A program made the position numbers and the translations under genes. Below the pieces are notes generated by a model that ran no database searches, was not told the origin of the DNA, and saw only the letters and a program-made list of their open reading frames with translations. From Promicromonospora sukumoe (GTDB lineage: Bacteria > Actinomycetota > Actinomycetes > Actinomycetales > Cellulomonadaceae): a stretch of DNA of 64,000 nucleotides. Positions 1 to 64,000 of this stretch are shown one piece after another. Positions within the stretch are counted from its first letter, which is position 1, and each line of letters begins with the position of its first letter. The stretch lies in contig NZ_JACGWV010000001.1 of NCBI RefSeq assembly GCF_014137995.1, forward strand, positions 2,790,001 through 2,854,000, in the 5' to 3' direction.

Positions 1-1138
1 AGGGCTTGAGCGCCTCGGCCGTGGCGGGGTCGTCGACCACCTCGTCGACCCGCGCCCGGATCTGGTTCATCTTGACGAAGTCCGCGAGCTCGTCGAGCCG
101 CTCCCGCTCGGCCGGGTCGAGCGTCGTGTCCACGGCGCCGGTGATCATCTGGCGCTGGAGCCGCGCCGTGCCGGTCCAGCCGTCCTGGGTCAGGTCCTCG
201 GCGACGTCCTCCCCCGCCAGGACCGCGAGGAAGTTCTCCATCCGCTCGCGCTGCCAGCCGGGCCGCAGCGACGCCGCCCACTCCGGGTCGGTGGGCCGGT
301 TGTCGCGCACGTCCACCGACGACGGCGTGCGTTGCAGCACGTACAGGTGCGCGGCGTCGCGGGCGAGGTGCGGGATCGCCTGCAGCCCGGTGGCCCCCGT
401 GCCGATGACGGCCACGCGCTTGTCGGCGAGCCCCGTCAGGCCGCCGTCCGCCGTGCCGCCCGTGTACCCGTAGTCCCAGCGGCTGGTGTGGAAGGTGTGG
501 CCGCGGAAGTCCTCGATGCCGGGGATGCCGGGCAGCTTGGCCTGCGAGAGCGTGCCCGAGGACACCACGACGTACCGGGCCCGCATCGTGTCGCCGCGGT
601 CCGTGGTCACCCGCCACTCGTCGGCGGCCTCGTCCCAGGTCAGGTCGGTGACCCGCGTGTGGAAGACGGCGTCCCGGTACAGCCCGTAGTGCTCCGCGAT
701 CCGGACGGCGTGCTGCCGGATCTCCTCGCCCGGCGCGTACCGCCACCGCGGCACGTAGCCGGTCTCCTCCAGCAGCGGCATGTAGACGTACGACTCGATG
801 TCGCAGTGGATGCCCGGGTACCGGTTCCAGTACCAGGTGCCGCCGAAGTCGCCCGCCTCGTCCATCATCCGCACCGACTCGACGCCGGCCTCGCGCAGCC
901 GGGCGCCGGTGAGCAGGCCGCCGAACCCGCCGCCCACCACGAGCACCTCGACCCGGTCCGTCAGCGGCTCCCGCTCGACGCGCTCCGTGTACGGGTCCGT
1001 CGCGTAGTAGCCGAACTCCCCCGCGGCCCGCCGGTACTGCGCCGTGCCGTCCGGCCGGACGCGGCGGTCGCGCTCGCGGCGGTATCTCTCGCGCAGGGCG
1101 TCCGGGTCGAGCGTGTCGGTGCTGGTCAGATGAGACAA
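1..1138 (-). CDS. Baeyer-Villiger-type flavin monooxygenase, 3' end outside window
   Basis: Family role: FAD- and NADPH-dependent insertion of oxygen next to a ketone (cyclohexanone/phenylacetone monooxygenase type), cytosolic. Seen: from the TTG start the frame stays open to the window edge (379 codons). An FAD Rossmann motif VVGGGFGG lies near residue 67, the aromatic GTWYWNRYPGIHCD stretch near 100-113, the BVMO fingerprint FRGHTFHTSRWD near 211 (FxGxxxHxxxW[P/D]), and a second Rossmann motif VIGTGATG near 244. The TTG at 1138 is preferred because GAGAGG lies about 7 bases upstream. The C-terminus is missing. It is divergent from the TetR gene, and the palindrome at 1186-1213 lies between them, so repression by that TetR protein is likely. 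The substrate cannot be read from sequence. Confidence 0.9.
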   Translation of the reverse strand, partial: MSHLTSTDTLDPDALRERYRRERDRRVRPDGTAQYRRAAGEFGYYATDPYTERVEREPLTDRVEVLVVGGGFGGLLTGARLREAGVESVRMMDEAGDFGGTWYWNRYPGIHCDIESYVYMPLLEETGYVPRWRYAPGEEIRQHAVRIAEHYGLYRDAVFHTRVTDLTWDEAADEWRVTTDRGDTMRARYVVVSSGTLSQAKLPGIPGIEDFRGHTFHTSRWDYGYTGGTADGGLTGLADKRVAVIGTGATGLQAIPHLARDAAHLYVLQRTPSSVDVRDNRPTDPEWAASLRPGWQRERMENFLAVLAGEDVAEDLTQDGWTGTARLQRQMITGAVDTTLDPAERERLDELADFVKMNQIRARVDEVVDDPATAEALKP

Positions 1139-1185
1139 GGCAGACCTCTCGTCAGCGGTTCGGCGGGTGTTCCCCGCCGAGGACA

Positions 1186-1213
1186 TGAAAACGTACATCC
1201 ATGTACGTTTTCA
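1186..1213. promoter_or_regulatory. Candidate TetR operator, perfect palindrome
   Basis: TGAAAACGTACAT, two bases (CC), then ATGTACGTTTTCA: 13-bp arms without a mismatch. It sits between the divergent monooxygenase and TetR genes. Size and symmetry fit a TetR-dimer operator controlling both promoters; binding is inferred. Confidence 0.75.
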
Positions 1214-1248
1214 ACCCCTGCCCGTGTGGCGCCCCGCACGAGGGCCGC

Positions 1249-1254
1249 TACCCT
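1249..1254 (+). promoter_or_regulatory. Candidate -10 box, leaderless tetR transcript
   Basis: TACCCT ends 6 bases before the ATG at 1261 and no Shine-Dalgarno sequence is visible, the pattern of an actinobacterial leaderless promoter (TANNNT with the start codon at +1). Confidence 0.45.
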
Positions 1255-1260
1255 CGCCCC

Positions 1261-1848
1261 ATGCCCGCAGAACGCACGCGACGCGACGCAGCGCGCAACC
1301 GGGACCTGCTCGTGGCCGCGGCCCGCCGCGCCTTCGCCGCCCACGGGCCCGACGTGCCGCTGGAGGACATCGCGAGCGAGGCCGGCGTCAGCCGCACCAC
1401 GCTGCACCGCCACTTCGCCAACCGGGAGGCGCTCGCCTCGGCCGTGCTGGAGCAGAACGTCGCCGACATCGAGGCCCGGGCCGCCGGCCTGGCCGACGCC
1501 GACGACGGCGCCGAGCGGCTGTTCCACTACCTGCTGGACGTGCAGTTCGAGGCCCCGTGGCTCGGGCGCGTCGTGGCGGACGGCCGCATGCCCGGCACGG
1601 CGGACCTGGGCACCCGGACGGCGGCTGCGCTCGACCCGCTGCTGGACCGGGCCCGGGAACGCGGCCGGGTGCACCCCGGCGTCACCACCGACGACGTGCT
1701 GTTGACCCTGCCGATGGTGATGGCCGTCCAGGCGGCCACGGCGGCCACCGCGGGCGGCGGCACGCCGTCCCGCGTGGGCGCGACACGCGCCCTGCTGCAC
1801 CGGGGTGTGTTCACCACCGAGCCGCCGACGGCGCCGTCGGCGGGGTGA
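1261..1848 (+). CDS. TetR/AcrR family transcriptional regulator
   Basis: 195 aa. The N-terminal TetR helix-turn-helix (about residues 10-55) includes VSRTTLHRHFANREAL; the rest is an alpha-helical ligand domain. An in-frame ATG at 1201 lies inside the operator palindrome and would add a non-conserved tail, so the ATG at 1261, matching the usual start of the family and following a TACCCT box, is chosen. It most likely represses itself and the divergent monooxygenase and is released by a small hydrophobic ligand, perhaps the monooxygenase substrate (inference). It is convergent with the DUF2127 gene with a 3-base gap. Confidence 0.9.
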   Translation: MPAERTRRDAARNRDLLVAAARRAFAAHGPDVPLEDIASEAGVSRTTLHRHFANREALASAVLEQNVADIEARAAGLADADDGAERLFHYLLDVQFEAPWLGRVVADGRMPGTADLGTRTAAALDPLLDRARERGRVHPGVTTDDVLLTLPMVMAVQAATAATAGGGTPSRVGATRALLHRGVFTTEPPTAPSAG

Positions 1849-1851
1849 GCG

Positions 1852-2376
1852 TCACCCGGACGGGTACGCGCGCGGGAACCAGCCGTGCACCACGCTGCGC
1901 CACGCGTCGTGGAAGGACCGGCCGACGCGCCACTCGTGCCAGGTCAGGGCGAGGATCAGGACGTCCAGGACGACCAGCGCCACGACGCCGATGCCGGGGC
2001 TGAGCACCATCTGGACGAGCTGCACGACCAGGAGCACGCTCAGCGCACCCACGGCCCACGGGTAGACCCGGCGCGAGCCCGCGAGGAGCGCGGCGACGAT
2101 CACCACCTTGACCACGCCGTGCAGCAGCAGGAAGAGGCCGCCCGCGACGGCGGCGCCGTGGTCCAGCGCGGCCGCCTGGTGCAGCAGCAGGTTGGCGACG
2201 AGGTCGTGCGGGTCCTCCCGCAGCTCCTCCGCGACGACGGACCGGGTCAGCGCGAGGATGCCCTGCTGGTGCAGCACGAGCAGCGCGATGCCGGCCACCA
2301 GCTCGACCAGGCCGTCCAGGCCCTTGACCAGCACGCCCAGCACGAAGGCGGTCTCGACCAGCAGACGGCGCCGCAC
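1852..2376 (-). CDS. DUF2127 family membrane protein
   Basis: 174 aa, predicted integral membrane protein with about four hydrophobic segments (near residues 8-35, 75-98, 108-125 and 128-145) and a hydrophilic His/Asp loop after the first pair. It resembles the uncharacterised DUF2127 family; no biochemical role is established. The start is GTG at 2376 without a convincing ribosome site. It follows the DUF4383 gene on the same strand after 121 bases, and the gap holds four short repeats (2454-2508) that might act in its control. DUF2127, DUF4383 and CsbD neighbours together suggest a cell-envelope stress module, which is inference. Confidence 0.7.
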   Translation of the reverse strand: MRRRLLVETAFVLGVLVKGLDGLVELVAGIALLVLHQQGILALTRSVVAEELREDPHDLVANLLLHQAAALDHGAAVAGGLFLLLHGVVKVVIVAALLAGSRRVYPWAVGALSVLLVVQLVQMVLSPGIGVVALVVLDVLILALTWHEWRVGRSFHDAWRSVVHGWFPRAYPSG

Positions 2377-2453
2377 GATCAGACGCCCGCGCCCGGGTAC
2401 CGCGGTGGTGACTCCATGTGCACCACTCTGGTACCCGGGGCGGGCGCCGTCAT

Positions 2454-2508
2454 CCAGAAGGACGTATCCGGAAGGACCTGTCCAGAAGGACGTGGATCTA
2501 GAAGGACG
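2454..2508. repeat. Four degenerate 14-16 bp repeats (RGAAGGAC core)
   Basis: The core (A/G)GAAGGAC starts at 2456, 2470, 2484 and 2500, that is at steps of 14, 14 and 16 bases, each preceded by CC or CT. The array spans the 3' end of the DUF4383 gene and the region upstream of the DUF2127 gene. It could be a regulator-binding array or replication slippage; nothing decides between them. Confidence 0.55.
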
Positions 2509-2935
2509 CGGAGTGACCCGCGGGCTTCCGGTGCGGCCAGAGCGCGATGGCCAGACCGGCCCCGACGCTCAGGAGGTGCAGCACGTTGTCGGCCGCGTTG
2601 ATGTTCAGGACGTTGATGTCCGGGTTGTTGACCGCGATCAGGCCGTACACGAACGTCGCGCCGTACCCGGCCACCAGCAGCCAGCCGAACGTCCGTGCGT
2701 GGCCGATCGTGGACCACAGGACGATGCCGAGGATCCCGATCAGGATGTGCACGATGTTGTGCAGCGGGTTGATCGCGAACCCGAGCAGCGTCTGGTCGTG
2801 GTCGTGCTCGGCGAAGCCGCTGAACCCCGTGACGAGGAACCCGACGGCTCCGACGAGCAGGTAGACCACACCGATGATGAGTGCGAGCCACTGGGACACC
2901 CCGCGGGTGCGCGTCGACTGCGTGGACTGCGTCAT
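2498..2935 (-). CDS. DUF4383 domain membrane protein
   Basis: 145 aa, four transmembrane helices (about residues 15-37, 52-72, 85-104 and 118-135). The stretch NPLHNIVHILIGILG, with its conserved Asn/His pattern, is typical of DUF4383, an actinobacterial family of unknown function often found near stress genes. The ATG at 2935 is chosen because ACGGAG lies a few bases upstream; longer frames would read through the divergent intergenic region. It is divergent from the CsbD gene and runs in the same direction as the DUF2127 gene. Confidence 0.85.
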   Translation of the reverse strand: MTQSTQSTRTRGVSQWLALIIGVVYLLVGAVGFLVTGFSGFAEHDHDQTLLGFAINPLHNIVHILIGILGIVLWSTIGHARTFGWLLVAGYGATFVYGLIAVNNPDINVLNINAADNVLHLLSVGAGLAIALWPHRKPAGHSASF

Positions 2936-3106
2936 GGCGTTTCTCCGTTCTTCTCGGCGTTCACGCAGGTAGTTCGGAGCCGCACCAAGTCCGGATGGGG
3001 GTGGTTTACGACGACTTTCGCGCACCACCGTCCGGCCTCCCGTGGCGAGTCGGCGCCACCGGGGTGAAGGTGAGGACGCAGGGTCACCTACCGAAGGAGA
3101 GACGTC

Positions 3107-3286
3107 ATGGGGCTCGACGACAAGCTCAAGAACGCCGCCGAGGACGCGACCGGCAAGGCCAAGGAGGCCGCGGGCCGCGCCACCGACAACGAGGAGCTGG
3201 AGGCCGAGGGCAAGTCCGACCAGGCCAAGGCCTCGATGAAGAAGGCCGGCGAGAACATCAAGGACGTCTTCAAGAAGAACGACTGA
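3107..3286 (+). CDS. CsbD family stress-response protein
   Basis: 59 aa, charged and Lys/Glu/Ala-rich, with MGLDDKLKNAAEDATGKAKE at the N-terminus, the CsbD signature. CsbD proteins are small cytosolic proteins induced by general stress (SigB in Bacillus); the mechanism is unknown. A clear ribosome site, GAAGGAGAG, precedes the ATG. The usual CsbD length is 60-70 aa, so it looks complete. The small hairpin at 3285-3302 follows. No definite alternative-sigma promoter could be picked out in the 170-base divergent gap with DUF4383. Confidence 0.92.
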   Translation: MGLDDKLKNAAEDATGKAKEAAGRATDNEELEAEGKSDQAKASMKKAGENIKDVFKKND

Positions 3287-3302
3287 GCCGGGGCGGCGGC
3301 TC
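3285..3302 (+). terminator. Short hairpin after csbD
   Basis: GAGCCG, loop GGGCGG, CGGCTC, overlapping the csbD stop codon and lying between convergent genes. No U-tract follows, so this is only a plausible terminator. Confidence 0.35.
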
Positions 3303-3312
3303 GGCGGGGCCC

Positions 3313-3969
3313 TCAGGCCTCCTCGACGAGCCCCGCCTCGTACGCGAGGATCGCCGCCTGCACCCGGTTGCGCACCCCGAGCCGCGACAGGATCGTGCTG
3401 ACGTGCGCCTTGACGGTGCCCTCGGAGAGGTGCAGGCGGTCCGCGACGGCCTGGTTGGCCAGTCCCTGGCCGACCAGGCCGAGCACCTCCGTCTCGCGCG
3501 GGGTCAGCACGCTCACCCGGTCGCCCGCCGCTCGCCGCCGGGCCGGCCGCCCGCCACGGAACCCCGTGATCATCCGGTGCGCGATCCGCGGTGAGAGGTA
3601 GGCCGCTCCCCCGGCGACCGCGTGCACGGCGATGATCAGCTCGCGCGGGTCGGCGGCCTTCAGCAGGAACCCGGCGGCGCCCTCGTCCAGCGCACGGGCG
3701 ACGTAGTCGTCCTCGTCGAACGTGGTCAGCACGACGACCGCGACCTCCGGGACCGCGCGGCGCAGCTCGGCGGCCGCCTCGAGCCCGTCCATGACCGGCA
3801 TGCGGACGTCGAGCAGGACGACGTCGGGGCGGTGCCGCCGGGCGAGCTCGACCGCCTCCGTGCCGTCCCCGGCCTCCGCGACGACCTCGATGCCGGCGTC
3901 GCTGCCGAGGATGGCCGCGACACCGACCCGGAGCATGGCGTCGTCGTCGGCCAGTAGGACGCGGATCAC
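3313..3969 (-). CDS. LuxR/NarL family response regulator
   Basis: 218 aa. Receiver domain 1-120 with the acidic pocket DDD at 8-10, phospho-acceptor Asp54 (VVLLDVRMP), switch Thr near 82 and Lys near 105 (FLLKAADP). C-terminal LuxR helix-turn-helix 150-210, with LTPRETEVLGLVGQGLANQA and the recognition helix EGTVKAHVSTIL. It overlaps the upstream histidine kinase stop by 4 bases (ATGA), so the two are translationally coupled partners. Targets are unknown; autoregulation of this operon is a reasonable guess. Confidence 0.95.
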   Translation of the reverse strand: MIRVLLADDDAMLRVGVAAILGSDAGIEVVAEAGDGTEAVELARRHRPDVVLLDVRMPVMDGLEAAAELRRAVPEVAVVVLTTFDEDDYVARALDEGAAGFLLKAADPRELIIAVHAVAGGAAYLSPRIAHRMITGFRGGRPARRRAAGDRVSVLTPRETEVLGLVGQGLANQAVADRLHLSEGTVKAHVSTILSRLGVRNRVQAAILAYEAGLVEEA

Positions 3970-5000
3970 GCGACCTCCCGGGCCGCCGGGATGCGGGCGC
4001 GCACGGCGAAGCCGTCGCCCGTCGGTCCCGCACCGAACGTCCCGCCCACGAGCCGGACCCGCTCGGCGAGGCCGAGCAGGCCGCTGCCGCCGCTCGCCCG
4101 TTCCGGGCCCGGGCGCACTGCAGCCCCGGTGTTCGTCACCTCGACCAGCACGTCCTCCCCGGCCCGGCGCACGCGCACGGTGACGGCGGCTCCCGGCGCG
4201 TACCGGGCCGCGTTGGTGAGCGCCTCCTGCACCACGCGGTGCGCGGCCTGGTCCGCGAGGCTCCCCGCGAGGTCGGACGTCTCGTCCGGCGCCCCGTCCA
4301 GCCGCACGGCCAGCCCGGCCGACGCCGCCCGCGCGACCAGCGCCGCGATGCTCTCGTGGGGCGGGGCGAGCGACCCGTCACCAGCAGGCCCGTCCCGGAG
4401 CGCACCGAGGGCCGCGCGGAGCCGGTCGGTGGCCTCCGTCGCGGTGACCCGGATCCCGGCGACCGCGGCACGGTCCGCGTGCCGATCGTCGGGAGCCAGC
4501 CCGGCCGACACCTCCAGCGCCCCGGCCCGCACCGCGATGAGCGCGAGGTCGTGCCCCACCAGGTCGTGCAGCTCGGTCGCGATCCGGGCCCGTTCCTCGG
4601 CCCGGGCGCTGCGGGCGACCAGCTCCTGCTCGCGCTCGAGCCGGGCCACCCGCTCGGCCGCGAGCCGGCCCAGCTCGGCCTGCTGACGACGGTTGCGCCC
4701 GGCCAGCCACGGCGCGACGACGAAGACGGCCAGCAGCATCGCCCCGGTGGCGGCCGTGCCGACGTCCACGAGCACGAGCGCCGCCGCCAGGGCCGCCGCG
4801 CCGACCAGCAGCCTGCCCGCGCCGCGTGCCCGCAGATGCCTGCCGTGCAGGTAGGCGAGCGGCGCGAGCACGGGGAAGACGAGCTGCCGCCAGAGCGGGA
4901 GCGCGTCGGCCCCGATACTGTTCAGCACCGCCAGCGCCGCGAGGGCCGCCAGGGCGACGCCGCCGGCGACCCCTCGGCGGTCGGGGCGGTGCTCGGTCAC
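3966..5000 (-). CDS. Sensor histidine kinase (HisKA_3 type)
   Basis: 344 aa. The N-terminal membrane sensor has about four or five hydrophobic segments (12-100), then a coiled-coil linker with RLEREQELVARS. The DHp helix carries ARIATELHDLVGHDLALIAV with phospho-accepting His145. The C-terminal HATPase_c domain has the N-box HRVVQEALTNAARYAPG and G-box SGLLGLAERVRLVGGTF. The start is GTG at 5000, overlapping the stop of the serine hydrolase gene (GTGA), so synthesis is coupled. With almost no extracytoplasmic loop it probably senses within the membrane. Its partner is the response regulator just downstream. Confidence 0.95.
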   Translation of the reverse strand: MTEHRPDRRGVAGGVALAALAALAVLNSIGADALPLWRQLVFPVLAPLAYLHGRHLRARGAGRLLVGAAALAAALVLVDVGTAATGAMLLAVFVVAPWLAGRNRRQQAELGRLAAERVARLEREQELVARSARAEERARIATELHDLVGHDLALIAVRAGALEVSAGLAPDDRHADRAAVAGIRVTATEATDRLRAALGALRDGPAGDGSLAPPHESIAALVARAASAGLAVRLDGAPDETSDLAGSLADQAAHRVVQEALTNAARYAPGAAVTVRVRRAGEDVLVEVTNTGAAVRPGPERASGGSGLLGLAERVRLVGGTFGAGPTGDGFAVRARIPAAREVA

Positions 5001-6454
5001 GTCGCCGACCCTACCCGGCCCCGCCGGAGCAGCGCCCGGAGCCGGGCACCGAGGACACCGAGCCCCGCCAGCGCCGCCACCAGCAGCATCAGCACCGCGG
5101 GCAGCGCGAAGTACGTCAGCGAGGGCCACGGGAAGGTGCGGCCGCCGGTGAGGAAGGCGCCGAGCTGCGGCAGGAGCGCGAGGACCACGGCCGGGAGAAC
5201 CAGCCAGACCAGCCGGAGCCCGGTGCGCCACCGTGCTCGCCCCGCCCGGCGGGCGGCCCAGCGCGGAGCCCGCAGCACGCCGGCGACACCGAGCGCGGCG
5301 GAGACGAGCAGCAGGCCCGCGAGCCCGAGGTCGAGGGTCCGGGTCCCGGCCGAGGGCTCGGGGGTCTCGCCGCGGGTCAGCGCGACCAGCCCGTCCAGCG
5401 CGGTCCGGGTGACGTCGGTGAGCCCCCCGCCGTTGGTCAGCACGGCGATGCCGTACCCGGTCGCGGGATCGATCCACTCGACCGCCCGGTAGGTCATGAC
5501 GAAGCCGGAGTGCCAGCGGGTCCCGTCGTCCTTGGTCTGCCAGCCGAGCCCGTAGTCCCCGACGCCCGACGGCGCGTGCATCGCGTCGAGGCCCGCGGAC
5601 GAGACGAGCTGGTGGCCGTTCCCCGTCTGGCTGATCAGCCACCGCCCCATGTCGGCGGCGCTGGTGATGACGCCGGCGCTGCCGGTGTCGTCGAACCACC
5701 GGGGCTCCGCGCGCGGGACCCACCAGCCGAACAGGGAGTTGTACCCGTCGGCCGGCCGGACGACGTCGTCGCGGGTGGCGCTGGCGGACATCCCGAGCGG
5801 CTCGAACACACGCTCGGTCAGGAAGTCGCCGAACTCCTGGCCGGAGGCCACCTCGACGAGCCGGGCGGCGATGTCGAAGTTGACGTTGCAGTAGTGGTAC
5901 GCCGTTCCGGGGTCCGTGGCGAGGGTGTCGTCGTGCAGACGGGCGACGTAGTCGGTACGGGACGTCGCCTCGGCCAGGTCGGCGACGTCGACGGTGGTGT
6001 CGGCGAGCCCGGAGGTCTGGTCGAGGAGCTGGCGGACGGTGATCCGGTCGACCCGGGGGTCCGCCATCCGCAGCTCGGGGAGCTGGTCGGTGACCGTGCC
6101 GTCGAGGTCGATCCGCCCGTCCTCGGCCAGGATCGTCACGGCCATGGCGGTGAACGACTTGCTCACGGAGGCGATCCGCATGGGGGTCCCGGCGGTGACC
6201 GGCTCGCCCGTCGAGTCGTGCCCGTACCCGGCGGCGTGGACCACCTCGTCGCCGTGCGTCACCACGGCGGACAGGCCGGGCACCCCCGAGGCCTCGTGGA
6301 GGTCGGCGAGATAGGTGTCGATCGCCTCGGGGGTGGGGGCGGGCGGGGACGCCGCCGCGGCGTGGGCGGCGGGCCCGGCGCACAGGCCGGCGCCCGCCGT
6401 CGCGACCACGAGCAGCACAGCGGCGATGTGCCTGGTCAGGCGGGTGTGTTCCAT
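4997..6454 (-). CDS. Exported serine beta-lactamase-like hydrolase with membrane tail
   Basis: 485 aa. N-terminal signal peptide (about 1-32), then a class C beta-lactamase / D-alanyl-D-alanine peptidase fold with SVSK at 96-99 (nucleophile Ser96), YCN at 188-190 and HSG at 315-317 in the place of KTG. After about residue 375 there are three hydrophobic helices, which would anchor the protein in the membrane. The ATG at 6454 is chosen since it begins the signal peptide; further upstream the frame runs into the space before the dehydrogenase stop. It is first in an operon with a two-component system through a 4-base overlap. It may be a peptidase/esterase or a cell-wall sensor; true beta-lactamase activity is not implied. 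Confidence 0.88.
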   Translation of the reverse strand: MEHTRLTRHIAAVLLVVATAGAGLCAGPAAHAAAASPPAPTPEAIDTYLADLHEASGVPGLSAVVTHGDEVVHAAGYGHDSTGEPVTAGTPMRIASVSKSFTAMAVTILAEDGRIDLDGTVTDQLPELRMADPRVDRITVRQLLDQTSGLADTTVDVADLAEATSRTDYVARLHDDTLATDPGTAYHYCNVNFDIAARLVEVASGQEFGDFLTERVFEPLGMSASATRDDVVRPADGYNSLFGWWVPRAEPRWFDDTGSAGVITSAADMGRWLISQTGNGHQLVSSAGLDAMHAPSGVGDYGLGWQTKDDGTRWHSGFVMTYRAVEWIDPATGYGIAVLTNGGGLTDVTRTALDGLVALTRGETPEPSAGTRTLDLGLAGLLLVSAALGVAGVLRAPRWAARRAGRARWRTGLRLVWLVLPAVVLALLPQLGAFLTGGRTFPWPSLTYFALPAVLMLLVAALAGLGVLGARLRALLRRGRVGSAT

Positions 6455-6523
6455 GTGCTGCACGCTATGGAGCGGCGGCGACCCGGCACATCGGTCAGGT
6501 GTCCGGACCACCCCTGACGAAAG

Positions 6524-7954
6524 TCATAGGGCGGCCAGCGTCGCCCGCGCCCCGACCCGGTGCAGGGAGTCGAGCGCGTCGAGGTAGGGCTCGACGAAGC
6601 GCGGCTCCTCCACGAGCGACCCGAACAGCATGGGGCTGCGCAGGAACGCGAGCGGGTCGGTGCGCTGCGAGCGGGCGAGCGGGACCAGCCGGTCGGCGAG
6701 CCGGTCGACCACCTCGATCGGCTCGCCCTGCTCGTCGACCCCCTCGGCGTACCGCGCCCAGCTCGCGACGACCGCCGCCGACCGGGTGACCTCGCCGCCC
6801 GTGCGGAGCTGGTCGCGCACCAGCGGGACCAGGAACTTGGGGATGCGGTCCGACGTCTCGGAGCCGAGCCGGGCGAGCGTGTCTCGCACCTCCGGGTTGC
6901 CGAAGCGCTCCATCAGGGTCGCCTTGTACTCCTCCAGGTCGACGCCGGGCACCGGCGCCAGGGTCGGCGTCGCCTCGCGGTCCATGAAGTCGCGCACGAA
7001 CCGCGCCAGGTCGGGGTCCGCCATCGCCTCGTGCGCATAGCGGTGGCCGGCCAGCCGGCCGAGGTAGGCCATGGCCTGGTGGCTGGCGTTCAGGAGCCGC
7101 AGCTTCATCAGCTCGTACGGCTCGACGTCGGCCACGAGCTGGACGCCCGCGTGCTCCAGCGGGGGCCGGCCGAGCGGGAACCGGTCCTCCAGCACCCACT
7201 GGAAGAACGGCTCGGCCACCACGGGCCAGCGGTCCTGGACACCGAAGCGCTCGGCCACCAGGGCCCGGTCCGCCTCGGTGGTGACGGGCGTGATGCGGTC
7301 GACCATCGAGCTCGGGAACGCGACGGCGTCGTGCACCCACCGGCCCAGCTCCGGGTCGCGCAGCCCGGCGAAGGCCGCGAAGACGGCGCGCGCCATCTCG
7401 CCGTTGCCCTGCACGTTGTCGCAGGACATGACGGTGAACGGCGGCAGGCCGCGCGTCCGCCGTCGGGCCAGGGCCTCGACGACGAACCCGAACACGGTGG
7501 TGGGTACCGCCCCGGGCCGGGCGTCGGCGACGACGTCGGGCGCGCTCGTGTCGAACGCGCCGGTGACCTGGTCGAAGTTGTAGCCGCCCTCGGTGATGGT
7601 GAGCGACACGATGCGGGTGTCCGGGTGGGCCATGCGCTCCAGCACGGCCTCCGGGTCGTCCGGCGCGAACAGGTACTCCACGATGCTGCCGACGACCCGG
7701 GCGTCGAGCCCGCCGTCGGCGTGCTTGGTCACCAGCGTGTACAGGCCGTCCTGGGGCCGCAGTGCGTCGCGCATCGCGGCGTCGCCGGGCAGCAGGCCGA
7801 CGCCGCAGATGCCCCACTCGCGCGCCTCGCCGCGGCGCAGCAGCTCGTCGACCGCGAGCGCCTGGTGCGCGCGGTGGAAGCCGCCGACGCCGAGGTGCAC
7901 GATGCCGGTGCGGATGCCCGCGCGGTCGTACGGCGGGGCGGCGAGGTCGAGCAT
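6524..7954 (-). CDS. Mannitol-type (long-chain polyol) dehydrogenase
   Basis: 476 aa, the usual size for the family (about 450-500). It oxidises a sugar alcohol such as mannitol, arabitol or sorbitol to the ketose with NAD+. The N-terminal NAD fold has VHLGVGGFHRAHQ (19-31), the family signature FPSSMVDRITP lies mid-protein, and the catalytic motif KLRLLNASH has the expected Lys-x4-Asn-x2-His spacing. The ATG at 7954 lies 2 bases after the upstream permease stop; a GTG at 7960 giving a GTGA overlap is possible. Last gene of the polyol operon, so it supplies the first catabolic step after uptake. The exact polyol is not decidable. Confidence 0.92.
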   Translation of the reverse strand: MLDLAAPPYDRAGIRTGIVHLGVGGFHRAHQALAVDELLRRGEAREWGICGVGLLPGDAAMRDALRPQDGLYTLVTKHADGGLDARVVGSIVEYLFAPDDPEAVLERMAHPDTRIVSLTITEGGYNFDQVTGAFDTSAPDVVADARPGAVPTTVFGFVVEALARRRTRGLPPFTVMSCDNVQGNGEMARAVFAAFAGLRDPELGRWVHDAVAFPSSMVDRITPVTTEADRALVAERFGVQDRWPVVAEPFFQWVLEDRFPLGRPPLEHAGVQLVADVEPYELMKLRLLNASHQAMAYLGRLAGHRYAHEAMADPDLARFVRDFMDREATPTLAPVPGVDLEEYKATLMERFGNPEVRDTLARLGSETSDRIPKFLVPLVRDQLRTGGEVTRSAAVVASWARYAEGVDEQGEPIEVVDRLADRLVPLARSQRTDPLAFLRSPMLFGSLVEEPRFVEPYLDALDSLHRVGARATLAAL

Positions 7955-7956
7955 CG

Positions 7957-8775
7957 TCACTTGATCGCCCCCATCGCGAGGCCGCGCACGAGCTGCTTCT
8001 GGGCGATCCACCCGGCGAGCACCACCGGCACGATCGCGACGGTCGCCGCCGCGGACAGGACGGCGAGGAACTGGCCGCGGCCGTCGACGAAGCTGGTGAG
8101 GAACGGCGGGGTGGGGCGCGCCACCTGGGCGGTGAGGAGGTTGGCGAGGAAGAACTCGTTCCACGCGAAGATGAAGCAGATCAGGCCGGCCGCGGCGACG
8201 CCGGGCAGCACGATCGGCAGCACGACGCGGAAGATCTCGGTGCCGAGGCGGGCGCCGTCGAGCTGCGCGGCCTCGATGACCTCGCGTGGTACCTCGGCGA
8301 GGAACGACCGCATCATCCAGACGGCGATGGGCAGGTTGACGCCCACGTAGAGGATGGTCAGCCAGGTGATGTTGTCGAGCCCGCCCACGGACTGGAGCAG
8401 CAGGTAGACCGGGATGATCGAGGCGGCCACGGGCATGAAGCGGGTCGAGATGAAGAAGAACAGGGCGTCGCGCACGTTGGTGACCGGCCGGATGCTCAGC
8501 GCGTAGGCGGCGGGGATCGCCAGGGCGAGCACCAGCAGCGTGGACCCGAGGCTCGCGCTGAACGAGTTGATCAGGTACGGGAGCATGTCGCGCGCGAAGA
8601 CGGCGTCGAACCGGTCGAGCGTGAAGTCGGGGGTGAAGGTGGGCGGCATGGTGGCGGCCTGGTGCTCGGGCTTGAACGCCGTGAACACCATCCACGCCAC
8701 GGGGAAGAAGAACATGAGCACGAGCACCCAGGTAGCCGCGGTGATCAGGGCCCCTCGAAGGCGCGAGGTGGTCAT
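7957..8775 (-). CDS. Sugar ABC transporter permease, MalG/UgpE type
   Basis: 272 aa, six predicted membrane helices. The EAA loop contacting the ATPase reads EAAQLDGARLGTEIFRVVLP, characteristic of CUT1 carbohydrate importers, and the protein ends in QKQLVRGLAMGAIK as MalG-type permeases do. It overlaps the preceding permease by 4 bases (ATGA), implying a stoichiometric heterodimer. Together with the binding protein it imports the substrate of the downstream dehydrogenase, presumably a polyol. Confidence 0.94.
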   Translation of the reverse strand: MTTSRLRGALITAATWVLVLMFFFPVAWMVFTAFKPEHQAATMPPTFTPDFTLDRFDAVFARDMLPYLINSFSASLGSTLLVLALAIPAAYALSIRPVTNVRDALFFFISTRFMPVAASIIPVYLLLQSVGGLDNITWLTILYVGVNLPIAVWMMRSFLAEVPREVIEAAQLDGARLGTEIFRVVLPIVLPGVAAAGLICFIFAWNEFFLANLLTAQVARPTPPFLTSFVDGRGQFLAVLSAAATVAIVPVVLAGWIAQKQLVRGLAMGAIK

Positions 8776-9716
8776 CGGTCGATCCCTTCCTTGGAGAAGA
8801 CCTTGAAGAGGGTGCGCAGCGCCACGGAGGCGACGACGATCGTGACGAGCACGGTCATCACGCCGTACGCGGCGGCCTCGCCGACCTCCAGGCCGACGAA
8901 CGCCCGCTCGTAGAGCAGGTAGGACAGGGTCTTGGTGCCGCCCGTTCCGCGCGTCATGATCGCGATCGGGTCGAAGACCTGGAGCAGCATGATCGAGGCC
9001 AGCAGCACGGCGATCTCGACGTACTGCCGCAGGTGGGGCAGCGTGATCTCGCCGAAGGTGCGCAGGGCGCCCGCGCCGTCGACGGCGGCGGCCTCCAGCA
9101 CGTCCTTGTCCTGGGCCTGCAGGCCGGCGAGCAGGATGAGCATGACGAACGGCGTGTACTGCCAGGTCAGCACCAGGATGATGGTGACCATCGGCAGCTC
9201 GGTGTTCCACGCCACGGGCGGCAGGCCGAGCAGCCCGAGGCCCCAGTTGGCCATCCCGGTGGACGCGTCGAGGATCGACCACTTCCAGACCAGGGCCGCC
9301 GCGGCGGGCATGACGAGGAACGGCGTGATCATCAGGGTGCGGGCCAGCCCGCGGCCCACGAACTTGCGGTCGAGCAGCACCGCGAACAGCATGCCGAGCA
9401 GCGTCGAGACGACCACCGCGGTACCGGTGACGGCGACGGTCGCGCCGAGCGAGGACAGGAACGACCCGTCGCGCAGCACGCTCACGTAGTTGTCGAGGCC
9501 CGTGAACCCCCGGTCGCCGGGCCGGAGCATGTTCCAGCTCTGCAGCGAGTAGTAGATGGTCAGCAGGAACGGGATCTGGGTCAGGACGATCGAGGTGGCG
9601 AGCGCGGGCCACAGCAGGGCGCGCGACACGGCCAGGCGGTGCCGGTGGCCCGCCTGCCCTGTCTGCGGCGCCCGCCCGGGCCGACGGCGCGTCGGGGCGG
9701 ACATCAGAGCGGTCAT
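8772..9716 (-). CDS. Sugar ABC transporter permease, MalF/UgpA type
   Basis: 314 aa, an N-terminal basic tail followed by six predicted helices. The EAA loop reads EAAAVDGAGALRTFGEITLP. The ATG at 9716 is preferred over another in-frame ATG 18 bases upstream because AGGAGG sits at ideal spacing before it. The strong hairpin at 9757-9791 separates it from the binding-protein gene upstream, which would let the binding protein be made in excess over the permeases. Confidence 0.93.
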   Translation of the reverse strand: MTALMSAPTRRRPGRAPQTGQAGHRHRLAVSRALLWPALATSIVLTQIPFLLTIYYSLQSWNMLRPGDRGFTGLDNYVSVLRDGSFLSSLGATVAVTGTAVVVSTLLGMLFAVLLDRKFVGRGLARTLMITPFLVMPAAAALVWKWSILDASTGMANWGLGLLGLPPVAWNTELPMVTIILVLTWQYTPFVMLILLAGLQAQDKDVLEAAAVDGAGALRTFGEITLPHLRQYVEIAVLLASIMLLQVFDPIAIMTRGTGGTKTLSYLLYERAFVGLEVGEAAAYGVMTVLVTIVVASVALRTLFKVFSKEGIDR

Positions 9717-9756
9717 GTGGCCCTCCTGGGGCACGAAGTTCCTCGGGAACGAGGAA

Positions 9757-9791
9757 CCCGGGTGCGGGGAGTACGGCTCCCCGCACCCGGG
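9757..9791 (-). terminator. 15-bp perfect hairpin between binding protein and permease genes
   Basis: CCCGGGTGCGGGGAG, loop TACGG, CTCCCCGCACCCGGG. It lies 6 bases past the binding-protein stop codon, inside the operon. No U-tract follows. By analogy with the malE-malF intergenic hairpins it may be a partial terminator or 3' stabiliser that raises the level of binding-protein mRNA. Confidence 0.7.
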
Positions 9792-9797
9792 GTCCGG

Positions 9798-11174
9798 CTA
9801 TTTCTGGGCGTCGCCCGCGTCCTGGGCGAGGTCCTGGGCGCGGTCGAGCACGGGTCCGAGCTCGCTGCGGCCGGCGAAGACGTCGGCCAGGTCCTGCGAG
9901 ACCTGGTTGCCGAGGTCCTGGAACTCCGGGATGGTCACGTACTGGATGCCGGTCCACGACTGCGGCGCGACGCCCGGCTGCTCCGGGTTCACGGCGAGCA
10001 TGATGTCCCGGGTGATGGGCGCGAACGAGGCCGCGGCCTCCTCGTACTCGGGGACCTCGTAGGTCGAGTTGCGCGCGCCCGGGGGCACGCGGCTCCAGCC
10101 GAGCTCCGTGCCGACGAGCTGGTGGTACTCCTTGCTCGTCGCCCACTTCACGAACTCGACCGCGGCGTCGCGGTTCTGCGTGGTCTCGGGGATGGCGAGG
10201 TTCCACGACCAGAGCCAGCCGGACTCCTCGGTCTCGACGACGGGCGCGTGGGCGTAGCCCATCTTGCCCGCGACCTCGGAGGACTCGGGGTCCTCCAGCA
10301 GGCCGGCGGCGACCGTGGCGTCCACCCACATCGCGGAGCGGCCCTGGCTCACGTTGTTCAGGCACTCGGTGAACCCGGTGGAGACGGGGTCGGCCGGCCC
10401 CGCGTCCTCGACGAGGTCCACGTAGAACTGCACGGCCTCCTCGAACTTCGGCTGGTCCACCTGGGCGTTCCACTCGGCGTCGAACCAGCTCCCGCCGAAC
10501 GTGTTCACCACCGTCGTCAGGGGCGCGAAGACCTCGCCCCAGCCGGGCTTGCCGCGCAGGCAGATGCCGTCGACGTCGTCCGAGTCGACCTGGCGCGCGA
10601 TGTCCGCGACCTCCTGCCACGTCGGGTGCTCGGGCATCGTGACGCCCGCCTCGTCGAGCAGCTCCTTGTTGTACATCAGCATCGAGGACTCGCCGTAGAA
10701 CGGGACGGCGTACAGGGAGTCCTCGACCGTCAGCGCGTCCTTGACGGGCTCGAACAGGTCGTCGACGTCGTAGTCCGCGTCGGACTCCAGGTCGCCCGTC
10801 AGGTCGGTGAGCCAGCCGTTCCCCGCCCAGATCGGCACCTCGTACGAGCCGACGGTGACGATGTCGTACTGCCCGCCGTCGGTCGCGACGTCCTTGGTGA
10901 CGGCGTCCCGGAGGTCGTTCTCCTCCATCTGGACGAAGTTCACCGTGATGTCGGGGTGCTCCTCCTCGAAGGAGGACTTCAGCTCCTCCATGTCCTTCAT
11001 CTGCGGGTTGTTGACGGTCGCGAGCGTGAGCTCGACCGGGCCGCCGTCCTGTCCGGCGGCGTCGCCGTTCCCGCCGCCTCCCGCTCCGGCGCAGGCGGTC
11101 AGCGTCAGGGCCAGCGCCACCGCCGAGATGCCGGCGGGCGCGGCCTGGCGGCGCGCAGTTCTCGTGAGCTTCAT
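9798..11174 (-). CDS. Sugar/polyol ABC transporter substrate-binding lipoprotein
   Basis: 458 aa, extracellular solute-binding protein family 1. A twin-Arg-like basic start (MKLTRTARRQ), hydrophobic core and lipobox LTAC (cysteine near 28) show it is a membrane-anchored lipoprotein, followed by a Gly-rich linker and the bilobed domain beginning VELTLATVNNPQMKDMEEL. The ATG at 11174 is chosen because the signal peptide starts there and AGAAGGG lies upstream. It captures a polyol or sugar for the two permeases. No ATPase is encoded in the operon, so a shared MsiK-like ATPase elsewhere is expected. Confidence 0.93.
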   Translation of the reverse strand: MKLTRTARRQAAPAGISAVALALTLTACAGAGGGGNGDAAGQDGGPVELTLATVNNPQMKDMEELKSSFEEEHPDITVNFVQMEENDLRDAVTKDVATDGGQYDIVTVGSYEVPIWAGNGWLTDLTGDLESDADYDVDDLFEPVKDALTVEDSLYAVPFYGESSMLMYNKELLDEAGVTMPEHPTWQEVADIARQVDSDDVDGICLRGKPGWGEVFAPLTTVVNTFGGSWFDAEWNAQVDQPKFEEAVQFYVDLVEDAGPADPVSTGFTECLNNVSQGRSAMWVDATVAAGLLEDPESSEVAGKMGYAHAPVVETEESGWLWSWNLAIPETTQNRDAAVEFVKWATSKEYHQLVGTELGWSRVPPGARNSTYEVPEYEEAAASFAPITRDIMLAVNPEQPGVAPQSWTGIQYVTIPEFQDLGNQVSQDLADVFAGRSELGPVLDRAQDLAQDAGDAQK

Positions 11175-11475
11175 TGCTTCGACCCTTCTGGTCACGTCGT
11201 CGTGAGGTCTCGTCGTGCCGCACATCGTGGGCCGCGCCGCCAGGGGGGTCAACGAGGGTGAAACCGAAACGGTCAGCCGCACTGTGATATCGCACAGGCG
11301 CGCCCGGCCGGGCCGGGTCCGGCTCCGGGCGCGCGCGGGTCACGCGCGGGCGTATGGCCGACGCCGGGGTCCGATCTGCCCGGTTCTGGGCCACCCCCGC
11401 GCGTCGGAAAACGCATCCCGGACCGGGCACCAACTGCTCCGCCCGGAGGGCCGACCGGTCACGCCCGGAGGCGCC
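11175..11475. promoter_or_regulatory. Intergenic control region, polyol operon
   Basis: 301 bases between the DeoR gene and the binding-protein gene. Two features stand out: GGGTGAAACCGAAAC at 11256-11270, with a related element in the DeoR promoter at 12331-12350, and CTGTG-N6-CACAG at 11282-11297. Either could be the operator of the DeoR protein. The remainder shows no gene. Confidence 0.45.
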
Positions 11476-12276
11476 TCAGACCTGGACGATCTCCGCCCCG
11501 GCCGCGTGGAACGCCCGCGCGCGGGCGTGGCCGAGCTGCGTGCCGGTGATCATCGCCTCGAAGTCGTCCAGCCCGGCGAACCGCACGAAGCTGGTGACGC
11601 CGAACTTGTGGTGCGCCCCGATGAAGATGCGCCGCCGGCTCACCTCGATCGCGGCGGCCTTCACGCGCGCCACCGCCGGGTCCGGCGTGGTCAGGCCGTC
11701 CTCGACGGTCACGCCGTTGGCGCCGATCAGGCCGAGGTCGAGGCGGAACGTGCGCAGCATGTCCACGGCCGTGCCGTCGACGACGCCCAGCGTCTTGCCG
11801 CGCACGCGCCCGCCGATGATGATCACCTGCACGTTCGGCCGGGCCGACAGCTCGGTCGCGACCGGCAGCGAGGAGGTGACCAGGGTCAGCTCCCGGTCGT
11901 GCGGCAGCGCCCGCGCCGCCAGCAGCGGCTGGAACCCCTCGTCGACGAAGATCGTGCGCGCCTCCCCCAGGCGCCGCGCCACCTCGGCGGCGATCCGCGA
12001 CTTCTCCTCCGGGTAGCTCTGCTGCCGCTCCGAGAGCGCCGTCTCGAACGAGCTCGTCTCCACCGGGAACGCCAGCCCGTAGCTGCGCCGCACCAGGCCC
12101 TGCGCCTCCAGCTTGCGCAGCTCGCGGCGCACCGTCTCCTGCGAGACGCCCAGCATCCGCGCCGACTCGCTCACCTCGATGCGGCCGCGCCGGCGCACCA
12201 GCGCGAGCAGCTCCGCGGACCGCGAGGTCTGCCCGACGGCGCTCGCCGGCGCCGTCCCGGGGGTGTCGAGCACCAT
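11476..12276 (-). CDS. DeoR family regulator of the polyol operon
   Basis: 266 aa. N-terminal DeoR helix-turn-helix (about 20-75) with IEVSESARMLGVSQETVRRE, then the DeoRC sensor domain (about 95-250), including the phosphosugar-site-like stretches VDEGF and GANGVTVEDGLTTPD. DeoR proteins repress sugar and polyol operons until a phosphorylated sugar binds. Here it precedes the transporter-dehydrogenase operon on the same strand after a 301-base gap with operator-like repeats. GGGAG lies just before the ATG. Confidence 0.92.
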   Translation of the reverse strand: MVLDTPGTAPASAVGQTSRSAELLALVRRRGRIEVSESARMLGVSQETVRRELRKLEAQGLVRRSYGLAFPVETSSFETALSERQQSYPEEKSRIAAEVARRLGEARTIFVDEGFQPLLAARALPHDRELTLVTSSLPVATELSARPNVQVIIIGGRVRGKTLGVVDGTAVDMLRTFRLDLGLIGANGVTVEDGLTTPDPAVARVKAAAIEVSRRRIFIGAHHKFGVTSFVRFAGLDDFEAMITGTQLGHARARAFHAAGAEIVQV

Positions 12277-12330
12277 CGCCTGCTCCCGTCGTCGGGCTCC
12301 TGGGCCCCCGAGTCTGCCGCGTACCGGCGC

Positions 12331-12350
12331 ATTTCGGAACCCGTTTCACC
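12331..12350. promoter_or_regulatory. Candidate DeoR autoregulatory site
   Basis: ATTTCGGAACCCGTTTCACC lies upstream of the deoR start (12276). Its reverse complement shares GGTGAAAC and CCGAAA with the element at 11256-11270 upstream of the binding-protein gene. TTTC-rich half-sites are common in DeoR-family operators. Confidence 0.4.
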
Positions 12351-12368
12351 CGCCCGAGGTGTGCGGCG

Positions 12369-13763
12369 TCAGCCCGCGAGCAGCGCACCCCGCGCCGCGC
12401 TCGCCAGCGCCTCGGCCAGCTCCTCGACCCGTTCCGGGTCGGCCGGGATCTGCGGCGTCGCCACACGCAGCCACGCGGGGCGCGGCGGCGTGGCGAACGT
12501 GCGCGACGACGGCGTGAGCACGATCCCGCGCGCCCCGAGCTCGACGAGCGCCTCGTCCTCGTTCTCGGCGCGCAGCCACACGACCAGGCCGCCCGGGGGT
12601 GTCGCGGTGCGCACGTCCCGCGCCTCGAGCGCCCGCGCGAGGTCCCGGGCGCGGTCGGCGTACCAGCGGCCGGAGTCCGCCACGAGCGTCGCGACGCCGG
12701 GGGTGGCGAGCAGGTGGGCGAGCGCGTTCTGCAGGATGCGGCTCTGGGCGAGGATGCCGTGGCTGCGCAGGCGGCGGACGCCGAGCACGACGTCGCGGGC
12801 GCCGCCGACGACGGTGGTGCGCAGGTCCAGCCCGAACGCGCGGCAGAACGACGTGATCCGCACGACCCGGCCGGGCAGCAGCTCCCCGAGGCTCGGCGGC
12901 CGCACGGGGGCCAGCGGGCCGAGCACGTCCTCCTCCAGCACCCAGGCGTCCGGCGCGTGCTCCGCGAGCACCGCCGCGAGCTCGCCGAGGCGCCGCGCGG
13001 TGACCGCGCCGTCGAGCGAGAACTCCCCGCCGGGCTGGTAGACGAAGGTCCGCGCGCCCGCGGCGAGCGCCCGCTCCAGCGCGTCCGGGAGCGGGCCCTC
13101 GGCGTCGGAGGCGACGCCCACGACCTCGAAGCCGACCGAGCGCAGGTTGCCGATCGTGCCGGAGACGGCGGGCTCCTGGACGGCGATGGTGCCGCCCGGC
13201 GCGGTGGCCGCCTCGGCGGTGAGCAGCGTGGCCTCGCCCGCGCCGCTGACGGTCACCCACTCGGCGGCGTCGAACGGCCAGTCCTGGCGGACGGCGTCGA
13301 GCAGCGCGGGGGTGATCGCCTCGCGGCGCAGCGAGTTGGTCTGGGGCTCGCGCAGGCTGTGTGCGAAGGCCTCCAGCAGGTCGGGCAGGCGGTCGGTGGT
13401 GGGGTGCGCGGACGAGAGGTCGACCGACGACCAGCCGGCGAACACGGGCGCCTCCCCCGCGCGGGGCCACAGCGGCGGGCTGACGGGGCCGGCGACGATC
13501 GTGCCGCCGCGGCGGCGGGTGGTCACCAGGCCGCGGTCCACCAGGAGCGACCAGGTGCCCGCGATGGTCGAGCGGCCGAGGCCGGACGCCGTCGCGACCT
13601 CCTCGATCGTGGGCAGCCGGGTGCCGGGCGCGAGCACGCCCTGCTCGATCCAGGTGGTGAGCTGCTCGGCGAGCGCCGGGCCGGACAGCCCGCGCACCGA
13701 GGCGATCAGTTCGGTCGGCGTGCCCGGGGTGGCTCTCGCGGTGTCGGGTCCGGTGGTCGTCAT
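12369..13763 (-). CDS. MocR/PdxR-type regulator (GntR HTH + aminotransferase-like) lacking PLP lysine
   Basis: 464 aa. GntR winged helix (about 28-92; VATASGLGRSTIAGTWSLLV) fused to a fold-type I aminotransferase-like domain (about 110-460). The segment that normally holds the PLP Schiff-base lysine as SFSK reads ITSFCRAFGLDLR, so Lys is replaced by Arg308. The preceding Asp motif (LEEDVLGPL) is kept, but the Tyr often found after it is Val. The ATG at 13763, with GAGGGG ahead, is preferred over an upstream in-frame start lacking a ribosome site. It is divergent from the amidase/ABC/hydantoinase operon, its likely target; direct repeats at 13870-13891 suit this family. Confidence 0.9.
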   Translation of the reverse strand: MTTTGPDTARATPGTPTELIASVRGLSGPALAEQLTTWIEQGVLAPGTRLPTIEEVATASGLGRSTIAGTWSLLVDRGLVTTRRRGGTIVAGPVSPPLWPRAGEAPVFAGWSSVDLSSAHPTTDRLPDLLEAFAHSLREPQTNSLRREAITPALLDAVRQDWPFDAAEWVTVSGAGEATLLTAEAATAPGGTIAVQEPAVSGTIGNLRSVGFEVVGVASDAEGPLPDALERALAAGARTFVYQPGGEFSLDGAVTARRLGELAAVLAEHAPDAWVLEEDVLGPLAPVRPPSLGELLPGRVVRITSFCRAFGLDLRTTVVGGARDVVLGVRRLRSHGILAQSRILQNALAHLLATPGVATLVADSGRWYADRARDLARALEARDVRTATPPGGLVVWLRAENEDEALVELGARGIVLTPSSRTFATPPRPAWLRVATPQIPADPERVEELAEALASAARGALLAG

Positions 13764-13869
13764 CGCCCCTCGCTGGTCGTTCGCGGCCTGCCCGGAAGAT
13801 CCCGGGCTCTTATCATCCAGATGTATATCGGGCCCGCGCACCCTTGTCTCAGCAGGCGGACTGCGCGCG

Positions 13870-13891
13870 GATCGGCTTGGAGCGATCGGCT
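13870..13891. promoter_or_regulatory. Candidate MocR operator: direct repeat GATCGGCT-N6-GATCGGCT
   Basis: Two perfect 8-bp direct repeats with a 14-bp period flank and overlap the probable -35 region of the amidase operon. GabR- and PdxR-like MocR regulators are known to bind direct repeats, which supports the assignment. Confidence 0.55.
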
Positions 13892-13906
13892 CGCCGTGGT
13901 TAACGT
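13877..13906 (+). promoter_or_regulatory. Candidate promoter of the amidase operon
   Basis: TTGGAG (13877-13882), an 18-base spacer and TAACGT (13901-13906), followed after 6 bases by the GTG start at 13913. Without a ribosome site the transcript is probably leaderless. Confidence 0.5.
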
Positions 13907-13912
13907 CTACCC

Positions 13913-15355
13913 GTGATCATGAATCTTCCATCACATATGGGTGTGGTGGACACGGCCGACCGGGTCCGCTCCGGTCGCGAGAGCGCGCGCTCCGTCGCCG
14001 AGCGCGCCCTCGCCCGGGCGGACGCCGTGGACCCGGCCGTGCGGTCGCTCGTGTGGCGCGACGACGCCGCGACCCTGGCGGCCGCGGACGCCGTCGACCG
14101 CGCGCTGGACGACGGCGCGGACCTGCCGCCGTTCGCCGGGGTGCCGATCACGGTCAAGGACACGTTCTCCGTCGCGGGCCAGCCGTGGACCCGCGGCTCC
14201 CTCGCGATCGACGACACGCCCGCGACGGGCACCGACCTGCTGCCCGCGGCGGCGTTCGCCGCCGGGTTCGTGCAGCTCGGGCGCGCGGCCACGCCGGAGC
14301 TCGCGATGACGACGTCGTGCGAGAGCCCGCGCTCCGGCGTCACGCACAACCCGTGGGACCTGACCCGCTCGCCGGGCGGGTCGAGCGGCGGCTCCGCCGT
14401 GGCCGTGGCCGCGGGCATCGTGCCGGTCGCGCTCGCGAGCGACGGCGGCGGCTCGCTGCGCGTCCCGGCCGCGTTCTGCGGCCTGGTGGGCCTCAAGCCC
14501 GGCCGCGGCCTGCTCCCCCAGCGCGTGCAGGGCTGGGAGGGCGGCGCCACCGAGGGCGTCATGACGCGCACGGTGCGCGACACCGCCGCCGTCGTCACGC
14601 ACCTGGCCGCGCCCGACCCGCTCGCGTGGTCGCGCGGCCCGGCCGCCCCGGACTACCTCGCCGGCCTCGACCGGGCGCCCGCCCCGCTGCGGGTCGGCCT
14701 GCTCACGCGCTCCTGGGACCCGCGCATCCAGGTCGACGCCGCGTGCGTCGCCGCCGTCGAGGACGTCGCGGACGTGCTGCGCGCCCACGGGCACACGGTC
14801 GTCGCGCTCGACGCCGCCGAGGAGGGCGCCGAGATCATGGACCTGTACCCCGGCGTCGTCATCCCGGCGTGGCTGCGGCAGACCCCGCTGGACCACCCCG
14901 AGCGGCTCCAGCCGTACATCCACCGCGTGATGGACCAGGCCGACGCCCTCGGAGCGGCCGACTACGTGCGCGGCGCCGTCCGGATGCGTGCCCTGGCCCG
15001 CACGGTCACCGAGGCCCTGTTCGGCGCCGCCGACGTCGTCCTGACGCCGACGACGGCCACCCGGGTGCCCGCGACCGGCGTCGTCCTGGAGGAGCTGACC
15101 CAGCAGGCGCCGTCGCGCGACGCCGTCGTCTACGAGCGCACGCTCGCCTTCACCACCGTGCCGAGCGTGCTCGGCACCCCCGCCCTGACCCTGCCCACCC
15201 ACCTGGACGACGACGGCCTGCCGCTCGGCACGCAGCTCGTCGCCCCGCAGGGCGGCGAGGCCCTCCTGCTCCGGCTCGGCGCCCTCCTGGAACAGCACTA
15301 CGCCTGGGACCGCCGCCTCCCGCCCCACCACCCCGAAGGAACGAGACAACGATGA
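13913..15355 (+). CDS. Amidase signature family hydrolase
   Basis: 480 aa, cytosolic. Amidase-signature enzymes hydrolyse amide bonds by a Ser-cisSer-Lys triad; here Lys82 (PITVKDTF), Ser157 in SPGGSSGGSA and nucleophile Ser181 in SDGGGSLRVPAAF, with spacing as in characterised members. The GTG at 13913 is chosen for a leaderless start; an ATG two codons later is possible. Its stop overlaps the next ATG (ATGA). First gene of a seven-gene operon with a polyamine-type importer and a hydantoinase/oxoprolinase pair, so it probably deamidates an imported or ring-opened nitrogen compound. The exact substrate is unknown. Confidence 0.93.
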   Translation: MIMNLPSHMGVVDTADRVRSGRESARSVAERALARADAVDPAVRSLVWRDDAATLAAADAVDRALDDGADLPPFAGVPITVKDTFSVAGQPWTRGSLAIDDTPATGTDLLPAAAFAAGFVQLGRAATPELAMTTSCESPRSGVTHNPWDLTRSPGGSSGGSAVAVAAGIVPVALASDGGGSLRVPAAFCGLVGLKPGRGLLPQRVQGWEGGATEGVMTRTVRDTAAVVTHLAAPDPLAWSRGPAAPDYLAGLDRAPAPLRVGLLTRSWDPRIQVDAACVAAVEDVADVLRAHGHTVVALDAAEEGAEIMDLYPGVVIPAWLRQTPLDHPERLQPYIHRVMDQADALGAADYVRGAVRMRALARTVTEALFGAADVVLTPTTATRVPATGVVLEELTQQAPSRDAVVYERTLAFTTVPSVLGTPALTLPTHLDDDGLPLGTQLVAPQGGEALLLRLGALLEQHYAWDRRLPPHHPEGTRQR

Positions 15356-16470
15356 CCTCCCGCTCCACGCGCCGGACCGCCCGGCCCCTGACCCGCACGC
15401 TCGCCGTGACCTCGGCGCTCGCCCTGACCGGCACGCTCGCCGCCTGCTCGGCGGACGACGGCGGCGACGCGTCCGGCGACCAGTCGGGCCGCACCCTCAA
15501 GGTCGCGGTCTACGCCGGGTCCTGGGGCGACTCGTTCACCGAGGCGTTCGTGAAGCCGTTCGAGGAGGAGACCGGCGCGACCGTCGAGCTCGTCCCCGGC
15601 GGCCCCGCCGACTGGCTCACCGCGCTGCGCTCCACGAAGGGCGGCACGCCCGCCTACGACGTCGTCGCGTTCACGCCCAACGTGATCCCGAGCGCCGTGT
15701 CCGCCGGTGTCGTCGCCGAGCTCGACACCGCCCGGATCGAGCAGTTCGACCAGCTCAACACCGTGCTCGCCGAGCAGAGCAACGTAGGCGGCACCCAGTA
15801 CGGCGTGCCCCTGACCGTCGGCTCGACCGGCATCGCGTACCGCACCGACAAGGTGGACGAGCCGCCGACGGACTGGTCCGACCTGCTCGACCCCGCGTAC
15901 TGCGGGCACGTCGCCGTCTCGCCCCTGACCTTCAACACGGGCGTCGAGTTCCTCGCGGGCCTGATCAACGAGGCCGGCGGCAGCATCACGAACCCGGACG
16001 ACGTCGACGCCGCGTTCAAGCAGCTCGAGACGCTCAAGGACTGCGCCTCCACGTTCCCCGCCGACGGCACCAGCGTCGAGACCGCGCTCTCGAACGGCGA
16101 CGCGTGGGTCGCGGCGCACTGGGACGGCCGCGCGTTCGTGCAGCAGAACGCGGGCGAGCCGATCGGCTTCGCCTACCCCGCCTCCGGCTCCGTGGGCGCC
16201 CTGACCTCCCTGTTCGTCACCGAGGGCACCGAGCAGGAGGAGCTCGCCTACACGTTCCTCGACTACGTGGCCTCCAGCGAGTACCAGCCCGTCTTCTCCG
16301 AGGGCACCTGGTACGCCGCGTCCAACGACCAGAACGAGTACCCCGCGCAGTTCGACGGGCAGATCACCAGCGGCCCGAACGCCTACGACAGCTTCGTGTG
16401 GGTCGACTACGAGACGATCACCCCGCAGCTGCCCGACCTGCAGGCGCGCTGGCAGGAGATCTTCGGCTGA
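15352..16470 (+). CDS. Polyamine-type ABC transporter substrate-binding lipoprotein
   Basis: 372 aa, PotD-like extracellular solute-binding protein. The signal peptide ends in the lipobox LAAC (cysteine about 32); the mature part begins TLKVAVYAGSWGDSFTEAFV and ends in the YETITPQLPDLQARWQEIFG-type tail usual in PotD/PotF relatives. GAAGGA precedes the ATG, which overlaps the amidase stop. It binds the substrate of the following PotABC-like importer. PotD-type proteins take polyamines but also other small amino or amide compounds, so the amidase/hydantoinase context argues against assuming spermidine. Confidence 0.92.
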   Translation: MTSRSTRRTARPLTRTLAVTSALALTGTLAACSADDGGDASGDQSGRTLKVAVYAGSWGDSFTEAFVKPFEEETGATVELVPGGPADWLTALRSTKGGTPAYDVVAFTPNVIPSAVSAGVVAELDTARIEQFDQLNTVLAEQSNVGGTQYGVPLTVGSTGIAYRTDKVDEPPTDWSDLLDPAYCGHVAVSPLTFNTGVEFLAGLINEAGGSITNPDDVDAAFKQLETLKDCASTFPADGTSVETALSNGDAWVAAHWDGRAFVQQNAGEPIGFAYPASGSVGALTSLFVTEGTEQEELAYTFLDYVASSEYQPVFSEGTWYAASNDQNEYPAQFDGQITSGPNAYDSFVWVDYETITPQLPDLQARWQEIFG

Positions 16471-17507
16471 TGACCGCGACACAGGGCCGCGTGGAGATCC
16501 GCGGGCTGAGCGTCGGGTACGGCGGCCCGCCCGTGCTGGAGCTCGACGAGCTGACGATCGAGGCGGGCGAGTTCCTCTCGGTCCTCGGCCCGTCGGGCTG
16601 CGGCAAGTCGACGCTGCTGTCCGTGCTCGCCGGGTTCGTCGAGCCCACCACGGGGACCGTCCTGATCGACGGCGAGGACGTCACCCACGTGGCGCCGAAC
16701 CGCCGCGAGACGGGCCTGGTGTTCCAGAGCTACGCCCTGTTCCCGCACATGACGGTGCGGCGCAACCTGGAGTACGGGCTGCGCACCCGGCGCGTGCCGC
16801 GCGACGAGCGGGCCGAGCGCGTGCGCGACGCCCTGAAGCTGGTCGACCTCGTCGACTTCGCGGACCGCTACCCGCAGCAGCTCTCCGGCGGGCAGCAGCA
16901 GCGCGTCGCCATCGCCCGCGCGCTGGTCACCCGCCCGCGGGTGCTGCTGCTCGACGAGCCGCTGTCCAACCTCGACGCCAAGCTGCGCCGCCAGATGCGG
17001 CACGAGCTGCGCGAGCTGCAGCGCGAGGTCGGCACCACCACGGTGTTCGTCACCCACGACCAGGCGGAGGCGCTCGCGCTGTCCGACCGGGTCGCGCTGC
17101 TCGCGCACGGCGACCTGGAGCAGCTCGGCACCCCCGAGGAGCTGTACCGCACGCCGCGCACCCGGTTCGCGGCCGACTTCGTGGGCGCCGCGAACCTGCT
17201 GCCGGTGCACGACGGCGACGGCGGGCGCACCGTGCTGGGGCGGCCGGTCCGGCTCGCCGGTGCCGCGGGGGCCACGGTGGCGCTGCGGCCCGAGCACGTG
17301 CGGGTCGTCGAGGCCGGCGGCGACGCCGCCCCGGCGACCGTGCTGTCCGTCGGCTTCGCCGGGGAGCGCTACGAGTACCGCCTGCGCACCGCCGACGGCA
17401 CCGAGCTGCTCGCCAGCCCCGCCGACGGCGGACGGCGCTTCGCCGAGGACGAGAGCGTCGGCCTGACCTGGTCCGACGACGCCCTGCTGCCCCTCGGGGC
17501 GGCCTGA
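16470..17507 (+). CDS. ABC transporter ATPase, PotA type
   Basis: 345 aa. Walker A GPSGCGKST near residue 42, Q-loop VFQSYALFPH, signature LSGGQQQRVAIARAL, Walker B VLLLDEPLSNLD and H-loop VTHDQ. The C-terminal TOBE domain (about 260-345) is typical of PotA/MalK-like import ATPases. The ATG overlaps the binding-protein stop by one base (TGATG). It powers uptake through the two permeases encoded next. Confidence 0.96.
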   Translation: MTATQGRVEIRGLSVGYGGPPVLELDELTIEAGEFLSVLGPSGCGKSTLLSVLAGFVEPTTGTVLIDGEDVTHVAPNRRETGLVFQSYALFPHMTVRRNLEYGLRTRRVPRDERAERVRDALKLVDLVDFADRYPQQLSGGQQQRVAIARALVTRPRVLLLDEPLSNLDAKLRRQMRHELRELQREVGTTTVFVTHDQAEALALSDRVALLAHGDLEQLGTPEELYRTPRTRFAADFVGAANLLPVHDGDGGRTVLGRPVRLAGAAGATVALRPEHVRVVEAGGDAAPATVLSVGFAGERYEYRLRTADGTELLASPADGGRRFAEDESVGLTWSDDALLPLGAA

Positions 17508-17508
17508 C

Positions 17509-18378
17509 GTGGCGGCCACCCGTACGCGTGACCTGCGCGGGCACGTCGCCGCGATCGTGCCCACGGCGTTCGTCGTGGTCGCGTTCCTGCTGCCGCTCGT
17601 CGGGCTGCTCCTGCTGAGCCTGCGGCCCACCGACGAGATGAACAACGTGCTGCCCGGGTTCACCGGCGCGCAGTACGCCGAGGTGTTCGGCACGTCGTAC
17701 CTGTGGGGCTCGGTGGTCGAGAGCCTCTGGCTCGCCGTCCGGGTGAGCCTGACGTGCCTCGTCCTGGCGTTCCCGCTCGCGTGGTACCTCGCGCGGTCGA
17801 CGTCGGCCGTGGGCAAGTCCCTGGTCTTCGTCATCACGCTCTCGCCGCTGCTGACCAGCGAGGTCGTGCGGTCGTTCGGCTGGCGCGTGGTCATGTCGGG
17901 CGAGGGCCCGGTCAACGTGACGCTCCAGGCGCTCGGCCTGATCGACGAGTCCCTGCCGCTGCTGCGCTCCCCGTGGACGGTGTTCCTCGCCGTCGTGCAC
18001 GTGCTGCTGCCGTTCGCGGTGCTGGCCCTGTCCGCGTCGCTCGGCGCGATCGACAACCGGCTGCTGCAGGCGTCGGCCGACCTGGGCGCGGGCGCGCTGC
18101 GCACCTTCCGGTCCGTGGTGCTGCCGCTGGCCACACCGGGCATCGTCGCGGCCACGGTCATCGTCTTCTCCCTGAGCATGGGCGTGTACGTGACGCCGCT
18201 GCTCGTGGGCGGCGCCAACCAGTCGCTGGCCGGGCTCCGCATCCAGACCGAGGCCATGGTCGCCTTCGACCAGCCGCGCGCCGCCGCCCTGAGCTTCGTG
18301 CTGCTCGCCGTCACGCTCGCGGTCTGCGGCCTCGTCGGCCTGCTGGGCCGCCTCGCCGAGAGGGGTCGTCGTGCCTGA
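17509..18378 (+). CDS. ABC transporter permease, PotB type
   Basis: 289 aa, six predicted helices. The EAA-like loop reads QASADLGAGALRTFRSVVLP, as in PotB-type permeases. The GTG start lies one base after the ATPase stop. It forms the translocation channel with the next permease. Confidence 0.94.
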   Translation: MAATRTRDLRGHVAAIVPTAFVVVAFLLPLVGLLLLSLRPTDEMNNVLPGFTGAQYAEVFGTSYLWGSVVESLWLAVRVSLTCLVLAFPLAWYLARSTSAVGKSLVFVITLSPLLTSEVVRSFGWRVVMSGEGPVNVTLQALGLIDESLPLLRSPWTVFLAVVHVLLPFAVLALSASLGAIDNRLLQASADLGAGALRTFRSVVLPLATPGIVAATVIVFSLSMGVYVTPLLVGGANQSLAGLRIQTEAMVAFDQPRAAALSFVLLAVTLAVCGLVGLLGRLAERGRRA

Positions 18379-19195
18379 CCGTCCCGTCCTTCGCGTCACC
18401 GGTGCCGGCCGGGCCCGCGCCCGCCGCGCCCTGACGCTCGTGCCCGTGGTGCTCGTCTGCGCCTTCCTGCTGCTGCCGCTCCTCGTGGTCGCGCTCAGCT
18501 CCTTCAACGCCGCGAACAACTTCCGGTTCCCGCCGGAGGGCCTGAGCCTGCGCTGGTACGCCGAGGTGTTCGGCTCCGCGCAGTGGCTCGACTCCCTGGG
18601 GTACTCGCTGCGGGTCGCGCTGCTCGTGGTGCCCGTCGTCGTCGTGCTGGGCACGCTCGGCGGGTACGCCGTCGGCGCGGGGAACTTCCCCGGACGGCGC
18701 GCGCTCGGCCTGCTGTTCCTGTCCCCCATGGCGGTGCCCGGCGTGATGGTCGGCCTCGCGCTGCTGTACCAGCTCCAGCGCACCGGGCTGGTCGGCTCGG
18801 CGCAGGGCCTGTGGCTTGCGCACCTGGTCGTCACGTTCCCGTTCTGCGTGCGGGTCGTCGCGGTGAGCGCCGCGGCGCTCGACCCGGCGCTCCCCCGGGC
18901 CGCCCGGTCGCTCGGGGCGTCGCCGCTGCGCACCTTCCTGACCGTCACCGTGCCGCTCATGCGGCCGGGGATCGTCGCGGGGGCGTTCCTGGGCGCCGTC
19001 ATCTCGCTCGGCGAGGTCGCGGTGTCCGTGCTGGTGGCGGGCGCCGGCGAGGCGACCGTGCCGGTGCGCATCTACTCCGCGGTGCAGGTCCAGCTCGAAC
19101 CCACCGTCGCGGCCGTCTCGACGCTCCTGCTCCTGGTCAGCGTCGCGACCATCGCCGTGCTCGACCGCACCATCCACGTCTCGAGGTTCCTGTAG
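18371..19195 (+). CDS. ABC transporter permease, PotC type
   Basis: 274 aa, six predicted helices, with the EAA-like loop RAARSLGASPLRTFLTVTVP and the PotC-like NNFRFPPEGLSLRWYAEVF segment near residues 47-65. The GTG start overlaps the PotB-type gene by 8 bases. It completes a PotABCD-like importer upstream of hydantoinase-family genes. Confidence 0.94.
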   Translation: MPDRPVLRVTGAGRARARRALTLVPVVLVCAFLLLPLLVVALSSFNAANNFRFPPEGLSLRWYAEVFGSAQWLDSLGYSLRVALLVVPVVVVLGTLGGYAVGAGNFPGRRALGLLFLSPMAVPGVMVGLALLYQLQRTGLVGSAQGLWLAHLVVTFPFCVRVVAVSAAALDPALPRAARSLGASPLRTFLTVTVPLMRPGIVAGAFLGAVISLGEVAVSVLVAGAGEATVPVRIYSAVQVQLEPTVAAVSTLLLLVSVATIAVLDRTIHVSRFL

Positions 19196-19198
19196 ACC

Positions 19199-21343
19199 AT
19201 GTCGTCCCCCGTGGCTGTCCCCGCACCCCGCCGCCGCTGGCGCATCGGTATCGACGTCGGCGGCACGTTCACCGACCTCGTCGCCGTGCCCGGTGACGGC
19301 ACCTCGTGGTCGCTGGCCGACGCGATCACGCACAAGGTGCCGAGCACGCCGCACGACCCCTCCGAGGGGGTCGAGACGGGGCTCGCGCAGCTCCTGGCGC
19401 GCGGGATCGACGTGGAGGACGTCGCCGCCGTCGCGCACGGCACCACGATCGGGCTGAACGCGATCCTGCAGGGCCGCGTGGCCCGGGCGGCGCTGGTGAC
19501 CAGCGCGGGGCACCGGGACGTGCTGCAGATCGCCCGCGCCCGCATGCCGCGCTCCTTCGACCTGCACGCCACGCCCGGGCGGCCCATCGTGCCGCGCGAG
19601 CACGTGCTGGAGGTGGCGCACCGGTTCGCGGCGGACGGCGCCGCCGTCGGCGCGCTGGGTGCCGACGGGGTGGACGACGCCGAGCTCGCCCGGCTCGTGG
19701 AGCGCCTGACCGCGCTGGCGCCCGAGGTCGTGGCCGTGAGCCTGGTGGGCGGGTACGCCGCGCGCGAGGCCGAGCAGCACCTCGCCGACCGGCTGGCCGC
19801 CGCCCTGGACGTCCCGGTGACGTCGGCCGCGGCCGTGTGGCCCGAGGCCGGCGAGTACGAGCGCACCACGCTCGCGCTCCTGGACGCGCAGATCACGCCG
19901 CTGATGACCGGCTACTTCACCGCGCTGCGCGAGCGGCTGGCGCGCCTGCGGGTCGACGCCCGCGTCTACATCACGACGTCGAACGGCGGCTCGGTGTCCA
20001 TCGAGTCGGCGATGCGCCGGCCCGTGCAGACGGTGCTGTCGGGGCCCGCGGGCGGGGTGTCCGCCGCCGCGACCGCCTGGCCCGGCACGGACATGGTCAC
20101 CGTGGACATGGGCGGCACGAGCAGCGACATCGGCGTGCTGCGCGGCGGCCGCCCCGTGCTCACCACGACCGCCACCGTCGGGCCGCACCCGCTGATGACG
20201 CCCGTCGTCGAGGTGTCCGCGATCGGCGCGGGCGGCGGCTCCGTGATCGGCGCCGACACCTCGGGCGCCCGGCCCGTGCTGCGGGTCGGCCCGGCGAGCG
20301 TCGGCGCGGTACCCGGCCCGGCCGCGTACGGCGCGGGCGGCACGCAGCCCGCGCTGACCGACGCCTACGTGCACGCCGGGGTGATCGACCCGGCGACGTT
20401 CCTGGGCGGCACGTTCCCGCTGCGGGCGGAGCTCGCGACGGGGGCGCTGGCGCGGGTCGCGGAGGACCTCGCCGAGGATTCGGCTGAGGACACGACGGGG
20501 GCCGACGGCGTCGCCGACGCCGCCCTGCGCGTCGCGTCCGCCGGGATGGCCGCGCGGCTGCGGACCGTGCTGGCCGCGCACGGCGAGGTGCCCGAGCGGT
20601 ACACGTTCGTCGCGTTCGGCGGCGCGGGCGGCACGCATGCCGCGCTGCTGGCCGACGAGGTCGGCGTCCGGCGTGTGCTCGTGCCCGCGGCCGCCGGGAC
20701 GTTCTGCGCCCTGGGCGCGGCCATCGCCCCGGTCCGGCGTGACGTCGCGCGCACGGTGCGCACCGCCGTCGTGCCGGAGAACCTGGACGCGCTGACGACG
20801 GCGTCGGCCGGGCTGGAGCGCGAGGTGCTGGACTGGCTGCGCACGCAGGACGTCGGCGCGACGGGGACCGTGACGCTGAGCGCCGACCTGCGGTACGCGG
20901 GCCAGCCGACGACGCTGGAGGTCGTGCTTGCCGAACGTTCGACCGAGGCCGGCCCGGCCGAGACCCTGCGGCTGGACCTCGGGGCGGTGCTGCGGCGCTT
21001 CGCCGAGCAGCACGAACGGGTCCACGGGTTCACCGACGCGACCGCCGTCGTGCGCGCCGAGACGCTGCGCGCGAGTGTCAGCGTGCGCCTCGGCGAGGTG
21101 CGGTCCGGGCACGGCGGCGCGGCGTTCGTGAAGACGGGCGCGCGCGACGTGCGGTACGACGGCACGCCCCGTCCGGCGAGCGTGCACACGCTCGGGGCTG
21201 ACGGCGAGGCGTCGGTGACCGGCCCCGCCGTGATCGAGAAGGCGGACACCACGGTGCTCGTGCCGGCCGGGTGGACCGCGACGAGCGACGACGGCGGGAA
21301 CCTGCACCTGGTGCGGGACGTCACTGACAACGGGGAGGGCTGA
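19199..21343 (+). CDS. hyuA: Hydantoinase/oxoprolinase subunit A (HyuA family)
   Basis: 714 aa, ATP-dependent ring-opening amidohydrolase subunit of the N-methylhydantoinase / 5-oxoprolinase / caprolactamase family. N-terminal hydant_A_N domain with the ASKHA phosphate-binding motif IGIDVGGTFTDLV near 18-30; central hydantoinase_A domain with TVDMGGTSSDIGVLR and EVSAIGAGGGS; C-terminal region from about 515. Start ATG 19199, three bases after the permease stop. It acts with the B subunit encoded next; the pair opens a cyclic imide or lactam using ATP. Which ring is used here is unknown. Confidence 0.93.
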   Translation: MSSPVAVPAPRRRWRIGIDVGGTFTDLVAVPGDGTSWSLADAITHKVPSTPHDPSEGVETGLAQLLARGIDVEDVAAVAHGTTIGLNAILQGRVARAALVTSAGHRDVLQIARARMPRSFDLHATPGRPIVPREHVLEVAHRFAADGAAVGALGADGVDDAELARLVERLTALAPEVVAVSLVGGYAAREAEQHLADRLAAALDVPVTSAAAVWPEAGEYERTTLALLDAQITPLMTGYFTALRERLARLRVDARVYITTSNGGSVSIESAMRRPVQTVLSGPAGGVSAAATAWPGTDMVTVDMGGTSSDIGVLRGGRPVLTTTATVGPHPLMTPVVEVSAIGAGGGSVIGADTSGARPVLRVGPASVGAVPGPAAYGAGGTQPALTDAYVHAGVIDPATFLGGTFPLRAELATGALARVAEDLAEDSAEDTTGADGVADAALRVASAGMAARLRTVLAAHGEVPERYTFVAFGGAGGTHAALLADEVGVRRVLVPAAAGTFCALGAAIAPVRRDVARTVRTAVVPENLDALTTASAGLEREVLDWLRTQDVGATGTVTLSADLRYAGQPTTLEVVLAERSTEAGPAETLRLDLGAVLRRFAEQHERVHGFTDATAVVRAETLRASVSVRLGEVRSGHGGAAFVKTGARDVRYDGTPRPASVHTLGADGEASVTGPAVIEKADTTVLVPAGWTATSDDGGNLHLVRDVTDNGEG

Positions 21344-21346
21344 GCC

Positions 21347-23374
21347 GTGCTGACGACGGTCGAGAAGGACGTCGCCCACACGCGGCTGCAGGCCGCGGTC
21401 GAGGAGATGTGCCTGACCCTGCGGCGCGCGAGCCGCAGCCTGTACGTGCGCGACGCCGCCGACTTCGCGTGCGCCGTCGCCGACCTGTCGGGCCGGTTCG
21501 TCGCCTACCCGCAGGACGTCGGCGTGTCCGGCTTCGTGGGCCTCGACCTGACGCCCGCGATCGAGGCGGCGACGGCGGACGGGCCGCTGGCCCCCGGCGA
21601 CGTCGTGCTGACGAACGACCCGTACCTCTCGGGCGGGCTGTCCACGCACCTCCCGGACGTGCACGCCCTCGCGCCGTTCTTCGACGGCGACGAGCTGGTC
21701 GGCTACGGCTGGGCGTTCGTGCACGTGTCCGACGTCGGCGGGCGCGTGCCCTCCTCCGTGAGCGTGCTCAACGACTCGGTCTTCGCCGAGGGCCTCCGCA
21801 TCCCGCCCCTGCGGTACGTGCGCGCCGGGACCGTGGTGCCCGAGGTGGAGGCGATCCTCGCCGCCAACTCCCGCACGCCCGAGGCCAACCGGGGCGACCT
21901 GCACGCCATGCTCGCCGCGCTGGACACCGGTCGGCGCCGCGTCGGCGAGCTCACCGCCGACCTGGGCCCGGCCGGGTTCGCCGACGTCGGCGAGTTCGCG
22001 CGCGAGCAGAGCGCGGCCCGCGCCCGCAGCGCCCTGCGCACCCTGGCGGACGGCACCTACCGCTTCGAGGACTTCCTCGACAACGACGGCGTCAGCGGCG
22101 TGCCGCTGCGGGTCGTGGTCACGGCCACGGTCGACGACGGCGCCGTGCACCTCGACCTGACCGGCACTGACCCGCAGGTCGAGGCCGCGCTGAACATGGT
22201 GACGTTCGGGCGTGCGCACTCCTGGGTCGTCACGCGGATCTTCGCGCTGATCGGCACGCTGGACCCGGCCGTGCCGCTGAACGGCGGGCTGATGGACGTC
22301 ATCGGCTTCACCGCCCCCGAGGGCACCCTGCTCAACGCGACGGGCACCGCGGCGACGGGCGTGCGGCACGCGACGACGTCGCGCGTCAACGACGTGGTGT
22401 CCGGGGCGCTGGTCCAGGCCGCGCCCGAGGTGCTGCCCGCGGCGTCCAGCGGGCTGGTCGTGCCCGTCGTGTTCGCCGCCGCCGACGGGTCCCGGGTGGA
22501 CGTCGTCGAGCCGATGGTGGGCGGCACGGGCGCGCGGCACGGCGCCGACGGCGCGGACGGGCGCGACTCCGGCATCTCCAACCTGTCGAACAACCCCGTC
22601 GAGACCGTCGAGGCGAACGTCAGCGTCCGTGTGCTGCGGTACGCGCTGCGGACCGACTCCGGCGGCGCCGGGCGGTGGCGCGGCGGCTCCGGCCTGGAGC
22701 TCGAGTTCGAGGCCCTGACCGACGGCGGCCTGCTGGCCCGCGGCCTGGAGCGGCTGCGGTTCCGGCCCTGGGGCTTCGCCGGCGGACGGCCGGGCGCGCT
22801 CACCGAGCTCGTCGTCAACGAGGGCCGGCCCGACGAGCGGCGGCTGTCCGTCGTCGACGTGCACCCGCTGCGCGCGGGCGACCGCGTGGTGCTGCGCACC
22901 TCCGGCGCGGGCGGCTACGGCGACCCCCTGGAGCGGGACACGGAGGCCGTGCTGGCCGACGTCTCCGCCGGGCTGGTGACGGCCGAGGCAGCGGTGGAGG
23001 CGTACGGAGTGGTCGTGCGGGACGGGGTGCTGGACGTGGCCGCGACGTCGGCGGAACGGACGGGGCGTTCCGTTTCGGTGGCTCGGGCGCACTCGCTCGG
23101 TCCCGAGCGGGAGCGCTGGGAGCGGGTCTTCCCGTCCGCGCTCGCCGACCGGCTCGACGTGTATCTGCGCACCCTGCCGACGACGACGCGGGCGGGACGA
23201 CGCCGGGAGATCCTCGGCGGTGTGCTGGTCGGGCTGCCCGAGCGGTTCCCCGGGGTGGCGGCGTCCGAGGAGGAGCTCGTCGCGGCGGAGCGGGCGTTCG
23301 CCGAGGCTGTGGCGGACGTGACGGGCACGGTCGGTGCGGAAGGTGCGCCCGGGTCGTCGTCCGGCGTCGCGTGA
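21347..23374 (+). CDS. hyuB: Hydantoinase/oxoprolinase subunit B (HyuB family)
   Basis: 675 aa, hydantoinase_B domain over most of the length, including the metal-site-type stretches FVAYPQDVGVSGFVG and VVLTNDPYLSGGLSTHLPD, and a glycine-rich end of the core domain RTSGAGGYGDPLERD. It has an extra 110-120 residues after the usual end of the family core. GTG start three bases after hyuA. The stop overlaps the next GTG (GTGA). Confidence 0.92.
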   Translation: MLTTVEKDVAHTRLQAAVEEMCLTLRRASRSLYVRDAADFACAVADLSGRFVAYPQDVGVSGFVGLDLTPAIEAATADGPLAPGDVVLTNDPYLSGGLSTHLPDVHALAPFFDGDELVGYGWAFVHVSDVGGRVPSSVSVLNDSVFAEGLRIPPLRYVRAGTVVPEVEAILAANSRTPEANRGDLHAMLAALDTGRRRVGELTADLGPAGFADVGEFAREQSAARARSALRTLADGTYRFEDFLDNDGVSGVPLRVVVTATVDDGAVHLDLTGTDPQVEAALNMVTFGRAHSWVVTRIFALIGTLDPAVPLNGGLMDVIGFTAPEGTLLNATGTAATGVRHATTSRVNDVVSGALVQAAPEVLPAASSGLVVPVVFAAADGSRVDVVEPMVGGTGARHGADGADGRDSGISNLSNNPVETVEANVSVRVLRYALRTDSGGAGRWRGGSGLELEFEALTDGGLLARGLERLRFRPWGFAGGRPGALTELVVNEGRPDERRLSVVDVHPLRAGDRVVLRTSGAGGYGDPLERDTEAVLADVSAGLVTAEAAVEAYGVVVRDGVLDVAATSAERTGRSVSVARAHSLGPERERWERVFPSALADRLDVYLRTLPTTTRAGRRREILGGVLVGLPERFPGVAASEEELVAAERAFAEAVADVTGTVGAEGAPGSSSGVA

Positions 23375-25467
23375 AGGACACGCACGCGACGCCGGCCGCT
23401 GCAGCGTCGTCGTCGTCGGATGACGCTGGGCCGCTCGATCCGGCGGCGTTCGATGCCGTGATCGTCGGCGGGGGCCCGCGGGCCGTCGCCGTCGTCGCAC
23501 GGCTCGCCGCCAGGCGTCGGCCGGACGCGCCCTGGGGCGCACCGCCGGACGAGGCGCTGGCCGTGCTGCGCGTCGCCGTCGTCGACCGGGTGGAGGTGGG
23601 CGCCGGGGCGACCTGGCGCACCGACCAGTCGCCGCTGCTGCTGAACAACACGTGGGCGGCGCGCACGACAGTGCACGCCGACACCTCGACCCCGATGTCC
23701 GGGCCCGTGGTGACCGGGCCGGACCTGGTCGACTGGGCGCGGGCAGCGACGTCGGACACCGCATCCCGACCGGACACGGCCTGGGCCCGGGACGAGGCGC
23801 GCGGGCTCGGCCCCGGCTCGTACCCGACCCGGCGGCTCCAGGGCGCCTACTACCTGGACCAGCTCCACGAGGCCGCGCGCCGCGGGAGCATCGAGGTGGT
23901 GCCGGTGCACGGGACCGTCGTCGACGTGCGCACGCCCCGGCCCGGGCTGCGCGAGGTCGTGCTCGGCCCGGACCCCGCCACCGCGAGCGCCTCCCCCGCA
24001 CCACGAACCCTGACCGCACCCGTCGTCGTGCTCGCGCAGGGCATGATCCAGGCCCGACGCTCGCCGCGCACCGAGCGGTTCGCCGACGTCGCCCGCGTGC
24101 ACGGCCTGGTCTACGTCGAGCCGGGCATGCCGGCCGAGCGCGACTGGTCCGCCGTGCCGGCCGGCGAGGACGTGCTGGTCGCGGGGCTCGGCGCCAACTT
24201 CTTCGACGTGCTCGCGCTGCTGACCGTGGGGCGCGGCGGTCGCTTCGTCGACGCCGGCACCGGTTCCCCGGTCGATGCTGCCGGCCGCCCCTGCGACGAC
24301 GGCGGCGCCGACGGCCCGCACGCCGGCGACCCCCTGCGCTACGTGCCGAGCGGCGCCGAGCCGCACCTGCTCGCGGGGTCGCGGCGCGGGCTGCCGTACC
24401 GGGGCAAGGGCGCGCTCGCCGACGGGCTGCCCGCGCCCTACGTGGCGTGGATCGCGACGCGCGAGCGGTTCGCGGCCCTGGCGGCCCGCGCGGAGGGGCG
24501 CCCCGTGCTCGACCTGGCGCGCGACGTCTGGCCGCTGCTGGCCGCCGAGCTGGTGCTCGCGCACCTGACGGCGCTCGCCGAGCAGCGCCCGTCCGCGCTT
24601 CGCGAGAACGCCCTGCGCGAGGACCTGACGCCCGACGCGCTCGCCCGGCGGCTCGACGCGGCCGAGGACCCCGTGCGCGAGGCCGCCGCCCTCGTCGTCG
24701 ACCCGGCCGACGCCGTCGACCCCGCTCGCGCCGACCGGCCGCCGCTCGTCTCCCCCGCCGACTGGCCCGCCTGGGTCGAGGGCTGGGTCCGCGCGGAGCA
24801 GGAGTCGGTCGCGTCCCCGGGCACGTCGCCGCGCGCCCGCGTCAACCAGGCCATGGAGACGCTGCGCGGCGAGGTCGCCCGGCTCACCCGGGCGGGCGTG
24901 GTCGACGGCGCGTCCCTGGAGGCGTTCGGCGAGGGTGTGCTCATCCCGCTCGGGCTGGCGCTCGCCTCGGGACCTCCCCCGCGCCGCACGGCCCAGCTCC
25001 TCGCTCTCGTCCGGGCGGGCGTCGTCGAGCTGCTGGGCGAGGACACCCGGATCGCGGTCGAGGACGACGCGTTCGTCGCCACCAGCCGCGTGCGCGACGC
25101 CGTCCGCACCCGGGCGCTGATCGAGACCCGGATGCACCGCGGCGCCGTGACCCCCACCGACGACCCGCTGCTGCGCGCGCTGCTCGACTCGGGCCGGGCC
25201 CGCCGGCACCCGCTGCCGACGGCCGCGGGCGGCACGGTCGAGTCCGACAGCCTCGACGTGACCCGGGACGGCTGCGCGCTCGTGGACGCCGCGGGCACCG
25301 CCGACGACCGGGTCGTCGTGCTGGGCATCCCGGCCGAGGCGGTGCAGCGCGGCTCCGCGATCGGGGCCAGCCCGGGCGTGCCGTCCCCGCTGCTCGCGGG
25401 GGCCGACGTCGCGGCGGCCCGGATTCTCGGCGTCGTGCCTGAGGCCGGACCTACGAACCGGGCCTAG
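23371..25467 (+). CDS. FAD/NAD(P)-binding protein
   Basis: 698 aa, cytosolic. A Ser/Ala-rich start is followed by the dinucleotide-binding motif AVIVGGGPRAVAVVARLA (about 28-46), of the FAD-NAD(P)-binding type found in a family of large uncharacterised oxidoreductases related to ornithine/lysine N-monooxygenases. A second glycine motif VAGLGANFFDVLALL lies near 270. No further catalytic residue can be named. Translationally coupled to hyuB by a GTGA overlap and last in the operon, so it likely modifies the product of the amidase/hydantoinase steps. Its stop overlaps that of the convergent AraC gene inside CTAG. Confidence 0.8.
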   Translation: MKDTHATPAAAASSSSDDAGPLDPAAFDAVIVGGGPRAVAVVARLAARRRPDAPWGAPPDEALAVLRVAVVDRVEVGAGATWRTDQSPLLLNNTWAARTTVHADTSTPMSGPVVTGPDLVDWARAATSDTASRPDTAWARDEARGLGPGSYPTRRLQGAYYLDQLHEAARRGSIEVVPVHGTVVDVRTPRPGLREVVLGPDPATASASPAPRTLTAPVVVLAQGMIQARRSPRTERFADVARVHGLVYVEPGMPAERDWSAVPAGEDVLVAGLGANFFDVLALLTVGRGGRFVDAGTGSPVDAAGRPCDDGGADGPHAGDPLRYVPSGAEPHLLAGSRRGLPYRGKGALADGLPAPYVAWIATRERFAALAARAEGRPVLDLARDVWPLLAAELVLAHLTALAEQRPSALRENALREDLTPDALARRLDAAEDPVREAAALVVDPADAVDPARADRPPLVSPADWPAWVEGWVRAEQESVASPGTSPRARVNQAMETLRGEVARLTRAGVVDGASLEAFGEGVLIPLGLALASGPPPRRTAQLLALVRAGVVELLGEDTRIAVEDDAFVATSRVRDAVRTRALIETRMHRGAVTPTDDPLLRALLDSGRARRHPLPTAAGGTVESDSLDVTRDGCALVDAAGTADDRVVVLGIPAEAVQRGSAIGASPGVPSPLLAGADVAAARILGVVPEAGPTNRA

Positions 25468-26255
25468 GTGCTCGCCGCCGTCGGACGCACCTGGCTCGGA
25501 GCGTAGCCGAAGCGCCGACGGAAGGCCCGGCCGAAGGACCCCGGGTCGAGGAACCCGGAGCGCCGGCACGCCGAGTGCACGCCGTGCCCCCGTTCCAGCA
25601 TGCCGTGCGCGAACTCGAGACGGATCCGCCGCACCTCGGACGCGGGCGACCGCCCGACGTCGGCGAACAGGGCCTGCAGCGAGCGCACCGAGACGTGCGC
25701 CTCGGCGGCGAGGTCGGCCACGGAGAACAGCGGGTCCGCGAACCGTTCGTGGATGATCGCGTACAGCCCGTCGCGCAGCACCGCCCGCGACCGGTGGCGA
25801 GCGGAGGATGTCGGCGCCGCGTCGCGCAGCCGCTCCTCGGCCCGGTGCCGCGCGGCGTCGGAGGCGGTGGGCGTGAAGCTCAGGACCGTCGCGCCCGTGT
25901 CGCTCAGCCTTCGCGTCGACCAGTGCACCGGGCGCGGGTCCCCTTCACGCGTGACGAACCATTCCTGGCCCTGGTGCTCCATTCCCTGCGCGCAGATGAT
26001 CGGACATTCATCGGGCGGATAGGAGGTCCCGTCGAGCCGGTTGCGGTGCAGCAACTCATGACTGGGACCGCCGACAAGATCGACGTCATTGCGGTAACCG
26101 AGGAAAGAGACCGCTGCCCTGTTGGCGACGACCACGGACCCTTCCGGTCCGATGACCCACAACGGGACGGGAGCCTCACTCACCACGTCCGCGAGGAGAA
26201 GCCAGTCGGCAGCAGGTTCGACGGTGGGTGTCAGGTAGTGCGTCATTCCGGCCAT
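25464..26255 (-). CDS. AraC family regulator with PAS-like sensor domain
   Basis: 263 aa. A PAS-like fold spans about residues 20-115 (APVPLWVIGPEGSVVVANRA; FVTREGDPRPVHWSTRRLSD), followed by the AraC DNA-binding domain about 160-260 (FSVADLAAEAHVSVRSLQAL; RRSGFLDPGSFGRAFRRRFG). GGAGGAG just before the ATG at 26255 fixes the start; an upstream extension would be non-homologous and Arg-rich. It is divergent from cyanase and FNT genes, so it is the probable activator of cyanate use, in the role LysR-type CynR has in E. coli. The ligand is unknown. Confidence 0.88.
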   Translation of the reverse strand: MAGMTHYLTPTVEPAADWLLLADVVSEAPVPLWVIGPEGSVVVANRAAVSFLGYRNDVDLVGGPSHELLHRNRLDGTSYPPDECPIICAQGMEHQGQEWFVTREGDPRPVHWSTRRLSDTGATVLSFTPTASDAARHRAEERLRDAAPTSSARHRSRAVLRDGLYAIIHERFADPLFSVADLAAEAHVSVRSLQALFADVGRSPASEVRRIRLEFAHGMLERGHGVHSACRRSGFLDPGSFGRAFRRRFGYAPSQVRPTAAST

Positions 26256-26379
26256 CGGCTCCTCCGTCCTCCCGGGGACTCCGTTCTTCCGGGGACCGTA
26301 CGCGCCGGGCGATCCCGCATCCGTTGCGCCGACGTTTCCCGCTCGTAAAAGGGCGCTCCTGCTTCGTTTTCTGCGCAGT

Positions 26380-26395
26380 GCCGTTCGCAAACGGC
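26380..26395. promoter_or_regulatory. Inverted repeat GCCGTT-CGCA-AACGGC
   Basis: A 6-bp-arm inverted repeat about 80 bases before cynS in the AraC-cynS divergent gap (26256-26473). Candidate operator only; the rest of the gap holds the promoters and, before cynS, the ribosome site CCGGAG. Confidence 0.35.
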
Positions 26396-26473
26396 CTAGG
26401 GAATCGCGGCGCTCTTCGGTGAGGTGGAGGCAGACGGGCGGTACCCGACCGCCTCTTTCCGACCGGAGATCAG

Positions 26474-26926
26474 ATGACCACCTGGAACAGCACGCGCGAG
26501 GCCGCGACGCAGGACGTCCGCGCATCCCTGCGCAGGTCGGGCACGACCTGGGCGGAGATCGCCGAGCACGTCGACCGCCCCCTGCTGTGGACCGTCGCCG
26601 CACTGCTGGGTTCGCACCCTGTGCCCGCCGACGTCGCCGAGGCGGTCGGCCGGCTGCTCGACCTCGACGAGGACACCGTCGTCGCCCTCCAGGAACAGCC
26701 GTACCGCCTCAACGGCGACAGCCTCCGGGCGGACCCGACGATCTACCGCTTCTACGAGCTCCTGGACGTCTACGGCCCGGCCCTCAAGGAGGCCATCCAC
26801 GAGGAGTTCGGCGACGGGATCATGAGCGCGATCAACTGCAACGTCGAGATCTCCCGCCGCGCGGACCCGGACGGGGACCGGGTCCGCGTGATCATCGACG
26901 GCAAGTTCCTGAAGTACCAGTGGTGA
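26474..26926 (+). CDS. cynS: Cyanase (cyanate hydratase)
   Basis: 150 aa, the standard length. Converts cyanate and bicarbonate to ammonia and CO2 (via carbamate). The N-terminal helical domain (1-80) is followed by the catalytic C-terminal domain. The catalytic Arg, Glu and Ser are all present as Arg92, Glu95 (IYRFYELLDVYGP) and Ser118 (GIMSAINCNV), each four positions before the E. coli residues 96, 99 and 122. The end GKFLKYQW is typical. CGGAGATCAG precedes the ATG. No carbonic anhydrase (cynT) gene is adjacent. An FNT transporter gene follows after 26 bases. Confidence 0.96.
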   Translation: MTTWNSTREAATQDVRASLRRSGTTWAEIAEHVDRPLLWTVAALLGSHPVPADVAEAVGRLLDLDEDTVVALQEQPYRLNGDSLRADPTIYRFYELLDVYGPALKEAIHEEFGDGIMSAINCNVEISRRADPDGDRVRVIIDGKFLKYQW

Positions 26927-26952
26927 CCCAGACCCCGATACGGAGCCCCCTC

Positions 26953-27765
26953 ATGTCCTACGTTGCCCCCAAGGACTTCGCGATCCGGATGGTCGACGCC
27001 GGCCAGGCCAAGGCGCTGATGTCCACCCGCGACACCTTCATCCGCGCCTACATGGCGGGCGCGATCCTCGCCCTGGCCGCCGCCTTCGCCGTCACCGTCA
27101 GCGTGCAGACCGGCCAGCCGCTCGTGGGTGCCGTCCTCTTCCCGGTCGGCTTCTGCATGCTGTACCTGCTCGGCTTCGACCTGCTGACCGGCGTGTTCAC
27201 GCTCGTTCCTCTCGCATGGCTGGACAAGCGCCCCGGCGTGACGGGCGCGGCGGTCCTCCGCAACTGGGGACTCGTCTTCCTGGGGAACTTCGCCGGGGCG
27301 CTGACCACCGCACTACTGATGGCAATCGTCTTCACCTATGGCTTCTCCAGCCCGCCGAGCGAGGTCGGCCAGGCCATAGGCGTGATCGGTGAGGGGCGGA
27401 CCGTGGGTTATGCGGAGCACGGAGCCGCCGGGATGCTCACCCTTTTCGTGCGCGGCGTGCTCTGCAACTGGATGGTCTCGACCGGCGTCGTCGGCGCCAT
27501 GATGTCCGACAGCCTCCCGGGCAAGGTCATCGCGATGTGGATGCCCATCATGGTGTTCTTCTACATGGGTTTCGAGCACTCCGTCGTCAACATGTTCCTC
27601 TTCCCGATCGGGCTCATGCTCGGCGGCGATTTCACGATCGGCGACTACCTGCTCTGGAACGAGCTGCCGACCGTGCTCGGCAATCTCGTCGGAGGACTGT
27701 TGTTCGTCGGGCTCGTGATCTATCGCACGCACCTCAGGACGTCCCCGGAAAGGGCGCTGCGCTGA
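26953..27765 (+). CDS. Formate/nitrite transporter (FNT) family channel
   Basis: 270 aa, six predicted helices with the FNT-type motifs LYLLGFDLLTGVFTL (discontinuous helix 2), GNFAGALTTALL and FEHSVVNMFLFPIGL (helix 5 region, conserved Glu-His-Ser-Asn). FNT channels pass small monovalent anions such as formate, nitrite or hydrosulfide. ATG 26953, with CGGAG ahead, is preferred; a GTG at 26923 overlapping the cynS stop is an alternative. Next to cyanase it probably imports cyanate or nitrite, replacing CynX. This is an inference from position. Confidence 0.92.
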   Translation: MSYVAPKDFAIRMVDAGQAKALMSTRDTFIRAYMAGAILALAAAFAVTVSVQTGQPLVGAVLFPVGFCMLYLLGFDLLTGVFTLVPLAWLDKRPGVTGAAVLRNWGLVFLGNFAGALTTALLMAIVFTYGFSSPPSEVGQAIGVIGEGRTVGYAEHGAAGMLTLFVRGVLCNWMVSTGVVGAMMSDSLPGKVIAMWMPIMVFFYMGFEHSVVNMFLFPIGLMLGGDFTIGDYLLWNELPTVLGNLVGGLLFVGLVIYRTHLRTSPERALR

Positions 27766-27772
27766 GCGTCTC

Positions 27773-28981
27773 CTAGGCCGTCCCGTCCCGGGCCGCACGC
27801 CGCACCGACTCGTCGTGCTCGGCGTGCGCCCGGTGCAGGAGGTCCATCAGCTCCTCCTCGTCGCGGGCCTTCTGGCGGTACTTCTCACCGAGGTTCTTGA
27901 TCGTCGTCTCCTCCTCGCACAGCGCCGCGTAGACGCGGATGCGCTCGCTGTGGTCCGCCGTGTAGCCGAGGTCCAGGTAGTCCGTCGCGTGGCGGCGGGC
28001 GTTGGAGATCGCCGTCTGCGCCCGCCCGGCCTTGCTCCACAGGGACGCGACCACGGTCACGACGATCACCCCGATGATGACGGTCAGCGACAGGCCCGTG
28101 CTGATCTCGAAGACCGGCACGTGCTCGCCGCCGTTGATGAACGGCACGTTGTTCTCGTGCAGCGCGTGGAGGACCAGCTTGACGCCGATGAAGGCCAGGA
28201 TGATGGCCAGCCCGTACGAGAGGTAGATCAGGCGGTCGAGCAGGCCGTCCAGCAGGAAGTAGAGCTGGCGCAGGCCCAGGAGCGAGAACGCGGTGGCGGT
28301 GAACACGATGTACACGTCCTGCGTCAGGCCGAAGATCGCGGGGATCGAGTCGAGCGCGAACAGCAGGTCGGTGCCGCCGATCGCGACCATGACCAGCAGC
28401 ATCGGGGTCAGCGCCCGCTTGCCGTCGTGGATCGTGAACAGCTTGTCGCCGTCGTAGTCCGGGCTGGTGTGGAACAGCCGGCGCGCGACCCGCACCGCGA
28501 TGTTCTCGTCGTGCCGCGACTCCGAGCTCTCCGGCTTGAGCATGTTGCCGGCCGTGATCAGCAGGATCAGGCCGAAGATGTAGAACACCCAGGCGAACGA
28601 GTTGATCAGTGCGGCGCCGAGGAAGATGAACCCGGTGCGCGCCGCCAGGGAGAACGTGATGCCGAACAGCAGCACCTTCTGCTGGTCCTCCCGCGGCACG
28701 CGGAAGCTCGTCATGATGATGAGGAAGACGAACAGGTTGTCGACCGACAGCGCCTTCTCGGTGATGTAGCCGGAGAAGTACTCCGACCCGGCGGCGCCCC
28801 CACCCAGCACCAGCACGCCGACCCCGAAGAGCAGGGCGATCCCCACGTAGACCGAGGACCAGATCGCGGCTTCTCTGAGCTCGGGGACGTGCGCCTTGCG
28901 CACATGGAAGAAGTAGTCGAAGAGGAGCAGCAGCACGATCCCGGCGATCGTGAGCGTCCAGACGAGGGGCGAGACGTCCAT
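27773..28981 (-). CDS. TerC/Alx family membrane protein (probable manganese exporter)
   Basis: 402 aa. Integral membrane protein with about eight or nine helices in two homologous halves; the characteristic acidic motifs are SVDNLFVFLIIMTSF (about 75-92) and FALDSIPAIFGLTQD (about 215-230). A soluble tail of about 85 residues follows the last helix. TerC relatives Alx and MeeF/MeeY export or metalate with Mn2+ and are often controlled by yybP-ykoY riboswitches; such an element seems present upstream (29090-29182). Convergent with the FNT gene, 7 bases apart. Confidence 0.92.
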   Translation of the reverse strand: MDVSPLVWTLTIAGIVLLLLFDYFFHVRKAHVPELREAAIWSSVYVGIALLFGVGVLVLGGGAAGSEYFSGYITEKALSVDNLFVFLIIMTSFRVPREDQQKVLLFGITFSLAARTGFIFLGAALINSFAWVFYIFGLILLITAGNMLKPESSESRHDENIAVRVARRLFHTSPDYDGDKLFTIHDGKRALTPMLLVMVAIGGTDLLFALDSIPAIFGLTQDVYIVFTATAFSLLGLRQLYFLLDGLLDRLIYLSYGLAIILAFIGVKLVLHALHENNVPFINGGEHVPVFEISTGLSLTVIIGVIVVTVVASLWSKAGRAQTAISNARRHATDYLDLGYTADHSERIRVYAALCEEETTIKNLGEKYRQKARDEEELMDLLHRAHAEHDESVRRAARDGTA

Positions 28982-29089
28982 GCGGCCTGCTTTCGGTCGA
29001 GGGACCCGGCCACCCGGTGCCCGCGACAGGTTCGGGCAACGAGGTGGCTGATGTCCGGACGAGGCGAGAGGCCTCCGAGATTACCCCTC

Positions 29090-29182
29090 CGGCGCCGCTG
29101 GGTTCTCGTCGAAACGCATGGACCGGGCACCCCGGGTTGTGCCCGGCCCCCACCCAGGGTTCACCCCTACTCCCCCGCACCG
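29090..29182 (-). ncRNA. Candidate yybP-ykoY (Mn2+) riboswitch aptamer
   Basis: On the minus strand, about 110 bases before the TerC start, the hallmark GGGGAGUAG loop occurs (29176-29167 reads GGGGGAGTAG). It is closed by CGGTGC (29182-29177) pairing with GCGCCG (29095-29090). Inside are GGGTGAACCC, CTGGGT/ACCCAG, and an 8-bp stem CCGGGCAC/GTGCCCGG; CGAGAACC near the 3' side recalls the family's CGAGACC. The 93-nt size and the TerC target fit. The second conserved loop is not a clear match, so the call is provisional. Confidence 0.5.
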
Positions 29183-29238
29183 AAGATCGTCTCGGGGTCG
29201 GACGACGCCGAGGGGCCTCCGTTGCTTGGATGGCTGCC

Positions 29239-30300
29239 ATGAGTGCTCCTGCCGCCGCAGCCGCGGCCCCCTCCCTGACCGGCGCCCGGCCGCGCTGGCA
29301 GTTCCTCGACTCGCTGCGCGGGTTCGCCGTGCTCGGCATCCTGCTGGTCAACGCGGTGGACATCACGCGCCTCGGCATGGCCCGCGTGATGGAGGGCGGC
29401 GCACCGATCCAGGACCCGGTGCTCGACGCGCTCTACCTCACCGTCCAGACCCGGTTCGTGCCGATCTTCGTCTTCCTGTTCGGCATCAGCCTCTGGATCG
29501 TGCTCGACGGCGCCCGGGCCCGCTCGGCCCGGCCGGCGCTCGTGCTGGTGCGGCGCCTCGTCGCGCTGTCGGTCATCGGCGGGCTGCTGATGCTCGTCTA
29601 CCCGGGCAACGTGCTCATCGAGTACGGGATCGTGGGCCTGCTGATGCTGCCCGTCGTCGCGTTCCTGCCGCGCTGGGTGACGCTGGCCGGCGGCGCGGTG
29701 CTGACCGTCGTGGCCTACGCGGCCTTCGGCGGCGGGCTGCCGTCGGTGCCCGGGCTGATCCTGCTCGGCGCGGGCGCGGCGGCGTACGGCCTGCCGCGCG
29801 CCCTGGAGTCCTCGGGCAGGACGGTCGCGATCGTGTTCGCGAGCGCCGCCGTGCTGACGGGCCCGGCCCTGTTCTGGCAGCTCACGACGTCGAGCGGCGA
29901 CCCTCGGTTCTCGACGGCGGGCTCGGTCGCGGGCCTGGTCATGGCCGTGTTCTACACCACGGGCCTGGCGCTGCTGTGGCGCACCCCCGCACGCCGCGCG
30001 ATCGCGGCCTTCTTCGAGCCGCTGGGCCGGATGGCGCTGACCAACTACGTGGGCGCGGCGGTCGTGGTGGCGCTGGTCGCGCAGGTCGTGGACTTCGGGC
30101 ACACGACCAGCGCGGCGCCCGTCGTGGCCCTCGCCCTGGGGCTCATCGTGGTGCAGTCGGTGCTGAGCCGGCTCTGGCTGAAGCACTTCGTGTACGGCCC
30201 GGTCGAGTGGCTGTGGCGGACGGCGACGTGGCTGCGTCCGGCGGCGATGCGACGTCGGGCCCGCGTCGTCGAGCCGGCTCCCGCAACCGAAGCCTCGTAG
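29239..30300 (+). CDS. DUF418 (YeiB-like) membrane protein
   Basis: 353 aa, about nine or ten membrane helices. The N-terminus FLDSLRGFAVLGILLVNAV is the signature of the DUF1624/DUF418 group related to acyltransferase-3 membrane enzymes, and the C-terminal half (PLGRMALTNYVGAAVVVAL) matches DUF418. Function is unknown; a role in transferring acyl groups to envelope molecules is speculative. ATG 29239 lacks an obvious ribosome site. It is divergent from TerC and followed after 31 bases by a TetR gene. Confidence 0.85.
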   Translation: MSAPAAAAAAPSLTGARPRWQFLDSLRGFAVLGILLVNAVDITRLGMARVMEGGAPIQDPVLDALYLTVQTRFVPIFVFLFGISLWIVLDGARARSARPALVLVRRLVALSVIGGLLMLVYPGNVLIEYGIVGLLMLPVVAFLPRWVTLAGGAVLTVVAYAAFGGGLPSVPGLILLGAGAAAYGLPRALESSGRTVAIVFASAAVLTGPALFWQLTTSSGDPRFSTAGSVAGLVMAVFYTTGLALLWRTPARRAIAAFFEPLGRMALTNYVGAAVVVALVAQVVDFGHTTSAAPVVALALGLIVVQSVLSRLWLKHFVYGPVEWLWRTATWLRPAAMRRRARVVEPAPATEAS

Positions 30301-30307
30301 GCAAAAA

Positions 30308-30324
30308 CCTAAAGGGTGTAGGCT
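30308..30324 (+). promoter_or_regulatory. Leaderless -10 box with CCTA-N7-TAGG repeat
   Basis: TAGGCT (30319-30324) ends 7 bases before the TetR ATG. The short inverted repeat CCTA...TAGG (30308-30322) covers it, which suggests autorepression; the arms are only 4 bp. Confidence 0.4.
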
Positions 30325-30331
30325 GGGCCTC

Positions 30332-30919
30332 ATGGCCCGCACCACCCTGACCCCTGGCTCGGTGATCGCCGAGGCGGCGGCGCTGGCCGACGAGAGCGGA
30401 CTGGACACGGTCACGCTCTCGGCGGTCGCCCGGCGTCTCGGCGTCGCCACGCCCAGCCTGTACTCGCACGTCCGCGACCACGCCGCCCTCCTGGACGGCG
30501 TGCACGCGCTCGCCCTGGGCGACCTGGCCGCCCGCGTGGCCGAGGCAGTAGCCGGCCGGTCCGGCCGGCCCGCCCTCGAAGGGCTGGCCGAGGCCCACCG
30601 GTCGTTCGCCCGCGAGGCGCCCGGCCGGTGGCAGGCGCTCCAGCGCCGGGCCGGCCCCGCCGTCGTCGCGTCCGACGCCGCCCGGTCGGTCGTCGCGCTC
30701 ACCGACGCCGTGCTGCGGGGCTACGACATCCCGCCGGGCGAACGCGTCCACGTGACCCGCCTGCTCGGCAGCACGATCAACGGGTTCCTCGCGCTGGAGC
30801 GCACCGGCAGCTTCGACCACAGCGAGCCCGCGCCCGACGTGTCCTGGGCCCGGACGATCGGCGCGCTCGACACCCTCCTGCGCGCCTGGCCCACCGAGCC
30901 GGCGAACCCCACCACATGA
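30332..30919 (+). CDS. TetR family regulator (WHG-type C-terminal domain)
   Basis: 195 aa. HTH at about 10-55 (LSAVARRLGVATPSLYSHVR), then a helical domain with AREAPGRWQALQRRAGPAV and LLGSTINGFLALERTGSFD, the latter typical of TetR proteins with the WHG domain. No ribosome site; a TAGGCT box suggests a leaderless transcript. Its stop region overlaps a possible ATG of the SGNH hydrolase gene that follows, so the two are probably one operon, and the hydrolase may be a regulated target. Confidence 0.9.
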   Translation: MARTTLTPGSVIAEAAALADESGLDTVTLSAVARRLGVATPSLYSHVRDHAALLDGVHALALGDLAARVAEAVAGRSGRPALEGLAEAHRSFAREAPGRWQALQRRAGPAVVASDAARSVVALTDAVLRGYDIPPGERVHVTRLLGSTINGFLALERTGSFDHSEPAPDVSWARTIGALDTLLRAWPTEPANPTT

Positions 30920-30942
30920 ACGACAAGAACGAGGAGCACACC

Positions 30943-32118
30943 ATGCTCAGCACCCCGCTCACCCCTGCCTTCGTGCACGGGGCCGCCGAGATCGAGACCA
31001 CGGAGCGCGGCCTGCGCCCGCACCGCCTGCCGCAGTGGGCGCGCACGCAGTTCCCTGACCCGCACCTGCTCATGATGGAGGCGCAGCCCTCCGGCGTCCG
31101 CCTGGAGCTGACGACGGCCGCGCGGACCGTCGCGGTCGTGACCCACCCGTCGCGGCTCGCCTACCGCGGCGCGGACCGTCCGCGGGGCAGCGTCGACCTG
31201 GTGGTCGACGGCGTCCCCGTGGCGAGCAGCCCGCTCGACGGCGGCGACGTCGTGCTGGCCGACCTGCAGACCGGCGCCACCGAGTTCCTGCCGGGCTCCG
31301 CGCACACGACGACGTTCGACGGCCTGCCCGCCGGCGAGAAGCGGGTCGAGGTCTGGCTGCCGCACAACGAGTCCGTCGAGCTGATCGAGCTGCGCACCGA
31401 CGAGCCGGTCGCCCCCGTGGAGCAGGACCGCCCCGTGTGGCTGCACCACGGCAGCTCGATCAGCCACGGCTCGAACGCGAGCACGCCGACCCAGATCTGG
31501 CCCGCGGTCGCCGCGCGCCTGGGCGACGTCAGCCTGCGCAACCTCGGGCTCGGCGGCAACGCGCTCGTCGACCCGTTCGTCGCCCGCACGATCCGGGACG
31601 CCCCCGCCGACGTGATCAGCGTCAAGCTCGGCATCAACGTCGTCAACCTCGACGGGATGCGGCTGCGCACCTTCGTGCCGGCCGTGCACGGCTTCCTCGA
31701 CACCATCCGCGACGGGCACCCGACCACGCCGCTCCTGCTGGTCTCGCCGATCTTCTGCGGCATCCACGAGGACACGCCCGGCCCGGGCGCCGTCGACCCC
31801 GAGAGCCTCGGCACCGACCAGGTGCGGTTCGTCGCCACGGGCCGCAGCGAGGAGCAGCAGCAGGGCAAGCTCACGCTGCGCGTCATCCGCGACGCGCTCG
31901 CGTCCGTCGTCGAGCACCGGGCCGACGACGTGAACCTGCACTACCTGGACGGCACCGCGCTGTACGGGGCGGACGACGCCGTCGACCACCCCCTGCCCGA
32001 CGCGCTGCACCCCGACACCGCGACCCACCGGATCATCGGCGAGCGGTTCGCGGCGCACGCCTTCAGCGGGACGGGGCCGTTCGGCCGGACGACGGCGCGG
32101 GGAACCGCACGGCGGTGA
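30943..32118 (+). CDS. SGNH/GDSL hydrolase with N-terminal beta domain (SsfX3-like)
   Basis: 391 aa. The N-terminal beta-rich domain (about 1-160) precedes an SGNH esterase domain with block I HHGSSISHGSN (170s, probable nucleophile Ser172), a block III-like GINVVN and block V DALHPD (Asp-x-x-His). This two-domain layout is seen in SsfX3-type acyl esterases. ATG 30943 is chosen because GAGGAG lies at good spacing; ATG 30916, overlapping the tetR stop, is possible. No signal peptide, so cytosolic. Substrate unknown. Its last 56 bases overlap the convergent kinase gene. Confidence 0.88.
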   Translation: MLSTPLTPAFVHGAAEIETTERGLRPHRLPQWARTQFPDPHLLMMEAQPSGVRLELTTAARTVAVVTHPSRLAYRGADRPRGSVDLVVDGVPVASSPLDGGDVVLADLQTGATEFLPGSAHTTTFDGLPAGEKRVEVWLPHNESVELIELRTDEPVAPVEQDRPVWLHHGSSISHGSNASTPTQIWPAVAARLGDVSLRNLGLGGNALVDPFVARTIRDAPADVISVKLGINVVNLDGMRLRTFVPAVHGFLDTIRDGHPTTPLLLVSPIFCGIHEDTPGPGAVDPESLGTDQVRFVATGRSEEQQQGKLTLRVIRDALASVVEHRADDVNLHYLDGTALYGADDAVDHPLPDALHPDTATHRIIGERFAAHAFSGTGPFGRTTARGTARR

Positions 32119-33244
32119 CGAACCGCCCGTCCTCGACCCGGGCGGTCAGCTCGCCGCCGTCGTCCGCCACCCGGCGGCCGAGGGCGGCGAGCCCGCGCAG
32201 CTCCGGCGGGCCGTCGTCGGCCGCGCCGTCGTTGACGACCGTGATGCCGCCCTCGGCGAGCTCGATGCGCACCAGCGTGGCGCGCGAGTGCCGCAGGATG
32301 TTCGTCGTCGTCTCCCGCAGCACCTGCGCCGAGAGGTCGATCGCCCGGGCGCCGACCTCGCCGCGGCGGTCGACCCGCACCCGCATGCCCGCCGCCTCCA
32401 TGAGGTTGCGCGCGTTCTCCAGCTCCGCGGACAGGTTGAGCTTGCGCTGCCCGTAGGCGAGCTCCTTGGTCTGCGCGATGGTGTCGCCCACCAGCGTGTA
32501 CATCTCGCGCAGCTCCTGCTCCACGCGCTCCGTGTCGGTGCGCACCAGCTTCTGGGCCAGCGCGATCTTCAGCTTGACCACGTGCAGGGTGTGGCCCTGG
32601 ATGTCGTGCAGGTCGCTCGCGAACCGCATCCGCTCCCGGACGACCGCCAGCTCCGCGTCGCGCTCGCGGGCCTCCTCCAGCTCGGCCATGACGTCGTAGA
32701 ACCCCTTGTTGGGGAACATCAGGCCGATCAGCACCACGGTGATCCCGGTGGGGATGACGACGTTCGCGAGCAGCTCGTCCACGCCGGGATCGGCGGCGCG
32801 GGCCATGCCCAGCGCGCCGACCGCCGCCACGTAGACGGCGATCCCGACGGCCAGCACGGCGCGGTGGCGCGGCAGCTGCGCGACGCTCAGGCCGGCCACG
32901 ACGGCGAGCGCGTAGTAGGCGGCCTGCGGGTCGCCGTCGATCACCAGCACCCCGTAGGGCCAGACGGCGCCCGCGACCAGGAGGCACGGCAGCGCGACGC
33001 GGTTGATCTCGCCGACCGTCCATCGCTCGAAGGCCACGACCACCGCGACGACCCCGAGCCCCAGGACGACGACGTCCAGCGGCGTCTGCGCCTGGCGGAT
33101 CAGCATGAACACGCCGACCGCGATCAGCAGCGGCAGCATCATCGAGAGGTTGAGCGCGCGGAACCGCCGCCGCGAGACCCGGGTGGCGGCGGGCGACCAG
33201 GGGGCCGCCGGGAGCCGCCCCGGGCGAGCAGATCCAGCGTTCAT
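32063..33244 (-). CDS. DesK-like sensor histidine kinase without adjacent response regulator
   Basis: 393 aa. N-terminal membrane region with about six helices (33-180), a coiled linker, then the HisKA_3 helix FASDLHDIQGHTLHVVKLKI with His213 and a compact HATPase domain (QVLRETTTNILRHS; VVNDGAADDGPPELRGLAAL). The ATG at 33244 is the first start giving the expected membrane domain. No response regulator gene lies next to it; downstream is the convergent SGNH gene. It is divergent from an ABC exporter that it may help control through an unlinked regulator. Confidence 0.88.
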   Translation of the reverse strand: MNAGSARPGRLPAAPWSPAATRVSRRRFRALNLSMMLPLLIAVGVFMLIRQAQTPLDVVVLGLGVVAVVVAFERWTVGEINRVALPCLLVAGAVWPYGVLVIDGDPQAAYYALAVVAGLSVAQLPRHRAVLAVGIAVYVAAVGALGMARAADPGVDELLANVVIPTGITVVLIGLMFPNKGFYDVMAELEEARERDAELAVVRERMRFASDLHDIQGHTLHVVKLKIALAQKLVRTDTERVEQELREMYTLVGDTIAQTKELAYGQRKLNLSAELENARNLMEAAGMRVRVDRRGEVGARAIDLSAQVLRETTTNILRHSRATLVRIELAEGGITVVNDGAADDGPPELRGLAALGRRVADDGGELTARVEDGRFVTAVRFPAPSSGRTAPSR

Positions 33245-33311
33245 GGAGGTGGGTCTTCTCGTCGATCGACAGTGGCCCTCCCAGTATGGTCGCCGCACGA
33301 CGGCGCAGCAG

Positions 33312-33324
33312 TGACGCTGCGTCA
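33312..33324. promoter_or_regulatory. Palindrome TGACGC-T-GCGTCA
   Basis: A perfect 6-1-6 palindrome in the gap between the kinase and the ABC exporter (33245-33407), a candidate binding site for a regulator of one or both. Confidence 0.45.
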
Positions 33325-33365
33325 TACGTTCCGCCCCGGGATGTCATGCCGCGGACCTGACGCCA

Positions 33366-33379
33366 GCACACTGTTGTGC
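33366..33379. promoter_or_regulatory. Inverted repeat GCACA-CTGT-TGTGC
   Basis: A perfect 5-bp-arm inverted repeat about 30-40 bases upstream of the ABC ATPase start, probably within its promoter. Confidence 0.4.
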
Positions 33380-33386
33380 GGCCGCG

Positions 33387-33399
33387 GAACACGGTGTTC
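33387..33399. promoter_or_regulatory. Palindrome GAACAC-G-GTGTTC
   Basis: A perfect 6-1-6 palindrome ending 8 bases before the ATPase ATG (33408), well placed for repression of the exporter operon. Confidence 0.5.
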
Positions 33400-33407
33400 T
33401 TGGGGGC

Positions 33408-34307
33408 ATGACGACAACCCCCGCCATCGACATCGACCGGCTGAACGTCACCTACGGTGACTTCCACGCCGTCAAGGACCTCTCGTTCCAGGTGGAGCAG
33501 GGCGAGCTGTACGCGCTGCTGGGCACCAACGGGGCGGGGAAGACCTCGACGCTGGAGGTCGTCGAGGGACACCGCAAGGCCTCGTCGGGCACGGTGCGCG
33601 TGCTCGGCAAGGACCCCTCCGACCGCCGCGCCGTGCGTCCCCGGATGGGGATCATGCTCCAGGAGAGCGGCTTCTCCCCCGACCTCACCGTCGCCGAGTC
33701 GGTCCGGCTCATCGGCAAGCTCAGCGGACGCACCGACACGGTCGACCGCGTGCTGGGCATCGTCGACCTGACCCGCAAGGCCGACACCCGCGTCTCCCAG
33801 CTCTCCGGCGGCGAGAAGCGGCGGCTCGACTTCTCCACCGCCGTGTACGGGCGGCCCGAGCTCGTCTTCCTGGACGAGCCGACGACCGGCCTGGACATCC
33901 AGTCCCGCGACGCGCTGTGGGACGCCGTCGACCAGCTCCGCGAGGACGGGTCCACGGTCGTGCTGACCACGCACTACCTGGAGGAGGCGCAGCAGCGCGC
34001 CGACCGCATCGGCCTGATGCACAACGGCACGTTCCGCCACGAGGGCACGGTCGCCGAGCTGACCCGCACCCTGCCGGCGGCCATCCGGTTCTCGCTCCCG
34101 GCGGGCTCCCCCGCGCCGCTGCTGCAGGCCGCGCCGCTGGCCGACGGGTCCTACCAGATCGAGACCTTCGACCTGCAGACCGACCTCAAGCAGCTCCTCG
34201 ACTGGGCGCACGCGCACTCGGTCGACCTGGTCGGCCTGTCCGCCGCACCGACCCGGCTCGACGACGTGTTCCGCGCCATCGAGGCCGACCCCGTCGCGGC
34301 CGCCTGA
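33408..34307 (+). CDS. ABC-2 type exporter ATPase
   Basis: 299 aa. Walker A GTNGAGKTST near 42, Q-loop MLQESGFSPDLTV, signature LSGGEKRRLDFSTAVYG, Walker B LVFLDEPTTGLD and H-loop TTHYLEEAQQRADRI, followed by a C-terminal region of about 80 residues as in DrrA/CcmA-like exporters. Three palindromes sit just upstream. The next gene encodes its membrane partner. Such pairs beside DesK-like kinases often export peptides, lipids or drugs; the substrate is unknown. Confidence 0.94.
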   Translation: MTTTPAIDIDRLNVTYGDFHAVKDLSFQVEQGELYALLGTNGAGKTSTLEVVEGHRKASSGTVRVLGKDPSDRRAVRPRMGIMLQESGFSPDLTVAESVRLIGKLSGRTDTVDRVLGIVDLTRKADTRVSQLSGGEKRRLDFSTAVYGRPELVFLDEPTTGLDIQSRDALWDAVDQLREDGSTVVLTTHYLEEAQQRADRIGLMHNGTFRHEGTVAELTRTLPAAIRFSLPAGSPAPLLQAAPLADGSYQIETFDLQTDLKQLLDWAHAHSVDLVGLSAAPTRLDDVFRAIEADPVAAA

Positions 34308-34361
34308 ACCACGGCCACCCGAACCCCCACCACCCCGCATCGCAGAACGGACACCACCGCA

Positions 34362-35081
34362 ATGCTCTCCATCGCACGCAGCGAGCTGATCCAGATCTTC
34401 CGCAACCGTGCCGTGCTGATCACCAGCCTGATCATGCCCGTGGCCGCCAGCATCTTCTTCATCCGGTTCCGGGAGACGTTCGAGCAGATCGGCAGCCTCG
34501 GCTACATCGGGGCCGTCATCGTCTTCACCATCGCGGCGTTCAGCCTCTACGCCACGACCGTGACCACCCTGGCCGCCCGCCGCCAGGACCTCTTCCTCAA
34601 GCGCCTGCGCTCCACGGCCGCCGCCGACGCGTCCATCCTGACGGGCCTGGTGCTGCCGATCAGCGTCATCTCGGCGGCCCAGGTGGGCCTGATCCTCGCC
34701 GTGTTCGCCGGGCTGAGCGGCGGCCCCGCCGACATCCCGCTGCTGATGCTGGGCGTCGTCGCGACGTTCGTCATGATGCTCGCCCTGGGGCTGGCGACCG
34801 CCGGGATCACCAACTCCCCGGAGCACGCCCAGGTCACCTCGCTGCCCCTGAGCCTCGGGGTCGTCGCCGTGACGAGCTGGGTCGGGATCACCGGCACCAC
34901 GGAGCTCACGCTGCTCAAGCGGCTGCTGCCCGGCGGCGCGGCCACGGAGCTGATCGTGAACGCCTGGAACGGCGGCGTGCCGCTGGCCGACTCGCTGTTC
35001 CTCCTCGCCCCGACCCTCGGCTGGGTCGTCGTCGCGGTCACGCTCGCCCTGCGGATGTTCCGCTGGGAGCCGCGGCGCTGA
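34362..35081 (+). CDS. ABC-2 type exporter permease
   Basis: 239 aa, six predicted helices; begins MLSIARSELIQIFRNRAVLI as ABC-2 permeases do and has ARRQDLFLKRLRSTAAADAS after helix 2. It lies 54 bases after the ATPase gene and forms the exporter with it. The hairpin at 35172-35195 lies between it and the convergent DrrB-like gene. Confidence 0.9.
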   Translation: MLSIARSELIQIFRNRAVLITSLIMPVAASIFFIRFRETFEQIGSLGYIGAVIVFTIAAFSLYATTVTTLAARRQDLFLKRLRSTAAADASILTGLVLPISVISAAQVGLILAVFAGLSGGPADIPLLMLGVVATFVMMLALGLATAGITNSPEHAQVTSLPLSLGVVAVTSWVGITGTTELTLLKRLLPGGAATELIVNAWNGGVPLADSLFLLAPTLGWVVVAVTLALRMFRWEPRR

Positions 35082-35171
35082 GGCCCTGCCTCCGGGCGGT
35101 CGCCCGCGCACGACGGCGCCGCGCCGTCCGCTCCCTGGGGTGGGGCGGGCGGCGCGGCGCTCTGTCTTCTC

Positions 35172-35195
35172 CTGCCGACGGCGTGTCGCCGGCAG
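35172..35195. terminator. GC-rich hairpin between convergent exporter operons
   Basis: CTGCCG...CGGCAG with an inner GGCG-TGT-CGCC, lying between the stops at 35081 (+) and 35199 (-). No T-tract; it could serve transcripts from both sides. Confidence 0.45.
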
Positions 35196-35198
35196 CGG

Positions 35199-35963
35199 TC
35201 AGCTCACCTTGCGGCGGTACCGGGCGATCGCCAGGGCGTAGGCGAGCACGAGGATGCCGACCAGCCAGCCGAGCGCGACCCAGATGTCGTTGCCGACGGG
35301 CTGCTGGGCGAACAGGGCCCGGATGGTGTCGACGATCGACGTCACCGGCTGGTTCTCCGCGAACCAGGCGACCGGGCCCGGCATCGTCTCGGTGGGCACG
35401 AAGGCCGAGCTGATGAACGGCAGGAAGATCAGCGGGTAGCTGAAGGCGCTCGCGCCGTCGACCGTCTTGGCCGAGAGCCCGGCGATCACGGCGAGCCAGG
35501 TCAGGGCGAGGGTGAACAGGGCCAGGATGCCGGCCACGGCGAGCCAGTCGAGCAGCGAGGCGCCGGTGCGGAAGCCCATCAGCAGCGCGACGCCGATGAC
35601 GACCGCCACCGAGATCAGGTTCGCCACGACGGACGTGAGCACGTGCGCCCACAGCACGCTGGAGCGCGCGATCGGCATGGACTGGAAGCGCTCGAAGATG
35701 CCGCCCTGCATGTCCAGGAACAGCCGGTAGGCCGTGTAGGCGATGCCGGACGCGATGGTGATGAGCAGGATGCCGGGCAGCATGTAGTTGACGTACGACT
35801 CGCCGCTGCCGGTGTTGATGGCGCCGCCCAGCACGTAGACGAACAGCAGCATCAGGGCGATCGGCGTGACGGCCGTGGTGATGATCGTGTCGGGGCTGCG
35901 CAGGATGTGGCGCAGGGAGCGCCCGGTGAGCACACCGGTGTCGCCCAGGACGTGGGAGGTCAT
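35199..35963 (-). CDS. DrrB-like ABC-2 permease
   Basis: 254 aa, six predicted helices, ABC-2 membrane family of the daunorubicin-resistance type (FQSMPIARSSVLWAHVLTSV; LSAKTVDGASAFSYPLIFLP; EGxx-less end YRRKVS). AAGGAA precedes the ATG at 35963, which overlaps the ATPase stop by 4 bases. Partner of the ATPase encoded just upstream; probable substrate a hydrophobic compound or lipid. Confidence 0.93.
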   Translation of the reverse strand: MTSHVLGDTGVLTGRSLRHILRSPDTIITTAVTPIALMLLFVYVLGGAINTGSGESYVNYMLPGILLITIASGIAYTAYRLFLDMQGGIFERFQSMPIARSSVLWAHVLTSVVANLISVAVVIGVALLMGFRTGASLLDWLAVAGILALFTLALTWLAVIAGLSAKTVDGASAFSYPLIFLPFISSAFVPTETMPGPVAWFAENQPVTSIVDTIRALFAQQPVGNDIWVALGWLVGILVLAYALAIARYRRKVS

Positions 35964-36790
35964 CGGGATTCCTTTCCTGCGGCGGCGCCGCTGGTCGTGC
36001 CGGGGGTCTCGTTCGTGGGGGTGCCGTTCTCGCCGACGAGGGTGAGGAAGACGTCCTCGAGGGAGGGCTGCTTCTCCACGTACTCGACCTTCGCGGGCGG
36101 CAGGAGCGCCTTGAGCTCGGCCAGCGTGCCGTTCTGGATGATCGTGCCCTGGTGCAGGATCGCGATCCGGTCGGCGAGCTGCTCGGCCTCGTCGAGGTAC
36201 TGCGTGGTCAGGAGCACGGTGGTGCCGCCCTGTGCGAGCTGCTTGACGGTCTGCCACACCTCGATCCGGGCCTGGGGGTCCAGGCCGGTGGTGGGCTCGT
36301 CGAGGAAGATGATCGGCGGGTCGCCGATCAGGCTCATCGCGATGTCGAGCCGGCGGCGCATGCCGCCGGAGTACGTGCCTGCGCGGCGTCCGCCGGCGTC
36401 GGTCAGCGAGAAGCGGGCCAGCAGGTCGTCGGCGACGGCGCCCGGGTCGGGCAGGTGCCGCAGCCTCGCCACGAGCACGAGGTTCTCCCGGCCGGTGAGG
36501 ATCTCGTCGACCGCGGCGAACTGCCCGGTCAGGCTGATGGACTCGCGCACGTCGCCGGGGTTTACGGCGACGTCGTGGCCGTGCACGGTGGCGGTGCCGG
36601 CGTCGGCCCGGAGCAGCGTCGACAGGATGCGCACGAGCGTGGTCTTGCCCGCGCCGTTGGAGCCGAGCAGGGCGAAGATGCTGCCCGCGGCGACGTCGAG
36701 GTCGACGCCACGCAGCACGTGCAGCTCCTTGAACGACTTCTCGATGCCGCGCACCTGGATGGCGGGGGCGAGCGCCTGGTCGGTGGTCAT
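35960..36790 (-). CDS. DrrA-like ABC exporter ATPase
   Basis: 276 aa. Walker A GSNGAGKTTL near 42, Q-loop LTGQFAAVDEILTGRENL (typical of DrrA), signature YSGGMRRRLDIAMSLIG, Walker B IIFLDEPTTGLDPQ and H-loop TTQYLDEAEQLADRI, where Gln replaces the usual His, as in DrrA. The protein ends in a flexible Thr/Gly/Ala tail. It follows the DUF4097 gene after 33 bases and overlaps the permease. Confidence 0.95.
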   Translation of the reverse strand: MTTDQALAPAIQVRGIEKSFKELHVLRGVDLDVAAGSIFALLGSNGAGKTTLVRILSTLLRADAGTATVHGHDVAVNPGDVRESISLTGQFAAVDEILTGRENLVLVARLRHLPDPGAVADDLLARFSLTDAGGRRAGTYSGGMRRRLDIAMSLIGDPPIIFLDEPTTGLDPQARIEVWQTVKQLAQGGTTVLLTTQYLDEAEQLADRIAILHQGTIIQNGTLAELKALLPPAKVEYVEKQPSLEDVFLTLVGENGTPTNETPGTTSGAAAGKESR

Positions 36791-36823
36791 GTCCGGTTCT
36801 CCTTCTCTGGGGTCGGGTAGGCG

Positions 36824-37663
36824 TCAGGGACGGCGGACGACGACGTCGCCATAGCCGGTGCTGGCGTGGATCTCGGCGGTCGACTCGTTCTCGACCGGGC
36901 CCTCGGTGGGGGTCAGGTGGTTGCGGACGCTGCCGTGCTCGGACGAGACGTCGAGGTACGCGGCGACGCCCTCGGGCACACCGATCTCGATGCCGCCGTA
37001 AGAGTTGGTGAGCGTGGCGCTGCCGGACTCCAGGTTGTTGACCCGGATGCCCGCGTGGGCGGACTTGGCGGTGAGCGTGCCGTGCAGCCGGCTCACGGTG
37101 ATGTCGGCGTGCGCGCCGTGCACCTGGAGGGTGCCGGTCACGGAGCCGACCGTGGTGGCGCCGTTGCTGGCGCGGATCGTCATGTCGCCCGCGACCTCGT
37201 CGACGCGCACGGAGCCGGCGCTCACCTTGATCTCGCCGGGGCCCGTGGTCCGGCGCACGGAGACCGCGCCGGCGGAGACCTTGAGGTTGACGCGGTCGAC
37301 GTCGTCCAGGGTCACGTTGCCGGACGACAGCGTCATGTCGACGGACGCGAGGGCGCCCTCGGCGTACAGCGAGCCGGTCTTGCCGCGCAGCTCGGACCCG
37401 GCGGGCAGCTCGACCGTGATGTCGGCGGTGCCGGCCGCGAACGGCAGCACGTACTGCTTCCACGAGTTCGGGTAGGTGATCGTGACGGCGTCGCCGTCAC
37501 GCTCGACGCGGATCTCCTCGGCGGCGCGCACGCTGCCGGACTTCTTGTCGGTGGGCAGCACGGTGACGACGACGTCGTCCCGCTCGCCCGCGACGACGTG
37601 CAGGTTGCCGAACGGCACGTCGACGACGACGGGAACGGGGTGGGGGGCGGGGAAAGTGGGCAT
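36824..37663 (-). CDS. DUF4097 family beta-strand repeat protein
   Basis: 279 aa without signal peptide or membrane helix. From about residue 70 the sequence is a regular series of short beta strands with Gly/Ser/Asn turns (LRGKTGSLYAEGALASVDMT; IKVSAGSVRVDEVAGDMTIR), as expected for the DUF4097 beta-helix-like adhesin fold. Function unknown. It heads the operon with the DrrAB-like exporter, and its promoter carries GTGGTGTCA repeats matching those before the RHH regulator gene. Confidence 0.9.
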   Translation of the reverse strand: MPTFPAPHPVPVVVDVPFGNLHVVAGERDDVVVTVLPTDKKSGSVRAAEEIRVERDGDAVTITYPNSWKQYVLPFAAGTADITVELPAGSELRGKTGSLYAEGALASVDMTLSSGNVTLDDVDRVNLKVSAGAVSVRRTTGPGEIKVSAGSVRVDEVAGDMTIRASNGATTVGSVTGTLQVHGAHADITVSRLHGTLTAKSAHAGIRVNNLESGSATLTNSYGGIEIGVPEGVAAYLDVSSEHGSVRNHLTPTEGPVENESTAEIHASTGYGDVVVRRP

Positions 37664-37706
37664 GGCAAGGCTCCAAGGATGAGGTCGGGCGCTGCTGGTG
37701 CAGTCT

Positions 37707-37748
37707 GTGGTGTCGGTGTGGTGTCACGTGTCCGGGCGAGTGGTGCCG
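37707..37748. promoter_or_regulatory. Candidate RHH operator array before the DUF4097 operon
   Basis: GTGGTGTC starts at 37707, GTGGTGTCA at 37718 and GTGGTGCC at 37740, so the copies are 11 and 22 bp apart, on one face of the helix. The same motif in reverse (TGRCACCAS) recurs before the RHH gene. Confidence 0.6.
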
Positions 37749-37770
37749 CGGCGCGAGGTCGCGCGAGCGG

Positions 37771-38301
37771 TCAGCGCACCCAGCCCGTCACGCGGCTGTT
37801 GACGCGCTGGTCGGGGCCGGGCGGTGCGGCCGGGCGGCCGGCGGGCCGCTCGATCGCGGCGGCGACCGCCCGCACCAGCCAGGTGTTGACCGAGACGCCG
37901 TCGCGGGCGGCGGCCGTCTCGGCCTGCGTCTTGAGGTGGTCCGGCAGGCGGAGCGTGGTACGGGTGGTGGCGTTCGCCTCACCGTCCACGGGGCCCGACG
38001 CCGGTGCGGTGGCCTGCGCGGACGCCGCGGCGGCCGGTTCCGCCGCCGGGGCGGGAGCGGCGGGGACGGTGACGACGAACTCCGGGGAGCCGCCGCGCAG
38101 CCGCACGTCGACCGAGCCCGGGGCGAGCTCGGCGGAGATCTCCCCCGCCGCGTCGGACAGGGCGTTGAGCAGGACGAGGCGCGCGGCGGCGTCGAGCGGG
38201 GCGGTCAGCCGGCTCGCGAGCTCGCGGGCGTCGTCACCGCCGGCGGCTGCGGCCGTGGCGAGCTGGCGCTGCAGCTCCTCGGCGTATCGGTTCAGGTCCA
38301 T
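37771..38301 (-). CDS. HicB-like ribbon-helix-helix regulator
   Basis: 176 aa. An N-terminal helical/beta region (1-85), a Pro/Ala-rich linker (86-118), and a C-terminal RHH domain (TTLRLPDHLKTQAETAAARD, GVSVNTWLVRAVAAAI, about 122-160). Such proteins are usually labelled HicB-family antitoxins, but no HicA toxin gene is adjacent and the size is unlike a TA antitoxin, so it is better seen as a transcription factor. ATG 38301. TGGCACCAS repeats flank its start and recur upstream of the DUF4097 operon, which suggests control of both. Confidence 0.82.
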   Translation of the reverse strand: MDLNRYAEELQRQLATAAAAGGDDARELASRLTAPLDAAARLVLLNALSDAAGEISAELAPGSVDVRLRGGSPEFVVTVPAAPAPAAEPAAAASAQATAPASGPVDGEANATTRTTLRLPDHLKTQAETAAARDGVSVNTWLVRAVAAAIERPAGRPAAPPGPDQRVNSRVTGWVR

Positions 38302-38364
38302 GGCACCAGCATGGCACCACTGTGGTGTCACCGCAAGTGGTTTGGCGCCACCAGATGACACCAG
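38301..38364. promoter_or_regulatory. Candidate RHH operator array before its own gene
   Basis: TGGCACCAG (38301), TGGCACCAC (38312, 11 bp on), the reverse copy TGTGGTGTCA (38321-38330) and TGACACCAG (38356). The second and third form the palindrome CACCAC-T-GTGGTG (38315-38327). The first site overlaps the start codon. Confidence 0.6.
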
Positions 38365-38407
38365 TTTGACGCCGCGGTGTCTCCGCAGGTCCCGGCGGTG
38401 CCCCGGC

Positions 38408-39511
38408 TCAGCGCGCCAGCCGCTCCACGACCGCGCCGTAGAGCCACGGCAGCCGCGCGGCGGCGGGCACGATGGCGCCCCGCGCCGGGCTCGACGCCCA
38501 CGCGACCAGGCCCGTGGTGAGCGCGCGGTAGTCGCGCGTCGCGGTGCGCCACGCCCGCTCGTACGCGGCGGCGTCGCCCAGGTGCCGGACGGCGGCGTCG
38601 GCCTGGGCCAGGCCCACGCGCACCCCCTCCCCCGTGAGGGCGTCGACGTAGCCCGACGCGTCGCCCACGAGCCGCACCCGGCCGGCCGTGCGGCGCAGCG
38701 ACCGGCACCGCAGCGGGCCCGCGCCGAGCAGCGGCCCGGCCTCCGCGTCGCCCAGCCGGGCGGCGAGCTCCGGGAACTGCGTGCGCAGCAGGGTGTCGAA
38801 CCCCGCCCCGGACACCGTGCGGGGCGCGAGCAGCGCCACCCCGACGACGTCGGCGGCCACCGGCGTCACGTAGGCCTCGGCGTGCGGCGACCAGTGCACC
38901 TCGACGAGGTCGGTCCACGGCGCGACCAGGAAGTGCCGGCGCAGGCCGAACCGGCTGCGCGACGGCCGGTCGCCGCCCCGTCCGGGGCGCACGTCGAGCC
39001 CCGCCAGCCGGCGGACCGTGGAGTGCAGGCCGTCGCACCCGAGCACCCAGCGGGCCCGCAGCGTCTCGGGGTGCCGGGCGGCGTCCCGGCTCCCGGGCAC
39101 CAGCTCGACGTCGACCCCTTCGGCGTCCTGCCGCAGGGCCGTGACCCGGCCGTGGGCGAGGTCGGCGCCGACGTCGGCCGCGCGCGCCCGCAGGGCCGCG
39201 TGCAGCGCGGTGCGCCGCACGCCGCGGCCGGGCCCGGCCACGAACCTGTGGTCGGCGTGCCGCCCGGGCGCCCGGTAGCTGATCCCCGTGAGCGGCTGAC
39301 CCGGTGGGTCGGCGCCGAGGTCCCGCACGGCCCGCAGCGCACCCGGGAGCAGGCCCTCGCCGCAGGCCTTGTCGAGGGTGCCCGCCCGCCGGTCGAGGAC
39401 CAGCACGTCGAGCCCGGCGGCCCGCGCGCGGGTCGCCGCCGCCAGGCCCACCGGTCCGGCGCCCACGACCAGGACGTCCGTGTCCGTGGCGCGCCCGCCC
39501 ATCCGGCTCAC
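38408..39511 (-). CDS. FAD-dependent oxidoreductase (geranylgeranyl-reductase/hydroxylase-like)
   Basis: 367 aa. N-terminal FAD motif VLVVGAGPVGLAAATRARAA (about 12-32) with DRRAGTLDKACGEGLLPGAL, then the second FAD motif VRLVGDASGYVDALTGEGV near 280-300. This pattern occurs in flavoprotein hydroxylases and in geranylgeranyl reductase-like enzymes. Start GTG 39511 overlaps the methyltransferase stop (GTGA); ATG 39502 is possible. Third gene of the type III PKS operon; by analogy with SrsC of the Streptomyces griseus srs operon it may hydroxylate an alkylresorcinol to a quinol. Confidence 0.88.
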   Translation of the reverse strand: MSRMGGRATDTDVLVVGAGPVGLAAATRARAAGLDVLVLDRRAGTLDKACGEGLLPGALRAVRDLGADPPGQPLTGISYRAPGRHADHRFVAGPGRGVRRTALHAALRARAADVGADLAHGRVTALRQDAEGVDVELVPGSRDAARHPETLRARWVLGCDGLHSTVRRLAGLDVRPGRGGDRPSRSRFGLRRHFLVAPWTDLVEVHWSPHAEAYVTPVAADVVGVALLAPRTVSGAGFDTLLRTQFPELAARLGDAEAGPLLGAGPLRCRSLRRTAGRVRLVGDASGYVDALTGEGVRVGLAQADAAVRHLGDAAAYERAWRTATRDYRALTTGLVAWASSPARGAIVPAAARLPWLYGAVVERLAR

Positions 39512-40035
39512 CGGGTCCCGGGCACGGCCTGACGGAGCGCACGCTCCTCGGCCGGGATGCGGAACCGCGCCAGAAGGACCGCGTTCAGCACGGTGAACAC
39601 GAGCGCCGTCACCCAGCAGGAGTGCACCAGCGGGAGCGCGATCCCCTCGACCACCACCGCCACGTAGTTGGGGTGGCGGAACCACCGGTAGGGGCCGCCG
39701 GAGACCAGCGGCAGCCCCGGCACCACGATGATGCGGGTGTTCCACCGGTGGCCCAGGGTGGTCACGCACCACCAGCGCAGGGCCTGGCTCGCGAGCACGA
39801 GCGCGAGCATGGGCCAGCCGAGCCAGGGCAGGAACGGGCGGTCGGCGAGCACCGCCTCGGCGACGCACGCCACCAGCAGCCCGGTGTGCAGGGCCACCAT
39901 CGCCGGGAAGTGCCCCCGGCCGGACTCGACGCCGCCGCGCTCGAACGACCACCGGGCGTTCCGCGCGGAGACCACCAGCTCGGCGAGGCGCTCGACCCCG
40001 GTGGCGGCCACGAGGGCGATGTAGAACCCGAGCAC
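39508..40035 (-). CDS. ICMT-like membrane methyltransferase
   Basis: 175 aa, four or five predicted helices. The C-terminal half has HRWNTRIIVVPGLPLVSGGP and YRWFRHPNYVAVVVEG, the SAM-binding signature of isoprenylcysteine carboxyl methyltransferase-like enzymes. GTG 40035 is chosen since GGAAGGAAG precedes it and it lies one base after the PKS stop. In srs-type clusters the homologous SrsB O-methylates alkylresorcinols, so a phenolic-lipid methyltransferase role fits here (inference). Confidence 0.9.
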   Translation of the reverse strand: MLGFYIALVAATGVERLAELVVSARNARWSFERGGVESGRGHFPAMVALHTGLLVACVAEAVLADRPFLPWLGWPMLALVLASQALRWWCVTTLGHRWNTRIIVVPGLPLVSGGPYRWFRHPNYVAVVVEGIALPLVHSCWVTALVFTVLNAVLLARFRIPAEERALRQAVPGTR

Positions 40036-40036
40036 G

Positions 40037-41134
40037 TCAGCTTCCTTCCAGCCGCAACAGCACCAGCTCGCACGAGACACCCGGGCCGAACGCCATGAGC
40101 ACGGCCGGCGCACCGGCCGGGGCGCCGGAGCCGTCGAGGGTCCGGGCCAGCACGTCGAGCACGGACACCGACGACAGGTTGCCCGCGCCCGCGAGGCTCG
40201 CCCGGCTCTCGCGGACGTCGTCCTCGGCCAGGCCGAGGGCGTCCCGCACGGCGTCGATCACGCGCGGCCCGCCCGCGTGCACCACCCAGGCCGGCACGTC
40301 GGCCGGCGTCAGGCCGTGCTCGGCGAGCAGTCCCTTCACGTCCGCGAGCAGGTGCGCGCCCAGCAGGTCCGGCAGGTCGGCGGAGAGCACGATCGCGAAC
40401 CCCGTGTCGCGCACCTCCCAGCCCAGCGCGTCGGTGGTGCCGGGGTACAGCGCCGAGCGGGTGTCGACCACCCGGGCGGTGCGCCGCGCGCGCCCGGGGC
40501 CGGCGGCGTCCGCCCGCGCCAGCGGGTGGTCGGCGCCCGCGACGACCACGGCCGCCGCGCCGTCCCCGAACAGCCCCGACGCCACCATGTTGGCCGCGGA
40601 GTCGTCGCCGTGCTGCAGGGTCAGGGAGCACAGCTCGACCGCGACCAGCAGCGACACGTCGCCCGGGTGGCCCAGCAGGTGGTCGTGCACGCGCCCCAGC
40701 CCGCCGGCGCCGCCCGCGCAGCCCAGGCCGAACGACGGCGTGCGGCGCACGTCCCCGCGCAGGCCGAGCCGCTCGGACAGCAGCACGTCCAGCGACGGCG
40801 CCGCCACGCCCGTCACCGACGTCGCGAACACGTGGTCCACCTCGCCCGGCTCGACCCCGGCCGCGGCCAGCGCCCGCCGGCACGCCTCCTCGGCCAGCAG
40901 CGTGCCCTCCCGCACGAAGACGGCGTTGGTGGCGCCCATCGACTGCAGGCCCGCGTACTCCTCCAGCGGGAGCACCAGGTGCCGCTCGTCCACCCCGGCG
41001 CTCCGGTGCAGCCGCCGCAGCACCGCGGCCCGGGCCGGGTCGCGTGCGACCAGCGGCGCCACGGCCGCGGTGATCGTCTCCTGGGCGTACGAGTGGCGAG
41101 GCAGGACCGCCTCGACCGACAGGACACGCGACAT
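40037..41134 (-). CDS. Type III polyketide synthase
   Basis: 365 aa, the usual chalcone-synthase-fold size. Catalytic triad visible: Cys139 in SFGLGCAGGAGGL, His286 in WVVHAGGPRVID and Asn319 in GAGNLSSVSVLDVL. It condenses malonyl-CoA onto a starter acyl group in the cytosol to give alkylresorcinols or alkylpyrones. First gene of a coupled operon with methyltransferase and FAD enzyme, and divergent from a UbiA prenyltransferase 67 bases away. Starter unit and product cannot be read from sequence. Confidence 0.95.
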   Translation of the reverse strand: MSRVLSVEAVLPRHSYAQETITAAVAPLVARDPARAAVLRRLHRSAGVDERHLVLPLEEYAGLQSMGATNAVFVREGTLLAEEACRRALAAAGVEPGEVDHVFATSVTGVAAPSLDVLLSERLGLRGDVRRTPSFGLGCAGGAGGLGRVHDHLLGHPGDVSLLVAVELCSLTLQHGDDSAANMVASGLFGDGAAAVVVAGADHPLARADAAGPGRARRTARVVDTRSALYPGTTDALGWEVRDTGFAIVLSADLPDLLGAHLLADVKGLLAEHGLTPADVPAWVVHAGGPRVIDAVRDALGLAEDDVRESRASLAGAGNLSSVSVLDVLARTLDGSGAPAGAPAVLMAFGPGVSCELVLLRLEGS

Positions 41135-41188
41135 GTCAGCATCGTGACCCACGAAACGCCCACCCGCGCGGGGAGGACCCACCAGGAC

Positions 41189-41194
41189 TAGCGT
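41189..41194 (+). promoter_or_regulatory. Candidate -10 box, leaderless ubiA-like transcript
   Basis: TAGCGT ends 7 bases before the ATG at 41202 with no Shine-Dalgarno sequence between. Confidence 0.4.
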
Positions 41195-41201
41195 GCCGCC
41201 C

Positions 41202-42065
41202 ATGACGACCGGCCCCGACGCACGCCGCCTGGCCCGCGGGCTCGTGCTCGCGAGCCACGCCGCCCCGGCCCTCGTCGTGACCGCCCTGGCCTGCGCGCTC
41301 TCCGCGGCGCTCGGCTCCGGCGCGGCCGTCGTCACGCTGGTCACGGTGGCCGTCGGCACCGGCCAGCTCTCCGTCGGCTGGTCCAACGACTGGATCGACG
41401 CGCCCCGCGACCTGGCCGTGCACCGTGCCGACAAACCCGTGGTGGCGGGCCTCGTCACCCCGCGGGTGCTGCGCGGCGCGGCGTTCGGGGCGCTGGCCGT
41501 CTGCGTCGTCGCCTCGCTGGCCGTCGGCGTCGTCGCGGGGGCCGCCCACCTCGTCGCGGTGGCCGGGGCGTGGGCGTACAACGCGCGGCTCAAGTCGACC
41601 GCCTGGTCCTGGCTGCCCTACGCGCTGTCGTTCGGGCTGCTCGCGGTCTTCGTCGTGCTCGCGGCACCCGGCCCGCGCGTCCCGGCCGTCTGGGCGGTCG
41701 CGGCGGCCGCGCTGCTCGGCACGGGCGCGCACGTCGCCAACACGCTGCCCGACCTGGAGGACGACGCCGCCACCGGCGTCCGGGGCCTGCCCCACCGGCT
41801 CGGCCGCCGGGCGTCCGGCGTGCTGGCGCCCGCGCTCCTGACGGTCGCGGTCGCCGTCGTCGTCGCCGGACCCGCCGGTCCCCCGACGCCCGCGGCCTGG
41901 GTCGGCGGCGCCGTCGCGGTGGTCCTGGCTGTCGCGGCCGGCGTCGTGTCCGTGGCCCGGCCGCGGAGCAGGGCGCCGTTCGGCCTGAGCATGGGCGTCG
42001 CGGTGGTGTGCGTGGTGCTGCTGGGCCTGTCCGCCGGAGACTTCGCCGTCGTTCCGGGGGCGTGA
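41202..42065 (+). CDS. UbiA family prenyltransferase
   Basis: 287 aa, about eight or nine helices. The first Asp-rich motif is SNDWIDAPRDLAVHRADKPV (about 68-87; N-D-x-x-D) and the second NTLPDLEDDAATGVRGLPH (about 183-201). UbiA enzymes attach an isoprenyl chain to an aromatic acceptor in the membrane using Mg2+. Divergent from the type III PKS gene, so the PKS product may be the acceptor. The strong hairpin 42069-42100 ends the transcript. Confidence 0.92.
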   Translation: MTTGPDARRLARGLVLASHAAPALVVTALACALSAALGSGAAVVTLVTVAVGTGQLSVGWSNDWIDAPRDLAVHRADKPVVAGLVTPRVLRGAAFGALAVCVVASLAVGVVAGAAHLVAVAGAWAYNARLKSTAWSWLPYALSFGLLAVFVVLAAPGPRVPAVWAVAAAALLGTGAHVANTLPDLEDDAATGVRGLPHRLGRRASGVLAPALLTVAVAVVVAGPAGPPTPAAWVGGAVAVVLAVAAGVVSVARPRSRAPFGLSMGVAVVCVVLLGLSAGDFAVVPGA

Positions 42066-42068
42066 GAA

Positions 42069-42100
42069 GCCCGGGCGCCGAGACCGCTCGGCGCCCGGGC
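42069..42100. terminator. 14-bp perfect hairpin between convergent genes
   Basis: GCCCGGGCGCCGAG, loop ACCG, CTCGGCGCCCGGGC, lying between the stops of the prenyltransferase (42065, +) and the LLM oxidoreductase (42120, -). A likely bidirectional terminator without a U-tract. Confidence 0.75.
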
Positions 42101-42119
42101 CGCCCGTGCAGCCCGATCC

Positions 42120-43001
42120 TCAGATCTCGCTCAGCCGCGGCACGACGTCCTCGACCAGCCTGGTCGCCCACGGGACCGGGTTCTCGTACGGCGTCGGCAT
42201 CAGGGCGACGAGCGAGATGCCCAACTTCGCGTACCGCTCCATGTCCTTGAGGAACGCGTCGGGGTCGGTGTTCTCGGCGCCCTGGTAGAGCATCGTCTTC
42301 TCGATCGCGTCGTAGTCGGCGCCCAGGCGGTCGCAGTGCTCGCGCAGCACGTCCAGCTTGTGCGCGACCGTCTCCAACGCCTCGTCGCCGGGCGCGCCGA
42401 ACAGGTTGCACGCCTGGCCGTACTGCGCCACGAGCCGCAGCGTCTTCTTCTCGCCGCCGCCCCCGATCATCACGGGCACGGTGCCGCGCGGCGGCTGCGG
42501 CAGGTTGATCGTCTCCGCGAGCTGGTAGTGCTTGCCCTCGAAGGCGCCGTCGTTCTCCGACCACATCTGGCGGCAGACCTGGAGCGTCTCCTCCAGGCGC
42601 TCGAAGCGCTCCGCCGTCGGCGGGAACGGGACGCCCAGGCCCACGTGCTCGCGGTCGTACCAGGCCGCCCCGATGCCGAGCATGCCGCGGCCGCGCGAGA
42701 GCACGTCCAGCGTGGAGACGGTCTTGGCCAGGAGGCCCGGGTGCCGGTAGGTGACGCCCGTGACCAGCAGGCTCAGCCGGACGTTCTTGGTCACGCCGGC
42801 GAGGTAGCCCAGCGAGGTGTACCCCTCCAGCATCGGCTCGTACGGCCCGCCGGCGTTGAGCATCTGGAACCAGTGGTCCATCACGGTGAAGAGGTTGACG
42901 CCGCCCTCGTCGGCGACCTGCGCGGTCTCGGTGAGGCGGTCGGCCAGGGTGGTCTCCCACTCCGGGTGGGTGAACGTGAAGTAGTGCAGCCCAAGATCCA
43001 T
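42120..43001 (-). CDS. LLM-class F420-dependent oxidoreductase
   Basis: 293 aa, bacterial luciferase-like TIM barrel. Starts MDLGLHYFTFTHPEW; has VTGVTYRHPGLLAKTVSTLD, GRGMLGIGAAWYDREH and VPVMIGGGGEKKTLRLVAQY, which identify the F420-type subgroup common in actinobacteria. Cytosolic hydride-transfer enzyme, substrate unknown. The start at 43001 follows a TAGTGT box (43013-43008) by 6 bases, implying a leaderless transcript; TGTCA-N5-TGACA at 43022-43036 lies upstream. Divergent from the methyltransferase gene. Confidence 0.92.
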   Translation of the reverse strand: MDLGLHYFTFTHPEWETTLADRLTETAQVADEGGVNLFTVMDHWFQMLNAGGPYEPMLEGYTSLGYLAGVTKNVRLSLLVTGVTYRHPGLLAKTVSTLDVLSRGRGMLGIGAAWYDREHVGLGVPFPPTAERFERLEETLQVCRQMWSENDGAFEGKHYQLAETINLPQPPRGTVPVMIGGGGEKKTLRLVAQYGQACNLFGAPGDEALETVAHKLDVLREHCDRLGADYDAIEKTMLYQGAENTDPDAFLKDMERYAKLGISLVALMPTPYENPVPWATRLVEDVVPRLSEI

Positions 43002-43007
43002 GACTCG

Positions 43008-43036
43008 ACACTAGCATCGCTTGTCATGCTCTGACA
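43008..43036 (-). promoter_or_regulatory. Promoter of the LLM gene with TGTCA-N5-TGACA repeat
   Basis: On the minus strand, TAGTGT (43013-43008) lies 6 bases before the ATG, a leaderless -10 box. The inverted repeat TGTCA (43022-43026) / TGACA (43032-43036) covers the -35 area and may be an operator. Confidence 0.4.
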
Positions 43037-43181
43037 TGGTCGTCGGGTCCTGACAGACGGGTCCGGACCAGTCAAGATCGGGACCGGGTGAGGTTCGCGC
43101 CCCGCGTGGTGGCCGCCCCGGGCCGGGCGTTGACTGGAGCCGCGGGGGCACCAGCGACGGCGCGAGCCGAGGAGCACAGCA

Positions 43182-44015
43182 ATGAGCGACACCGCCGACG
43201 TCCCGCCCGAGGTCCTGACCGCCGTCGGCGCCAAGCACCGCGCCCTGTGGGCGCTCGGCGACTACCCGGCGGTCGCCACGGAGGTGATCCCGGAGCTGGG
43301 CCCGGCGCTGGTCGAGGCCGCAGGCGTCGAGCCCGGCGACCGCGTGCTCGACGTCGGGGCGGGCTCCGGCAACGCCGCCATCCCCGCCGCACTCGCGGGG
43401 GCCCGCGTCGTCGCGTCCGACCTCACGCCCGAGCTGTTCGACGCCGGGCGGATCGCCGCGGCGGCCAGCGGCGCCGACCTCACGTGGGCCGAGGGCGACG
43501 CGCACGCGCTGCCCTACGACGACGGCGCGTTCGACATCGTGCTGTCCTGCGTCGGCGTCATGTTCGCGCCGTTCCACCAGCGGGCCGCGGACGAGCTGGT
43601 CCGCGTGACGCGCCCCGGCGGCACGATCGGGCTGGCCTCCTGGACGCCGTCGGGGTTCATCGGGCAGATGTTCGCCGCGATGAGGCCGTACGCCCCCGCT
43701 CCCCCGCCCGGCGCGCAGCCCCCGCCGCTGTGGGGCGACGAGGAGCACGTGCGCGCGCTGTTCGGCGACCAGGTCACCGACGTGCACGCCGAGGTGCGGG
43801 GGCTGCCTGTGACCCGGTTCGCCACGGGCCGGGAGTTCCGCGAGTTCTTCAAGGCCGTGTACGGCCCGACCATCGCGGTCTATCGCAACGTCGAGGGCGA
43901 CACCGCCCGCACCACGGAGCTCGACGGCGCCCTCCTGGACCTGGCCGCGCGGTTCCAGCGCGTCGACGGCGCCATGGACTGGGAGTATCTGCTGTTCACG
44001 GCGCGGCGGGCCTGA
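43182..44015 (+). CDS. Class I SAM-dependent methyltransferase
   Basis: 277 aa. Rossmann-like methyltransferase fold: motif I VLDVGAGSGNAAIPAAL (about 54-70), acidic residue at the end of strand 2 in VVASDLTPELFDAG, motif II-like EGDAHALPYDDGAFDIVLS, and motif III RVTRPGGTIGLASW. GAGGAG precedes the ATG. The C-terminal half carries the variable substrate region. It resembles UbiE/small-molecule methyltransferases, but no substrate can be assigned. Convergent with the siderophore permease gene, 4 bases apart. Confidence 0.9.
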   Translation: MSDTADVPPEVLTAVGAKHRALWALGDYPAVATEVIPELGPALVEAAGVEPGDRVLDVGAGSGNAAIPAALAGARVVASDLTPELFDAGRIAAAASGADLTWAEGDAHALPYDDGAFDIVLSCVGVMFAPFHQRAADELVRVTRPGGTIGLASWTPSGFIGQMFAAMRPYAPAPPPGAQPPPLWGDEEHVRALFGDQVTDVHAEVRGLPVTRFATGREFREFFKAVYGPTIAVYRNVEGDTARTTELDGALLDLAARFQRVDGAMDWEYLLFTARRA

Positions 44016-44019
44016 CCCG

Positions 44020-46146
44020 TCACGCCCGGGAGCGCGACAGCAGCCAGATGAAGTACGGCGCCCCGAGCAGTGCGACGGCCAGGCCGGCCGGGAGCTGGGC
44101 CGGGGCGATGACGGTCCGTCCGAGGGTGTCGGCCAGGCCCAGGAGCACGGCGCCCAGCAGCATCGCGACCGGCAGCACGCGCGCGTGCCGGCCGCCCACC
44201 AGGGCGCGCGCGGCGTGCGGCGCGACCAGGCCGACGAACCCCACGACGCCGACGGCGGTCACGCTCGTGGCCGCGAGCACGGCCGCCACGGCGAGCACGA
44301 TCAGCCGGCTGCGCTCCAGCCGGACGCCCACGAGGCGCGGGGTGTCGTCGTCGAGCGCGAGCAGGTCCAGCTCGCGCCGCACGACGACGGCGAGCGGCAC
44401 CGCGAGCGCCAGCGTCACCAGGACGGGCAGCACCTGCTCGAAGCTGCGCCCGTAGGTGGTGCCGGACAGCCAGGTGTAGATGCGCGGCGTGTTCCAGGGG
44501 TCGGAACGCAGCAGCAGGAAGGTGGTCAGGGCGGTGGTCAGGTAGCCGAGGCCGATACCGATCAGCACGAGCCGGTCGGCGTGCAGGCCGCCGCGCCAGG
44601 CGAGCAGGTAGACGGCGGCGAAGGCGAGCAGGCCGCCGATGACGGCGGCGACGAGCATGGCGCCGTTGCTCGCGGCGATCCCGTTGCCCCAGGCGGTCCC
44701 GGCCACGGCGGTGACGACGATGACGGCGCCGAGGCCCGCGCCGCCGGTGATGCCGAGGATGGCGGGCTCGGCGAGCGGGTTGCGGGCCGTGGCCTGCACC
44801 ATCGTCCCGGCCAGGGCCAGGGCCGCCCCGGCGACGACGGCGGCCAGCACGCGTGGCGCGCGCTCGTCGAGCGCGAACCGGACGATGGCCGGCCCCTGGT
44901 CGTTCAGCCAGAGGGCGATGTCGCCGGTGCGCAGCCAGGTGGACCCGGCGAGCAGGCCGAGCAGGGCGACCCCGACCGCGAGGGCGGCGCACACGGTGAG
45001 CACCAGGACGAAGCGGCGCGTGCTGCGGGGTCCGGTGCCCGCGGCCGGGGGCCGGCGGGACGGTCCGGCGTCGCGCAGGCGCCGGGCGAGCAGCACCATG
45101 ATGACGGCGCCGGCGAGCGTCGTCGCGACGCCGGTGGGGACGGCGAGCGCCTCCTCGGCGCCGAGCAGGGCGCGGATGACGGCGTCGGCGAGCACCACGA
45201 CGAGCGCGCCGAGCAGGCCGGAGGCGGGCAGCAGGATGGCGTGCCGGTGCAGCGCGGGGACCACGCGGGCCAGGAGCCGGGCGACGACGGGCGCGGCGAG
45301 GCCGACGAACCCGAGGGGTCCGGCCAGCGTCACGGCGGCCGCGGTGAGCAGCACCGCGAGCAGCACGCCGACGGTGCGGGTCGAGCGGACGGGTACGCCG
45401 AGCGCCCCGGCGGTGTCGTCGCCGAGGCCGAGCACGTCCAGGCGCCGGGAGACGAGCAGGCCGCCGAGGGTGGCGAGCAGGATGACGGGCAGCGCCCGCC
45501 AGAACGCCGTGAGGTTGAGCTGGCTCAGGGAGCCGCTGCCCCACGCGAACAGCCCGGTGGTCTCGGTCTGGAAGAGGATGAGCAGCGCCGAGGTGGCGGC
45601 CTGGAGCGCGAGCGCGACGGCGGAGCCCGCGAGCACGAGGCGCGTGGACGACGACCCGGCGCCGCCGGCCAGCCCGAGCACGAGCCCGGCGGCGGCGATG
45701 CCGCCCGAGAAGGCCACGGCGCCGGAGGCCCACAGGGGCACGGTGAGCCCGAACGCGGCCACGACGACGACCGCGAGGTAGGAGCCCGCCGTCACGGCGA
45801 GCGTGTCCGGCGAGGCCAGCGCGTTGCGGGCGATCGACTGGAACAGGGCCCCGGCGACGCCGAGGGCGAACCCGACGGCCACGCCCGCCGCGAGGCGCGG
45901 CAGGCGTGAGCCGACGAGGATGTCGCGGACCGCCGACGAGTCGCCGGTGTCCTGCCCGGTGAGCAGGCGCAGCAGGTCGCCGAGCCCGACGCCGGACGTG
46001 CCCTGCGTCAGGTGCCAGGCACCGACGACGAGCACGGCCAGAGCGAGCGCCACCAGGGCGGCCCCGCCGGTCGCCCAGGTGACGGGGCGGGAGGCGGGGG
46101 CCTGGGGCAGGGTGTCCGCCGTGGCCGGCGACTGCGTGGCGGTCAT
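44020..46146 (-). CDS. Fused FecCD-type iron-siderophore permease
   Basis: 708 aa, about twice the length of a single FecCD permease. Two homologous halves (about 20-360 and 375-708) each with about nine or ten helices; repeated marks are GSRLPRLAAGVAVGFALGVA / DERAPRVLAAVVAGAALALA and GPLGFVGLAAPVVARLL / GVVGFVGLVAPHAARAL, the latter contacting the ATPase. Fused permeases are known in FhuB. Third gene of the importer operon, starting 4 bases after the binding-protein stop (minus direction). Confidence 0.95.
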   Translation of the reverse strand: MTATQSPATADTLPQAPASRPVTWATGGAALVALALAVLVVGAWHLTQGTSGVGLGDLLRLLTGQDTGDSSAVRDILVGSRLPRLAAGVAVGFALGVAGALFQSIARNALASPDTLAVTAGSYLAVVVVAAFGLTVPLWASGAVAFSGGIAAAGLVLGLAGGAGSSSTRLVLAGSAVALALQAATSALLILFQTETTGLFAWGSGSLSQLNLTAFWRALPVILLATLGGLLVSRRLDVLGLGDDTAGALGVPVRSTRTVGVLLAVLLTAAAVTLAGPLGFVGLAAPVVARLLARVVPALHRHAILLPASGLLGALVVVLADAVIRALLGAEEALAVPTGVATTLAGAVIMVLLARRLRDAGPSRRPPAAGTGPRSTRRFVLVLTVCAALAVGVALLGLLAGSTWLRTGDIALWLNDQGPAIVRFALDERAPRVLAAVVAGAALALAGTMVQATARNPLAEPAILGITGGAGLGAVIVVTAVAGTAWGNGIAASNGAMLVAAVIGGLLAFAAVYLLAWRGGLHADRLVLIGIGLGYLTTALTTFLLLRSDPWNTPRIYTWLSGTTYGRSFEQVLPVLVTLALAVPLAVVVRRELDLLALDDDTPRLVGVRLERSRLIVLAVAAVLAATSVTAVGVVGFVGLVAPHAARALVGGRHARVLPVAMLLGAVLLGLADTLGRTVIAPAQLPAGLAVALLGAPYFIWLLSRSRA

Positions 46147-46150
46147 GGCG

Positions 46151-47176
46151 TCAGTTCGTGAACACGTCGACGTACGCGTCGACGATCTTCTCGGCCGAGC
46201 GGGGGCCGCCGAACGTCCAGGTGTGCTCCGGGAACGCGTGCGCGCGGTCCTCGGTGACGGCGGGCAGGTTGGCCCAGACGTCGTTCTTGGTGAGCTCGGT
46301 GGTCCAGTCGTCCTCGCCCTCCTTGGTGCCCGTGTACAGCAGGGTCGCGTCGCCGACGTCGGTCATGCCCTCGATGTCGGACTGGCCCAGGCCGTAGGCG
46401 GGGTCGACCTCGCCGGTCCAGGCGTTGGTCAGGCCCAGCTCCTCGCCGAGCTCGCCGACCAGCGAGCCCTGGCCGAACGGGCGGATGGAGACGTTGCCGC
46501 CGTCGACCCAGCCGTCGAAGTACACGAAGTCGGTGGTCTCCGGGGCGGCCTCGGTGACCTGCGCCCTGGCGTCGGCCAGGTGCTGCTCGAACTCGTCGGT
46601 GACGACGGCCGCGCGCTCGGTGCGGCCGGTGGCCTGCGCGATGATGTCGAAGGTGTCGAGCATGGTCGCGATCGGGTCGGCGGCGTCGGCGCCCTTGGTG
46701 GCGAGCACCGGCACGTCGTAGGCCTCGAGCTTGGCGATGATCTCGTCGTCGGGCGTGTAGGCCTCGATGATGACCAGGTCGGGGTCCGTCGCGTACAGGG
46801 CGTCGAGGTTCGGCTCGCCGCGCGTGCCGACGTCGGCCACGCCCTCAGGCAGCTCCTCGGCGTCGTTCCAGGTGGTGTAGCCCGCGACGTCGGCCACGGC
46901 GACCGGGGCGACGCACAGGCTGAGCACGTCCTCGACCTGCTGCCACTCCAGCACCGCGACCCGCTCGGCCGGCTTGTCGAGCTCGACCGTGCGGTCGAAC
47001 GAGTCGGTCACCGTGACGGGCTCGGTCGACGTCGTGACGTCGGCGCAGTCGCCCGAGGCGGCGCCGGTGGGCGCGGACGACGCGGCCGCGCCGGGGTCGG
47101 TGGTGCCGCACGCGGACAGCGCGAGCGGCAGGATCAGCGCGGCGCCGGCCAGGGTCGCCTTGATACGGGGGGACAT
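46151..47176 (-). CDS. Iron-siderophore ABC transporter substrate-binding lipoprotein
   Basis: 341 aa, FhuD/FepB-like periplasmic-binding fold type III. The signal peptide ends in the lipobox LSAC (cysteine about 23), followed by an Ala/Ser linker and the binding domain (VTVTDSFDRTVELDKPAERV; PDLVIIEAYTPDDEIIAKLE). A GAGGAG-like ribosome site precedes the ATG. AGGTTAG, an IdeR half-site, lies in its leader at 47187-47193. It delivers ferric siderophore to the fused permease. Confidence 0.93.
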   Translation of the reverse strand: MSPRIKATLAGAALILPLALSACGTTDPGAAASSAPTGAASGDCADVTTSTEPVTVTDSFDRTVELDKPAERVAVLEWQQVEDVLSLCVAPVAVADVAGYTTWNDAEELPEGVADVGTRGEPNLDALYATDPDLVIIEAYTPDDEIIAKLEAYDVPVLATKGADAADPIATMLDTFDIIAQATGRTERAAVVTDEFEQHLADARAQVTEAAPETTDFVYFDGWVDGGNVSIRPFGQGSLVGELGEELGLTNAWTGEVDPAYGLGQSDIEGMTDVGDATLLYTGTKEGEDDWTTELTKNDVWANLPAVTEDRAHAFPEHTWTFGGPRSAEKIVDAYVDVFTN

Positions 47177-47208
47177 GGGTCTCCTCAGGTTAGTGACATG
47201 TTCAGAGG

Positions 47209-48030
47209 TCAGCGGGTCCGGCCGTGGTGACGGCCGCGCGGGTGCACGCGCACCCGGCCGGTGTCGGGGTCGGTGCTGACGTCGATCGGCAGGCCGTAGG
47301 CCAGCGAGAGGTGCTCGGCGGTGAGCACCTGCGCGGGCGGGCCGGCCGCGAGCACGCGGCCCTGGTGCAGCAGCACGACGGCGTCGGCGACCGACGCGGC
47401 GTGGTCCAGGTCGTGCAGCACGATGCCGACGGCGGTGCCGTGCTCCTCGGCGAGGTCGCGCACGAGGTCGAGCGTCTCGACCTGGTAGCGCAGGTCGAGG
47501 TGGTTGGTGGGTTCGTCCAGCAGCACGACGCCGGTCTCCTGCGCCAGGCAGGTGGCCAGCGAGACGCGCTGCACCTCGCCGCCGGAGAGCTGGTCGACGC
47601 CGCGGCGGGCCATGGCGGTCACGCCGGTGATGTCCATGGCGCGGTCGATCGCGGCGTGGTCGGCGTCGGTCAGCGGGGCGAACCGGCGGCGGTGCGGGTG
47701 CCGGCCGAAGGCGACGACGTCGCGCACCTCCAGCCCGGCGGGGTGCGGGCGGGACTGGGCGAGCAGCGTGACCTGGCGGGCGAACTCGCGTGCCGACAGC
47801 GGCGCCACGTCGACGGCGTCGTCGGGCGTGGCCCCGAGGCTGACGGTGCCCTGCTGCACCGGGTGCAGCCGTGCCAGCGAGCGCAGCACGGTCGACTTGC
47901 CGGACCCGTTGGGGCCGACGAGCGCGGTCACGACGCCCGGCGGCAGGTGCACGGCGACACCGTGCACCACGGTGGTGCGCTGATAACCCAGCACGAGGTC
48001 GTCACCACGGAGGGCGGTTGGGGCGGTCAC
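47209..48030 (-). CDS. Iron-siderophore ABC transporter ATPase (FepC/FhuC type)
   Basis: 273 aa. Walker A GPNGSGKSTV near 38, Q-loop TLLAQSRPHPAGLEVRDVV, signature LSGGEVQRVSLATCLAQ, Walker B VVLLDEPTNHLD and H-loop VLHDLDHAASVADAVVLL. First gene of the operon; the IdeR/DtxR-like box at 48032-48050 just before its start predicts repression in iron-replete cells. Confidence 0.95.
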   Translation of the reverse strand: MTAPTALRGDDLVLGYQRTTVVHGVAVHLPPGVVTALVGPNGSGKSTVLRSLARLHPVQQGTVSLGATPDDAVDVAPLSAREFARQVTLLAQSRPHPAGLEVRDVVAFGRHPHRRRFAPLTDADHAAIDRAMDITGVTAMARRGVDQLSGGEVQRVSLATCLAQETGVVLLDEPTNHLDLRYQVETLDLVRDLAEEHGTAVGIVLHDLDHAASVADAVVLLHQGRVLAAGPPAQVLTAEHLSLAYGLPIDVSTDPDTGRVRVHPRGRHHGRTR

Positions 48031-48031
48031 G

Positions 48032-48050
48032 AGAGGTAAGCCTAACCTTA
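48032..48050 (-). promoter_or_regulatory. IdeR/DtxR-type iron box
   Basis: The minus strand reads TAAGGTTAGGCTTACCTCT, about 16 of 19 positions as in the consensus TWAGGTTAGSCTAACCTWA, starting directly upstream of the siderophore ATPase gene. Iron repression of the 44.0-48.0 kb operon is therefore likely. Confidence 0.75.
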
Positions 48051-48125
48051 TGTCCGGAGTGCTCCGGTGGCTGTCTCATTCCTCACCCGCTGCCCCACGG
48101 GCCGGTCGATGTCGGACTGTCCACG

Positions 48126-48131
48126 TACCCT
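48126..48131 (+). promoter_or_regulatory. Candidate -10 box of the jet operon
   Basis: TACCCT ends 8 bases before the jetA ATG (48140), consistent with a leaderless or nearly leaderless transcript; no ribosome site is visible. Confidence 0.35.
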
Positions 48132-48139
48132 GGTCGGCG

Positions 48140-49639
48140 ATGAGCACAGCCACCGTGGAGGGAGCGTACGAAGGTGCGCTCCGAGCGTTCAAGAACCCGA
48201 TGCTGGACCTGCTCCACGGGACGTACGCGCCGTTCGTCGTGACCATGCTGGCCCTGGTGTTCACCGCGCAGCGGTCGCAGGTGCCCGTGGCCGACGCGCA
48301 CGCCGAGATCGACGCGGCGCTCGGCCGCCTGCGCGCGGCCGGGTACGGCGAGGAGGGCAACGCGCCCCTGCCCGTCGGCAGCTCGCGCGACCTGTGTCGC
48401 GGGTGGGTGCGGTCGGGCTGGCTCAAGCGCCACGTGCAGGACGGCGTCGAGGTCTACCAGGTCTCCGCGCACGGCGTCGGCGCCCTGGAGGTCGCGGGCC
48501 GCGTCGGCGGCGCCCGCACCCGGGTCTCCGAGTCGCGCGTGCGGACCCTGCTCGACGCCGTCGAGGAGCTCGCGCAGGACGCCGACCCCGACGTGCTGTC
48601 CCGGATCGCGCGGCTCGACGCCGAGATCAAGGAGCGCACGGCCGAGGTCGATCGGCTGGAGCGCACCGGCGCCGTCGAGCCCGTGGGCGACGACCAGCTC
48701 CTGGAGGAGGCGGAGAACGTGCTGCACCTGGCGCGTGAGCTGCCCGCCGACTTCGCGCGCGTGGTCGAGTCGATCAAGCAGGTCCAGCGCGACGTCGTCA
48801 CCGACCTGCGGCAGGACGTGCGCCCCACGGGCGAGGTGCTGCGCGAGTACCTGGCGCGCGGCAAGGACATCATGGAGTCCACGCGCGAGGGCCGCGCCTT
48901 CGCGGGGGCGCTCGCGCTGATCGGCCGCGCCGAGCACATCGACCAGCTCGCCGGCAACCTGCGGCTGATCCTCGGGCACCCGTTCGCCGAGCAGCTCCCC
49001 GCGGCCCAGCGCCGCGAGCTGCACGAGATCGCGCGGCGCATCGAGCGAGGGGTGCGGGAGGTGCTGCACGCGCAGCAGACGGCCTCGCACGTCATCACCA
49101 CGCAGATCCGCAACCACGACCCGCTGCGCGACCGGGAGGTGGACGGGCTGCTGCGCGACGTGATGTCCGGGTTCCAGCGGTGGATGCCGACGTCGCGGCA
49201 CAAGCAGCCGGTCGAGCCGATGCGGCGCCTGCCCGTGGCCGACGTCGGGCACCTGCGCCAGAAGGCGGACGGCCTGCGCCCGCCCGCACCGCCGACACCG
49301 CTGGAGGCGTGGGAGATGGGCGCGGTGCCCGACGACGACTCCCGGGCCTGGGGCGGCCCGCACTACGCCGACCTGGAGAAGCACCTCGCGGGGAGGCCGC
49401 GCGAGGACGACGGGACCGTCGACGTCGGCGCGGCGTTCCGGTCGGCGCCCGAGCGGATGCGGCGGCCCGTCGACCTGCTGGGCCTGCTGGAGATCGCGCA
49501 CCGGCACGGGATGGTCGAGACGGACGAGGTGGTGACCGTCGAGGCGGTGCGGCCGGACGGGACGCGGCGGCGCTTCGCGTTCGGCGGGGTGGCGATGAGG
49601 GACGAGCACGAGGACGAGGGCGGGACGACGGATGACTGA
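48140..49639 (+). CDS. jetA: JetA / MksF-like kleisin subunit (DUF3375)
   Basis: 499 aa. Matches DUF3375, the kleisin-type subunit of Wadjet/MksBEF SMC complexes: N-terminal winged-helix-like part ([34 protein letters not shown]), a long helical middle (about 150-330) and a C-terminal domain ([17 protein letters not shown]). Its role is to bridge the JetC heads and recruit JetB in a DNA-loop-extruding complex. ATG 48140 begins the conserved region; no ribosome site. Overlaps jetB by 8 bases. The C-terminus ends in an acidic EHEDEGG tail. Confidence 0.88.
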
Positions 49640-50309
49640 GACGGTGGCTGACGAGGTGGGGACGGACGAGGCGGGCTTCATCGAGCCCGCGCCCATGGAG
49701 GACGACCAGACCGAGCTCTTCGCGGGCGACCGCGGGCTGCTCGACCCGGAGGTCCGGCGGGTGCTGGTCCGCCTGCTGCAGCGCCGCTTCCTGACGGCGG
49801 AGAAGAACCGCGCGCAGTGGAAGACGCTCCTGGAGCACCAGTCGGTGATCGAGTCGCGCCTGCACGACCTGTTCGTGCGGCTCGTCGTGGACCACGACCG
49901 CGGCATCGCGTACAAGCAGCAGGTGCGCTCGGGCGAGGTGGACGTGCCGATCCTCCTGCGCGACGACCCCTACAACCGGGTCGAGACGCTCGTGCTGGTC
50001 CACCTGCGCACCGTGTACCAGCACGAGGCGAGCTCGGGCGAGACGTCCGCGCGGATCGACCTGGAGGACATCGAGCAGGGCGTGCTGACGTTCTTCGACC
50101 TGGACGACAACAACCTGTCGCGCCCGCAGCGCGAGATCCGCGACGCCGTCGGCCGGCTGGCGTCCGAGGGCCTGATCGACGAGGAGTCGACGGGCCGCTA
50201 CCGCATCACCCCGCTCGTGGAGGTCGTGCTCGACAACAACCGGCTCGCCGAGCTCACGCGCTGGCTCGCCGGGGACAAGCTCGCAGGAAGCAAGGAGACC
50301 CGTTCGTGA
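49632..50309 (+). CDS. jetB: JetB / MksE-like subunit (DUF4194)
   Basis: 225 aa. DUF4194 (MksE/MukE-like) winged-helix protein: [40 protein letters not shown] and [16 protein letters not shown] are the recognisable family stretches, and the C-terminal winged helix includes [20 protein letters not shown]. It binds the JetA kleisin and DNA. Overlaps jetA (8 bases) and jetC (GTGA), so the three are coupled. Confidence 0.88.
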
Positions 50310-53300
50310 GCATGATCGAGACGCTCTGGGGACTCGTCCCGGCCACGTCGACCGGGCAGCAGTGGGTGGCCCGGACCCTGCAGCTCGTGAACTGGGGCGG
50401 CTACCACGGGCACCACCACGTGCACCTGTCCCCCGGCGCCACGCTGTTCAGCGGCGGCTCCGGGTCGGGCAAGTCCACGCTGATGGACTCCTACATCGCG
50501 CTGCTCATGCCACACACCACGCCCTTCAACGGCGCGTCCAACGGCGGTGTGACCGGCAAGCCGCGCGGCAAGGAGCAGCGCAACATCCTGTCCTACGCGC
50601 GCGGCAAGCTCGACGAGAAGCGGGTCGACGGCGAGACCCGGGTCCGGGTGCTGCGCGGCGAGAAGGAGGACACCTGGTCCGCCATCGCGATGACCTGGGT
50701 GGACCAGGGCGGCGCCACGTTCACGGCCGTGCGCGCCTGGTACGTGCCGTCGTCGGCCCGGACGCTGGAGAACGTGATCGCGGTGCGCGGCACGTACGAC
50801 GGTCCGTTCGACCTGACCGGCCTGGAGGAGGCGGCCCGGCACCGGTTCGACCGCCGGGCCGTGACCCGCACGGGGCTGACCTGCTTCGACACCGACCGGG
50901 ACTACACCGCCCGGCTGCACACCGCGCTCGGCATCGGCGCCGGGGGCGACGGGCACAAGGCCGTGGGCCTGCTCGGCCGTATCCAGGCCGGGCAGCAGAT
51001 CACCACCGTCGACGCCCTCTACAAGACGATGGTGCTGGAGGAGCCCTCGACGTTCGCCACGGCCGACGGCGCGGTGCAACAGTTCGACGAGCTGTCCGCC
51101 ACGCGTGACCGGATGGTCACCGCGCGGCAGCAGGTCCGCGCGCTGCGGCCCGTCCGCGAGCACCGTGCCGCCGTCGACGGCGCCGTCGAACGGCTGCGCC
51201 TGATCGACGCCGCCGGGCAGTTCTCGGACCCGGCGTCCCCGGCCGCGCTGTGGCTGGCGGGCCGGCGGCTGGACCTGCTGCGCGCCTCGGAGGCCGACCT
51301 CCAGCGCCGGCGCGCCCGCGCCCGGGACGAGTCGACGGAGCTCGCCGCCCGGGTCTCGGCGGCCAAGCTGGAGCGGGACGCCGCCCGCGACCTGCTCGGC
51401 GCGGCCGGCGGCGACCGGCTGAAGAAGGCGCAGGAGGAGGTGGACCGGCTGGAGGCGCGGGTCGAGCCCGTCGCCGCGGCCCGCGCCCGCTTCGACGCCC
51501 TGCTGTCCGACGTCGGCGCCGAGGTGTCGGACGCCGCCGGCTTCGACGCCGTCGTCGAGCAGGCGCACCGCACCCTGAACGACACGGACGCCCGCGCGGC
51601 CGCGCGGCGCCGGTTCACCGAGGCAACCCTGGCCGAGAAGGCCGCCACGGAGGCCTTGGAGAACCTGCGCGCGGAGCTGCGGACCGTCACCGCGCGCAAG
51701 GACAACATCCCGACCGACCTGCACCGCGCGCGTACCGCGCTGGCCGAGGCAGCGGGCCTGTCCCCCGACGAGCTGCCGTTCGTGGGCGAGCTCATCGAGG
51801 TGCGCACCGAGTTCGAGCCGTGGCGCGACGCGTTCAATCTGGCGCTCGGCGGCTTCGCGACCGAGATGCTGATCGACGTGGCGCACCTCAAGGCGTTCCG
51901 CACGGCGATCAACTCCGTGCCCACCGCGCGCCGCATCCGGTTCCGGGGCGTGCCCACCGGGCGCCGCGACGAGGTGGCCGTCGAGGACCGCACCCTGCCC
52001 GCGCGCCTGGACCACCGGCCGACGCCGTTCACGGGCTGGCTCAAGCAGGAGCTCGCCGACCGCTTCGGCTACGTCTGCATCGACTCCCCCGCGCAGTTCG
52101 CCCTGCACCGCAAGGCGGTGACGCTGGCCGGCCAGACGTCGGACGGCGGACGCGGCGCCCACGGCGGGCGCGGCGTGACCAACGTGCTCGGCTTCTCCAA
52201 CGCGCGCCGCCTGCGGGAGCTGCAGGCCGCCGTCGCCGACGCCGAGGCGGCGCACGCCGAGGCCGAGGCCGCGCTGGAGACGGCGGAGGCGGGCCTCGAC
52301 TCGTTCGAGAGGCAGCGCGGCGCGTACGAGAAGATCGCCGACCTGGCCTGGGAGCAGGTCGACCTCGGGGCCCTGCGCACCGAGCTGGCCCGCTGGACGG
52401 CGATCGTCGAGGAGGTCACCTCCGACAACCCGGAGATCGGGCGGCTGCGGCGCGAGCTCGGCACCCTGGAGGACCGGGTCACGCGGCTGACCGAGGAGAG
52501 CGGCGTCGCCAAGTCGCGCGCCGGCGACCTGGAGGCGGCCTGGGAGCGCACCGCCGACGCCGTCGACACCGCGCAGCGCACGCTGGACACGGCCGAGGAC
52601 GACGGCACGCAGGTGGCCCCCGAGCACCGCGAGTACCTGGGGGCGCTGTTCCCGGGCGCGGAGGGCACGGAGGGCTCCCCCGCCCAGGTCGTCGAGCGGT
52701 TCGACGCCGCGCTGGAACGGGCCACGGCCCGGGTCCGCGAGGACCAGGCCGAGGCGCAGGCCGCCGTCGGCCGGGGCCGGGACGCCCTGCACACCGTCTT
52801 CGAGACGTTCAAGGAGCGGTGGCCCAACCCGAACCTCGGCGTCGACCCGGACACGTCGTACGACGACTACGAGCGGTTCCTGACCGACCTGGAGAAGAAC
52901 GGGCTGCACGAGCTGGAGTCGGAGTGGCGCGACAGCCTGCTGCGGCTGTCCGGGGCGGACCTGACCAAGCTCGACAGCGACATCTCGACGGCCGTGCGCG
53001 AGATCCGCGACCGCATCGACCCGGTCAACCGCATCCTCGACGGCCTCGACTTCTCCGACGCGCAGCACAAGCTGCACATCGAGCTGCGCGACACCGCATC
53101 CCCGGTGCGGTCCCGGTTCCGCGCCGACCTGCGGGGCGTACGCGAGGCGATCGCGAGCGCCGTCAGCGACACGGACCGCCAGCGGGCGTACACCCGCATG
53201 GCCAAGGTGGTCGACCGCGTGCGCCGCACCGCCCCGGAGTTCCACGACCTGATCGACGTGCGCAACCACGTGCGGATCAGCGCCGAGAAGCTCACCAAGG

Positions 53301-53680
53301 ACGGCGCGCACGTCGCGGTCTACGACCACATCGGCGAGAAGTCCGGCGGCGAGTCGCAGGAGCTCGTGGCGTTCATCGTCGGCGCGGCGCTGCGCTACCA
53401 GCTCGGCGACGCCGGGGCCGAGCGGCCCCGGTACGCGCCGGTCTTCCTCGACGAGGCGCTGATCAAGGCTGACGCCCACTTCACGGGGCGGGCGATCAAC
53501 GCCTGGCGCGGGCTCGGTTTCCAGCTCATCATCGGCGCGCCCAACGACAAGCACAGCGGCATCGAGCCGCACGTCGACGCGGGGTACATCGTGCTCAAGG
53601 ACACGAGCGGCAAGTCGTTCACGCAGCTCACGGTGGGGTTGCCGGACGAGGCGCCGGTGCCGGACGGGGCGCCGGTGTAG
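50306..53680 (+). CDS. jetC: JetC / MksB-like SMC ATPase
   Basis: 1124 aa. Walker [10 protein letters not shown] at 50-58, a long helical middle with coiled-coil segments (about 290-470 and 640-900) around a small hinge-like region (about 510-640), then signature SGGE at 1013-1016 and Walker B VFLDEA with Asp1049-Glu1050. This is the MukB/SbcC-like ATPase of Wadjet and MksBEF. GTG 50306, with AAGGAG upstream, overlaps the jetB stop. The last residues are an imperfect repeat [12 protein letters not shown]. The Toprim nuclease JetD that usually follows is absent; the next gene is an unrelated GH43 on the other strand. Confidence 0.92.
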
Positions 53681-53696
53681 CCGGCGCCTCGTCCGG
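53642..53696 (+). terminator. 18-bp tandem repeat and hairpin at the jetC end
   Basis: CCGGACGAGGCGCCGGTG (53642-53659) is repeated with one change at 53660-53677, and CCGGCGCCTCGTCCG (53681-53695) is their reverse complement. The second copy pairs with it around the TAG stop (14 of 15, loop TGTAG); the first copy could pair perfectly instead. Probable terminator of the jet operon. Confidence 0.55.
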
Positions 53697-53706
53697 GGCG
53701 GGCCGG

Positions 53707-54621
53707 TCAGGCCAGGTCGAGGTCGGTCTTGGGGCCGAGGAACCGCGGGACGTCCGGCCCGCCGTCGGGCGCCGGGTCGAAGACCAGCTCCGTGAGCCAC
53801 ATCTGGCGGCCCGGCTCGGGCTCACCCACCGCGCCGGGCGGCCAGGCGTGGTGCACGTACCAGGTGCGGCCGTCGCGCTCGACCACCATGCCGTGGCCCG
53901 GGCCGGCGGCCACGTCGTTCGACACCATGATCGGGCCGTCCTGCGGCTTCACGTACGGCCCGGTGGCGCTGTCGGCGACGGCGTAGCCCACGCCGTACCG
54001 GTCCGAGGCGAACGCGTTGCCCGAGTAGAACAGGTAGTACCGGCCGTCGTGCGGCCAGACGTACGGGCCCTCCACGAGCGCGCCCTCCCACTCCTGGTCC
54101 TGCTTCAGGATGCGGCTCGGCTCGCCCTCCAGGCGCAGCCCGTCGTCGGACAGCCGCTGCACGTAGATCCAGGTGTCGACCCCCACGTGGTTGCCGTCGT
54201 TCTTCCACAGCAGCCAGCGCGAGCCGTCGGCGTCGGTGAACGGCGAGGCGTCGATGGAGCCGCCCTCGGTGTCCTGGACCAGCAGCGGCCGCTCGGCGTC
54301 GTCCCGGAACGGGCCGTGGGGCGTGTCCGACACGGCCACCCCGACGGCCTGGAGGTCGGTGGCCCGGTCGTGCGCCGTGTAGTACGCGACGTACCGCTCC
54401 CCCACGACCGCGACCTCGGGCGCCCAGTTCAGGCCGGGCTCGACCCAGGGGGCCAGCTCGGGCATCCCGTCGCCCAACGGCTCCCAGCGCACCAGGTCCG
54501 CCGAGCGCAGCACCGGCAGGGCCTCGACCCGGTTCTTCGTCGCATAGGCCCAGTAGGTCCCGTCGACCTCCAGGACCGCGGGGTCGGGAAAGTTGGAGCC
54601 GTACACAGGGTTCGTCGCCAT
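53707..54621 (-). CDS. Glycoside hydrolase family 43 enzyme, cytosolic
   Basis: 304 aa, one five-bladed beta-propeller domain without signal peptide. The three GH43 acidic residues are visible: Asp13 (SNFPDPAVLEVDG), Asp124 (GGSIDASPFTDADGS) and Glu184 (LVEGPYVWP). GH43 enzymes cut arabinofuranosides or xylosides; lacking a secretion signal it probably acts on imported arabino- or xylo-oligosaccharides. The ATG at 54621 has a weak AGGGCAG leader. Convergent with jetC and divergent from the lipoprotein gene. Confidence 0.92.
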   Translation of the reverse strand: MATNPVYGSNFPDPAVLEVDGTYWAYATKNRVEALPVLRSADLVRWEPLGDGMPELAPWVEPGLNWAPEVAVVGERYVAYYTAHDRATDLQAVGVAVSDTPHGPFRDDAERPLLVQDTEGGSIDASPFTDADGSRWLLWKNDGNHVGVDTWIYVQRLSDDGLRLEGEPSRILKQDQEWEGALVEGPYVWPHDGRYYLFYSGNAFASDRYGVGYAVADSATGPYVKPQDGPIMVSNDVAAGPGHGMVVERDGRTWYVHHAWPPGAVGEPEPGRQMWLTELVFDPAPDGGPDVPRFLGPKTDLDLA

Positions 54622-54735
54622 CGTCTGTCCTGCCCTCTCGCTCGGAACATCAGCAGCGCACCACGTTAGGAAAGATCTCCGGCGCTCGCCGGGCCGTCCA
54701 GATTCACCCGCTTCGCCACACGCCGTCCGAAATTC

Positions 54736-54750
54736 GTTGCTCAGAGCAAC
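54736..54750. promoter_or_regulatory. Palindrome GTTGCTC-A-GAGCAAC
   Basis: A perfect 7-1-7 palindrome in the divergent gap between GH43 and the lipoprotein gene (54622-54859); a candidate operator, possibly for the GH43 gene. Confidence 0.45.
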
Positions 54751-54818
54751 TTAGCGAGATGATCGAACCTCTGACACGATCGAGAACGGCCGCAGGGCTG
54801 GACGCGGCCACCGGTTGG

Positions 54819-54850
54819 TTGGAACTGCACGAGGTTGGCACTGCACGAGG
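54819..54850 (+). repeat. Two tandem 16-bp repeats
   Basis: TTGGAACTGCACGAGG (54819-54834) directly followed by TTGGCACTGCACGAGG (54835-54850); one mismatch. The second copy supplies the GAGGGG ribosome site of the lipoprotein gene, so the first is a duplicate leader. Confidence 0.8.
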
Positions 54851-54859
54851 GGAACTTTG

Positions 54860-55543
54860 ATGACCAAGCACAGGACCATCAGGACGATGTGCGGCGCCGC
54901 GGGGGTTGCCGCACTGCTCGTCACCGCGGGATGTTCGGCGAGCTCCGCCGACGGCGACACGGCGTCCGGCACGCCGACGGCGTCCACGACGTCGGCCGGC
55001 CCCACGGAGAGCGCGTCGTCGGCGCCGTCCGGGGAGGCCTCGGAGCCCGATTCTTCGGAGAGCGCGACGGACGGGACGGGTTCGACGGACGACTCCGGCG
55101 CGACCGAGGGCCGCTGCCAGACGCCGGAGCTCGCGGGCAGCCTGGTCCCCGTGGAGGGCGGCGGCGGTGCCGGGCACTACGAGATCGAGGTCGTGCTGAA
55201 GAACGAGGCGCCGCAGGAGTGCTGGCTGCAGGGCTGGCCGGGCGTGTCCTTCGTCGGCGACAACGACGGCACGCAGCTCGGCGAGGCCGCCACGTTCGAC
55301 CGGTCGAGCCCGCACGACACCGTGACGCTCGCGCCGGGTGAGTCCGCGCAGGCCCTCGTCCGGGTCTCGAACGCCGAGAACTACGGTGACGAGTGCGGCC
55401 AGACGCCCGCCGACGGGCTGCGGATCTACCCGCCGGGCGAGAAGCGCTCGCTGTTCGTGCAGAACGACCAGCTCCAGCTCATGGCGTGCGCCGACTCGGA
55501 CGAGCCGCTGCTCCAGGTCCAGGCCCTCCAGCCGGCGAGCTAG
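54860..55543 (+). CDS. Secreted lipoprotein, DUF4232-like
   Basis: 227 aa. The signal peptide ends in the lipobox VTAGC (cysteine about 25), followed by a long Ser/Thr/Gly/Asp-rich linker (about 26-85) and a compact beta domain with two Cys pairs possible (RCQTPELAGSLVPVEGGGGA; EECWL-like QECWLQGWPGVSFVG; GDECGQTPADGLRIYPP). This pattern matches DUF4232, an actinobacterial envelope family of unknown function. GAGGGG lies 8 bases before the ATG at 54860. Confidence 0.88.
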   Translation: MTKHRTIRTMCGAAGVAALLVTAGCSASSADGDTASGTPTASTTSAGPTESASSAPSGEASEPDSSESATDGTGSTDDSGATEGRCQTPELAGSLVPVEGGGGAGHYEIEVVLKNEAPQECWLQGWPGVSFVGDNDGTQLGEAATFDRSSPHDTVTLAPGESAQALVRVSNAENYGDECGQTPADGLRIYPPGEKRSLFVQNDQLQLMACADSDEPLLQVQALQPAS

Positions 55544-55573
55544 GACTTTCCCTGGCAGGGCTCAGAAATGACT

Positions 55574-55636
55574 TCGGTCCGGTGTCTTGAGATCGGTCGG
55601 TCAATGGACCGGTCTCAAGACACCGGACCGATCTCA
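55574..55636 (+). terminator. 25-bp hairpin with alternative pairing
   Basis: Bases 55574-55598 pair with 55607-55631 over 25 positions (one G-U), loop GGTCAATG. In addition TGAGATCGGTC (55588-55598) is the perfect complement of GACCGATCTCA (55626-55636), so a second, exclusive fold is possible. It lies 30 bases after the lipoprotein stop and 37 before the next start; terminator, perhaps with a switch. Confidence 0.7.
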
Positions 55637-55672
55637 TGATCGGCGCCCCGCAGGCTGTGCTGTACTACCCGC

Positions 55673-56365
55673 GTGACGGACCTGGTGGAGCAGCCGGCGC
55701 GGGACGACAGCACCCGCGCCACGGACGCGCGACGGCGGGCGATCCGTACCGCCAGGACATCACTCCTGGTCGGAGTTCTCGCCGCGCTCGCAGCCCTGGG
55801 TGTCTCGGTCGGACTCGGCAGAGATGACCTCTTCCTCGTCGCCAGCCTGGGCGGCGACACCCTGACCTTTCTGCTCTGGACCGTCTCGTGCGCGTCCGGC
55901 TTTGTGCTGAGCGTGACCGGGTTCCGGCTGTTCGTCGTCGGGTACGAGGCGTTCACTGCCGCGATGGCCGCGCTCTTCCTGTGTGCGTTCGTCCTGGCCA
56001 CGGGTGTCGCCACGCTGATCGCAGGCGGTTTCACCATGCTCACCGCGCACACGCGCTACGTCGGGCTCGACGAGCTCGACCGCCCCGCCGACCAGCGGAT
56101 CGTCGTCCGGGAGAGCTTTTCCATTCACCACATCAACTGGCGGGTCTACCAGGGCGGCCCGTTCCACTACCGGGACATCACGGACTCACTTCTCACCGAC
56201 CCGGACTGCCACGAGCTCAGTGCCGACGACCGGGGTTCGACGCCGTTCGCGCGCGGCGACTACACCCTCACGACCGACGCCCAGGGCCGGGCTGTTCTGA
56301 ACTTCACCGCCGACGGCGCTCTCTGCACCAAGGACGGGACGTACGAGCTCGTGCTCCCGGACTGA
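55673..56365 (+). CDS. Unknown membrane protein
   Basis: 230 aa, not recognised. A basic N-terminal tail, then four predicted helices (about 28-48, 52-72, 78-95 and 98-122) and a soluble C-terminal part of about 105 residues with two Cys and several Asp/His (SFSIHHINWRVYQGG; LLTDPDCHELSADD), which would face outside if the N-terminus is inside. GTG 55673 has no ribosome site. Lies downstream of the long hairpin and convergent with the MFS gene. No function is proposed. Confidence 0.65.
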   Translation: MTDLVEQPARDDSTRATDARRRAIRTARTSLLVGVLAALAALGVSVGLGRDDLFLVASLGGDTLTFLLWTVSCASGFVLSVTGFRLFVVGYEAFTAAMAALFLCAFVLATGVATLIAGGFTMLTAHTRYVGLDELDRPADQRIVVRESFSIHHINWRVYQGGPFHYRDITDSLLTDPDCHELSADDRGSTPFARGDYTLTTDAQGRAVLNFTADGALCTKDGTYELVLPD

Positions 56366-56381
56366 CCGGTGTCCCCCGGCG

Positions 56382-57635
56382 TCACCGACCCCCGCGCCCG
56401 CCGCCCGCCAGCGGGAGGTTCTTGCGGGACGAGACCGCCACGATCACCAGGCACAGGGCCGCGGCGGCCGCGCCGAAGCCGAACATCTGCCCGTACGACC
56501 AGGTGGTCCGCAGCCACGCGAGCACCATCGGGGCGAAGAAGCCCAGGTAGGTCAGCGAGTAGAAGACGGCGGTGAGCCCCGCGAGCTGGCCCGGCCCGGC
56601 GATGCGCGCCACCTCGCTGAGGCCCGCGACGAGGCCGAGCCCGTAGCCGGTGCCCAGGACCACGGCCGCGAGGACGCCGAGCGGCAGCGACGGCGACACC
56701 GCGGCCCACGCCGCGAGCGCCATCCCGACGGCGACGATGCTCAGCGCGGTGACGGTCGCGCGGGCCGACGCCGGGGTGTCGATCCGCCGGGCCACGGCCT
56801 GCATGCCGATGCCGCAGCCGAGCGAGAGCACCGTCATGCCGCCGGCGAACGCGATGGGGATCGTCCCGGCGTGGTCGGAGAGCAGCGCGGGCAGCACCGC
56901 GTAGGCGCTGCCGCCGCAGCCGAACACCCAGGGCGCGAGCGGCACCACGACACTCAGGAACCGCTTGTGCCCGACGGCGGTGATCCGCAGGTCGTCGAGC
57001 AGCGGCGCGCGGGCGTCGCGGTGCAGGGCGGGGTTGGTCTCGGGCACGCGCAGCAGCCACACCCCGGCGGCGAGGGCCCCGGCGGCGTGCAGCACGTAGG
57101 CCAGGTGGGTGGGCCACGGGCCGAACTGGGCGAGCGCCGCGGCCACGCCCGCGCCGAGCAGGAAGCCGACGGTGAGCGACAGGGAGCCGCGCCGCGGGCC
57201 GGCGGCGCGCTCGCCCGTGCGGGCGCTGAGCTCGGTGATCCAGGTGCTGCCCACGGCCATCACCAGCCCGAGCGCGACGCCGCACAGCACACGGCCCGTC
57301 GCGAGCAGCACGGGGCTGGTCGGGTCGAGGGCCAGGACGAGCGAGCCCAGGGCACCCACGGGCGCGGCGGGCAGCAGGAGCGGACGGCGGCCGTGCCGGT
57401 CGGACAGCGGCCCGCCCAGCAGCAGCGCGGGGACGATGCCGAACACGTACGCGGCCAGCAGCGCGTCGACCGTCACGTCGCCCAGGTGCCCCTGCTCCCG
57501 GTACATGACCAGCAGCGGCGTGAACTCGTTGCCGCCCCACGCGATGGCCAGCAGGACGGCGGCGACGGGCCACCAGGTGCGCGGTCCCACGGGGGCGTCG
57601 ACGGCAGGCGTGTCCCCGGGGCGCGTGTGTGGCAT
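56382..57635 (-). CDS. MFS transporter
   Basis: 417 aa, twelve predicted helices. The MFS loop 2-3 motif reads GGPLSDRHGRRPLLLPAAP (about 66-84). Helix 4 holds GRVLCGVALGLVMAVGSTW. The ATG at 57635 begins the hydrophilic N-terminus; an upstream in-frame start adds 12 residues without support. Drug or metabolite efflux is the usual role; substrate unknown. A long hairpin (57711-57764) separates it from lgt upstream. Confidence 0.9.
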   Translation of the reverse strand: MPHTRPGDTPAVDAPVGPRTWWPVAAVLLAIAWGGNEFTPLLVMYREQGHLGDVTVDALLAAYVFGIVPALLLGGPLSDRHGRRPLLLPAAPVGALGSLVLALDPTSPVLLATGRVLCGVALGLVMAVGSTWITELSARTGERAAGPRRGSLSLTVGFLLGAGVAAALAQFGPWPTHLAYVLHAAGALAAGVWLLRVPETNPALHRDARAPLLDDLRITAVGHKRFLSVVVPLAPWVFGCGGSAYAVLPALLSDHAGTIPIAFAGGMTVLSLGCGIGMQAVARRIDTPASARATVTALSIVAVGMALAAWAAVSPSLPLGVLAAVVLGTGYGLGLVAGLSEVARIAGPGQLAGLTAVFYSLTYLGFFAPMVLAWLRTTWSYGQMFGFGAAAAALCLVIVAVSSRKNLPLAGGGRGGR

Positions 57636-57710
57636 GACCACATCCTGCGCAATAGATGCCCGAGTGAACAACCTGAGGGGCTGTGAGGGTGCGCACAGCT
57701 CAAAACCTCA

Positions 57711-57764
57711 CCTACATGTCAGACGCACAGGTCACCCGGGTGACCTGTGCGTCTGACACGTAGG
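57711..57764 (-). terminator. 54-bp inverted repeat after lgt
   Basis: Two 27-base arms with one mismatch (57716/57759) meet at CCC|GGG without spacer. In the minus-strand transcript that position is a G-U pair, so the stem is continuous. Probable lgt terminator, also upstream of the MFS gene. Confidence 0.7.
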
Positions 57765-57794
57765 CACAGCCTCGGCTGCGCAGTACTTCCCGGG

Positions 57795-58880
57795 CTACTT
57801 GCTCCCGGCCGGGTCCACGGGGCTCGCGTCCGCGTCGGCGGTCTCCGCCTCTGCCTTGGTGGCCGTGGACTTGGCCTCGGCCTTGGTGGCCGTGGACTCC
57901 GCGTCGACCTTCTTCGCGTCGGCCTTCTCCGCCTCCGCCTTCTTGGCGTCCCCGGCGGTCTCGCCCTCGGCGTCCTCGTCCTCGGGCTCGCGGCCCGGCA
58001 CGTAGACCGAGAGCTCGGGCTCCGGGTGCCGCCGGCCCTGCACCACGACGATCGCGATACCGAGCAGGATCGCGACCCCCGACGTCCAGATGTTCGCGGG
58101 GACACCGAGCGGCGCGTCGCTCGTCGGGTCGATCCGGATGGACTCGAGCCAGCTCCGGCCCAGCCCGTACCAGATCAGGTAGAGGCCGAACAGGCGGCCC
58201 CAGCGCAGACCGGCCCCGGGGCTACCGCCGTCGGCCAGCAGGGCCTCGTTGCGGCGGACGACCCGGCGCTCGATGAGCAGCAGCACCGCCACCCCGATGA
58301 GGTTCCAGATCATCTCGTACAGGAACAGCGGGTGGAACAGGGTGCCCTCGGGCGTGCCGGCGGGGAACATCGGCGCGTCGGAGCGGATCTCCAGGCCCCA
58401 GGGCAGCGTGGTCGGCACGCCGAACAGCTCCTGGTTCACGTAGTTGCCGAGCCGGCCGATCGCCTGCGCCACGAGCAGGCCGGGCGCCAGCGCGTCGGCG
58501 AACGACCAGAAGCGCAGGCCGGACATGCGGCAGCCGATCCAGACGCCGACCGCACCGCCGAGCAGCGAACCGAACAGGGCGTTGCCGCCCTCCCAGATCC
58601 GCACCCAGGCCCAGGCGTCGACGCCGGGACCGGTGAAGTCGTCGAGGTGCGTGAGCACGTGGTAGATCCGGGCGCCGACGATGCCGATCGGCACCGCCCA
58701 CATGGCGATGTCGACGGCGATGCCGGGGGCGGCCCCGCGGGCACGGAGCCGCCGGTCCGTGATCCAGGCGGCGGCGACGATGCCCGCCAGCAGGCACAGG
58801 GCGTAGGTGTGGATGGTGAGGGGGCCCAGGCTGAACTGGGACCACACCGGGTCAGGGCTGGGGATACTGGCCGGAAGCAC
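57795..58880 (-). CDS. lgt: Prolipoprotein diacylglyceryl transferase
   Basis: 361 aa. Transfers diacylglycerol from phosphatidylglycerol to the lipobox cysteine of prolipoproteins, in the membrane. Seven helices; the Lgt signature GRLGNYVNQELFG (about 142-154) carries the essential Arg/Asn/Glu, and LTIHTYALCLLAGIVAA holds the conserved His-x-Tyr near residue 24. The C-terminal 70-80 residues form a cytosolic Ala/Lys/Glu-rich tail with a near repeat (STATKAEAK / STATKAEAE), common in actinobacterial Lgt. It serves the several lipoproteins of this window. Confidence 0.96.
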   Translation of the reverse strand: MLPASIPSPDPVWSQFSLGPLTIHTYALCLLAGIVAAAWITDRRLRARGAAPGIAVDIAMWAVPIGIVGARIYHVLTHLDDFTGPGVDAWAWVRIWEGGNALFGSLLGGAVGVWIGCRMSGLRFWSFADALAPGLLVAQAIGRLGNYVNQELFGVPTTLPWGLEIRSDAPMFPAGTPEGTLFHPLFLYEMIWNLIGVAVLLLIERRVVRRNEALLADGGSPGAGLRWGRLFGLYLIWYGLGRSWLESIRIDPTSDAPLGVPANIWTSGVAILLGIAIVVVQGRRHPEPELSVYVPGREPEDEDAEGETAGDAKKAEAEKADAKKVDAESTATKAEAKSTATKAEAETADADASPVDPAGSK

Positions 58881-58964
58881 GACCCGAAGGTACCGCGATC
58901 CGGCGCCGATGTAGGCATCGACCGGCGTGCCGCACCCCGCGTCGCGTTCCCCGGCCCGGCCGAG

Positions 58965-60509
58965 TCAGCGGCGGCGCTTCTCCCGCACGCGCACCGAGAT
59001 CTCGATGGGCGTGCCCTCGAAGCCGAACGTCTCGCGCAGACGGCGCTCGATGAACCGGCGGTAACCGGCCTCGATGAACCCCGTGGCGAAGATGACGAAC
59101 CGCGGCGGACGGGTCGAGGCCTGCGTCGCGAACAGGATGCGCGACTGCTTGCCGCCGCGCAGCGGGTGCGGGTGCGCCGCCACGAGCTCACCGAGGAACG
59201 AGTTGAGCTTGCCCGTCGGGATACGACGGTCCCACGACGCCAGCGACCGCTCGATCGCCGGGACCAGGCGCTCGCTGTGCCAGCCGGTACGCGCCGACAG
59301 GTTCACGCGCGGCGCCCACTGGATCTGCACCAGCTCCTTCTCGATCTCGCGCTCGAGGTAGGGGCGGCGGTCCTCGTCCATGAGGTCCCACTTGTTGTAC
59401 GCGATCGTCAGGGCACGACCGGAGTCCACGACCTGCTGGATCACGCGGATGTCCTGCTCCGTCAGCGGGGCGGAGGCGTCCACCAGCACCACGCCGATCT
59501 CGGCCTTGTCGATCGCGGCCGCGGTACGCAGCGACGCGTAGAAGTCGGCGCCCTTGGTCTGGTGCACCCGACGGCGGATGCCGGCCGTGTCGACGAACCA
59601 GTACGGGATGCCGCGCAGCTCGATCAGCTCGTCGACCGGGTCACGCGTGGTGCCCGCGACCTCGTCGACCACGACCCGCTCGGAGCCGGCGATCTTGTTC
59701 AGCAGCGACGACTTGCCCACGTTCGGCCGCCCGACGAGCGCCACGCGGCGCGGGCCCGCGGGCCGCAGCGTGCCGTGCGCGGACTTGGACGGCAGCGCCT
59801 TGATCGCGGCGTCGAGCAGGTCGCCCGTGCCACGGCCGTGCAGCGCCGAGACCGGGAACGGCTCCCCCAGGCCCAGGGCCCACAGGTACGTGGCGTCCGC
59901 CTCGCCCGAGGCGCCGTCCACCTTGTTGGCGCACAGCACGACCGGCTTGCCGGAGCGGCGCAGCAGCTCCACGACCCGCTCGTCCGTGGCCGTGGCGCCC
60001 ACGGCGGCGTCGACCACGAAGACCACGGCGTCGGCCAGGGAGATCGCGACCTCGGCCTGCTCCGCCACCTTGGACTCGATGCCGGCGACGTCGACCTCCC
60101 AGCCGCCCGTGTCCACCAGCATGAACCGGCGACCGGCCCACTCCGCCGGGTAGGACACGCGGTCGCGCGTCACGCCCGGCTTGTCCTCCACGACGGCCTC
60201 GCGGCGGCCGAGGATGCGGTTGACCAGCGTCGACTTGCCGACGTTCGGGCGCCCGATGATCGCGAGCACCGGCAGGATCTGCTCGGCCTCGTCCTCGTCG
60301 TCCGCCCACTCGGAGTCCAGGAGCGCCTGGTCCTCCTCGTCGAGCTCGAACTCCTCGAGGCCGACGCGCAGGGCGCGCTCGCGCGCGACGTCGTCCTCGG
60401 TCTCGGTGAGGTCGAGGTCGGGTGCGACGGTGGCGGCGTCGTCCAGGGCAGCATCGTCTCCGGCCGCCGGGTTCAGGGCAGCCTCGGATGCAGAGGAGTC
60501 GTGGGTCAT
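58965..60509 (-). CDS. der: Ribosome biogenesis GTPase Der (EngA)
   Basis: 514 aa. Two tandem GTPase domains: [10 protein letters not shown] near 86-95 with DTGGW and NKVD, and [10 protein letters not shown] near 258 with DTAGI and YNKWDL, then the KH-like C-terminal domain from about 425 ([20 protein letters not shown]). An acidic extension of about 78 residues precedes the first domain, as in many actinobacteria. Acts in 50S ribosomal subunit assembly. Downstream of cmk by 64 bases, same strand. Confidence 0.97.
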
Positions 60510-60573
60510 GCGTCCATTGTCGCAGGCCCGGCGCGCTCAGGCCGACCCGCGGACGTATGACCTGCGTCGCTCC

Positions 60574-61308
60574 CTACGCGGACGGCGCGACCGCGCGCCC
60601 CGTCACCTGCGTGACCACCGCAAGCACCGCGTCGACCGTCTGCTCGAAGTCGAGGTCGCTGGAGTCCACCGTCACCACACCGTCGGCGGCGACGAGGAAC
60701 TGCGTCACCTTGGCGTCGTCCTGGTCGCGGCGCAGCACCTGGTCCTTCGTGGCCTCGACGGCGCTCGCGTCGTCGGCGCCGTGCACCTCCAGGGAACGGC
60801 GGCGCAGGCGCGCCTCCTCCGAGGCGGTGAGCAGCACGCGGACGTCGGCGTCGGGCGCCACGACCGTGGTGATGTCGCGGCCCTCGGCCACGATCCCCCG
60901 GCCGCCCGACTGCACGGCCTGCGCGCCCGACTCCTGGTCGATGATCTCGCGCTGGAGCCGCTTGAGCTCGGCGCGGACGTCGAGGTTGGACGCCACCTTG
61001 GACACGTTGGTCGTGACCTCGGTGGTGCGGATCGTCTCGGCGACGTCCTTCCCGTCCAGCTCGACGCCCGGCGCGACCGGGTCCAGCCCCATGACCAGCG
61101 GCATCGCCCGGACCGCGGTGGTGACGGCCCCGGCGTCCGCCAGGTCCGCCGTCGCCATGCCCCACACCGTGGCCGCCCGGTACATGGCGCCCGTGTCCAG
61201 GTAGGCCAGGCCGAGGCGCGCCGCGACCGCCTTCGACACGCTCGACTTGCCGGAGCCCGACGGCCCGTCGATGGCGATCACTACAGGGCTGGTCACAGGT
61301 TCGCTCAT
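60574..61308 (-). CDS. cmk: Cytidylate kinase
   Basis: 244 aa. Phosphorylates CMP/dCMP with ATP in the cytosol. P-loop IDGPSGSGKSSVSKAVA (about 13-29), the CMP-binding stretch YLDTGAMYRAATVW, GRDITTVVAPDADVRVLLTA, and the lid region EEARLRRRSLEV. Length and order are typical. It lies between rluB and der in the conserved actinobacterial cluster. Confidence 0.97.
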   Translation of the reverse strand: MSEPVTSPVVIAIDGPSGSGKSSVSKAVAARLGLAYLDTGAMYRAATVWGMATADLADAGAVTTAVRAMPLVMGLDPVAPGVELDGKDVAETIRTTEVTTNVSKVASNLDVRAELKRLQREIIDQESGAQAVQSGGRGIVAEGRDITTVVAPDADVRVLLTASEEARLRRRSLEVHGADDASAVEATKDQVLRRDQDDAKVTQFLVAADGVVTVDSSDLDFEQTVDAVLAVVTQVTGRAVAPSA

Positions 61309-61313
61309 TTCGT

Positions 61314-61370
61314 TGAGTGCTGGATATCTGCCGTCCGAGTGCGGGCTCAGGGGCGAATACCCAGCACTCA
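61314..61370 (-). repeat. 10-bp inverted repeat between rluB and cmk
   Basis: TGAGTGCTGG (61314-61323) and CCAGCACTCA (61361-61370) are perfect complements, separated by 37 bases, just ahead of the cmk start. A long-loop stem in the leader; role unknown. Confidence 0.5.
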
Positions 61371-61380
61371 GCGGGAGAGA

Positions 61381-62343
61381 TTACAGGTCTACCGCGTTCA
61401 TCAGGGTGCCGAGCTCCGTGCGACCCAGGACGCGGGTGCGGCCGGCCTTGAGGTCACCCAGCGGGATCGGGCCGATCCGGGTGCGCACCAGGCGCGTGAC
61501 GGGGTGCCCGACGGCCTCGAACATGCGGCGCACGATCCGGTTGCGGCCCTCGTGCAGCACGACCTCCAGCATCGCGAACCCGTCGATCTGCTGGAGCACG
61601 TGCACGGCGTCCATCTTGGCGACGCCGTCGTCGAGCTCCACACCCTTCAGCAGCTCGCGGCCGATGCGCGGGTACACCTCGCCCTCGACCGTCACCAGGT
61701 ACGTCTTGGCGATCTGGTACTTCGGGTGCGACAGGCGGTTGGCGAGCTCGCCGTCGTTCGTCAGGAGCAGCAGGCCCTCGCTGTCCGCGTCGAGCCGGCC
61801 CACGTGGAACAGGCGCTCCTCACGGTTCCGGATGAGGTCCGCGACGGTCGGGCGGCCCTTGGGGTCGTCCATCGTGGAGACGACGCCGAGCGGCTTGTTC
61901 AGCGCGATCGTCACCTTGGCCTGGTCGAGCTGGATGCGCAGCCCGTCCACGTGGATGACGGCGGTCGCGGGGTCGACGCGCACGCCCAGCTCGGTGACGA
62001 GCTGCCCGTCCACCTCGACGCGCCCGTTCGCGATCAGCTCCTCCGACGCGCGGCGCGAGCCCAGGCCTGCCTGCGCGAGCACCTTCTGCAGCCGCACGCC
62101 GTCCTCGACGTGCACGTCCCGGGCCGGCTCCGAGGACTGCGCGGGCCGACGGCGCGGCGCGTTCGCCTGCGCGCGGCTCTTCGCGGAGCTGCCCCCACGG
62201 AAGTTCCCGCCCTGCCGGCCGCCCTGCTTGCCGGCCTGGCCTCCGGACCGGTTGCCGGACTGGCCGCCCGAACGGGCGGGGCGGCGGGGCTGCTGTCCGT
62301 CACCGGACTCGCGGCGGCTCCCGCCGCGGCGTTCGTTGCTCAT
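61381..62343 (-). CDS. rluB: 23S rRNA pseudouridine synthase, RsuA/RluB family
   Basis: 320 aa. An N-terminal Gly/Arg/Gln/Ser-rich disordered part (1-75) is followed by an S4 RNA-binding domain (VRLQKVLAQAGLGSRRASEE) and the pseudouridine synthase domain with catalytic Asp in HVGRLDADSEGLLLLTND; also EGRNRIVRRMFEAVGHPV. Modifies uridine in 23S rRNA; RluB versus a close relative is not separable by sequence alone. Downstream of scpB by 72 bases. Confidence 0.93.
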   Translation of the reverse strand: MSNERRGGSRRESGDGQQPRRPARSGGQSGNRSGGQAGKQGGRQGGNFRGGSSAKSRAQANAPRRRPAQSSEPARDVHVEDGVRLQKVLAQAGLGSRRASEELIANGRVEVDGQLVTELGVRVDPATAVIHVDGLRIQLDQAKVTIALNKPLGVVSTMDDPKGRPTVADLIRNREERLFHVGRLDADSEGLLLLTNDGELANRLSHPKYQIAKTYLVTVEGEVYPRIGRELLKGVELDDGVAKMDAVHVLQQIDGFAMLEVVLHEGRNRIVRRMFEAVGHPVTRLVRTRIGPIPLGDLKAGRTRVLGRTELGTLMNAVDL

Positions 62344-62415
62344 GATTCATCTCTCGGTACGTCGGAAAAACAAGGAAGGGCGCGATGGAACCCGTGTGCG
62401 CGGCCTCGGGCCGGG

Positions 62416-63081
62416 CTAGGAGTCCAGCCCGTCGAGACCGTCGATCATGTCGAGGTCCGGCAGGTGCGGCGCCAGCGGGGGCAGCTCGTCGAGCGACGAG
62501 AAGTCCATCCGCTCCAAGAAGTATCCCGTGGTTCCGAACAGAACCGCACCCGAGCTCGGGTCCTGACCGATCTCGGCGATCAGCCCGCGGGTCAGCAGGG
62601 TCCGCACGACGCCGTCGACGCTCACGCCGCGGACCGCACTCATCTGGCCACGCGTCACCGGCTGACGGTACGCGATCACGGCGAGCGTCTCCAGCGCGGC
62701 CTGGCTCAGCTTCGACGACTGGCCGTCCAGCACGAAGCGCCCGACGGGGTCCGCGTGTGCCGTGGAGGAGTAGATGCGCCACCCGTCGACCGTCCGGCGC
62801 AGCTCGAAGCCGCGCGGGCGGGACCCGAGGTGGCCGGCGTACTCGTCGGCCAGCTCGTGCAGGATGTCGTCGGTCTCGTCCTGCGTCAGGTTCAGCGCGG
62901 CCGCGATGCGGTCCGCGCCGATCGGCGCGTCGGCCACCATGAGCACGGCCTCGACCGCCGCGTGCGCGCCGCCCGGGAGCGTGTGCACGTCGACGAGGAC
63001 CTGCTCCTCCGGCGCGGGGCCGGCCGGGACGCCCGCCTGCGGGGCTTCGGGGGCCTGCGGGGCCTGTTCCTCGACGGTCAT
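62416..63081 (-). CDS. scpB: Segregation and condensation protein B
   Basis: 221 aa. Two winged-helix domains (VDVHTLPGGAHAAVEAVLMV to about residue 95; SKLSQAALETLAVIAYRQPV to about 185) as in ScpB, then a short acidic tail. Forms with ScpA and SMC the chromosome-organising condensin. The Glu/Ala/Pro-rich first 28 residues are unconserved. ATG 63081 overlaps the scpA stop (ATGA). Confidence 0.96.
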   Translation of the reverse strand: MTVEEQAPQAPEAPQAGVPAGPAPEEQVLVDVHTLPGGAHAAVEAVLMVADAPIGADRIAAALNLTQDETDDILHELADEYAGHLGSRPRGFELRRTVDGWRIYSSTAHADPVGRFVLDGQSSKLSQAALETLAVIAYRQPVTRGQMSAVRGVSVDGVVRTLLTRGLIAEIGQDPSSGAVLFGTTGYFLERMDFSSLDELPPLAPHLPDLDMIDGLDGLDS

Positions 63082-63974
63082 GCTGTCGCCTCCGTTCCGG
63101 GCTGCTCGGTGTCTGCCTGCTCGGCACCTTCGGGCGCCGCCGCCGGCAGGTCGTCCTCGTCGAACTCGCCCGGGCCGGCCGCCGGGTCGAGGTACTTCTC
63201 GCCGTCGCCGGGCCCTGCGGTCCACCGCACCGTCAGCTCGCCCAGCGGGGTGACCTGCTCGAACCCGACCAGCGCGTCGCGGAACAGCTCCAGCAGCGCC
63301 AGGAACCGGGCGACGGTCACGAGCCGCTCCGTGCCCGCCGTCAGCGACCGGAAGGTCACGGAGTGCTCGGCGCGCAGGCGCTTGACGATGACGCCGGCCT
63401 CCTCGCGCACGCTGACCGCGGAGCCGTGCAGGTGGGCCAGGCCCACCACGGGCGGCGGCTTGGGCGCCAGCACCTTCGCGGCCAGCTCCGCGAGCCGCTC
63501 CGGCGTCGTGTCCCAGACCAGCTCCGGGAGGATCGCGGCCAGGTGCGGCTCCAGCGGCGCCAGGCGGGGCACGCGGCGTCCCGACGACGCCATCTGGTCC
63601 GCGAGGACCTTCGAGACCTCCTTGTACGCGCGGTACTGCAGGAGCCGCGCGAACAGCAGGTCGCGGGCCTCCAGCAGCTCCAGGTCCTCGGCGTCCTCGT
63701 CGACGACGCCGGGCAGCAGGCGCGCGGCCTTGAGGTCGAGCAGCGTCGCGGCGATCACCAGGAACTCGCTGGCCACGCCGAGGTCCCAGGACTCGTGCAC
63801 CTCGCCGCGGTCGGCGGCCTCCCGCGAGGCCCGCTCGGCCTCGCGGATGTGCGCGACGAACTCGTCGGTCACCACCGCGAGCGCCACCTCGGTGACGTCC
63901 ATCTGGTGCTTCGCGATCAGCGACAGGAGCAGGTCGAACGGGCCCTCGAAGTTGTGCAGCCGCACCTGGAACAT
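63078..63974 (-). CDS. scpA: Segregation and condensation protein A (start possibly outside)
   Basis: 298 aa from the ATG at 63974. Kleisin of the SMC-ScpAB condensin: N-terminal domain MFQVRLHNFEGPFDLLLSLI, IKxx-type AKHQMDVTEVALAVVTDEFV, middle LLQYRAYKEVSKVLADQMAS, and the winged helix RFLALLELFRDALVGFEQ with a Glu/Ala/Asp tail. The frame stays open to the window edge and the codons before 63974 (PAERASSR) could be coding, so the true start may lie beyond 64000. Confidence 0.93.
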   Translation of the reverse strand: MFQVRLHNFEGPFDLLLSLIAKHQMDVTEVALAVVTDEFVAHIREAERASREAADRGEVHESWDLGVASEFLVIAATLLDLKAARLLPGVVDEDAEDLELLEARDLLFARLLQYRAYKEVSKVLADQMASSGRRVPRLAPLEPHLAAILPELVWDTTPERLAELAAKVLAPKPPPVVGLAHLHGSAVSVREEAGVIVKRLRAEHSVTFRSLTAGTERLVTVARFLALLELFRDALVGFEQVTPLGELTVRWTAGPGDGEKYLDPAAGPGEFDEDDLPAAAPEGAEQADTEQPGTEATA

Positions 63975-64000
63975 GCGCGACGACGCCCGCTCCGCGGGCT

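Follow-up and report, generated by a model that had tools for sequence, protein, structure and literature searches.

Genes and features at the jet locus

The window (the whole 64,000-nucleotide stretch of Promicromonospora sukumoe DNA that was analysed) was found to contain a three-gene jetABC operon (Table 1), in which jetA and jetB overlap by 8 bp and jetB and jetC by 4 bp. The product of jetA was found to contain DUF3375 (Pfam, E 7.5e-113) and that of jetB DUF4194 (Pfam, E 3.5e-42), and JetB also passed the Pfam MksE family (PF21980) with 8.6e-7 and 29.9 bits against a cut-off of 27. JetC matched the Pfam families SbcC_Walker_B (4.5e-22), AAA_29 (1.8e-19) and MukB N-terminal (7.2e-6). The best PADLOC models of JetA, JetB, and JetC were those of type I, each matched nearly end to end, with 680 bits for PDLC00464 (JetA1), 349 bits for PDLC00473 (JetB1), and 1573 bits for PDLC00517 (JetC1). 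The window JetC also matched the solved JetC chains 8as8, 9qxt, 8dk2, and 8dk1, and JetB gave no match to the solved structures. The ATPase motifs of JetC were found to be intact, with GSGKST in Walker A, SGGE in the signature, and LDEA in Walker B. The conserved LFAGDRG stretch of JetB is, as a guess, the published IFDR motif. The original prediction of three tightly overlapping DUF3375, DUF4194, and SMC genes with all three ATPase motifs intact was right in its coordinates and gene calls, with Pfam and PADLOC in agreement, and the operon is confirmed as a type I JetABC.

Table 1. Positions of the jet genes, motifs, and neighbouring features in the window
Feature	Position	Strand	Basis or remark
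jetA (kleisin, DUF3375; MksF-like)	48140..49639	+	Pfam, PADLOC
jetB (KITE protein, DUF4194; MksE-like)	49632..50309	+	Pfam, PADLOC
jetC (MukB/MksB-like SMC ATPase), 1124 aa, GTG start	50306..53680	+	Pfam, PADLOC, solved structures
JetC Walker A, GGSGSGKST	50453..50479	+	motif reading
JetC ABC signature, EKSGGESQ	53336..53359	+	motif reading
JetC Walker B, APVFLDEAL	53435..53461	+	motif reading
JetB LFAGDRG, conserved stretch	residues 29-35		motif reading
Strong hairpin over the jetC stop codon, where jetC and GH43 converge; probably a bidirectional terminator	53642..53696	.	z -4.8
26-bp gap between jetC and GH43, at the jetD start position of JetD-bearing relatives	53681..53706	.	locus comparison
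scpB	62473-62961	-	within about 10 kb of jetABC
scpA	63222-63920	-	within about 10 kb of jetABC

The jet site lies between an iron-uptake-type ABC operon on one side and, as had been predicted, a GH43 gene (PF04616, 3e-55) directly after jetC on the opposite strand. The hairpin at the 3′ end of jetC had a folding energy of -60.9 kcal/mol and none of 200 shuffles was equally stable; the predicted hairpin was thus found, but its reading as a terminator is just likely because no T run was present downstream. A palindrome resembling an iron box was observed at about 48034-48052, in the stretch that separates jetA from the divergently oriented gene for an iron-uptake-type ATPase; it could put jetA under iron control.

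A second JetD-less JetABC operon was found in the same genome (L102; G000:C1:785000-803000, positions 6586-13081, minus strand), with JetA1 PDLC00460, JetB1 PDLC00481, and JetC1 PDLC00518 as its best models. Its SMC protein has an insert rich in Ala, Thr, and Val and, at the C terminus, a tail of ~260 residues rich in Gly and Pro. Matches of this kind, with 28-34% identity to the window JetC and mostly in two pieces, were found in 13 of the 13 genus genomes.

Search for a JetD nuclease

The genome searched for JetD comprises 6.5 Mb in four contigs and is 98.8% complete. Neither PF09983 (JetD_C) nor PF11795 (DUF3322) was found to match anywhere in it, and among 14 control genomes both matched one, that of Corynebacterium glutamicum. 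A profile made from 16 JetDs of relatives also found none in the genome. With a second JetD profile, run against the six-frame translation of the window with E values as high as 10 admitted, no trace of jetD was found; this profile recovered 20 of 20 JetDs in loci outside its training set with E <=5e-45, and jetD fragments and scraps scored weaker on it, down to 2e-10. No jetD remnant was found in the 26-bp gap after jetC. The predicted lack of jetD beside jetABC therefore holds for the window, and the genome-wide search with DUF2220/DUF3322-type profiles, which had been named as the check on it, returned no JetD. The suggestion that JetD is encoded elsewhere found no support from three profiles over this genome, and a JetD acting in trans from the own genome was rejected on the same grounds.

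Distribution of JetABC with and without JetD

A JetC-like match was found in 66 of the 99 genomes (own and relatives) and JetD in 22, of which 21 lie among the 66, so that no JetD was found in 45 of the 66 JetC genomes. JetD was present in one genome (L117, G078) that contained no JetC-like match at the threshold used. At an identity threshold of 44%, 36 JetC relatives were counted in the 99 genomes, with the split matches of G009, G039, and G047 each entered once, and four of them (G003, G008, G031, and G047) have an adjacent jetD. The genomes of 29 of the 32 JetD-less relatives contained no JetD that could be found, and the other three (G007, G026, and G036) contained a JetD elsewhere.

A class-wide sample of 296 genomes contained 54 full-length jetA places. 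At 22 of them JetD was found no more than 9 kb downstream; the other 32 had none there, and for 25 of these no JetD was found in the whole genome. The 54 places were taken from 68 rows, 14 partial or weak ones being omitted, including that of G167 with jetA in two frames and JetD downstream. For JetD, 25 strong rows of 36 were used, and the 11 partial or weak rows omitted all fall outside the genomes that were scored as having jetA but no JetD anywhere. The presence of JetA, JetB, and JetC was verified at 20 of 20 and a further 6 of 6 (L235-L240) JetD-less places, as well as at the window, L102, L142, L143, and L164; at the remaining JetD-less place, in G070, jetA and the JetC match are ~13 kb apart.

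JetABC without JetD is thus common among these actinomycetes and the nuclease-free state is the commoner one, contrary to the rarity implied by the original prediction (4/36 and 22/54 being JetD-bearing). Membership of an SMC family that never has JetD, which had been named there as grounds for refutation, does not agree with the nearest jetD-bearing relative, Promicromonospora sp. AC04 (L033, G003), whose JetC is 76% identical and is followed by an adjacent jetD. JetABC matches by themselves do not justify the annotation of an active Wadjet defence.

Remnants of jetD and same-site comparisons

Pieces of jetD were detected in five JetD-less loci. L058, L066, and L068 were found to retain just the first 26, 42, and 33 residues of JetD, respectively, the first 12 of which lie within the jetC overlap, and L063 and L096 were found to retain C-terminal pieces. 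Compared with L046, the Actinomadura loci L056 and L063 lack ~1.1 kb, the missing stretch ending at different points in the two; in L056 jetD apparently kept its beginning and its final portion, as seen by eye at a locus unflagged by the scrap search.

Promicromonospora G008 was found to contain jetABCD at one site common to several Promicromonospora genomes. Relative to it, both flanks aligned in G004, G012, G011, and G002 and the jetD stretch (~1.3 kb) was missing, and G007 kept the flanks on both sides with a longer stretch missing. The first jetD codons were apparently kept in G002, again by eye and not flagged by the scrap search.

The window's subtype was present at the window's site in just four of the 13 genus genomes (G000, G006, G010, and G009), and G001 and G005 contained no first-type JetC. 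No jetD scrap was found in the window group (the window, P. sukumoe L031, and MEB111 L032). The match of the window to the AC04 locus was confined to jetABC(D), with differing flanks. The window's site in G012 was occupied by other genes, which inspection by eye suggested to be a regulator of the LacI type and two oxidoreductases, and the jet genes therefore moved there or were replaced there. In P. kroppenstedtii (G009; L085 and L093, the same as L187 and L186), jetC was found split into two pieces, each on its own contig, and the flanks were rearranged, which is either a broken gene or an assembly fault. Another JetD-less operon (L209, G300) contained jetC in two frames and is possibly decaying.

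Phylogeny of JetC and JetD

For the JetC tree, 158 JetC-like frames were reduced to 138 of sufficient length and 119 distinct loci, of which 39 were labelled with JetD, five with scraps, and 75 without JetD; L056 was counted as JetD-less there, its jetD ends having been spotted later. On this tree, made by a quick search, the JetD label had to change 19 times, and well-supported branches forced 18 of these changes. The class-wide JetC tree of 87 rows, also from a quick search and leaving out L209 (jetC in two frames) and L234 (JetC absent from the stretch), required 17 changes, 13 of them forced.

The JetD tree of 41 rows, made by a careful search and leaving out L227, agreed with the JetC tree in its main groups, with a support of 99/96 for the crown group and 100/100 for the crown, its nearest group, and L155 together. 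On the whole, jetD therefore travelled with jetC. An exception is the JetD-bearing L231 (G141), whose JetC lies inside a JetD-less group (94 support) and whose JetD branches elsewhere; a regain of jetD or recombination is possible at this locus. A correlation of JetC and JetD identities (0.62, 66 pairs) was set aside in favour of the trees, its L131 row being a wrong fragment.

Because the two trees agree, jetD is absent from sites shared with jetD-bearing genomes, and scraps of it lie in near relatives, the most likely history is one of repeated jetD loss with retention of the motor. The deepest crown-group branches of the JetC tree are without JetD, so parsimony alone leaves the direction of change at depth unfixed, and loss as against gain is less sure for the deeper branches. 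For the window's very lineage, which keeps no scar, we infer a loss of jetD.

Selection and conservation

In the comparison of the window with P. sukumoe L031 and MEB111 L032, dN/dS was 0.17 and 0.08 for jetA, 0.13 and 0.08 for jetB, and 0.22 and 0.17 for jetC, respectively, all of them inside the span of 0.06-0.32 seen for six genes nearby. For close jetC pairs the median was 0.112 where both members are JetD-less (34 pairs, overlapping and not independent, of several Jet subtypes) and 0.173 where both are JetD-bearing (10 pairs). At loci with jetD scraps the jetC median was 0.283 between remnant loci (3 pairs) and 0.231 between remnant and JetD-bearing loci (14 pairs), which could reflect mild relaxation just after loss. 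Values for distant pairs were discarded, as was the all-pair median that they distort (0.324 with JetD, 230 pairs; 0.987 without, 1883 pairs), because in genomes this rich in GC dS reaches saturation near 0.5-0.8. The jetABC genes are thus under purifying selection among JetD-less sisters, and the earlier view that this is not simple decay agrees with three intact genes, dN/dS well below 1, and a window copy free of any sign of decay.

The GKS of Walker A, the SGG of the signature, and the DE of Walker B were invariant in the 64 JetD-less jetC rows counted. The LFAGDRG stretch of JetB was conserved both with and without JetD; loss of a 'JetD-docking' motif of JetB in JetD-less loci was considered and not seen, the motif being kept.

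Long flanks were examined at 12 deep-branch JetD-less loci, 10 of which contained the same upstream gene, with LeuRS domains in the member tested, as is expected from vertical descent at a fixed site. In an earlier locus set, Pfam identified the common neighbours tested as LeuRS, DegV, a histidine kinase, a response regulator, and, in one close group, a small P-loop protein. The gene clusters common to 20 further JetD-less loci were JetC (20), JetA (18), and JetB (14), the JetB figure being due to misses of the simple gene caller, as JetA, JetB, and JetC were present in 20 of 20 by profile. No further gene was common to more than four of the 20; the next cluster occurred in four loci at scattered places, and a conserved replacement gene after jetC was thus rejected. 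A borrowed nuclease accordingly has no candidate next door. Of the three explanations first offered for the lack of JetD, a nuclease-free condensin fits best, and neither a JetD elsewhere nor a borrowed nuclease gained ground.

Proposed function and alternative explanations

With a confidence slightly above even, the operon is taken to be a type I Wadjet reduced to its motor by loss of jetD in this lineage, forming a nuclease-free, MksBEF-like SMC complex with a chromosome-directed role. In the excerpted text of two papers (PMC12647877, PMC10586767), dimeric JetABC extrudes the plasmid and JetD then cuts it, from which it follows that the remaining JetABC should be a bladeless loop extruder. 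By this analogy the complex of the window would extrude DNA: powered by ATP hydrolysis, its JetC dimers would work with the kleisin JetA and the KITE protein JetB to reel DNA into loops, and extrusion would end without a cut where JetD is absent. Its job would be on chromosomal DNA, in organisation or segregation beside Smc-ScpAB, rather than in defence. Such a role is held likeliest because the genome contains Smc (C1:842612-846415), ScpA, and ScpB, as P. aeruginosa has Smc beside MksBEF. Against it count the patchy presence of this copy in the genus, its split state in P. kroppenstedtii, and the complete MksBEFG of C. glutamicum, which plays no part in organising the chromosome (PMC7083940).

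The operon may instead still serve plasmid or phage defence, with JetABC trapping small circles and either compaction silencing them or a nuclease or topoisomerase encoded elsewhere taking over. The window proteins are close to those of complete type I Wadjets (PADLOC), the N-terminal stretch of JetB is unchanged, and three of the 32 JetD-less relatives above the 44% threshold contain, next to a different JetC, a JetD that could act in trans. We consider this unlikely, though second in rank, as no JetD was found anywhere in the genomes of the other 29, no widely common extra gene followed jetC in the 20 further loci, and plasmid cleavage is said to require jetD (PMC12287153).

A dead defence remnant, in which jetD was recently lost and the decay of jetABC is yet to come, would account for the split jetC of P. 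kroppenstedtii, for the jetC of L209 that reads in two frames, for a site that varies within the genus, and for the higher jetC dN/dS at scrap loci. It is improbable for the window operon in view of the dN/dS values between JetD-less sisters, which are far below 1 and comparable to those of the neighbouring genes, the invariant GKS, SGG, and DE residues, and the common upstream gene of deep JetD-less branches. The reverse history, in which nuclease-free JetABC is older and JetD was gained in scattered lineages, draws on the JetD-less deepest crown branches and on L231, which may be a gain. The shared main groups of the JetD and JetC trees and the jetD scraps in five JetD-less loci speak for loss in the recent events, and scattered gain is given as little credence as the dead remnant.

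The wider claim, that the actinomycete type I Wadjet has repeatedly become a nuclease-free SMC complex through the loss of one gene, with nuclease-free forms outnumbering complete ones, stands in our judgement at an even balance. If it is true, selection would maintain JetABC for a task other than plasmid cutting, perhaps even in the complete systems, and the conversion of defence to condensin would be recurrent, ongoing, and catchable in closely related strains. What JetABC does in the absence of the nuclease is directly testable in the pairs G008/G004 of Promicromonospora and Actinomadura sp. GC306 (L046)/A. livida (L056).

Comparison with known systems

MksBEF was reportedly described in a 2011 paper. 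In the text seen of PMC10586767, MukBEF and MksBEF are suggested to be Wadjet descendants, the P. aeruginosa MksBEF by loss of JetD. Both the MksBEF family and the idea that it arose when JetD was lost are thus already published, and the recurrent pattern of loss is the interesting part of the present analysis: the step was seen here many times, with jetD scraps and close jetD-bearing relatives. No report of repeated JetD loss in actinomycetes was found in the excerpts of the open-licence papers searched.

The window operon resembles the type I Wadjet (JetABCD; EptABCD; the MksBEFG of C. glutamicum) in its JetA, JetB, and JetC families, gene order, and overlaps, but differs from it by a genome without a detectable JetD/MksG nuclease. 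It shares with the MksBEF of P. aeruginosa a three-gene kleisin-KITE-SMC operon, the lack of a nuclease, a coexisting Smc-ScpAB, and the MksE profile match. A chromosome role of MksBEF is reported for P. aeruginosa in the excerpted text of PMC10586767, and that of PMC7485682 has both Smc and MksBEF acting on the chromosome, whereas the window operon is likened to it by gene makeup and profile. With the MukBEF of E. coli a distant kinship is found in the MukB N-terminal Pfam match (7.2e-6), but the window JetC is nearer to solved JetC (1.8e-47) than to MukB chains (9.1e-5).
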